Shown: piece after piece, positions 1 to 34,116 of the stretch
Layout of the letters: each line of letters begins with the position of its first letter
Position numbering within the stretch: position 1 is the stretch's first letter
From: Candidatus Hydrogenedentota bacterium
GTDB lineage: Bacteria > Hydrogenedentota > Hydrogenedentia > Hydrogenedentales > JAGMZX01
Direction of reading: 5' to 3'
Length of the DNA: 34,116 bases
Assembly: GCA_018005585.1 (NCBI GenBank)
Contig: JAGMZX010000046.1
Span: forward strand, 4,689 to 38,804
The notes under the pieces: model-generated
Told to the model about the DNA's origin: nothing
Databases searched by the model: none
The model's input: the letters and a program-made list of their open reading frames with translations, nothing else
Position numbers and translations under genes: made by a program

Positions 1-917
1 AACGCGTGACGGTTCCGCGGCAACTCGGCGAGCGCCTGCATCGGATGGCGGTAGAAGTGGTCCACAACGTCCAGCAACGTCTGGCGCATCTCCGGAGTGC
101 CTCCTGAGCCGCCGGGCTCCTGGCCCCAGATGAACCACATCAAGCTTGCGAACGATGGAACGGCCTCGTACGGATTTCGCACGCAACAGACTATCTTCGC
201 GTCCGGAAACGTCTCGTTCAGGCTCTGGACCTTCGCGCTGAAAGACGGGTTCTTCGACAACAGCCGTTTTTCGGGCCCATGCACATATAGATGCCGCTGC
301 ACGCATCTCTTGTAGTACGCCATGATGCGCGCTCTGTCCTGTGGCGCGAGCATGTCGTCAAAGTACAGCAGATGCTTCAATTCGTCCACGAATGGAAACG
401 CGAACATCATGAATGCGCTCACGAACCTGTGCACAAGCAGCCATTCATCTTCTTCCGGCTCGAACAAGCTGATATGGTGCATTCTCCGAAAACCGCCGAG
501 CAGCCAGCCGTCGAACTTCACCAGGGCCTTTCGGCCCAATCCGCCCAGCGCCGCGTCCGCGCGCGCCAGCGCATACAAGAGCTTGCGCCCGATGATCGAA
601 GGCGCCAACACAAGCTCCCAGAACTGAAAGGTCGTGAATTGCCCCGAGTCTTCTTTCAAGACACGATGCAGGAAGGTTGTACCGCTCCGCGGTATGCCTA
701 CCACGAATACGGGTTCCTTCACTTCGGTCTTCCGGTAAGCCGGGAAAAAGATCTCGTCCAGAAAAAGCGCCAGCGAATGCACCAGCCAGCCCAGGAACAG
801 CGCAGGGATGAAGATGCCCTGAAGCAGGAACCGCTTGGGCGTCAGCGGGACCAGCCTGTCCTTGTTCGACGCTATCACCTTCCAAATCAAACGGAGATAA
901 AGGGGCAAGCCAAACAT
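1..917 (-). CDS. Sulfotransferase family protein (C-terminus cut by window edge)
   Basis: Predicted PAPS-dependent sulfotransferase of the Sulfotransfer_3 type, which moves a sulfuryl group from 3'-phosphoadenosine-5'-phosphosulfate to a hydroxyl or amine acceptor. The frame is open from the ATG at 917 to the window edge (305 codons). Residues 74-84 read GIPRSGTTFLH, the classic 5'-phosphosulfate loop. Near residue 240 the stretch KIVCCVRNPYEAVPS fits the 3'-phosphate-binding motif. An N-terminal hydrophobic stretch (about 30-55) may be a membrane anchor. A purine-rich GGGA lies upstream of the ATG. It follows the PHP-domain gene by 100 bases on the same strand. The acceptor cannot be told from sequence. 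The C-terminal end lies outside the window. Confidence 0.85.
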   Translation of the reverse strand, partial: MFGLPLYLRLIWKVIASNKDRLVPLTPKRFLLQGIFIPALFLGWLVHSLALFLDEIFFPAYRKTEVKEPVFVVGIPRSGTTFLHRVLKEDSGQFTTFQFWELVLAPSIIGRKLLYALARADAALGGLGRKALVKFDGWLLGGFRRMHHISLFEPEEDEWLLVHRFVSAFMMFAFPFVDELKHLLYFDDMLAPQDRARIMAYYKRCVQRHLYVHGPEKRLLSKNPSFSAKVQSLNETFPDAKIVCCVRNPYEAVPSFASLMWFIWGQEPGGSGGTPEMRQTLLDVVDHFYRHPMQALAELPRNRHA

Positions 918-1017
918 GCCTTTTCCCTGCCAAGCACGATCCTCAAGAATTGTCGCGCAACTCCCCGGTTGGATTCCAGCCCGCGCTGCTCTTGCCGCAT
1001 GCGGGGCGACCGCGGAG

Positions 1018-2463
1018 TCACTCTGCGTCCACGACCCGGATCGGGTTCGTAAGCACCCAAGGCGCCATACCAAGCGCGTAATTCTCGCCGGTCACCGTAA
1101 TCTCGCCGGGAACGCGAAGGTCAGCCTGTATGCGGTACTTGCCGGGCGCCGTGACCGCGTATTCGAAGGTCTTGCCCTCGATGTCAACGACCTTCTTGCC
1201 GTTACGGAACAAAGTGAACCGGCAGGACAGCGGCGCCTCCGCCAGCAGCTTGAGATCGGGTGTTAGCGCAATCTGTTCGCCCATGGTCACCTGCTGGCCG
1301 TTGCCTTGAGCAACGTAGGCGAAGCCGCTAGCGTCCGCCAGCATGTTGAACGCGATGAAGGCGCGGCCCTCGCGCAGCGCGTCCAACAGCGCCGTCTCGG
1401 TGAGTTCCTTCGCCAGCAGATGCGTGTTGACGAAGCGAGCCGAGCGTTCATAGGGGTCTGCGTCTATACGAAACACCTGCTTATCCGGCTCCAGCGGCCC
1501 GAAAAACACGCGAAGCAGCAGTCGCGTGAAGATATTCAAGTCGAGTTCATACAGCTTGTCTTCCGGATCGTTGTGGCCAGTATCCAGCAGCAACAGCGTA
1601 TCCCGCGCGGTGTAGACACCCCGCACGCCGACGTTCTGGTGGCAGTCGTTCGCGGCGATGGCGGTGATGTCCCGGTGCAGGCTCTGCTCGTCCCATTTCT
1701 GGACCAGCATCGCGAGGATCCACCAGTCGAACATGTGCCGCAGCGTCTGGTCGCCGTACGAGAACAGGTTGATCAGGAATTCCTTGACCAGCTCCGGCCG
1801 CGAGTGCTTCTCCATCAACTCGTCCAGAATGTCGGTATGGATGTTGTAAATCTCCATGCCGTCGATCTCGGGAATGTGAAATGGGCGGCCCGCCTCGACG
1901 TGCCCCAGGCATAACACGCCGCCGAGCGCCCGAATCTCCTTCGCCAACTCAGCGGGGTCGGCATCGTTGCGCAGTACAGCGTCCTCAGGCAACCCCCACG
2001 GCATGAACCCCTCCGTCATCTCGAAACCCTGCACGAAAAGGATACCGTCGTGCACGCCGCGCCAGCCCAACGAGTAGTCCGCCTTGCCGTCCACCACGTG
2101 GTCCGTAAGAAAGATGAATTGGCATTGCGCTTTGTGCAGTGCTTCGGCGATCTCCGGAAACTGCACTTCCGAGTCATGTGAGATATGCGAATGGCTGTGC
2201 ATGACCCCCCGGTACTCGTTCCAGCCGGTCTTGAGCGACACTGGGGTACGTTGCGCAGCCAAGTCCTTCCATGCGGCCGCCTGTCTCGGAAACAGCCAGA
2301 AATGACGATATAGCTGCGGCGCAAACGCGCCCAGAAACGCACCGGCCAGCAGTACAACCGCACATAAGAACAATCGCAGACCCCAGCGGAAAAAACCTCT
2401 GACTATCCGCCGAATCCGTCCTTTGCGTTCCAAGACAAGTGCCTCCGGGTAATGGTCCGGCAT
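1018..2463 (-). CDS. Membrane-anchored PHP-domain metal-dependent phosphoesterase
   Basis: Predicted PHP-superfamily hydrolase (481 aa) tethered to the membrane. A positively charged N-terminal tail (about 12-30) leads into one hydrophobic helix (about 30-50), and the rest is probably extracytoplasmic. Metal-ligand motifs are in the usual order: HSHSH at 89-93, LTDH at 119-122, then GHVEAG and later ANDCH. These match PHP proteins acting on phosphoesters, but the substrate is unknown. The C-terminal ~100 residues look like a beta-sandwich domain. I chose the ATG at 2463 because the charged tail then precedes the helix. A TTG at 2529 with AAAGG upstream is an alternative that adds 22 residues. 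Same strand as its neighbours, with the sulfotransferase downstream. Confidence 0.8.
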   Translation of the reverse strand: MPDHYPEALVLERKGRIRRIVRGFFRWGLRLFLCAVVLLAGAFLGAFAPQLYRHFWLFPRQAAAWKDLAAQRTPVSLKTGWNEYRGVMHSHSHISHDSEVQFPEIAEALHKAQCQFIFLTDHVVDGKADYSLGWRGVHDGILFVQGFEMTEGFMPWGLPEDAVLRNDADPAELAKEIRALGGVLCLGHVEAGRPFHIPEIDGMEIYNIHTDILDELMEKHSRPELVKEFLINLFSYGDQTLRHMFDWWILAMLVQKWDEQSLHRDITAIAANDCHQNVGVRGVYTARDTLLLLDTGHNDPEDKLYELDLNIFTRLLLRVFFGPLEPDKQVFRIDADPYERSARFVNTHLLAKELTETALLDALREGRAFIAFNMLADASGFAYVAQGNGQQVTMGEQIALTPDLKLLAEAPLSCRFTLFRNGKKVVDIEGKTFEYAVTAPGKYRIQADLRVPGEITVTGENYALGMAPWVLTNPIRVVDAE

Positions 2464-2648
2464 CCCGATGGTAGCGCCGCGGCGCCTGCTTTCAGCGGCA
2501 CGGAAGCCTTCCCGAACCGGGCCTGCCAAACTGCCTTTAGCCCGATTTCAACGCACACGCGCCGGCCTTATCCGCTTTTCGGGGCGCACGCCGCGCACTG
2601 CGAGGGAATCCAGCCATTCAGACATGCGCACATCTGTCCGGCACGACT

Positions 2649-2670
2649 GGCCCACATTGAACACTGGGCC
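2649..2670. promoter_or_regulatory. Inverted repeat GGCCCA-N10-TGGGCC
   Basis: Six-base perfect arms separated by ten bases, in the gap between the small membrane protein gene and the PHP gene. It could be a weak operator for the PHP gene or a chance palindrome in GC-rich DNA. There is no T-run, so it is not a good terminator. Confidence 0.2.
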
Positions 2671-2750
2671 TGGCCGCGCTGGCTGCAACCGGCACGCAGC
2701 TTGACCCGGCCCCGCCCAAAAGCGGCATTCTGCCTTGGGTTGTGGAAGGT

Positions 2751-3170
2751 TCAGCCTACGCTGGTGGGACTGCCGATGGAGAGGTCGCGGCGCGCCGTGG
2801 CAATACTGATGGTGAAGCCGGCCAGCACATCCAAAAGCGAAATAAGCATGAGCAGAATGAAAGGCGCGGTGCCGGCGCCGTCCACAACCAGCAACTCCAC
2901 GAGGAATATGATGAACACGGACATGGACAACATGTGGTCAATAATGGTGGTCCGGGACACCCGCGTGGCCTTGAGTATCTCAAAGAAGAGCAGAAAGATG
3001 CCCAGCCCAACGAGCAAATCCGCTCCCCCAAGAGCAATAGGCGTTTCCTGCGCCAGGCGGGGGATCGAGATCAGCGTCGCGTTCTCCTGAAAATTGGCTC
3101 CGGCCATCATGGCCACATTGTAGATAACCAGGACAATGAACAGTAGCGGAAAATAGAGAACGTATTTCAT
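2751..3170 (-). CDS. Small four-helix integral membrane protein, unknown function
   Basis: A 139-aa protein that is almost entirely hydrophobic, with four predicted transmembrane helices (about 3-22, 45-67, 75-96 and 100-122). Loops are short and the C-terminus is polar. The third helix starts in a TTIIDHMLSMSVF segment whose Asp and His could matter, but I do not recognise the family with confidence. The ATG at 3170 is preceded by GGGGAG at good spacing. It has its own promoter candidate about 160 bases upstream and sits between the metallophosphoesterase and PHP genes on the same strand. Function unknown. Confidence 0.75.
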   Translation of the reverse strand: MKYVLYFPLLFIVLVIYNVAMMAGANFQENATLISIPRLAQETPIALGGADLLVGLGIFLLFFEILKATRVSRTTIIDHMLSMSVFIIFLVELLVVDGAGTAPFILLMLISLLDVLAGFTISIATARRDLSIGSPTSVG

Positions 3171-3315
3171 GCTCGACTCCCCTGCTCCCAGCCCGCAGCC
3201 GGTGTCATCCGCACACCGTCCGCAAGAGGGACGCAGATGATGCTACCCCAATGAGGTTGTCTCACGATACCCGGAGCGCACGGAGCACAGTCCGCGCGCT
3301 CAAACCGCATTCCAT

Positions 3316-3330
3316 CACGCTGCTAGCGTG
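3316..3330. promoter_or_regulatory. Palindrome CACGCT-GCT-AGCGTG at predicted start site
   Basis: Six-base perfect arms around a three-base centre. It lies just downstream of the -10 element of the leftward promoter at 3336-3365, so it covers the predicted transcription start. It could be a repressor operator or a 5' mRNA hairpin. Confidence 0.35.
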
Positions 3331-3335
3331 ACCTG

Positions 3336-3365
3336 AACCTAGCACAACCTGGAAATTCTTGTCAA
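3336..3365 (-). promoter_or_regulatory. Sigma70-type promoter for the small membrane protein gene
   Basis: On the minus strand a perfect TTGACA (3360-3365) is followed after 18 bases by TAGGTT (3336-3341), with TG one base upstream of the -10 (extended -10). The predicted start is near 3329, giving a leader of about 160 bases before the ATG at 3170. The -10 matches the consensus at only three positions. Confidence 0.5.
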
Positions 3366-3433
3366 TATGGGGAAACCCCGAATCTAACGCCTCCAGACGG
3401 CGCTATCCGGGGCGCTGCCCGCCTGACCCGGCA

Positions 3434-4300
3434 TCATGGCGTCTCAAACGTCAGGATTTCTCGTGTCTCGATGATGTCACCAGTAACGCGGACGTGCAGG
3501 AATCCAATCGGCGCGTTATTGAAATTCCAGCAACAGGACCGCACCTGGAATACCCGTGTCCGCCCGACGGAGTACTCCCTCGTCGGCAGGTGCAGATGAC
3601 CGAAAAACATGGCCAAAGGCTGTTTCTCCGCCACCAGCGCGTTGAACCAGCGGGAATCGTTCCGGCTCAGGAACATGTTGCGGTCCGCGCCGTCCGGTTC
3701 CGGCGGGATATGCGCAAAGAGGATTTTTCGCGGTTCCGGCAAGACAAGTTCCCTTTCAATCCATTCGCACTGGCCGGACGGCTCGATGTTCTCCGAACAG
3801 AATTGCCCCACATGCTCGCCGCCTTTGCCCGCATCACACATGCTGATGAACCGGATGCCTTTGTGAACGAAGCTGTAGTAGTCCGAGGCGCTCCCATCAA
3901 CCTTGAAATCGTCCGGGAACATGGCGCGAAGCAGACTGCGTGTTTCCCGGTCAGACTCATGATTCCCCGGCGTGACGTGAACAGGGATATCGAGGAGCGC
4001 CAGGCCCGGCTTGATGGCCTCGGGATGGATATCGCCCAGGAGCAAGAGGAAGTCCGGCCGGGAGGCTGCCTCCATTTCCTCTATCGCGCGAACGCACGCG
4101 GCGAACTTGTCCACACCGCTGCCATAACGTTCCAAGCCCGGTTTTGGACCCTCGGCGGCATGAGGGTCCGCGACCACGCAAAAGCAGAAGGAAGAAGCTC
4201 CTTCCGGACCTCCGGCCAGCGCCGAACGCATCCCAGGCCCGCAGGTCCAGGCCGTTCCAACCGCCGCGGCGGCATGTTTCAAGAAATTTCGCCGATTCAT
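3434..4300 (-). CDS. Tat-exported calcineurin-like metallophosphoesterase
   Basis: Predicted dinuclear-metal phosphoesterase (288 aa) exported folded by the Tat pathway: MNRRNFLKHA at the N-terminus followed by an alanine-rich stretch. The metal-binding motifs of the calcineurin-like family are all present in order: DPH (45-47), GDIH (89-92), GNHES (112-116), H197 in LFAHIPPE, and GHLH (234-237). This makes an active enzyme likely; the substrate is unknown. The start at 4300 puts the twin-arginine motif at the N-terminus; a start nine codons earlier is possible but would bury it. It follows the Gfo/Idh/MocA gene by 51 bases, so the two are probably co-transcribed. Confidence 0.85.
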   Translation of the reverse strand: MNRRNFLKHAAAAVGTAWTCGPGMRSALAGGPEGASSFCFCVVADPHAAEGPKPGLERYGSGVDKFAACVRAIEEMEAASRPDFLLLLGDIHPEAIKPGLALLDIPVHVTPGNHESDRETRSLLRAMFPDDFKVDGSASDYYSFVHKGIRFISMCDAGKGGEHVGQFCSENIEPSGQCEWIERELVLPEPRKILFAHIPPEPDGADRNMFLSRNDSRWFNALVAEKQPLAMFFGHLHLPTREYSVGRTRVFQVRSCCWNFNNAPIGFLHVRVTGDIIETREILTFETP

Positions 4301-4351
4301 CGCGGGCCCTCGCGATCCTTGGGGCATGAGGCATTCGTTTCACGCAAACGG

Positions 4352-5722
4352 CTAGACGAGGCTCCACCCTTCGCGGTACGTGCGCTTGATGAACTGGTCC
4401 GCTTCCGGGGCGTTGTCCGCGTGCAGGGTTTCCGGGTTCCACTGCAGTTTCTTGCCGGTGCGGTAGGCCACGTTACCAAGGTGATTCGCCTCTGTGAGCC
4501 AACCTGCATGCTCGAAATTGCACGTGGTCGGCGCACCCGTCTTGCAGGCGTGTATCCACTCCGCGTGATGACCGATCGACGCCGGAATGAACGGCTCGGG
4601 ACGCACAAAGTCCTGGAACGTGTCCTCGGGCAGGAGCTTGTGCCTTCCGTAGTCGGAAAGGACCATGCCCTTGTCCCCTACAAAAAGCACGCCGTCGTTC
4701 CACTGCGGGATGCCGCCTTCGGTCCAGATGGCGGGCTTGTTCCTGCCCTGATACCAGGTTAGCGTCAGGGCGGGCATGTCGCCGCGAGCGGCATACTCAT
4801 ACGTGACCTGCATCGAGGCGGGCGCTATTTCCGCATGCACGGGCGGGCCGGAGGCTTCGGCCGTGAGCGGGCATTTCAGGTTGAGCGCCCAGAACGGCAG
4901 GTCGTTCCAGTGGCTGCCCAGGTCCGACATGGTGCCGTTCCCAAAGTCCCACCACCGGTACCATTTCGGCCCCGGGAAATAGACGTTGTTGAACGGGCGC
5001 ATGGGCGCGGGACCAACCCACAAATCCCAATCGAGCCCCTGCGGAACCGGGTCCTCGCCCGCCGGGCGTTCCTGCGCAAACACGATATCCTCCGCCTGCT
5101 TGGCTTCGGCCTCGCTCTGCCAGCCCCAGGCCCGCGAGACCCAGACATGCGCCTCGCGCACCGGGCCAATCGCGCCGCTCTGAATCAATTCGACCACGCG
5201 CCGGTAGTTGTCGCCCGCGTGGATTTGCGTGCCCATCTGCGTGGCCACTTTCGCCTTCGCCGCCGCCTCACGAATGATACGCGCCTCCCATATATTGTGC
5301 GTGAGCGGCTTCTCACAATATACATGCTTGCCCAGTTGCAGGGCGGGCAGCGTCGCGAACGCATGCGTGTGCTCGCAGACGCTCACCACCACCGCGTCGA
5401 AATCGTTCGCATGCTCGTACAGCTTGCGGAAATCGGTGAACCGGGCAGCATCCGGTGCGCGTTGCGCCGCCGCCTCGATTTTCCTTTCGTCTACATCACA
5501 CAATGCAACGATGTTCTCGCTCGCAACCTCCGTGAAATTGCCCACGCCGCGCCCGCCCGCGCCGATAATGGCTATGTTCAGGCGCTCATTCAGGTTCTGG
5601 CCCCGCACCACCGCGGGAAATCCCACGGTTGCAGCGCCCGCCGCCACGGCGGACGCGCGCAGGAAATCGCGCCGCGAAAAACGGCTTTCTTTGTGTCCTC
5701 TCTTCACGCTTGGCTGTGCCAT
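4352..5722 (-). CDS. Tat-exported Gfo/Idh/MocA family oxidoreductase
   Basis: Predicted NAD(P)-dependent sugar or cyclitol oxidoreductase (456 aa). The N-terminus holds SRRDFLRAS (16-24) and an alanine-rich helix, a Tat signal typical of this family in Planctomycetota-like genomes. A Rossmann fold follows with GAGGRG at 54-59, then CDVDERK near the end of the second strand, and CEKPLTH, which carries the family's EKP catalytic lysine motif. The C-terminal half is the usual alpha/beta substrate domain, rich in Trp and aromatic residues. The ATG at 5722 is preceded by GAGAAGGA. A 10-base inverted repeat sits directly upstream. The metallophosphoesterase gene follows at 51 bases. Substrate unknown; a secreted cofactor-carrying enzyme acting on free or polymer-derived sugars is plausible. 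Confidence 0.88.
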
Positions 5723-5739
5723 GGTGTCTGTGTCCTTCT

Positions 5740-5760
5740 CGGGCGATGGGCCATCGCCCG
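5740..5760. promoter_or_regulatory. 10-base inverted repeat upstream of the Gfo/Idh/MocA gene
   Basis: CGGGCGATGG and its exact complement CCATCGCCCG are separated by a single G. The element ends 18 bases before the start codon at 5722 and sits next to the ribosome binding site GAGAAGGA. It could be a dimeric-repressor operator or an mRNA hairpin controlling translation. No T-run follows it. Confidence 0.45.
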
Positions 5761-5868
5761 TTGTGTGAGGCGCCCGAATTCAGCCGACCCGATGTCGTTC
5801 CCGCACGGGACAAGGGAGAAAACCAGAATCGGACGCGGTCTCCCGGATGCGCCCCCGTCCCGGACGTC

Positions 5869-5898
5869 ATCGTAGACAAGGTCATCCCGCCGATTCAA
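5869..5898 (-). promoter_or_regulatory. Promoter candidate for the Gfo/Idh/MocA-phosphoesterase pair
   Basis: Minus-strand TTGAAT (5893-5898), 18-base spacer, then TACGAT (5869-5874). The predicted start lies near 5862, about 140 bases before the ATG at 5722. It lies between this gene and the upstream dehydratase, so the pair may be transcribed independently. Confidence 0.35.
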
Positions 5899-5931
5899 TG
5901 GACATGCCCGCAAGCGCTTCGGCGAGACGGG

Positions 5932-7569
5932 CTATTCGAGCACCGCCCCGCGCGCCGCGGACGTGACGTGCTTCACGTACCGGCGCATGAAACCGGGCGG
6001 CACTTCGCGTTGCGGCGGCCGGAATTCCCTGAGCCGCGATGCAACGTCGATGCCCGCCACGTCAAGCCGGCGGTGCGGAATGTCGATGGTCACGACATCG
6101 CCATCCCGCAGCGCGGCGATCGGGCCGCCCGCGGCGGCCTCCGGCGAGATATGGCCGATGCAGGGGCCGTCCGACGCGCCCGAGAACCGCCCATCCGTGA
6201 GCAGCGCCACCCGTTTCAGCGGTGATTGTGAAAGGGCCAGCGTGATGGCGAGCGTCTCGGGCATTCCCGGCCCGCCGCGCGGGCCCTCGTTACGGATGAC
6301 GACCACGTCGCCCTCGCGGAATGCGTCCGCCTCAAACGCGGCGAGCGCGTCCTTCTCCGATTCGAAAACGCGGGCGGGCCCGTTGAAGGTCAGCATCTCG
6401 GGCGCCACGGCGGACTGCTTCACGACCGCGCCTTCCGGCGCGAGGCCGCCGAAGAGGACCACGGTGCCGCCTTCCGCCATCCAAGGGTTCTGTTTCGTGC
6501 GGATGACGGCTGGATCGCGCACTTCCGCCGAGTTCACGATGTCGCCAAGGGTCTGGCCCGACACGTTGAGGGCGTCGAGATACAGGTCGCCGGCCAGCAT
6601 CTTCATGACGGCCGGCACGCCCCCAGCCGCATACAAATCGATGATTCCGTGCGGCCCGTTGGGCGCAACCGAGAGCAGCGTGGGAATCTTCCGGTTGAAC
6701 TCGTTGAAAACGGCAAGCGGAAACTCGAAGCCGAGTTCATGCGCGATAGCCGGCAGATGCAGCGTCGAATTCGTCGAGCCGCCGATGGCCAGATCCATCA
6801 TCACGGCGTTTTCCAGCGCCTCGCGCGTGAGCAGTTTCCGGGCCGTGAACGATGCCTCACACGATGCCACGATGCGCTGGCCCGTCTGACGCGCGAACAG
6901 CAGCTTCTCCGGGTGCGACGCGGGAACATTCGCCGACCCCGGAAGCGCCAGCCCCATCGCCTCGGTGAGGCATTGGAACGTGTTGGCCGTGCCCATCACT
7001 TCGCAAGCGCCGCACCCCGCCGCCGTGCAGCATTCCAGCGCCATCGCGCTGCCCGCGTAATCCTTCGCGTTTACGCTGGGCTTGCGCGCAGGGTTCAGGC
7101 GGACCTGCCACGCATTCGGTCCGCCTGCAAGAAAAATGGCGGGCAGGTCCAGCCGCGCCGCCGCCATGACCATGCCCGGGATGATCTTGTCGCAACTCGC
7201 GATCATGACCATCCCGTCGAACATCATGCTGCGCACGTGCGTTTCGACGATGTCCGCGATCAGTTCGCGCTGCGGAAGGATGTAGCGCATGCCCTCATGG
7301 CCCTCGGCCATGCCGTCGCAGGGCGCGGGAACGTTGAATTCAAACGGGATGCCCCCCGCCGCGTGGATTCCGTCCTTGACCCGCTGCGCAAGCAGGCCCA
7401 GGTGCATGTGGCCGGGGTTCAGGTCCGTGTTCGAGTTGACCACGGCAATAAACGGCTTGGACATCGATTCGCCGATATCCGCCCCCGTCGCCTTGATCAG
7501 TGACATGCGCAGCATCGCGACTACGCCATCGCGGAAATCGAAGAATCGCCCGCTGTTCCGCTTGCTCAT
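5932..7569 (-). CDS. ilvD: Dihydroxy-acid / sugar-acid dehydratase, IlvD/Edd family
   Basis: Predicted Fe-S dehydratase (545 aa) of the IlvD/Edd family. Either it makes 2-keto acids for branched-chain amino acid synthesis (IlvD) or it dehydrates a sugar acid. Recognisable blocks are PCDGMAEGHEGMRY (82-95), SCDKIIPGM (125-133) with the metal-ligand region, GACEVMGTANT (187-197), and a C-terminal half with GGPGMPE and TDGRFSGA. Where 2Fe-2S-type enzymes have a Cys (PCN), this protein has NPGHMHL (51-57), as in E. coli-type IlvD from memory. The ATG at 7569 has a strong GGAGGA ribosome site; the longer TTG-started frame is unlikely. The neighbouring sugar oxidoreductase makes a sugar-acid role possible, so the symbol is tentative. 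Confidence 0.85.
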   Translation of the reverse strand: MSKRNSGRFFDFRDGVVAMLRMSLIKATGADIGESMSKPFIAVVNSNTDLNPGHMHLGLLAQRVKDGIHAAGGIPFEFNVPAPCDGMAEGHEGMRYILPQRELIADIVETHVRSMMFDGMVMIASCDKIIPGMVMAAARLDLPAIFLAGGPNAWQVRLNPARKPSVNAKDYAGSAMALECCTAAGCGACEVMGTANTFQCLTEAMGLALPGSANVPASHPEKLLFARQTGQRIVASCEASFTARKLLTREALENAVMMDLAIGGSTNSTLHLPAIAHELGFEFPLAVFNEFNRKIPTLLSVAPNGPHGIIDLYAAGGVPAVMKMLAGDLYLDALNVSGQTLGDIVNSAEVRDPAVIRTKQNPWMAEGGTVVLFGGLAPEGAVVKQSAVAPEMLTFNGPARVFESEKDALAAFEADAFREGDVVVIRNEGPRGGPGMPETLAITLALSQSPLKRVALLTDGRFSGASDGPCIGHISPEAAAGGPIAALRDGDVVTIDIPHRRLDVAGIDVASRLREFRPPQREVPPGFMRRYVKHVTSAARGAVLE

Positions 7570-7627
7570 GTTCCCGGCTCCTCCGCGCGCTCCGCGGTTT
7601 CCTGTCACCCGATATCATGCGCGCCGC

Positions 7628-7656
7628 ATCATATGCGAACACCCGCCGGATGACAA
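7628..7656 (-). promoter_or_regulatory. Sigma70-type promoter for the dehydratase gene
   Basis: Minus-strand TTGTCA (7651-7656), 17-base spacer, TATGAT (7628-7633). The predicted start near 7621 gives a leader of about 50 bases. This is one of the best promoter matches in the window. Confidence 0.6.
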
Positions 7657-7677
7657 TCCGTCAGCCCATGACCCGGA

Positions 7678-7707
7678 TTGACCGTTCGCGGCGTCAACGG
7701 CTAGATT
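7678..7707 (+). promoter_or_regulatory. Sigma70-type promoter for the GH-like gene at 7815
   Basis: TTGACC (7678-7683), 18-base spacer, TAGATT (7702-7707). The predicted start near 7714 gives a leader of about 100 bases. It is back-to-back with the leftward promoter of the dehydratase. Confidence 0.5.
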
Positions 7708-7814
7708 CTACGTCTGACTGCGCGCGTTTCTCCGGTGTTGTGCAGCCCGAGCGTTCGCGCCCGGTCTTCCCGGACGGGACGTCCTTCGGGACGACGCATA
7801 AGAAGGATAACGGC

Positions 7815-9560
7815 ATGAATAGCTGCGACAGGAGGACTTTTCTGAAATGCGCGGGCGCGGCCGCGGCCGCGGCGGGCATGCCGGCGCCAATCCCTGCCGC
7901 CGAAGAGGTTCCCGGCGCCAACCCGGATAATACGGTCCGTGTTCGCGTCGAGGACCAGGGAGATCCCCTGATATCGAGAACCTTCTCCCTCCTGAAAGAC
8001 CGAATCAAACAACGGTGCGATTCCGGCGTCGTCCTGGTAGACGCGGACGCCCGAGTGGTGCTCGCCATTGACGACCGATTGCCCGCCGAGGGTTTCCGTA
8101 TCGGCGAAGCCGGCGCGGCCGTTCGTATCTCCGGCGGCTCTCCAAGAGGCCTGCTGTATGGAACCGGAAAATTCCTGCGGACAAGCCGGTACGACGGAGT
8201 CTTCGAGCCGTCCTCGTGGCGCGGCGCTTCCGCGCCCCGGGGCACGGTCCGCGGTATGTACTTCGCCACGCATTTCCACAACTGGTATGTGCAGGCGCCG
8301 GAGGCGGAAGTTGTCCGCTACATGGAGGATCTCGCGCTCTGGGGCGTGAATGCCGTAATGGCCGTGTTCCCGATGATCAATCTCCAGGGCTGGGACGACC
8401 CTCAGGCGGAACCTGCCATGGCCATGCTGCGCCGGTACGCCAGAACGGCAAAGGAACTCGGGCTCCTGTTTGTCACCGGCCTGGGTAACACGCTCTTCAG
8501 CGGCGCGCCGGACGCCATACGCACGACGCGCCTTCCGGACCCCACCGGCCGCCGGGGCAACAGCGGCCACCCCATCTGCCCGAGCATCCCGGAGGGCCGC
8601 GAATACATCCTCACCAATACGCGCCGTTTGTTCGAGGAACTCTCCGGCGCCGGCCTCGACCTCGTGTGCTACTGGCCCTATGATGAAGGGGGTTGCGCGT
8701 GCGAGAAGTGTATGCCCTGGGGCTGCAACGGTTACCTGAGGCTATCACGCGACCTCACTCATCTCGGACGCGAATATTTCCCCAATCTGAAGACGATCCT
8801 GAGCACGTGGATGTTCGACACCCCGCCCGAGGGCGAGTGGCAGGGCTTGAGCGATGCGCTGGATCGCGGCGAAGACTGGATTGATTACATACTTGCGGAC
8901 GCGCACGAGGATTTTCCCCGCTACCCGCTCGATGCCGGCGTGCCGGGCAACCGCCCCCTGCTCAATTTCCCCGAGGTCAGCATGTGGGGAAATTGGCCCT
9001 GGGGCGGTGTCGGCGCCAATCCTCTGCCCGCCCGTTTCCAGCGCCTGTGGGACCAGGTGAAGCACGTCGTCGAAGGCGGCTTCCCCTATAGCGAAGGCAT
9101 TTACGAGGATATGAACAAGGCCATCGTCGCCCAGTTCTATTGGGACCGCGACCAATCCGCGCGCGCTACGCTCGAAGAGTATATCGGCTACGAGTTCGGT
9201 CCCGGCGTCTGCCAGGATGTGCTCTCACTCATTGACGTTCTGGAAACCTCGGCGGGCCGCTCCTATCAGAAACAGCCTGTGGACGCGGACGAGGCGCGCC
9301 GCGCGCGGCGACTTGCGGAAGACGTGCAGGCGCGCTTGCCCGAATGGGCGCAGAACAACTGGCGATGGGAGATCCTCTATCTGCGGGCGCTTCTGGACCA
9401 CGAACGATTCGCGGGAGGCGGCCTTCACACGCCCGAGGCGGAGACCGCCTTGCTGCGCCTCATCGAACGCTACCACTGCCAACTCGAAACCGACGACCCC
9501 TACCACCATCGCGTGCGCCCTCCTTCGCAACACGCCGTGTCACGAAGGGGAGAAAAGTGA
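7815..9560 (+). CDS. Exported glycoside-hydrolase-like protein (GH20/GH67-type N-domain, TIM barrel)
   Basis: A 581-aa exported protein. The N-terminus MNSCDRRTFLKCAGAAAAAA is a Tat-like signal. Residues about 35-120 form an alpha/beta domain with the pattern 'GFRI ... ISGGSPRGLLYGTGKFLR', typical of the small domain before GH20 and GH67 barrels. The rest looks like a TIM barrel (RGMYFATHFHNWY at about 145; YWPYDEGGCACEKCMPWG at about 290). The CxCxKCxPWG cluster recalls uncharacterised GH-like families such as DUF4838. I cannot name the catalytic acids. The ATG at 7815 has AAGGA upstream. Possible roles are alpha-glucuronidase- or hexosaminidase-like hydrolysis of a polysaccharide. The downstream gene is convergent. 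Confidence 0.75.
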   Translation: MNSCDRRTFLKCAGAAAAAAGMPAPIPAAEEVPGANPDNTVRVRVEDQGDPLISRTFSLLKDRIKQRCDSGVVLVDADARVVLAIDDRLPAEGFRIGEAGAAVRISGGSPRGLLYGTGKFLRTSRYDGVFEPSSWRGASAPRGTVRGMYFATHFHNWYVQAPEAEVVRYMEDLALWGVNAVMAVFPMINLQGWDDPQAEPAMAMLRRYARTAKELGLLFVTGLGNTLFSGAPDAIRTTRLPDPTGRRGNSGHPICPSIPEGREYILTNTRRLFEELSGAGLDLVCYWPYDEGGCACEKCMPWGCNGYLRLSRDLTHLGREYFPNLKTILSTWMFDTPPEGEWQGLSDALDRGEDWIDYILADAHEDFPRYPLDAGVPGNRPLLNFPEVSMWGNWPWGGVGANPLPARFQRLWDQVKHVVEGGFPYSEGIYEDMNKAIVAQFYWDRDQSARATLEEYIGYEFGPGVCQDVLSLIDVLETSAGRSYQKQPVDADEARRARRLAEDVQARLPEWAQNNWRWEILYLRALLDHERFAGGGLHTPEAETALLRLIERYHCQLETDDPYHHRVRPPSQHAVSRRGEK

Positions 9561-9715
9561 GTTCGCACCACGGCGGACTGGGACATGCAAAAGCATGGGC
9601 CGGGAACGCGACGCCGTCTGCTTGCTCAACCTGTCCCGCCGTTTCCCCCGTGACGCATTCCCCATGCTCTGTTCGCCTCACCACGCCCTTCTCTTACACT
9701 CCATGACCCTGTTCT

Positions 9716-12676
9716 TCATTCCTTTCCCAAGCCGGGGCAGAAGCCGTCTTCGGTCGGCGGGTCGGCGTCCGGGCAGGCATAGTAACCGCCGGCATTGTAG
9801 AACTGGAAGAGGCGAAACAGTTCCGTCAAGCCAATGGACCAGTCAGGACCGCCGCTGTAGTCACTGTCATGGGGACAACAAGCCCGGTCATCGCCGGGGC
9901 CGGGCGCGTAACCGTCCTCCGTATCTCCGGATGGGTCCGCACAGTGAAAACCATGAGAGTTGTACAATTGAATAACCCGCAACAATTCGATCAAAAGAAT
10001 CCGGTTGTCATGGTCCCGGTCGGCTGTATGCCATCCGCCCGCGCACGCATCGCCTTCTCCCTCTCCTTCTCCCTCTCCTTCTCCCTCTCCTTCTCCCTCT
10101 TCTTCTCCCTCTCCTTCGCCCGGCAGCGATTCGAGCACGGTTACGGTGCGTTCTGTAGACGCCCAGTTCCCAGCCTCGTCCCGCGCGGTATAACGGAGCG
10201 AATAGGTGCCCGGCGTGCCCGTATCCACGCCGCCAGTGATGCTCACGAAAACGTCATCATCACATGCGTCCCGCGCGGTCGCACCCCACTCGATATAGGG
10301 TGTCCCCTCGTATAGCGTCATGTGCGCGTCACCGAGCAGGGTGATCTCGGGAGGCTCCGTATCCACCACGCGCACAAGCCGGACAGATTCGGCGGCGTTC
10401 CCACTTGCATCCATTGCCGTATACGCGACAACGAATTCCCCCGCATGGCCGGTATCCACGTCGCCCGGTCCGATCGAAGCAACCACTAGCACATCAGGGT
10501 CGCAAGCGTCGACACTCACGGCGCCCGGGTCCACGAATGGTTTGCCACACGAAACCCAGAACTCCGCCCCGCCCAGGAGTTCGATGACTGGCGGTTGCGT
10601 ATCCGCAATGCGTACCAGCCTCTTAACGGGCACAGCCGCGTTGCCGAAGGCATCGACCGCGTCGTAGGTCACCACATATTCGCCCGGAACACCAAGCTCA
10701 ATCGCACCCGTTACCTCGACAGCGACGTCGTCGTCACACTCGTCCGAGGCGACTCCGCCGGGATCATCGAAGAGCGAACCGCATTCTACGTCTATCTCCG
10801 GGGCGCCGATCAGCACGATTTCGGGTGGCGTCCTGTCGACAACCGTAACAAGCCGCACGGCTTCCAGCGCGGCGAAACCGGAACCGTCGGTAACGTTATA
10901 CGTGCGGACATACGCCTCCGGCGTCTGCGTGTCCACCGCATCGCCGCCGTAGATGATGTTGGCCGAAATATCCCCGTCGCAGGCATCGTAAGCCAAGGCG
11001 CCGGGCTCCAGGAACACGCTGCCGCAGGAGACGTCCAGCGTTCCGCTTCCAGCCAGGATTATCACGGGCGGCTGACTGTCCGACACCCGCACCATCCGCG
11101 TGGTTTCGACAAGTTGCCCCTCGTGCTGCAGCGGATTCCCCTCTCCGTCCAAGGCAGTGTACGTCAGCACGTAAGCGCCTGTCTGGGGAGCAACGGCAAT
11201 TTCACCGGTGTTCTGCGTGCTTAAAGGGACAAGCCCCACGTCGAAGGCAAGGACGCCGGGGTCAAGAAACACTTCGCCGCATTCGGCGTCCAGACTCGAC
11301 GGGCCGCGCAATTGAATACACGGTTCGTAAGGCGTAGGCAAACCCCGCAAGGTGGGATAGGTCCGGTCCTCGCGAATCTTCCACACCGAATCGAAATTCC
11401 ATCCCGCCGATTCGAAGGTCGCGCGCCGCTTCATGTCGGCGGTCGATTTTCCCGTGCCACCGCCCGAAGTCGCCATGCCCGAGGTCTCGATGTCCCAGAA
11501 ACAGGCCCGGACCGTACCGTAACTGTGGCCGATAAACCCGCCGAGCGTGCCGCTGCCCGTAACGAGGCCCGTGGAGTAACACCGCGACGCAGGGTCAAGC
11601 ATGGTGATACCGAGGCCGCCGCCCGCCAAGTCCGCGCCGGCCACGGGCCCCGTGGCGAAGCAGTTCTCCGTCAGCGCCTGGTCGTTGTGGCCCACGATTC
11701 CGCCCGTTAACGGTGCGCCAAGGGCTTCAACACTGCCGATGGCGAAGCAGCGCCTGACGACACCAAAATTGCGGCCAACCAACCCACCCGTATTCGCTCC
11801 GTCCGATACGTTGCGAACCGCAACGGCCGTCCAACATCCGGAGACCTCGCCCCAATTCGTGCCGGCCAGCCCGCCCACATTGCCTGTGCCCGTGACTTTG
11901 CCCGCGGCAAAGCAATCGGTCACCGAGTGCACCGTGTGCCCGATCAGACCGCCGGCGGAAATGAGGCCGGTTACGTCCGCCCAAGCGCCGCACGTGCTGA
12001 AATGAATGTTGTCTCTAGCATTGCCGGCGAGTCCCCCCGTGCCATTCCGTCCCTGGACGCTGCCGATGGCCATGCAATAGACGACATGTCCGCTCCCTTC
12101 CGACCAGCCCACGAGCCCCCCTGTATAGTCGCCCCCCGCCACGCGCATGTTCACCTCGCAAAACGCCGTCATTCCCCCGCGGTGCCCCCCTGCAAGACCG
12201 CCTGCACAACCTGCTTGCGCGTCCAACGTGCCAGAAACGAAACATCCGGTCACGGCGCCCCCGTTGTTGAATCCCACGAGTCCGCCTACCCAGCTTCGAC
12301 CGTGGATACTGACGCCTTCGAGACGCAGCAGACTTATCCGGCCCGCGGCGCCCAGTCCTGCAAACAAGCCTACGTAATCTTCCTCCGGACGATTGATGGT
12401 CAACCCAGTGATTACGTGACCCCTGCCATCAAAGCTTCCTTGGAACCCTGCGGAGGCATCGGCGGCCGCATACGCGCCAATCGGGTCGAAACCCTCTCCC
12501 CCGTTCCACGCAGCCGTATTCGATGCGTCAATATTCTGCGTCAGCGTATAGTGACCGTCGAGCGGATACGCCGAATCGGTCCCGATCAATGCGAGTTGCT
12601 CGACACTGTTAATCTCGATGCCGTCTCCAACTCCGACAGCCGCCGCGAGACCAACAATCCACACCGCCGCGAACAT
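9716..12676 (-). CDS. Large secreted GLUG-repeat / Ig-like protein with Glu-Gly linker and EF-hand-like C-terminus
   Basis: A 986-aa surface or secreted protein. After a short signal-like segment (about 1-18), residues ~20-455 form repeated beta-solenoid GLUG units (patterns such as 'GGLVGxN.G.VxxCFaxG'). Residues ~460-855 hold five copies of a ~75-aa Ig-like HYR/DUF5011 domain, most starting 'PPxIxLxG' with 'Cg..f.dPG' and 'Y..TDGsG/DasGN'. A (GE)n linker (about 855-877) then precedes a 109-aa Cys-rich tail with two EF-hand/dockerin-like repeats containing ELLRVIQLYN and ELFRLFQFYN. The ATG at 12676 has GAGGAG upstream, and an upstream in-frame start lacks a signal. Likely an adhesin or cell-surface structural protein; the tail could bind calcium or anchor to the envelope. 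Confidence 0.85.
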   Translation of the reverse strand: MFAAVWIVGLAAAVGVGDGIEINSVEQLALIGTDSAYPLDGHYTLTQNIDASNTAAWNGGEGFDPIGAYAAADASAGFQGSFDGRGHVITGLTINRPEEDYVGLFAGLGAAGRISLLRLEGVSIHGRSWVGGLVGFNNGGAVTGCFVSGTLDAQAGCAGGLAGGHRGGMTAFCEVNMRVAGGDYTGGLVGWSEGSGHVVYCMAIGSVQGRNGTGGLAGNARDNIHFSTCGAWADVTGLISAGGLIGHTVHSVTDCFAAGKVTGTGNVGGLAGTNWGEVSGCWTAVAVRNVSDGANTGGLVGRNFGVVRRCFAIGSVEALGAPLTGGIVGHNDQALTENCFATGPVAGADLAGGGLGITMLDPASRCYSTGLVTGSGTLGGFIGHSYGTVRACFWDIETSGMATSGGGTGKSTADMKRRATFESAGWNFDSVWKIREDRTYPTLRGLPTPYEPCIQLRGPSSLDAECGEVFLDPGVLAFDVGLVPLSTQNTGEIAVAPQTGAYVLTYTALDGEGNPLQHEGQLVETTRMVRVSDSQPPVIILAGSGTLDVSCGSVFLEPGALAYDACDGDISANIIYGGDAVDTQTPEAYVRTYNVTDGSGFAALEAVRLVTVVDRTPPEIVLIGAPEIDVECGSLFDDPGGVASDECDDDVAVEVTGAIELGVPGEYVVTYDAVDAFGNAAVPVKRLVRIADTQPPVIELLGGAEFWVSCGKPFVDPGAVSVDACDPDVLVVASIGPGDVDTGHAGEFVVAYTAMDASGNAAESVRLVRVVDTEPPEITLLGDAHMTLYEGTPYIEWGATARDACDDDVFVSITGGVDTGTPGTYSLRYTARDEAGNWASTERTVTVLESLPGEGEGEEEGEGEGEGEGEGEGEGDACAGGWHTADRDHDNRILLIELLRVIQLYNSHGFHCADPSGDTEDGYAPGPGDDRACCPHDSDYSGGPDWSIGLTELFRLFQFYNAGGYYACPDADPPTEDGFCPGLGKE
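10053..10120. repeat. Low-complexity CTCCTTCTCCCT tract coding a (Glu-Gly)n linker
   Basis: About 68 bases of pyrimidine-rich, roughly 12-base units on the + strand. On the coding (minus) strand they read alternating GAG/GAA and GGx codons. Slippage could change the linker length between strains. Confidence 0.85.
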
Positions 12677-12916
12677 GGCCGTATTCTCCTCGCGTTGCAG
12701 CCGCGAACGGCAGGAGGAAGCGCTGCCTGCGCACTCCGCTGACTCTGAGCCGCGCCTGCCAGCCGAGACCACTGCCGACAAAGTCTAGTATACCCTCGAA
12801 GATAGCCATCCGCACGTCCTGTTGCCATGCTGTCTTCCCAGCGTCTCGCATTTCCGGTGCCGAAGCTGACACAATACAACCACATTCTGAAACTCCGTGG
12901 CGGAAAGGACAGGGTC

Positions 12917-14341
12917 ATGCGATACCTTCTCGGAACGCTTCTGGTCTTCCTGTTGTTTGCAGCGGCTACGTCAGCGCAGGAAACGCCGCGGCCGGACCCG
13001 CTACTTGCCGGGTTTGCGGCCGCGGACATCACGCCGCCGCTCGGCTTGCGCATGAGCGGTTATTTCAGCGAGCGGCTGGCCACAGCCATAAAGGACCCGC
13101 TGTACGCGAAGGTCATGGCGCTGCGCCAAGGCGACACTACCGCCGTTGTGGTCTGTTGCGACCTGCTCGACATGGACGCCGCCCTGACCCGCGACGTGCG
13201 CGCACGCGCCGAGGCAGAACTGGGCATCCCCGCCGGTCACGTCGTGCTTACCGCAACGCACACCCACACCGGGCCCCTCTACGGCGATGTGCAGCGTTTC
13301 TTCCTGGACGACCCGAACACGCCGCCGGACCCCGTCATGGAACAAACGGCCGTCTATGAGACAGACTTGCGGGACCGGATCGTTGCCGCCATCGGGGAGG
13401 CTATCGCCGGGGCGCAGCCCGTGCAAATGCGCCGGGGCGCCGGCCAGATTGAAGGCATTGCATTCAACCGCCGCTTCTACATGAAAGACGGGACCGTCCG
13501 CTTCAATCCGGGCAAGTTGAACCCCGAGATCGTGCGGGTCGCCGGGCCGACAGACCTGGAAGTCGGCGTGATTGCGTTCGGGGACGGGCAGGGCGCGCCG
13601 AAGGCGCTGTTCACCTCCTTCGCGCTGCACCTGGACACGACCGGCGGCACGGAGTACTCGGCGGACTATCCGGGGTATCTGCAGCGGGCCCTGCGCGAAC
13701 ATTTCGGCCCTGACCTCCTCTCTATTTTCGGCACAGGCACGTGCGGCGACATCAATCACGTCGATGTAAGCCACAATGAGCCGCAGAAGGGCCTGAGCGA
13801 GCCGGAACGTATCGGCACGGCGCTGGCCGGGGCCGTGGTCGCGGCGGAGCCGGGCCTGGCCGACACGCCGCAGCCGCAACTCGGCATCGCGCGCATCGTC
13901 GTCGAAGCCCCGAAACGGCCCTGGACCGAAGAGGAACTGGCCGCCGCCCGCGAGACTGTCAGGCACCTGAGCGAAGGCAAGACGCCGTTCCTGGATGACG
14001 TGCATGCGCGCCGGGTAGTACATGTCGCGACCGCGCCCGGCGACACCATCCCCCTCGACGTGCAGGTGCTTCGCCTCAGCGAGGACGCCGCTATCGTCTT
14101 CCTGCCGGGCGAAGTCTTTGTCGAGTTGGGGCTCCATATCAAGCGGTCGTCGCCCTTCGCCACCACGCTTGTGGTCGAGTTGGCAAACTCTTATCCTTCG
14201 TACATCCCCACGGCGCAGGGGTTCGCCGAAGGCAGCTACGAGACCGTCAGCGCGCGTGTTCCCCCCGGCTGGGGCGAAGAGATGGCGGAGGCCGCCCGGC
14301 GGCTGCTATATCAATTGAAGTACCCCGCGCCGGCGCAGTAA
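12917..14341 (+). CDS. Secreted neutral/alkaline ceramidase-like amidohydrolase
   Basis: A 474-aa protein with an N-terminal signal peptide (MRYLLGTLLVFLLFAAATSA, then Q21). It resembles the catalytic N-domain of neutral/alkaline non-lysosomal ceramidase, a Zn-dependent enzyme cleaving N-acyl-sphingosines. Characteristic patterns are 'AGFAAADITPPLG' (31-43), the zinc-type THTHTGP (114-120), 'SADYPG' in the middle, and GTGTCGDINH, which replaces the family's usual 'GDVSPN'-like block. At 474 aa it is shorter than full-length ceramidases, like many bacterial relatives of unknown substrate. The ATG at 12917 follows an AAAGGACAGGG purine stretch. The bacilliredoxin gene starts 29 bases downstream. 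Confidence 0.82.
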   Translation: MRYLLGTLLVFLLFAAATSAQETPRPDPLLAGFAAADITPPLGLRMSGYFSERLATAIKDPLYAKVMALRQGDTTAVVVCCDLLDMDAALTRDVRARAEAELGIPAGHVVLTATHTHTGPLYGDVQRFFLDDPNTPPDPVMEQTAVYETDLRDRIVAAIGEAIAGAQPVQMRRGAGQIEGIAFNRRFYMKDGTVRFNPGKLNPEIVRVAGPTDLEVGVIAFGDGQGAPKALFTSFALHLDTTGGTEYSADYPGYLQRALREHFGPDLLSIFGTGTCGDINHVDVSHNEPQKGLSEPERIGTALAGAVVAAEPGLADTPQPQLGIARIVVEAPKRPWTEEELAAARETVRHLSEGKTPFLDDVHARRVVHVATAPGDTIPLDVQVLRLSEDAAIVFLPGEVFVELGLHIKRSSPFATTLVVELANSYPSYIPTAQGFAEGSYETVSARVPPGWGEEMAEAARRLLYQLKYPAPAQ

Positions 14342-14370
14342 GGCGGCACCACCACCGTGAGGTGCAGGTC

Positions 14371-14787
14371 ATGGCGTGGCTGCGCAGTTGGATCTACGGC
14401 GTGTTTTGCCGCGCGGGCGGCACAACCTTGGAGACCCTGAACGTGATGGAAATAACGACCCTGGAAGCATTGCGGGCGGCTTTGGAGAAGACGGGCTCCG
14501 GCGTGGCCGCGATTTTCAAGCACAGCACACGCTGTCCCATTTCCGCCGCCGCGTACCGTGAGGTAACCGCGTACCTGGAGAAAGCCGGACCCGACGCCCC
14601 GCCGTTCTATCTGGTCAAGGTTATCGAGTCCCGCCCGGTTTCTAACGAGGCCGCCGCACGCCTGGGAGTTGCCCATCAGTCCCCGCAAGTCATCCTGCTG
14701 AGTGGCGGACAGCCGTACTGGAATGCATCCCATGGCGGGATTACCGCCGCCGCGATTTCCGGAGCGGTCGATAAGTTAAGACATTGA
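14371..14787 (+). CDS. ytxJ: Monothiol bacilliredoxin BrxC/YtxJ family
   Basis: A 138-aa thioredoxin-fold protein of the BrxC/YtxJ family, which in Firmicutes and Bacteroidota reduces bacillithiol-mixed disulfides. The hallmark is FKHSTRCPIS (49-58), with Cys55 as the single active cysteine, followed by ESRPVSN and the cis-Pro loop HQSPQVILL. Later WNASHGGIT matches the conserved 'W..SH..IT' of the family. Start choice: the ATG at 14371 follows GAGGTGCAG and gives an N-terminal extension such as many Bacteroidota homologues have; an ATG at 14446 (or GTG at 14443) with GGAG upstream would give the ~113-aa core. It lies 29 bases after the ceramidase-like gene and is probably co-transcribed. The presence of this family hints that the organism makes bacillithiol. 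Confidence 0.85.
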   Translation: MAWLRSWIYGVFCRAGGTTLETLNVMEITTLEALRAALEKTGSGVAAIFKHSTRCPISAAAYREVTAYLEKAGPDAPPFYLVKVIESRPVSNEAAARLGVAHQSPQVILLSGGQPYWNASHGGITAAAISGAVDKLRH

Positions 14788-14820
14788 TTTCATTAGACTT
14801 ACAGATATTGCCGCAGAGAC

Positions 14821-14848
14821 TTGCATTTTCAAGAGAATATGGTACAAT
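14821..14848 (+). promoter_or_regulatory. Extended -10 promoter for the RNA candidate
   Basis: TTGCAT (14821-14826), 16-base spacer, TACAAT (14843-14848) with TG at 14840-14841 (extended -10). The region just upstream is unusually AT-rich for this window. No protein-coding gene follows on this strand before the convergent gene end at 15029. Confidence 0.5.
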
Positions 14849-14854
14849 ATGGGT

Positions 14855-15016
14855 GAGCACAGGCTTCGGCCCCCGACAGTTGAGGTGAACACACACTCAT
14901 AGACGATCATTCTCCAACCCCTCGTTCATACTGCCTTTCATCTCTCTGTGCCTCCTGTCGGGGGCATCTTCTTTTTTGAGGCTGGTTGGAGGACAGTTCG
15001 GCGTCTCGTTACGCCG
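14855..15016 (+). ncRNA. Candidate structured small RNA with two crossing stems
   Basis: Downstream of the promoter at 14821-14848 the sequence holds several complementary segments. Stem A pairs GCCCCCGACAG (14869-14879) with CTGTCGGGGGC (14955-14965), extended by GAGG/CCTC (14882-14885 with 14951-14954). Stem A is followed by ATCTTCTTTTTT. Stem B pairs CTCCAACC plus CCTC (14912-14923) with GAGG, a two-base bulge, and GGTTGGAG (14978-14991). The order A-B-A'-B' means a pseudoknot, or two mutually exclusive folds. A GGC-TTCG-GCC mini-hairpin (14862-14871) overlaps stem A. The 3' end could be the T-run at 14977 or the hairpin at 14999-15016. No good ORF explains the region. I do not match it to SRP RNA (no GGAAG loop), tmRNA or a known riboswitch. 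Confidence 0.45.
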
Positions 15017-15020
15017 TTTT
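14999..15020 (+). terminator. Hairpin CGGCGT-CTCGTT-ACGCCG followed by TTTT
   Basis: Six-base perfect GC-rich stem, six-base loop, then TTTTCC. It could end the small-RNA transcript on the + strand. The stem also lies just past the stop of the leftward lipoprotein gene, but no T-run follows on that strand. Confidence 0.4.
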
Positions 15021-15028
15021 CCTGGTCC

Positions 15029-18000
15029 TCACCACGTCCGCTGTACCACCCGGAATACGGCCTGCCCCGCCGTGCCGGACAGCAGGTCGCGCGCCGTAGC
15101 CACGTAATGGCCTGTGCGTTCGTTGCGCGCAAGCGGGATGAAACCCTCGCCCCGGCCCCCTTCGCACCGGACGTTTACCGCGTAATACTTGAGTTCCTCC
15201 CCCTGCATGGTCTCGAGCGTCACCCGGACCAGATGGGTTCCGCACACGCCGCCCCGCGCTTTCACGCGAATCTGAAACACCAGCCGTTCCCCCTGCGCCA
15301 CGGTATCGGCCGCGATGAGTTCCAGCGCCCCCACCTCGTAAGGCAACCGGGCAAACAGCGCCGCCTCGCCGCGCCCGAGATGGAACCGCGCGCGCCTTCC
15401 AGGAACGGGCAGACGCGCCAGCAGGTCATAGACCGTATCACCCTTCTCGAAATCGAGGCGCACGGTCATCTCTTCCGGTCCGGAGTCCGGCGCGCGCACG
15501 GCCAGCAGCAAGTCTGCATCTCCGAAACGGTATCGGCGCCGCTCGCCGGGCAGCCACCCATCCTCCGGGACGGCAAGCGCTACGTCCGGCGCGATACCCG
15601 CATCAGCAAGCGCCTGACGCAGAAGCGCGTACACGCCATGCGTCAACGCCGGGTCGCCGTCCTCCGCCACAGCGGGAAACGGGTGGTTCAAGACAAGCCG
15701 AATACCCTGGGGCGTATCCAGCCGCAGCCAAATGGGCACATCGCCCGCCGCGCTTCCCGCCCGCGCCGTAACCGCAGCCAGCCGCGCGTCGGCAACGGTC
15801 CTGCCTGTGGCGGGGCCCGCCGGCTCCCGCCCGGGAACGGCCACGGGCGCGGCAGCGGGTTCCGGCGGGATGGCGTTCGGCGCGTACTTCACGCCGAACA
15901 AATCCGCCAGCGGTGGCGCGTCCCGTTCCACGCCGTGCGCATCCAGAACGCCGGGCAGCAGGTCCGCAATCACGTGCCCCCCTCGTTCCGCGAAGCCGGT
16001 TATGGCTTCGACTTCCTTGCCGTCAAGCGCCCGCGCCATGGGCAAGACCAGCAGCGCGTACGCCGCGAGCCCGTCTGCCGTCGCGTCCTCCCCCGCGATG
16101 ATATCGAAACCGACGCCCGAACCCTCCAGGAAACAGATAATCCGCTGCTGCGCGTCGTTGTACCGCGCGCCACAATCCGGCCCGGCAGCGTCGCAATACA
16201 GGCTGGCGCGCGAATCGTAGACGGCCACGCGCGCCTGCGCCGGAACCGCGCTCAGCAGCAGCGTGTCCAGTCCTTCGCCTACCGTGTCATACGCGGCGGA
16301 AAAGGCATCGAAAAACGCGGCGGGCCGTCCGTCCGGCAACAGCGCCGCCTGCGGCGCCCCGTGAAACGCATTGCCGAACGGCTCCAGAAACCAGACGCCA
16401 TCGCAGCCGTTTGCGGCCGCGTGCCACGGCAACCAGCGCGCGCGCTCCGGCGACAACGGCGCATCCCCGTTGATTGCCAGCGCGAACCGCCCGCCCGTCT
16501 TCCCAAAGGAACGCAGTTTGGCTTCCAGCGCCGCGTCCGGGCTCACGGCGATCCAGTCCATGGCGCGCGCCAGCGCAGCCCAGTGATAGCCTCGCATGCA
16601 GGGGTCGTCCTGCCGTGCTCGGAAACCTGTCCGGGCCTGTGCATCGGCCCCGAGTATGGCATCGCGCATGACGTTCATGTAGGCGCTGAAGACGCCGTCC
16701 ATGAACATTCGAAAATCGGCCCACGATGCGGGATGTCCGGAATGTAACGCCTCCTCCCGGGGGGACGGTCGCACTTCCACCCATTCGGCAAAACCCGTGC
16801 CCCAGGCACTGTTCAGGCCCTCAAGCCCGCCGTAGCCCTCCTTGAGCCGCGCCCGAAACGCGTCCAGACAATGCGCGCACTGACAGATATTCTCGTCGCT
16901 CGCGCACAGATAGGCGGGGTTCCCCAGCGAGTAGTCCAGCACGCCGTCCCCGCGATAGCGCTGCACGGCTTCCGTCACACGCTTGCTCTCAATCGCAGTG
17001 TGGCTCGGGTCGCTTAAACAGGGAACGCGCACCAGTCCTTCCTCCGCCCGCTCCGCGGCAACGTGTCCCGCCGCCGCGATGGGCCGCAGGTTCATGCGCG
17101 TCAGGTGCCGGTGCGCGGCCGCGCCCGCCTCCGTATAGACAGAGTCAAACCCGGCGTGCGCCAGCGCGTCCAGCAGATGCCGCGCGTTGTATTCGTAGGC
17201 GTTCGGCGTCACGGCCGTCAGATGCAGCTTGTGCGGCAGCCGCGCCTGCCGCACGGGAAGCACGCGCACCTCCGCCGCCGCCATGTTCAACTCCCAATCT
17301 TCGAAGGTGTGCATTTCACCGGGCACGGCGTACACCTCGACGCGCACACTCGGCGTGATCAGGTCGGCAAACGGAAGCGACAACACGACTTCGCCGCCGC
17401 CTTCGGGCGCCGGCATGGCGCTATCCGCCACGAGCCGCCCCACTGCGTCTATGGCGCGCGCATAGATTGCCAAAGGGCGCGCCGCCCCATAGAAAGTCTG
17501 CGTCTCCAGCGCGATTTCCAGGTTGTCGTGGGGTAGCAGGATGGACTTGGAAAGACGCAGGTTCGTGAAAGAGGGCCAGCCCGTGACCTCGACCGGTTCC
17601 GTATGCCACAAAACGACGCCGCGCCGCCCGTGCAGCTGGATATCGAGCAAGTAGCGGCCGGGCCCGGCCAGCACCTCCGCGGTATAGCTGTCCGCGCCTT
17701 TTTTCAATTCCGGCAAGTCGTCGTAGACCACACGCAAGCCGCGGTTCGGGTCGCGCAATTGCACGGTTACGCCGTAGTCCCGCTCCGCGGGCTCAGCAAA
17801 ACGGGCCTGAAATGTGCGAATGGGCGATTGTACCACCGTGTCGCGCATGGTCTGCACGAACTCCGGCGGCAGGTCCGGCGGGATTTCCTCCGGTGGCGGC
17901 CCCTGCGGCGCCATAGCAATCACCTGCGTTACGCGCATGACGGAATCACGGCCAGCAGCCCAACACACCGCGCGCGCAACAAGCGAGAAGTAGGAATCCA

Positions 18001-18712
18001 GAAACTCCGGCACGGCATGGACCGGATTGGCCAGCGCAGGCAGCAGGCAATGGGTTGCGGGCTTGTCCTCGCGAAACGGGAGCAACACGACGCGACCGTC
18101 GCCATAGGTGGCCGCCCGCACAAAGTCCAGTCCGCCGTGCCACTCGGGCGTAACGGACTCCCCTATGCCGCCGGTAATCGGACTGGTATCCTCCACCGGT
18201 TTGAGCGCTTCAAGAAACGTCTCGAAGACGATTCCCGCCGCTTCATCGTGATTGGCCAGCACCAGTCCCGCGCCCCCCGCTACCGCGCGGAACAAGACGC
18301 TTTGCGTTTCCACCGGCAGGGTGTTCAAATCGACATTACCCACAATGATGACGTCGAGCGGCTCCCGCAGCGCGCGGTCCAGCCGCGCCAGCACCTCACC
18401 GGCCGACGCGCCCGGCGCCTGTTCCTCGGCGAGACTCGCGTCACAGCCCGGATGGCCGCGGTCCCAAACACCGACAACTTCCAGGCTTAGTTCGAGCCGC
18501 TGCGACAGTTCCATTGCGTCCCGCAGCGTATAGCGCGGCGCGACGAGCAGGCCCCGGATGGGGCCGTCTTCCAACGGCTTGGCCCACAGCACGTGGGACG
18601 TCGCAAACGCGCCCTCGAAATCGAAAGCGGGCGCGTCGATACGTTCCTTGGCGCAAGCGTGACAGAGAACGCAAACGGAAAGCACAACCACCATGCGGCA
18701 AGACAACATCAT
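15029..18712 (-). CDS. Large GH42-like lipoprotein (beta-galactosidase-type barrel)
   Basis: A 1227-aa predicted lipoprotein. The signal ends in LCHAC with the lipid-carrying Cys20. Residues ~40-250 look like a Rossmann/GATase-type domain (PIRGLLVAP; DVIIVGNVD). About 300-490 appears to be beta-sandwich. About 495-830 resembles the GH42 beta-galactosidase barrel: 'DYSLGNPAYLCASDENICQC' followed by 'CLDAFRARLKEGYGGLEGLN' is the usual GH42 'Y..CxxC...F..WL...Y.s...LN..WGT' region. A GATase-like segment (about 870-970) matches the GH42 trimerisation domain, then a C-terminal beta domain. The catalytic Glu pair is not assigned, so activity is uncertain. The ATG at 18712 has GGAG upstream; longer frames would lack the signal. 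Probably binds or hydrolyses galactosidic glycans at the cell surface. Confidence 0.75.
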   Translation of the reverse strand: MMLSCRMVVVLSVCVLCHACAKERIDAPAFDFEGAFATSHVLWAKPLEDGPIRGLLVAPRYTLRDAMELSQRLELSLEVVGVWDRGHPGCDASLAEEQAPGASAGEVLARLDRALREPLDVIIVGNVDLNTLPVETQSVLFRAVAGGAGLVLANHDEAAGIVFETFLEALKPVEDTSPITGGIGESVTPEWHGGLDFVRAATYGDGRVVLLPFREDKPATHCLLPALANPVHAVPEFLDSYFSLVARAVCWAAGRDSVMRVTQVIAMAPQGPPPEEIPPDLPPEFVQTMRDTVVQSPIRTFQARFAEPAERDYGVTVQLRDPNRGLRVVYDDLPELKKGADSYTAEVLAGPGRYLLDIQLHGRRGVVLWHTEPVEVTGWPSFTNLRLSKSILLPHDNLEIALETQTFYGAARPLAIYARAIDAVGRLVADSAMPAPEGGGEVVLSLPFADLITPSVRVEVYAVPGEMHTFEDWELNMAAAEVRVLPVRQARLPHKLHLTAVTPNAYEYNARHLLDALAHAGFDSVYTEAGAAAHRHLTRMNLRPIAAAGHVAAERAEEGLVRVPCLSDPSHTAIESKRVTEAVQRYRGDGVLDYSLGNPAYLCASDENICQCAHCLDAFRARLKEGYGGLEGLNSAWGTGFAEWVEVRPSPREEALHSGHPASWADFRMFMDGVFSAYMNVMRDAILGADAQARTGFRARQDDPCMRGYHWAALARAMDWIAVSPDAALEAKLRSFGKTGGRFALAINGDAPLSPERARWLPWHAAANGCDGVWFLEPFGNAFHGAPQAALLPDGRPAAFFDAFSAAYDTVGEGLDTLLLSAVPAQARVAVYDSRASLYCDAAGPDCGARYNDAQQRIICFLEGSGVGFDIIAGEDATADGLAAYALLVLPMARALDGKEVEAITGFAERGGHVIADLLPGVLDAHGVERDAPPLADLFGVKYAPNAIPPEPAAAPVAVPGREPAGPATGRTVADARLAAVTARAGSAAGDVPIWLRLDTPQGIRLVLNHPFPAVAEDGDPALTHGVYALLRQALADAGIAPDVALAVPEDGWLPGERRRYRFGDADLLLAVRAPDSGPEEMTVRLDFEKGDTVYDLLARLPVPGRRARFHLGRGEAALFARLPYEVGALELIAADTVAQGERLVFQIRVKARGGVCGTHLVRVTLETMQGEELKYYAVNVRCEGGRGEGFIPLARNERTGHYVATARDLLSGTAGQAVFRVVQRTW

Positions 18713-18800
18713 GAAACCGCTCCAACCACCTGCGGACTTCGGAACCCGCGCATGAATGCCCTCAACCGGACCATGCAGCGGATATCCTTGCGTCGGGAAG

Positions 18801-18809
18801 AGTGTACCA
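18801..18809 (-). promoter_or_regulatory. Extended -10 candidate for the GH42-like gene
   Basis: The minus strand reads TGGTACACT: TG, one base, then TACACT. No convincing -35 was seen. It lies about 90 bases upstream of the ATG at 18712. Confidence 0.25.
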
Positions 18810-18856
18810 GAAATCCCTCTGCTCCCCGCATGCCATCGATCGCTTGGAGCTGCTCT

Positions 18857-18885
18857 TTGCCTGCACGTGGGAACCCGAGTATACT
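18857..18885 (+). promoter_or_regulatory. Sigma70-type promoter for the aldolase-sialidase operon
   Basis: TTGCCT (18857-18862), exactly 17 bases, TATACT (18880-18885). The predicted start near 18892 gives a ~31-base leader carrying the AAGGGAG ribosome site. Confidence 0.6.
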
Positions 18886-18922
18886 GCCGCATTCAAGGCT
18901 GCATACACAGAAAGGGAGCATC

Positions 18923-19813
18923 ATGAAGTTCAAAGCGGAAGGCATCATCTCTGCAATGGTCACGCCGTTTACCAAGGGCGGTGAATACGTCGATTTCGAC
19001 AAGGCCGGTCCGCTCGCCGAATGGCTTGTGAAGCGCGGCGCGTCCGGCCTGTTCCCGTGCGGCACCACCGGCGAAGGGTTGCTCATGACCCCCGAAGAGC
19101 GCAAGACCGTCGCCGAGGAAGTCGTGCAAGCGGTGGGCAAGAAGGCCCTGGTCATCATACAGACCGGCGCGCTGGACACGGCCACCACCATCGAATTGAC
19201 GCGGCACGCCCAGGAAATCGGCGCGCACGCGGCGGGCGTTGTCGCGCCCGGCTTCTACGGTTACGACGACGCGGCGCTGGAACTCTTCTACCGCTCCGTC
19301 GCGAAGGCGGTGCCCGGGTTCCCCGTGCTGCTCTACAATATTCCCGGCTGCGCGAAGAATTATCTCAAGCCCGACCTCATCGCCAAGCTCGCGGAAATCG
19401 ACAACATCGTTGGCGTGAAAGACAGCACCTGCGACATGATTCAGCTTACGCAATTGCTCAGCGCCGTGCCGAAGGATTTCAACGTCATCAACGGCGTCGA
19501 TGACTACGGCTATCAAGCGTTCCTGGCGGGCGCCAAGGCAGCCGTTTCAGGGACCTCGAACGCCGTCATCGACCTGTACCTGGGCGTTTACACGAACCTG
19601 AAGAAGGGCAACTTGAAACAGGCGTGGTCGTGGCAGGTCCGGCAGTCGGAAGCGTGCCGCATCTTTGAATACGGGCGCATGAGTTCGATGGTCAAGGAAG
19701 GGATGCGCTTGCGCGGTTTCGACGCGGGTTATGTGCGCCCGCCGCAGCGGGAATTGACCAATGCGGAGAAAAAGGCGCTCGCGAAGCGGATGGAAAAAGC
19801 CGGGTTGATTTGA
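18923..19813 (+). CDS. DapA/NanA-family class I aldolase (dihydrodipicolinate synthase / N-acetylneuraminate lyase superfamily)
   Basis: A 296-aa TIM-barrel class I aldolase, the family's normal length. Key residues are visible: GTTGEG (47-52) at the pyruvate carboxylate site, Tyr138 in LLYNIP, and the Schiff-base Lys166 in VGVKDST. These fit dihydrodipicolinate synthase, N-acetylneuraminate lyase and keto-deoxy-sugar-acid aldolases alike. Because the next gene in the operon is a secreted sialidase-like protein, sialic acid or related keto-acid cleavage is attractive, but lysine synthesis cannot be excluded. The ATG at 18923 has AAGGGAG seven bases upstream. Confidence 0.88.
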   Translation: MKFKAEGIISAMVTPFTKGGEYVDFDKAGPLAEWLVKRGASGLFPCGTTGEGLLMTPEERKTVAEEVVQAVGKKALVIIQTGALDTATTIELTRHAQEIGAHAAGVVAPGFYGYDDAALELFYRSVAKAVPGFPVLLYNIPGCAKNYLKPDLIAKLAEIDNIVGVKDSTCDMIQLTQLLSAVPKDFNVINGVDDYGYQAFLAGAKAAVSGTSNAVIDLYLGVYTNLKKGNLKQAWSWQVRQSEACRIFEYGRMSSMVKEGMRLRGFDAGYVRPPQRELTNAEKKALAKRMEKAGLI

Positions 19814-19915
19814 CCGCTTGCCGCGCGCCCGTTTTTCGGGACGCCCTGCTGACGCGCCGGAGCAGACGGAGCAGCCGCCGCGCCGAAGGACGCACAAAAA
19901 ACGGAGGAACTGCAC

Positions 19916-21049
19916 ATGGCAGCCGCTCCCGCGGGAATTGGCGGAACTCAGAAACGCAGTGTCCGGCCGCGTACAGGTCTGCTCGTTTTCGTTCTTGCCG
20001 TGCCGGCGCTTTTGCAGGGCGCTGCCGCGCTGGCGGATGCGCGGGGCGGCATCTTCTATGAGCGCATTTTCGGCCCCGAGATTCCGGGCGAATACAAACA
20101 CCCCGCATCCATCGCGGAACTCGATACCGGCGACCTGTATCTCGCTTATTACGGCGGCTCAGGCGAGTACGGAATGGATACGAAGGTCTACGGCGCACGG
20201 CTGAGCCCCGGCGCCGCACAATGGACCGCGCCAGAACCAATCGCGGACACGCCGTGGCGCTCGGAAGGCAATCCGGTCGTTTTCCAGGCGCCCGGCGGCC
20301 TGGTCTGGCTGTTTTATGTGGTCCGCTACGGCGACACGTGGTCGGATTCGCGCATCCACGCGAAAATCTCGGAGGACGGCGCGAAGACCTGGTCCGATTC
20401 TATGCTGATCGCCGACGAGAAGGGCATGATGGTGCGCGGCAAGCCCCTCGTCCTGAACAATGGCGACTACCTCCTGCCTGTCTACCATGAGACTGGCCAC
20501 GACCGCGAGAGGGTAGGCTCGGACACCGTCTCGTTCTTCCTGCGGTACGACCCGAAGACGCGCGTGTGGTCCGAATCGTCCCGCATCCGCTCGCGCACCG
20601 GAAATCTCCAACCTGCGCCCGCACAGGTCACGGACGATTACCTCCTCTGTTTCTGCCGGCGCGGCGGCGGGTACGAGCCCGTCACGGACGGCTTCGTGGT
20701 CCGGTCGGAGTCGCACGACGGCGGGCGCACCTGGAGTGAGGGCGTCGATACCGAATTCCCAAATCCGAATGCCGCGGTCGACTTGCTCAAGCTGCAAAAC
20801 GGCCATCTGCTGCTCGTCTACAATGACAGCATGACTGACCGCACCCCCTTGACTGTCGCCCTGTCCACCGATGACGGAGAGACTTGGCCGTTCAAGCGGG
20901 ACATCGCCACCGGACCGCTCGATTACGCGTATCCGTACGCGATTCAGGCCCGCGACGGCAAGATTCATCTGGTCTACACCTCGCACGAACGCACTGTTGT
21001 CAATCGCGCGGTCTTCGAGGAATCGGCCCTGCGCGAAGCGCCGAAATAA
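19916..21049 (+). CDS. Secreted sialidase-like six-bladed beta-propeller (BNR_2)
   Basis: A 377-aa protein with a long-n-region signal peptide (hydrophobic core about 20-40). It has the BNR_2 exo-alpha-sialidase-type beta-propeller fold. Asp-box motifs are seen as SEDGAKTW, SHDGGRTW and STDDGETW. Repeated 'G.lyl.Y' and 'l.NGdyLLPVY' blade segments are typical of this family. The canonical sialidase Arg triad cannot be assigned safely; many relatives act on other glycans or only bind. The ATG at 19916 has GGAGGA upstream. It lies 102 bases after the aldolase gene and is likely in the same operon. Its stop lies only 10 bases from the end of the convergent SGNH gene. Confidence 0.85.
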   Translation: MAAAPAGIGGTQKRSVRPRTGLLVFVLAVPALLQGAAALADARGGIFYERIFGPEIPGEYKHPASIAELDTGDLYLAYYGGSGEYGMDTKVYGARLSPGAAQWTAPEPIADTPWRSEGNPVVFQAPGGLVWLFYVVRYGDTWSDSRIHAKISEDGAKTWSDSMLIADEKGMMVRGKPLVLNNGDYLLPVYHETGHDRERVGSDTVSFFLRYDPKTRVWSESSRIRSRTGNLQPAPAQVTDDYLLCFCRRGGGYEPVTDGFVVRSESHDGGRTWSEGVDTEFPNPNAAVDLLKLQNGHLLLVYNDSMTDRTPLTVALSTDDGETWPFKRDIATGPLDYAYPYAIQARDGKIHLVYTSHERTVVNRAVFEESALREAPK

Positions 21050-21059
21050 CAGATGCGGC

Positions 21060-22121
21060 CTACGGGGCGGCCGACGCCACGTCTTCCGCGAGCCTTTCAG
21101 CCACGATGCGGTGTGTATTGCCCGTGGGATGCCCGTCGATCCCGTAATAATCACGACGGGCGCCCTTCGCATCCCGCAGCAGGTCCGAGTAATTCAGGAA
21201 CGTGATTCCGGCGCCGCTCACATAACCCCGAAGTTTCTCGCCCATCCGCTGCTCCGGATACACCACCACGTAGAAGGGGAGACCGGGGAAACACCGCCGC
21301 AACGCGCCCGCGGACTCCTCGATCATCGCTGCCACCAACCGGAAGTTCTCTGGCCGGTCGACAGGCGGATAGTCAATGCGAAGATACTGAACCGACGGCA
21401 AGCGCAGGAACGCGCGATAGCAGGCCTGCGTGACGGGCCGTCCCGTTTCGAAGGCGCCATGATGCACGAGTCGTCCGTCTTCCAGCGTCAGGCAAGGCAG
21501 GTCGCCGCCCCAAGTCGTGCTGACCCATGCGGTGCCGATTGCCCGGTCGATATGATGGTCAATGAAGACGTATACGGCGATCCCCTCTCGTTGGGCTACA
21601 TCCCGCGCAAAGTCCTCTTTGGCCGCCAGCAGGCACATTTGCTGTGGCCCGTAGGCCTTGAACGCGAAGTTGTACGGCAGGTACGCGGGCGCCGCGCGCG
21701 CAAAATGGGCCGGCAGCGTCTCGCCATCGTTGACGCCTTCACCAAACGCAAAGGAACAGCCGAAGAAAAGCGCAAACCTGTCCCGCAGCGCGGCGTTGTC
21801 GACGGGCGTACAGCGCCGGCCCAGCGCGTCGATGGTGTAGTCGCACTCCTGCGCTTCGCCCGCCGTGCCAGCCAGCCGCATATGCACGCGCGCGTTTGGC
21901 CGCGCGCGAAACCCCAGATGCGGGTCGGTCTCGATCAAGCCCTCCCCCTCCCACGCCGCCACTCCTGGTTTTTCACCGGCAATGCGGATGCGCAGCAGCA
22001 CGTAAAAGACGGATTCCAGAGCGAGCCACGGAATCACGACGGCGACGCTGCAGAACACGAGGGAGAACCAACGGGGATGACACCGCGCAAACGCGGTCAC
22101 ACGTCGAATCGCGCGCCGCAT
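21060..22121 (-). CDS. Membrane-anchored SGNH/GDSL-like hydrolase
   Basis: A 353-aa protein with an N-terminal charged tail and one hydrophobic helix (about 17-40). Block I of the SGNH fold appears as FFGCSFAFGEGV (catalytic Ser after GC). The closing block GIDGHPTGNTHRIVAERL supplies the Asp-x-x-His pair. The middle contains 'FKAYGPQQM', which may be the Gly/Asn-bearing block. It probably acts outside the cytoplasm as an esterase or acyl-transfer partner on sugars. The ATG at 22121 lies two bases after the TAG of the upstream oxidoreductase gene (22124-22126), so the two are translationally coupled. Substrate unknown, with acetylated glycans plausible in this cluster. Confidence 0.75.
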   Translation of the reverse strand: MRRAIRRVTAFARCHPRWFSLVFCSVAVVIPWLALESVFYVLLRIRIAGEKPGVAAWEGEGLIETDPHLGFRARPNARVHMRLAGTAGEAQECDYTIDALGRRCTPVDNAALRDRFALFFGCSFAFGEGVNDGETLPAHFARAAPAYLPYNFAFKAYGPQQMCLLAAKEDFARDVAQREGIAVYVFIDHHIDRAIGTAWVSTTWGGDLPCLTLEDGRLVHHGAFETGRPVTQACYRAFLRLPSVQYLRIDYPPVDRPENFRLVAAMIEESAGALRRCFPGLPFYVVVYPEQRMGEKLRGYVSGAGITFLNYSDLLRDAKGARRDYYGIDGHPTGNTHRIVAERLAEDVASAAP

Positions 22122-22123
22122 CG

Positions 22124-23392
22124 CTACTGCCGTTGCAGGACGGAGCCGCACGCGGCTGGGTCGGGCCAGGCCGACTCGGGAAACGCGCGCCCTTCCGTGT
22201 ATTCGCGCACGTCGACAAAAACGGCCTCCTTCTCGCTCGATTCGTATCCCGCCATGAGCACCGCCATCGTGTCCCACGCGAGCATCGGCCCCGACTGTGG
22301 CTGCCGCAGCGGGTGCAACGCGCATTCCACCGCATCGTCCATTTCGTTCACGTAACCATGCGCGTGAAATTGCCTCGGACGCGGGAACGAGGTGCCCTGC
22401 GGCGTTGGCAGCTTCTCGCGCATCAGCAGGTTGCCCGCGACCGCGCCGTCCGGAAGGAACAACTGATGCTCGTCATTCGGATTGATCCGCATATCATACT
22501 GTCCAAAGTCGGTGATCACGGAAAACTCGTTCCTGATGCCGCTGATGCTCAGGTCATATCCAAGCAGTTCGGCCACGGTACCGTCCTGAAACACCACGGT
22601 CAGCCGGCCAAAATCGTCGACGTGCTGCATCACGCGGAAGTGCCGTCCCGCCGGTTTGGGCTGATGCTTCAGCACCTGAAGCGCGACTGCCGAAACCCTG
22701 GCGGGCCGAATCGGCTTGCCGTTGCGCAGAATGCCCTCGATTTGCTTCAAGTACAGCGCGGGCCCCAGCGGATGGCAGGCCTTGTTGAACAGCGAGCCGC
22801 CGCCGGACTTCGCCGGAGTGTCGTATGCAGGCGCATGAGACCCCTGATGTGCGCAGACGCCCCACTGGTAGAGAACCGTCCCCTTCTTGCGTTTCATCGC
22901 CTCGCGCAGCAGTTCCGCCACCGCCTTCACGCCATCCACGTAAACCAGGTTCTCCGCGTACAACAGTCTCGCCTGAGATGCCCCTGCCACGTCCAATACG
23001 CGGCTGAGCGCCTCCATGGTCTCGCGCTTGCGCGCCGCGGCGTCCGCCTCGCGCCCTTCGGCGTACCCATGCCAGATGATGGGCGGCTTCTCGAGCACAA
23101 TCACCTTCACGGCCGCCTGCGCCGCCTCCATCACGTACTGACCATGCACGTAGTTCGCGCACGCGATGTTGTCGATGTCCGGCCGGATGCTGTTCAGCAT
23201 CGTCTCATGGGACAAATAAGCCTTCGCCACGCCGTGCTTTTCCGCGAATTTGCGCGCGTTCCCCAGATGCCCTGAGTTTACGCCCGCCAGCACGATGTCC
23301 ACTCCGTTCTTGTGCGGGATCATACCGTAGGCCTGCGCGGTGAAATCTCCGGCGAAGCCTGTCCCGCTGATCGTCACCTTGAGTTCTTGCAC
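22124..23392 (-). CDS. Gfo/Idh/MocA family oxidoreductase (cytoplasmic)
   Basis: A 422-aa NAD(P)-dependent oxidoreductase. The nucleotide-binding motif GTGFAG lies at about 9-14 and the EKP motif appears as IVLEKPPI. No export signal is seen, unlike the other Gfo/Idh/MocA protein in this window. The start is a GTG at 23392 with GGAGG five bases upstream; the longer TTG- or ATG-type frame upstream has no ribosome site and would add non-homologous residues. It sits between the fucosidase gene (112-base gap) and the SGNH gene (2-base gap) in one operon, so it may process a sugar released by the fucosidase. Substrate unknown. Confidence 0.85.
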   Translation of the reverse strand: MQELKVTISGTGFAGDFTAQAYGMIPHKNGVDIVLAGVNSGHLGNARKFAEKHGVAKAYLSHETMLNSIRPDIDNIACANYVHGQYVMEAAQAAVKVIVLEKPPIIWHGYAEGREADAAARKRETMEALSRVLDVAGASQARLLYAENLVYVDGVKAVAELLREAMKRKKGTVLYQWGVCAHQGSHAPAYDTPAKSGGGSLFNKACHPLGPALYLKQIEGILRNGKPIRPARVSAVALQVLKHQPKPAGRHFRVMQHVDDFGRLTVVFQDGTVAELLGYDLSISGIRNEFSVITDFGQYDMRINPNDEHQLFLPDGAVAGNLLMREKLPTPQGTSFPRPRQFHAHGYVNEMDDAVECALHPLRQPQSGPMLAWDTMAVLMAGYESSEKEAVFVDVREYTEGRAFPESAWPDPAACGSVLQRQ

Positions 23393-23504
23393 AGCCGCCT
23401 CCGCGTTCGTTCTTTCCTCGCTTCCATGCGGATGCCGCGCGGGCAAACCCGCCGCCGCATCGCGCATTCTTCCGGCATAGTCATGATTTCCACACGGGCC
23501 CGTC

Positions 23505-24884
23505 CTATTCGACCTGCAACGGCTCGATATCTATTTCGTTGTCCGCGGGACCGTCCAGTTCCAGCTTGATAATAGTGTCTATGGCATTCCATTCGGCTGG
23601 CGGCAGCGCAATGCGCAGCCGTTCGCCGCTCAGTTCCCAAGTGATGTTGCCGCCGGTAAGCGCCGCGGCCGTCACGACCCCGGCTTTCAAGCGCGGCAGG
23701 CTCAGGGTGCCTCCATCCCGGCGAAAAACGTGCAGGTACACGTTCCGGCCCTTGTAAGTGGCGCCGCCCCAAGCCCCGTTGCGGTACGGGCCGCCGCGCG
23801 TACCGTAGATGCTCTCGCCGTACTCGCCGAGCCATGCGCCGATCTGCCGCAACACCGCGGCCTGCTCCGGCAAAATCTCGCCCGTGGGCATGGGCCCGGC
23901 ATTCAGCAGCAGGTTGCCATCGCCACAAACGCAACTGACCAGCATCCGGATGCATTCCTCAAGCGAGCGCGTGCGCCCGTCGGGCCGATAGGACCAGCCG
24001 CCGCCGTCCTTGCACTCGGTCATGGTAATGCAAGATTCCCAGGGCCGCTCGCGCTGGAACGTGCCGACCTTCTGTTCCGGCGTGTCAAAATCCCCCCGCG
24101 TCAGGGCGGCAGTCCCGGGCGAAGGCGCGTCTTCCGTGGGACGGATAAACCGCGCCGCACGATCGTTGACCACGATACCCGGCTGCAGCAGGTAGAGCAT
24201 GTCGAAAAGGCTCTGAAAATCGTAATCGCGCCAGTTCCCGGCCACGTGATCGAACCACAGTATGTCGACACGTCCATAATCGGTAATGAGTTCGCGGACC
24301 TGTTCACGGTAGAAGGCGTCATATTTCCGGTTATCGCCCGCGAGATAGTCCGGGTGCGTCCAGTCCCGGGTCGAGTAGTACCAGCCCAGCATCAGCCCGT
24401 GCGCATGCGCCGCGTCCGCAATCTCTTTGCAGATATCGCGCGCGAACGGCGTCGCCCGGATGCTGTACTCGGGGCGCAATCGGGTCGGCCACATGGAGAA
24501 CCCGTCGTGGTGCTTGGCAACGAACACGACGTACTTCATGCCGGCGTCCTTGGCAAGCTGCATCCAGGCGTCCGCATCGAATGCTGCCGGATTAAAACGC
24601 CGGTAGAGAGCGTCGTAGGTCTCGGCCGGCACGGACTCGAGACCGGGATGGTCATGGGGATGCCCAATGCGCGACCAGCTGATCTCCGTGCCGTTCACGC
24701 TCGCCGGGCCCCAGTGAATGAACATGCCAAACCGGGCCTCGCGCCACAGCGCAAGACGCGCGTCGCGCTGTGCCGGCGTCTCCTGGCAAGGCAACAGCGG
24801 GGCTGCGTCTGACGCATGCACGGGCTGTGCCATCAGAAATGCCAGCACCGGTATTGCGGCGAATACAGCCGGCGTCGCGGTCAT
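23505..24884 (-). CDS. Secreted alpha-L-fucosidase (GH29)
   Basis: A 459-aa enzyme removing terminal alpha-L-fucose from glycans. After a signal peptide (about 1-25, VHASDA) come the GH29 signatures FIHWG (55-59), AKHHDGF (123-129), LGWYYSTRDW (166-175), and VDILWFD with the nucleophile Asp212. The C-terminal ~90 residues form the usual beta-sandwich. Length and motif order fit active GH29 enzymes. The acid/base cannot be placed with confidence because it varies between subfamilies. The ATG at 24884 has GGAG eight bases upstream. A 7-base-arm inverted repeat lies immediately upstream, suggesting repressor control. First gene of a three-gene operon. Confidence 0.93.
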   Translation of the reverse strand: MTATPAVFAAIPVLAFLMAQPVHASDAAPLLPCQETPAQRDARLALWREARFGMFIHWGPASVNGTEISWSRIGHPHDHPGLESVPAETYDALYRRFNPAAFDADAWMQLAKDAGMKYVVFVAKHHDGFSMWPTRLRPEYSIRATPFARDICKEIADAAHAHGLMLGWYYSTRDWTHPDYLAGDNRKYDAFYREQVRELITDYGRVDILWFDHVAGNWRDYDFQSLFDMLYLLQPGIVVNDRAARFIRPTEDAPSPGTAALTRGDFDTPEQKVGTFQRERPWESCITMTECKDGGGWSYRPDGRTRSLEECIRMLVSCVCGDGNLLLNAGPMPTGEILPEQAAVLRQIGAWLGEYGESIYGTRGGPYRNGAWGGATYKGRNVYLHVFRRDGGTLSLPRLKAGVVTAAALTGGNITWELSGERLRIALPPAEWNAIDTIIKLELDGPADNEIDIEPLQVE

Positions 24885-24898
24885 TGTGTGTCTCCGGA

Positions 24899-24922
24899 TG
24901 TTCCGCAATGTTAACCGGAACA
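24899..24922. promoter_or_regulatory. Operator-like inverted repeat TGTTCCG-N10-CGGAACA
   Basis: Perfect 7-base arms with a ten-base spacer, starting 15 bases upstream of the fucosidase ATG. The arm geometry suits a dimeric sugar-responsive repressor. No regulator gene is in the window, so the protein that binds it is unknown. Confidence 0.45.
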
Positions 24923-25073
24923 CAGTCTGGCAGAGCGGTTCGGCGCCGCGCAAACACTCCTCATGCGTTTGTGTTCGCCGTAGCGCGCTCACGCTCCCAC
25001 TGCCGCGCGAACGCTTGCCCGACGGGCCCCGCGCGTTTGAGGCATCCGTCGCCGAGTCAGACCCGCGCGCAGG

Positions 25074-25102
25074 TTGAACAACATCCGAACCGTTTTCATA
25101 AT
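25074..25102 (+). promoter_or_regulatory. Sigma70-type promoter for the FGE-sialidase fusion gene
   Basis: TTGAAC (25074-25079), exactly 17 bases, CATAAT (25097-25102). The predicted start near 25109 gives a leader of about 27 bases. Confidence 0.6.
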
Positions 25103-25135
25103 GCGCCTTGCCCCTTCAACCAGCGGAGTCCCGTA

Positions 25136-27439
25136 ATGCGAACCATCTGCCCTTGCCTCGCGATGCTGCTTGTCCCGGCTTCCGCGTCGTTGGCGCAACT
25201 GCCCGGCATGGTGGACGTGCCGGCAGGCGCCTTCACGATGGGTAACGACGCGTCCCCGCTCTGGGACCAGCGTCCCGCCCGCCACGTTGTCCTGTCGCAA
25301 CCGTTCCGCATCTCGACAACCGAAGTGACGCTGGAACAATACCGCCGGTTCCGCCCGGAATGGACACTGGCGAGCCCGGACGGCTTCGTGCGGGGCGTGA
25401 GCTGGCATGACGCCACGTCGTATTGCGGCTGGCTCACAAAGACCGAGGGCCGTTCCTTCCGCCTGCCCACGGAGGCGGAATGGGAATACGTGCGCCGTTC
25501 CGCGGAAGCGTGGGGCGTTCAGAACATGGCCAACGAGGTCCGTGAATGGTGCGCGGACTGGTACGGGGACTATCCCCCGGGCGAAGCCGTGGACCCCGTT
25601 GGCCCCGATTGCGGTCTTGCCCGGGTCGTGCGCGGCGGCGTGCTCGACCAGCTTGACGGCCGGTTCGAATGCCTGGCCCGCAGCGAATATGAACAGCCCG
25701 CTTGCCGCGCCGGCATGCCGCCCGGCTTCGGTTTGCTTCCATGCGCGGACCAGGCGCAATTCCCCGACGGCATGGGCGTGCCCGGCGCGCACCAGATCGG
25801 CTTCCGCGTTGTGGAGGCGGCGCCGCCCGCGACCGCTCCAACGGCATGCACGCCCCCGTTCGTGTGCCTGGGCATCAAGGCGGTTTCCTCTTCGGCACAA
25901 ACCGGGCCCGACAGCGCAAGGCCCTATTTCCGAAAGCGACGCCTGTTGCCGAGTCCGCCCGAAACAGAAACGGACCGGGATTTGATGGCGGAGCATCAGC
26001 GGCGGATAGACGCCGCGGGCCTCGACCCCTCCTTTCGCGGGCATAACCACTCTCCCGCCCTGGAAGTCTGCGACAACGGCGACCTGCTCCTCGTCATCTT
26101 TACATCCTATACCGAGTATGAACCCGAGATGTCGCTGATAGCCGCGCGATTGCGTTTTGGCGCGGACGCGTGGGACATGCCGTCGCGTCTCATCGATTGC
26201 CCCGGCGCGTGCGACAACACCCCCCTGCTCTGGAACGATGCGGGGCGGCTGCACTTGTTCTGGGCGTGGAGCCGGGCGCAAGGCGCCTTTCCATTCCAGT
26301 GGATTACGTCTGAGGATAACGGCGCAAGCTGGAGCGAGACCCGGTTCCCCGCGTTCACCGGGGTAATTGGGCCGCATGACCGCCAACCGATCAACCGGGC
26401 CTTCCGCACGGCGGACGGGACGGTCTGCCTGCCCAGCGACGGTGTTGGAGGCACGTCGGTGCTCTGGACCAGCCGGAACAACATGCACACGTGGCAAGAC
26501 AACGGCGGACGCAGCGCGGGCCGTCACACCGTCTATTGCGAGTTGTCGGATGGGCGGCTGCTCGCTCTCGGCGGAAAGAATACGGACATAGCGGGTTACA
26601 TGCCGAAGGCGATCTCCAGCGACGGCGGCGCGAACTGGCAGGTGACCGCCTCGCCGTTCCCCGCGCTTGCGGCAAACCAGCGCCCAAGCCTGCTGCGGCT
26701 ACGGAGCGGACGCCTGTTCTTTGCTTCCGACTTTCAGAAACGGGAAGGCGCACAACCTGCGGGCTTCAGCAAGACAGGCAGCTTTGTCGCGTTATCGGAT
26801 GACGAGGGCGAGACGTGGCGTCTCAGGAAGTTGCCGGGCGCGCAGGAACACGAAAACGGCCCGGGGTTCTTCAACAACCTGCCAGGCGCAACGACCCTTG
26901 GTTACTCCGTCGCGCGGCAGGCCCAGAACGGCGTCATCCATCTAATCACCACCATGAATGTTCCATGCCCCCATTTTGAGATGAACGAGGCCTGGATTCT
27001 CGCGGATGAACCGGACGAAGTCCCTGAAGACCGCTTGCTTGAAAACACGGCTCATGCCGTACACGACGTGCGTACACACTTGGAGCGGTACCCAGACGGC
27101 ACACCCAGGCTTGTCTGGAACGCAGGTGTCGGAGACGACGGGCGCTGCCTCCTCCACGGCGTCGAGACGTGGTTCTATCCCGGCGGCTCGAAGCAGTACG
27201 AGACTTCTTATGCACTCGGCCGCAAGACGGGCGCCGAGACGCTGTGGCGGCGCGACGGGTCCAAAGCCTGGGAATGGCTGCATGAACCGAATGGCGTTTC
27301 CCACTGGACGCAGTGGTGGGAAAAGGGCGTCAAGAAAGCGGAGTCCACTTGGCGGGATGAGCGCGCAACCGGTATCGCGCGCGCCTGGGATTGCGCCGGT
27401 TCGCTCGTCGCCGAGTTCGACTTCACCCCGCCTGAATGA
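25136..27439 (+). CDS. Secreted fusion: FGE-sulfatase-like domain + sialidase-like propeller + MORN-like tail
   Basis: A 767-aa secreted protein with a signal peptide (about 1-20, SASLAQ). Residues ~22-225 are a compact formylglycine-generating-enzyme-like (SUMF1) domain: 'VPAGAFTMG', 'EVTLEQYRRF', 'VSWHDATSYCGWL', 'RLPTEAEWEY', 'VREWCADWYGDY', 'RVVRGG', 'IGFRVV'. The usual PWG-containing insert after EAEWEY is missing, so the domain is shortened. Residues ~285-640 form a BNR_2 sialidase-like propeller with Asp boxes SEDNGASW, SSDGGANW and SDDEGETW. Residues ~650-767 carry MORN-like repeats ('GVETWFYPGGSKQYE', 'GAETLWRRDGSKAWE'). The ATG at 25136 has CGGAG upstream. In many Planctomycetota-like proteins the FGE fold is a binding module. 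A glycan-binding or glycan-cleaving role is the best guess. Confidence 0.82.
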   Translation: MRTICPCLAMLLVPASASLAQLPGMVDVPAGAFTMGNDASPLWDQRPARHVVLSQPFRISTTEVTLEQYRRFRPEWTLASPDGFVRGVSWHDATSYCGWLTKTEGRSFRLPTEAEWEYVRRSAEAWGVQNMANEVREWCADWYGDYPPGEAVDPVGPDCGLARVVRGGVLDQLDGRFECLARSEYEQPACRAGMPPGFGLLPCADQAQFPDGMGVPGAHQIGFRVVEAAPPATAPTACTPPFVCLGIKAVSSSAQTGPDSARPYFRKRRLLPSPPETETDRDLMAEHQRRIDAAGLDPSFRGHNHSPALEVCDNGDLLLVIFTSYTEYEPEMSLIAARLRFGADAWDMPSRLIDCPGACDNTPLLWNDAGRLHLFWAWSRAQGAFPFQWITSEDNGASWSETRFPAFTGVIGPHDRQPINRAFRTADGTVCLPSDGVGGTSVLWTSRNNMHTWQDNGGRSAGRHTVYCELSDGRLLALGGKNTDIAGYMPKAISSDGGANWQVTASPFPALAANQRPSLLRLRSGRLFFASDFQKREGAQPAGFSKTGSFVALSDDEGETWRLRKLPGAQEHENGPGFFNNLPGATTLGYSVARQAQNGVIHLITTMNVPCPHFEMNEAWILADEPDEVPEDRLLENTAHAVHDVRTHLERYPDGTPRLVWNAGVGDDGRCLLHGVETWFYPGGSKQYETSYALGRKTGAETLWRRDGSKAWEWLHEPNGVSHWTQWWEKGVKKAESTWRDERATGIARAWDCAGSLVAEFDFTPPE

Positions 27440-27517
27440 CGCGAAAACAGACGCAACACAGCGGCCGATTTCAAGGATGCCGTCAGGCCCGCACCCGAGC
27501 GCGCGCAAATCCGGCCG

Positions 27518-27543
27518 GCGCCGCGACGATACGCGGGCTTTTC
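27518..27543 (+). terminator. Weak intrinsic terminator after the fusion gene
   Basis: CCGCG (27521-27525), loop ACGATA, CGCGG (27532-27536), then GCTTTTC. A GC/GC pair can extend the stem past one bulged base. The T-run is short. Confidence 0.3.
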
Positions 27544-27544
27544 G

Positions 27545-28720
27545 CTAGAGCCACTGCCTGCCCCGGATGAATACCGCTTGAAGCCTCGGGCGCACCCGTC
27601 CGCCCGCCCGCGTCAGGTCGAACGCGATCACGTGCGCGCGCCCCCCCTTCTTCAATGCACCCAGCCGGTAACGCAGACCCAGCAAACGCGCGGGGATGGA
27701 CGTCGCGCACCGCAGCGCACCGCCCAATGACAGGTCCGTTGCGGCCGCCGCATGAACGACGCCCTCCAGCAGCGGCGTCGCGCTGCCCGCCAGCAGTTCC
27801 GTGCCGGCCAGGCAGACCTTGCCATCCGTGCGGAGTTCCACTTCCGACCCGAAAGAAACGTACTTTCCCGCTCTCAGCCCCGTAAGGTAGACGCAATCAG
27901 AGATGAGCACGATGTTGTCCCCACCCTTCGCGCGCACGAACGTTTTCAACACCTCGTCAGGCAGGTGATGTCCGTCCGCAATCAAGGACGCGGCCAGCCG
28001 GTCGTCCGCCAATTGCGGCCAGAGCGGGTTCACATGCCGCGGCATGTGCGGCGCACTCCCGTTGCCCAAGTGCGTACACATGGTGGCCCCGGCTGCGACC
28101 GCCGCGTCGATCTGCTCCCGCGAAGCATGATGATGCCCCAGCGAGACCACGACGCCCCGCCGCACCAGCGCCCGGATAAACGGAACCGCGCCCGGCAGTT
28201 CCGGCGCGAGGGTTGCGTAAACGACTTTTGAGTCCGCCGCACGGTACAGCCGGTCGAATTCCTTCACGTCCGGAATTCTTACGTGCGCACGCGGATGCGC
28301 TCCGCGGGGGCCATCGACGGGTGAAATGAATGGGCCTTCGAGGTGAATGCCCGGCATGGCCCGCGCCACCTCGGGCTCGCGCATCGCCGCGACTATCGCC
28401 CGGCAGCAGTGTTCCATCACGTCGAGGTCCCCCGTCACCAGCGTCGGGACCCAGTGCGCCACGCCGTGGTTCGCCAGGAGCCGTGTCATCGCGGCGACAT
28501 GTTCCGGCTGCAGGCCGGGCGACTGCAAATCGAGGCCGCCCAGGCCGTTCACCTGAATGTCGAACAGCGGCGGCGCGAGAATCGCATCCTCATGCCCGAT
28601 GTCCGCGTGGCCGCGTCCCGCTCGCCGCACGGCGGCGATGCAGCCGTCACGCAACCTGCAATCGAGCACGGGCCCTTCGCCAAGGTAACGGCCTCGCAGC
28701 ACTAACGTTTCCTTCTTCAA
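27545..28720 (-). CDS. nagA: N-acetylglucosamine-6-phosphate deacetylase
   Basis: A 391-aa amidohydrolase converting N-acetylglucosamine-6-phosphate to glucosamine-6-phosphate and acetate in the cytoplasm. Like E. coli NagA it lacks the first HxH pair: the strand reads PLFDIQVNGLGG (51-62). The single-metal ligands are visible: Glu128 in HLEGPF, His196 in SLGHHH and His217 in CTHLGN. The catalytic Asp is Asp275 in LISDCVYLTG. I chose the TTG at 28720, with GGAGGG just upstream, because it gives the family's normal length and starts 40 bases after the stop of the preceding gene. Longer frames overlap that gene. It is last in the kinase operon and the likely entry point for amino-sugar phosphates from the glycan block. 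Confidence 0.9.
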   Translation of the reverse strand: MKKETLVLRGRYLGEGPVLDCRLRDGCIAAVRRAGRGHADIGHEDAILAPPLFDIQVNGLGGLDLQSPGLQPEHVAAMTRLLANHGVAHWVPTLVTGDLDVMEHCCRAIVAAMREPEVARAMPGIHLEGPFISPVDGPRGAHPRAHVRIPDVKEFDRLYRAADSKVVYATLAPELPGAVPFIRALVRRGVVVSLGHHHASREQIDAAVAAGATMCTHLGNGSAPHMPRHVNPLWPQLADDRLAASLIADGHHLPDEVLKTFVRAKGGDNIVLISDCVYLTGLRAGKYVSFGSEVELRTDGKVCLAGTELLAGSATPLLEGVVHAAAATDLSLGGALRCATSIPARLLGLRYRLGALKKGGRAHVIAFDLTRAGGRVRPRLQAVFIRGRQWL

Positions 28721-28760
28721 CGATCCCTCCCATCTTGATTTGGCGGGGAACGCCCCGCCT

Positions 28761-30563
28761 TCAGAAAAGGTCTCCACGGTTCCTGCGCGCCAGAATCTTC
28801 CGCACACGCGCGTCCGGGTCAAACCGGAGCAAGCGACGCGCGTTCCACCGCGTAACCACCCACGCCAGCGTCGACAACGCCGCGCCTGCCGCCGGATGCA
28901 CCAGACCCAGCATTGCCAACGGCGTCATCGCCCCATGGTACGCCGTCAGCCACGCGGCATTCTCCACCGTCCGCAAGAGAGACTCCCGCGCGAGCACGAC
29001 CGCACGCACCACGGCAATGAGTTGTTCGTGCGATATCGCGGCCGAGACTTCGGGAGGGGCGGCCTCCGGACAGGCACACAACGCGATTCCCGCGTCCGCG
29101 TATCGCCAAACCGTTGCGTCCTCCTCGGACGCGCTGACGAGCACCATTTTACCGATGGTCTCGCTCCGCAGCTGGGCAAGCGCATGAGACCGGTCAGCGG
29201 GCAACACATCCGCTACGACGTCATCCACGCCCGCCTGTTCCGCGGTGACGCTCGCCCACAGCTTGTCCTCCCCTGCAAGAAGCGCAGTTCGTATGCCCAG
29301 GGCGCGCAGCATCTTCGTGACCCGAACGGAATCGCGGCGCAACGGGTCGTGCAGGGCGATAACGCCCAGGCACCGGCCGTCTACGGCCACCAGACGTACC
29401 AGCAGGCCTGCCGTCTGAAATCGGGCCACGGTATCCTCGAACGCCCCAAAATCCACCTCCTGCTCCCGCAGCAGGCGCGGCCGGCCCGCAAGCACCGTCC
29501 TTTCCCCCACCTGCGCCTGAACGCCGAGACCTGGAAGGATGCTGACCTTCACCGTTCCCGTGACGTCTATGTTCTCCCGCCGGCACGCCGCCCGGACCGC
29601 GTCCGCGAACATATCGCCGCCGCCCGAAGTTGCGGCGCCGGCATACGCCAGCACGTCCCGGACCGGCGAAACACCCATCGTCTCGACCGCGCGTACGCGG
29701 GCACATCCTTCGGTCAGGGCGCCCGGCGCCGCGAAAACAACCATCGTCGCTTCGCCGAGACTGCGTACCGCCTCGCCGTCACGGTAACGCACGCGCCGCG
29801 CGGCGCCGGCCTCCAGCGCTGCCTCCGTCACCAGAGGCGAGGCCGTCCGCAGCGCGAAGGGGCTCATCACGGCCAGCACCGCAAACGCCGAGAGGAGTCC
29901 CTGGTACAGCACGGGGCTCATGTCCGCGGGAGCCAGGCGTCCCAGCCTGCGTGCCCACTCCCCGCAAAACACACGATAAGAGGGAAGGGCAAGCCATAGC
30001 GCAAGCGTCAGTGCCACCAGGATGAGTCCGGTCCAGCCGAGCGCGCGCACCGCCTTCTCCACCGGGCTCAAGGCGGACTTCTTCCTGTCCGCCGTCTCTT
30101 CAGCCGCATCTGTCTCCGGGGGAGCCTCAGGCTCGTTCTCGGGCACGCCTTCGTAGGCCGGACGTTCCGGCACAACCAGCCGTTCGAAAGGCTGATACAT
30201 CCGTTGTTGCGTCAGGTGTATTGCCGCGGTAATGACCACGGCAATCATCAGCGAAGCCCCCGACATTCCAAGTCCCCCAACCAAGGCCCCAACAAGAATA
30301 AGCAAAACGGGACCGGCCACCAGTGTGGTTTCCGTAAACCGTCTCCGGCGCAAATCCGCCAGCGCGGGGCCGCCCAGCGCAATCCCCAATCCGAGAAGCA
30401 TCAGCAACTGCGCCGTTGCCCAGACACCGGTCCTGACCACGGGTGGCATCTGCGCCGTCCACAATGGCATCATCACGAAAAACGCCGCCATGCCCCAGGC
30501 AAAGCCAAGCGACCGCGCCAGCCGAATCGCCCCCCGGCACCCTGACCGCTGCCTAGTCCCCAT
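28761..30563 (-). CDS. Catalytically dead P-type ATPase homologue (pseudo-transporter)
   Basis: A 600-aa membrane protein that aligns by eye with heavy-metal P1B-type ATPases but has lost the catalytic residues. The phosphorylation block reads VVFAAPGALTEG (275-286) where active pumps have VVFDKTGTLTEG, so the Asp is Ala278. The CPC metal site reads SPF (234-236). The TGDN block reads AGED (430-433). GDGxND reads SASEED (477-482), keeping only the last Asp. The SEHP block reads SGGG. Nucleotide-domain GLGVQA (345-350) and fold-supporting residues remain. About eight hydrophobic helices are predicted, and the actuator domain is replaced by an acidic, Pro-rich linker (131-160). The ATG at 30563 overlaps the kinase stop by 11 bases. 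The ORF is intact, so loss of catalysis is probably not recent decay. A scaffold, sensor or kinase-substrate role is inferred. Confidence 0.8.
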   Translation of the reverse strand: MGTRQRSGCRGAIRLARSLGFAWGMAAFFVMMPLWTAQMPPVVRTGVWATAQLLMLLGLGIALGGPALADLRRRRFTETTLVAGPVLLILVGALVGGLGMSGASLMIAVVITAAIHLTQQRMYQPFERLVVPERPAYEGVPENEPEAPPETDAAEETADRKKSALSPVEKAVRALGWTGLILVALTLALWLALPSYRVFCGEWARRLGRLAPADMSPVLYQGLLSAFAVLAVMSPFALRTASPLVTEAALEAGAARRVRYRDGEAVRSLGEATMVVFAAPGALTEGCARVRAVETMGVSPVRDVLAYAGAATSGGGDMFADAVRAACRRENIDVTGTVKVSILPGLGVQAQVGERTVLAGRPRLLREQEVDFGAFEDTVARFQTAGLLVRLVAVDGRCLGVIALHDPLRRDSVRVTKMLRALGIRTALLAGEDKLWASVTAEQAGVDDVVADVLPADRSHALAQLRSETIGKMVLVSASEEDATVWRYADAGIALCACPEAAPPEVSAAISHEQLIAVVRAVVLARESLLRTVENAAWLTAYHGAMTPLAMLGLVHPAAGAALSTLAWVVTRWNARRLLRFDPDARVRKILARRNRGDLF

Positions 30564-31992
30564 AGACAGCCCTTATCGCGGCCTGGATGCTCGCCGGTGT
30601 GCTGATGAGAACCCGCACGGGACACCGGGCAGTCGCTTCCAGCTCATTCAGGAGGTCCAAGTCCAACGGATTCGCCATGACGGCCACAAGTCCGGCGCTG
30701 GAGCGCCGCAACGGCAAACACTGGCGCGCTTCCGCTGCGCCTTTAGATAAAAGTTTAGCCGTTTCCATCTCTATTTGTTCTTTTTCGGCGTCCACCAGCT
30801 CCAGGCGCAGTTGTGTGCTCAAGGCTGCGGCAATGTCCCGTTCAGCGACATATCCCAGCCGGACCAGCGCTTCTCCCAGCCGTTCCTGCGTTGTCACTTG
30901 CCGTTGCAGGGCCTCGTCCAGCTGCACACGGTCTATCAGCCCGCGTTCCAGAAGCAAGATGCCCAAGCGTTCCTGTTGCAGAGCCGTGTCGCGTTTGGGC
31001 AGCGCCACCGTGTCGATTTCCATCCGGCGCACAGAATCGGGCAGCCTCTGCCAAGGCCGTTTCGGCACGGGCGCCCCGGCTTCTCCCCCGTCCTGTTCCG
31101 CAGCGTGCATGAGAGCGCGGAAGAATGCGCCACAGGATGGATAGCGCGCTGCGGGGTGTTTCGCCAACGCCCGGATGAGCACGTCATTGACCCTCTCGCC
31201 ACAGTGAGCGATACGTTCCGGAGCCTGCATCTGGATTTGGGTAACGATGGAAGCGGAATGGAACGGCGGCACCCCGGCCAGCAGTTCGTACAAGGAGGCG
31301 CCGAGACTGTACAGGTCGCTGCGTGCGTCCAACTGGTCTCCGCGTAGCTGCTCGGGACTCATGAACAGGAGCGTGCCGCACGTGATCTCGCTGGCGGCCC
31401 GCGCGGTCATTTCCTGCACGGTCCGGGCAATGCCAAAATCCGCCAGGCGGACAAGACCGGTGTCATCCAACAGGAAATTCGCGGGTTTGATATCGCGGTG
31501 CAGGATGCCCTGATCATGGGCGTAATCAAGCGCCTCGATGAGCGGCCCCAGCATTGTCAGCGCTTCCGCCACGGAGAACGGCGTTTCCCGGGCATAGAGC
31601 GCATCCGCCAGATTGTCTCCGGCTACAAACTCCATGACGATAAACCGGTGCGCCGCCGTCTCGCAGAAGGTATGCACGGCGACGATATTCGGATGCCGCA
31701 GCCGTCGCGCCAGCAAGACCTCCCGTTTCAGGTCGGAAATGGCGCGCCGGTCAAAAAACAGGTCTTCCCGGAGGACCTTGCAGGCTACAGGCTCCCCATC
31801 AAGCAGTAAATCCTTGGCAAGCCACACGTTACCGAGTCCGCCGCGACCCAGGCAGCGCACCATGCGGAAGCGGCCGGCAAGCAGGCAGTCTGGCGTCAAT
31901 TCTACCGGCGCCCCTGTGTTCAGGCGCCGACCGCAAACCGCGCACCAGGCGGCGTCTGACGGCGCCTCACTCTCGCAATACGGACATCTCAA
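30553..31992 (-). CDS. Ser/Thr protein kinase with N-terminal zinc ribbon and C-terminal MshEN-type domain
   Basis: A 479-aa soluble Hanks-type kinase. Residues 1-24 hold a CPYC...CAVC zinc ribbon. The kinase domain (about 41-300) has the Gly loop LGRGGLGNVW (48-57), Lys72 in VACKVL, Glu91, HRDIKPANFL (165-174), DFG (185-187) and SPEQL, so it should be active. A linker with several Thr/Ser residues leads to a MshEN/GSPII_E_N-type domain (342-479). This contains two 24-residue motifs of the form RLGxxLLxxGLIxxxxLxxxLxxQ, at 342-365 and 371-394, five residues apart, the pattern known for cyclic-di-GMP binding. The start is a TTG at 31992 with GGGGAGG upstream; longer frames have no ribosome site. 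It overlaps the pseudo-ATPase gene by 11 bases and diverges from the FecR/DUF6600 gene. Confidence 0.87.
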   Translation of the reverse strand: MRCPYCESEAPSDAAWCAVCGRRLNTGAPVELTPDCLLAGRFRMVRCLGRGGLGNVWLAKDLLLDGEPVACKVLREDLFFDRRAISDLKREVLLARRLRHPNIVAVHTFCETAAHRFIVMEFVAGDNLADALYARETPFSVAEALTMLGPLIEALDYAHDQGILHRDIKPANFLLDDTGLVRLADFGIARTVQEMTARAASEITCGTLLFMSPEQLRGDQLDARSDLYSLGASLYELLAGVPPFHSASIVTQIQMQAPERIAHCGERVNDVLIRALAKHPAARYPSCGAFFRALMHAAEQDGGEAGAPVPKRPWQRLPDSVRRMEIDTVALPKRDTALQQERLGILLLERGLIDRVQLDEALQRQVTTQERLGEALVRLGYVAERDIAAALSTQLRLELVDAEKEQIEMETAKLLSKGAAEARQCLPLRRSSAGLVAVMANPLDLDLLNELEATARCPVRVLISTPASIQAAIRAVYGD

Positions 31993-32032
31993 CGATGTAC
32001 CTCCCCAGCCCGCCCGGCAAGTTGTTTTCCCT

Positions 32033-32062
32033 AGTCTAACAAGCGCCTGGAAAGCGGCGCAA
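32033..32062 (-). promoter_or_regulatory. Promoter candidate for the kinase operon
   Basis: Minus-strand TTGCGC (32057-32062), 18-base spacer, TAGACT (32033-32038), with TG one base before the -10. The predicted start near 32026 gives a leader of about 35 bases before the TTG at 31992. Confidence 0.4.
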
Positions 32063-32191
32063 AGGCCACGGACGGTGGAATGAGTCCTGGATAAACGACG
32101 CCGCAGTCCGGCCGAGCGCAATTGAATGGGTATGCGCCCAATTCGTCTGGTACGATGAAGCGCACAAAAGCGCAGAATGGAGGATGATTCC

Positions 32192-34116
32192 ATGAAGAGC
32201 AATCGCAGGTTCTCGGGCTTGGCGCTCGTTGCCGCCGTCGGCCTGACTACGGCGCTCGCGGCCTATGGGCAGGACGTATTGCATGCGCGGGTCAGTTTCG
32301 ACGCCGGCAGCACGCTGGTGATGGGCGGCGACGCGGCGGAGTGGGCCAACGCCACGATCAACACGCTGGTCTTCAGCGGCGACACCCTCTGGGTAGACCG
32401 CCAGGGAACCGCTGAAATCGAATTTTCCGGCGGTTCTTACCTGCGCATGGCGGATGGAAGCAAGGCGGAGGTTACCTCCTTGCCGCCCAGCGCCGCAGTG
32501 CGAGTCTGGACCGGTTCGGTCTACGTGCACCGCATGAACCGCAGTTCCGGCGATTTCGTCGTCACGACGCCCGCGTGCACGGTACAGGTGGACAAGAACA
32601 CGAACGCCCGCGTGGATGTTTCCGCAGACGGGGCGACGGTTGTTTCGGTGCGCTGGGGCCGCGCCCACGTGCGCGCCGGCAGCGAGCCGCCCGTGATTCC
32701 CGTGGAATCGCAGCGCGTGTATGTGGACCCCGGCATGCTCCCCTCCGAACCCGTACCGTTTGACCGGTCCCTCGAAGACGCCTTTGATACGTGGAACCGC
32801 GAACGGAGCGAACTGCTCGTCAACGGCTGGAACCGGGTCCCGTCCGGCGTCACTGTCGAGCCGGCCACGCTGGGCGTGTCGGAACTCGCCTCGTCCGGCG
32901 AATGGGTCTACGTGGAAGACCGGCCCTATTGGCGGCCGACGGTTGTCGTCGACTACGTGCCTTACCGCTATGGTTGCTGGAGCTATGTGCCCGCGTACGG
33001 CCATGTCTGGGTCGGTCACTATGACTTCTCCTATATCACGTCGCACTACGGTCGCTGGTCGTATTTCCCCACCTACGGCTGGTGCTGGGGCTACGACCCC
33101 ATCTGGAGCCCCGCGTGGGTCGCCACGGTTCGTTATGGGCCCTACTTCGTCTGGTCGCCCATTGACTTCTACAACAGGCCCGTCTTCTGGGGCAGCGCGA
33201 ACTACTTCAACTGCGGCGGCTTGAATTGGAACTTCTACGCGTGCAGCTTCGCGCCGTGGGACCAGATTTACTGGGGTCCCGGCCACATCATGCCGCTATT
33301 CGGCAGCAACATCACCACCATATATGCTGACGACGTGCACATCTGGAACATCTACACTGGAAACTACCCGCATCGCGACCGCTATCGCATCCCGTACAGC
33401 GATTCACGGCTCACGGTGCGCGACTACAACCCGTCACGCAGCATCCGCGGGCCTCAGGTCTATGGACCGTCCGGGCGCAGTGCATCCGACCGCGTCCGCA
33501 CGCTGGAAGCCGGCGTCGGCCGTGACCGCTTCAACACGGGCGAAGCGCCCGGTGTGCGCACAGTCCGCACGGCGTCGACAAGCGGCGGCCGCAGCGCAAA
33601 CGTCCGCACCATTACCCAGATCGAGCGTCCCAGCCGCGATGCGCTCCTGCGGACCGAAACCGGCCGTGCGGGCACGCCGGGCACCGTTGCGCGCACGGAT
33701 GTAGACACCGACCCCGGCCGGGCGCGAGTGCGCACCGAACGCCCCGACGCCACCCCTGCGTCGCCGCGTACCCCTGACGAACGCACCGCTCCCTCGATCC
33801 GCACCGAGTCGCCCGATGCGCCCTCCGGACGCACCGCGCCCCCGGTGTCCCGGCCCGACACAGGCGCGTCGCCGCGTACCCCCGGCGAACGCACCGCTCC
33901 GTCGATCCGCACCGAGTCGCCCGATGCGCCCTCCGGACGCACCGCGCCCCCGGTGTCCCGGCCCGACACAGGCGTGTCGCCGCGCACACCCGGCGAGCGC
34001 ACCGCGCCGACTATCCGGACACAGCCGCCTTCGGCGCCGTCTGTGGGGCGCACAGCGCCGTCAGGACCCTCGCGGCCCAGCGCGCCGACCATACGTACGG
34101 TTCCGTCGTCTTCAGG
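32192..34116 (+). CDS. Secreted FecR/DUF6600-like protein with Pro/Thr/Arg-rich repeat tail (3' end outside window)
   Basis: The frame is open from the ATG at 32192 to the window edge (641 codons, no stop). A signal peptide (about 1-26, AAYGQD) is followed by a FecR-like beta domain (about 30-165; 'GDTLWVDRQGTAEIEFSGGS' then 'VRVWTGSVYV' and 'FVVTTPACTVQVD'). Residues ~235-380 are extremely rich in Trp and Tyr with repeated 'YGxWSYxPxYG.xW' segments, the DUF6600 pattern. From ~430 the chain is low-complexity Arg/Pro/Thr/Ser with three 36-residue repeats (from 524). The ATG has GGAGG ten bases upstream. It diverges from the kinase operon across 199 bases, so joint control is likely. Probably an envelope or extracellular protein of unknown function. 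The C-terminus is missing. Confidence 0.85.
   Translation, partial: MKSNRRFSGLALVAAVGLTTALAAYGQDVLHARVSFDAGSTLVMGGDAAEWANATINTLVFSGDTLWVDRQGTAEIEFSGGSYLRMADGSKAEVTSLPPSAAVRVWTGSVYVHRMNRSSGDFVVTTPACTVQVDKNTNARVDVSADGATVVSVRWGRAHVRAGSEPPVIPVESQRVYVDPGMLPSEPVPFDRSLEDAFDTWNRERSELLVNGWNRVPSGVTVEPATLGVSELASSGEWVYVEDRPYWRPTVVVDYVPYRYGCWSYVPAYGHVWVGHYDFSYITSHYGRWSYFPTYGWCWGYDPIWSPAWVATVRYGPYFVWSPIDFYNRPVFWGSANYFNCGGLNWNFYACSFAPWDQIYWGPGHIMPLFGSNITTIYADDVHIWNIYTGNYPHRDRYRIPYSDSRLTVRDYNPSRSIRGPQVYGPSGRSASDRVRTLEAGVGRDRFNTGEAPGVRTVRTASTSGGRSANVRTITQIERPSRDALLRTETGRAGTPGTVARTDVDTDPGRARVRTERPDATPASPRTPDERTAPSIRTESPDAPSGRTAPPVSRPDTGASPRTPGERTAPSIRTESPDAPSGRTAPPVSRPDTGVSPRTPGERTAPTIRTQPPSAPSVGRTAPSGPSRPSAPTIRTVPSSS
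33761..34084 (+). repeat. 108-base tandem repeat (three copies) in the FecR/DUF6600 gene
   Basis: Copies start at 33761, 33869 and 33977. The first two differ at only four positions; the third has diverged in its second half. Each codes 36 residues beginning SPRTP and containing ERTAPSIRTESPD and SGRTAPPVSRPDTG. The near-identity of copies one and two suggests recent duplication, and copy number may vary. Confidence 0.85.

Follow-up and report, generated by a model that had tools for sequence, protein, structure and literature searches.

Does the stretch behind brxC in this genome encode an RNA of its own, and if so, what could its stems do? A sequence-only reading had proposed an orphan promoter here, driving an RNA with two long stems whose arms cross. 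The window, that is, the whole stretch of DNA analysed, comprises 34,116 nucleotides (G000:C46:4689-38804) of a 6.08 Mb genome (G000) from the Hydrogenedentota, an uncultured phylum. A full-text literature search returned no study of small RNAs in this phylum, going by titles and the starts of abstracts. The sole congener compared was G001, a Candidatus Hydrogenedentota metagenome-assembled genome (contig JAKQEQ010000106.1), and order-level and phylum-level searches covered an identical set of 68 genomes.

The brxC flank and its features

The features of the region are as follows.

14362..14787, + strand: brxC, monothiol bacilliredoxin (PF11009, Pfam E 1.2e-29), directly upstream of the RNA
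14821..14848, + strand: promoter, with a weak -35 TTGCAT (14821-14826), a 16-nt spacer and an extended -10 TGG-TACAAT (14840-14848)
14855..14977, + strand: small RNA gene, drawn from an inferred start near 14855, an end in the T-run and identity to G001
14869..14885, + strand: 5' arm of closing stem P1 (stem A), GCCCCCGACAG, bulge UU, GAGG
14886..14950, + strand: interior, conserved, C/U-rich and mostly unpaired
14948..14967, + strand: local 8-bp hairpin GUGCCUCC/GGGGGCAU, which vies with P1 for GGGGGC
14951..14965, + strand: 3' arm of closing stem P1 (stem A), CCUC CUGUCGGGGGC
14968..14977, + strand: terminator T-run CTTCTTTTTT, at which conservation stops
14978..14991, + strand: 3' arm of stem B, past the T-run and outside the conserved RNA
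14999..15016, + strand: third hairpin CGGCGT/ACGCCG followed by TTTT, a possible back-up terminator
15029-18892, - strand: next downstream gene, a large neighbour whose 1287-aa product carries glycoside hydrolase family 42 domains

The extended -10 promoter was present as proposed, with a poor -35, and its congener equivalent is in place at the same position (TTGATT / TGG-TATAAT); a strict sigma-70 scan did not call the window promoter. The roughly 160-base stretch was likewise found to be free of coding genes, since neither a coding gene nor a convincing ORF was found inside the RNA region, and a tRNA search inside 14821-15020 found none. Stem A had been described accurately, with 11 perfect pairs (14869-14879 with 14955-14965) and four more (14882-14885 with 14951-14954) before the T-rich run. 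Within its 3' arm, GGGGGC has two possible partners, GUGCCUCC in a local pairing (26-nt fold, -9.4 kcal/mol) and the 5' arm (-31.9 kcal/mol as a duplex), and the folding energy of the whole RNA was only modestly better than that of shuffles (z -1.5). The third hairpin with its TTTT was also there; in G001 a different hairpin precedes TTTTT at the matching place, as read by eye.

Between 14855 and 14975, the RNA was identical to its G001 copy at 117 of 121 positions (97%), whereas the neighbouring brxC agreed at 108/141 first, 117/141 second and 71/141 third codon positions, so that the RNA is more conserved than the adjoining protein gene. The match to G001 opens in the extended -10 promoter and closes at the T-run, past which the two genomes could barely be aligned. 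Stem P1 was invariant and the interior differed only at two adjacent bases, 14887-14888, this sequence conservation being seen in two closely related copies only (G000 and G001). Judged by this comparison, with 97% of bases identical here and 50% of third codon positions in brxC, the RNA is under very strong selection. The brxC gene stands beside the RNA in G001 as well, and the downstream genes there differ, so the neighbourhood is shared on the brxC side alone; 3' of the G001 copy (L008), the downstream gene of the window gives way to other genes, a tRNA gene (10522-10597) among them. Another large neighbour in the window (9716-12781, - strand) encodes a surface protein bearing Ig-like and GLUG repeats.

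An exact 20-mer of the RNA matched only the congener contig JAKQEQ010000106.1 among 84,980 species genomes, and no counterpart was found in plasmids, phages or IMG/VR. Rfam, at the gathering threshold and at E<=10, gave no family for the RNA, the only matches being 6S and tRNA, both elsewhere; the routine terminator-only match that might have deflated the proposal did not appear. On the evidence of sequence, the RNA gene is genuine, undescribed and lineage-restricted, and the broader proposal, a promoter-driven, structured non-coding RNA that really does contain a long stem and ends in an intrinsic terminator, was supported. As the best explanation we favour, with moderate confidence, a small RNA gene of about 120 nt in the brxC 3' flank, with its own extended -10 promoter, most likely base-pairing with mRNAs.

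Likely counterparts behind brxC in a second family

The DNA 3' of brxC was read at 48 loci of the phylum. The same arrangement was found in family f11, in all four genomes of genus g13 (G014, G026, G034 and G037) and in G020 (genus g18), in the order brxC, promoter (TTGACA or near it, plus a TGG-extended -10), non-coding RNA, T-run and a gene whose start, VEDD...CLDIMMP, reads like a response regulator. The five RNA loci are L023:1919-2087, L040:1871-2041, L041:1291-1461, L050:698-868 and L051:1503-1655; the three of them scanned with Rfam (L023, L040 and L041) gave no match. An RNA behind brxC was absent from the f11 genera of G030 and G040 and from most other families among the 48 loci. In genus g10 (L029 and L042), a promoter behind brxC is followed by a leader that is rich in GC and looks structured (TGACTCGGTGAAGGGCGAAATCCCCGGAAA...) and then by the next gene, and Rfam gave no match for these leaders.

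In each f11 RNA, a stem of 16-20 bp connects the 5' part with the bases ahead of the T-run. The closing stems differ in sequence between lineages, and the arms are complementary within each genome: own-arm duplexes ranged from -26.9 to -33.1 kcal/mol, and arms taken from different genera gave mostly -10 to -24, the exceptions (down to -32.6 kcal/mol) being pairs within genus g13. In a MAFFT alignment of the seven sequences 84.3% of cells pair, a count that is probably conservative because three of the seven rows are one base off register by the duplex reading. The covariation score of 0.376, of a kind that kinship among sequences can inflate, was unreached in 500 shuffles and fell at all six slides. 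Covariation had been suggested as a check on the stems, and for stem A the long-range pairing indeed persists in probable relatives even though the sequence has changed.

A strict scan of 266 kb of these loci, on both strands, for long-range stems ending at a T-run returned 14 matches at or below -25 kcal/mol, and every match at or below -30 kcal/mol was one of the brxC-linked RNAs. Its T-run pattern skipped the G000 copy, which reached -34.2 in a looser scan; that loose scan for long-range terminator stems gave 116 matches in GC-rich DNA and was uninformative. The local terminator hairpins of the f11 RNAs were weak (-2.4 to -7.8 kcal/mol) and the long-range stem was strong, which suggests that in these RNAs the stem of the terminator is probably P1 itself.

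Covariance models gave no significant bridge between the two families. Model R2, built from the genus g13 RNAs, found only the four g13 genomes over the phylum; on 41 kb it gave G020 14.2 bits (E 0.049), in another register, and G001 and G000 8.6 and 5.9 bits (E 1.1 and 4.8), and model R1 scored G014 at 7.8 bits (E 2.1). These weak cross-family matches do sit on RNAs behind brxC. From synteny, architecture and the arm-swap covariation, we infer that the RNAs of the two families are likely homologous, with convergence as the alternative. Two other weak R1 matches over the phylum were set aside as coincidence. One, in G045 (L011, GCCCCCGGCAGATTGAGGT..TGCCTCCCGCCGGGGGCACTTTTTTTT), follows directly on an unrelated gene, as a common terminator would, and the other, L043 in G016, was treated likewise. 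L011:1501-1564 has GCCCCCGRCAG..TTGAGGT and TGCCTCCYGYCGGGGGCA in common with the window RNA (R1 E 0.0014, one genome), which is probably coincidence.

A more far-reaching and tentative possibility, which we regard as rather less probable than the small RNA gene itself, is a brxC-linked family ancestral to at least two Hydrogenedentota families, in which the RNA would be one terminator hairpin with a functional loop of about 65 bases, forming an RNA arm of thiol homeostasis. If this were true, sequence would turn over by lineage, and what persists would be an RNA architecture that closes and terminates itself, together with the link to a thiol-redox gene. The brxC linkage in two families offers a concrete starting point for testing whether RNA regulates thiol homeostasis, and the lineage-specific closing stems show a structured RNA overlooked by current family libraries and single-family models.

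The linkage also bears on the reading that the region mainly serves brxC as its 3' UTR and terminator, protecting or regulating that mRNA, with no independent RNA. The RNA lies on the brxC strand, 67 bases past the stop codon, and no terminator was found between the two, so that read-through mRNA from brxC would probably end at the same terminator as the RNA; the neighbourhood with brxC is moreover kept in two families. However, a promoter stands at the equivalent place ahead of all seven RNAs, with an extended -10 in both congeners and in the five further genomes (the other-family promoter reads TTGACA..TGG-CATTAT), and the conservation far exceeds the needs of a terminator. We therefore consider it unlikely that the region is only a brxC 3' UTR.

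6S-like, switch and peptide readings

In having a closing stem, a large open centre, a similar size and its own promoter, the RNA resembles 6S RNA (RF00013), and it might be another RNA of the 6S type, with RNA polymerase bound by an open rod whose ends are closed. Unlike 6S RNA, it obtained no Rfam 6S score, with no match even at E<=10, and its C/U-rich interior has no clear central-bubble layout. A true 6S scored above the cut-off elsewhere in G000, and also in G001, G014, G020 and G026. With the true 6S elsewhere in the genome and no model match, 6S was dropped as the leading idea, and we regard it as very unlikely.

Stem B does exist in G000, with a core of 14912-14919/14984-14991 extended by CCTC/GAGG, and its arms cross those of stem A in the order reported. 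The claim that two such stems are beyond chance stood in part. For stem A it held, as a perfect inverted repeat of at least 11 occurred in 0/1000 dinucleotide shuffles of the 200-base region. For stem B it did not: a repeat of at least 8 was present in 172 of 1000 shuffles (two such repeats in 7/1000), and in the congener stem B was no stronger than shuffles. Base-pairing between the interior and the downstream 40 bases beat 494/500 shuffles in G000 but only 283/500 in G001 (217/500 doing as well, i.e., shuffle level), and it was unremarkable in four other-family RNAs (G026, G014, G034 and G020), the G037 row being ignored for a wrongly chosen T-run. Since G001 retains a 7-bp remnant, CAACCCC/GGGGTTG, itself at shuffle level, stem B is unsupported rather than absent.

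The order of the arms had been taken to force a pseudoknot or a terminator/anti-terminator switch controlling what lies downstream, and the crossing stems and the strong interior-downstream pairing of G000 are what speak for it. But the 3' arm of stem B is transcribed after the T-run and so cannot prevent termination at stem A, and a transcript ending at stem A never includes it. The two stems use different bases and are thus not alternatives, and no mutually exclusive helices with an anti-terminator ahead of the terminator were found. The next gene (15029-18892) is on the opposite strand, leaving no same-strand downstream gene to be regulated and nothing obvious to switch. A switch or pseudoknot of this kind is highly improbable.

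A very short peptide at the RNA 5' end (frame STGFGPRQLR-stop) is scarcely credible either: the congener differences in this stretch leave the reading frame intact (Phe from both TTC and TTT, a stop from both TGA and TAG), but its GTG start lies no later than the inferred transcription start and is missing in the congener, it has no ribosome-binding site, and the equally conserved 80 bases past its stop would be left unexplained, so the leader-peptide reading was judged unlikely.

Candidate mode of action and known systems

In the favoured reading as a small RNA gene, a transcript of about 120 nt would start near 14855 and end at the T-run of the intrinsic terminator that closes the conserved block. 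P1 would join the 5' part of the RNA to the bases before the T-run, and the closed ends may confer stability. The approximately 65 mostly unpaired C/U-rich bases between the P1 arms would be exposed, almost invariant between the two congeners. The conserved interior sequence is CUCAUAGACGAUCAUUCUCCAACCCCUCGUUCAUACUGCCUUUCAUCUCUC, in which folding allows a possible small hairpin, GACGA/UCGUU (14902-14906/14922-14926), with loop UCAUUCUCCAACCCC. Rich in C and U, the interior has a complement reminiscent of ribosome-binding sites, suggesting that these conserved bases may pair with mRNAs. Transcription, base-pairing action in trans and a tie to brxC function in thiol/redox stress are what we infer for this RNA.

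Target searches gave isolated matches at two start regions in G000, and no target match with up to 2 mismatches was common to G000 and G001. At L087 (G000:C26:15692-15707, - strand), a gapA-like gene has a ribosome-binding region, MATKVGINGFGRIG, that agrees with the complement of RNA 14925-14940 except for 2 mismatches; this duplex was better than 293/300 shuffles, uncorrected for the number of sites examined. A similar match was seen at another start codon (L088).

Two groups of known RNAs invite comparison. EsrE, at the yigP locus, is described as an sRNA in an mRNA 3' region with its own promoter and a shared terminator (PMC5581919), and related 3' UTR-derived sRNAs have also been described (PMC7398697). 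The RNA studied here is like them in lying behind a coding gene, with an internal promoter and a terminator that could serve both transcripts; they come from enterobacteria and relatives, and have no known sequence relation to it. In Firmicutes, C-rich or UCCC-type sRNAs, such as LhrC (PMC4132741) and S. aureus RNAs (PMC9217828), pair with Shine-Dalgarno sequences. Those sRNAs belong to a different phylum, with no sequence relation established, and the RNA here is single copy, with candidate pairing only. By analogy of working, its exposed C/U-rich stretches (CUCCAACCCC, CCUCC) could pair with ribosome-binding sites in a similar way, which suggests mRNA base-pairing like that of the C-rich sRNAs as a works-like comparison.
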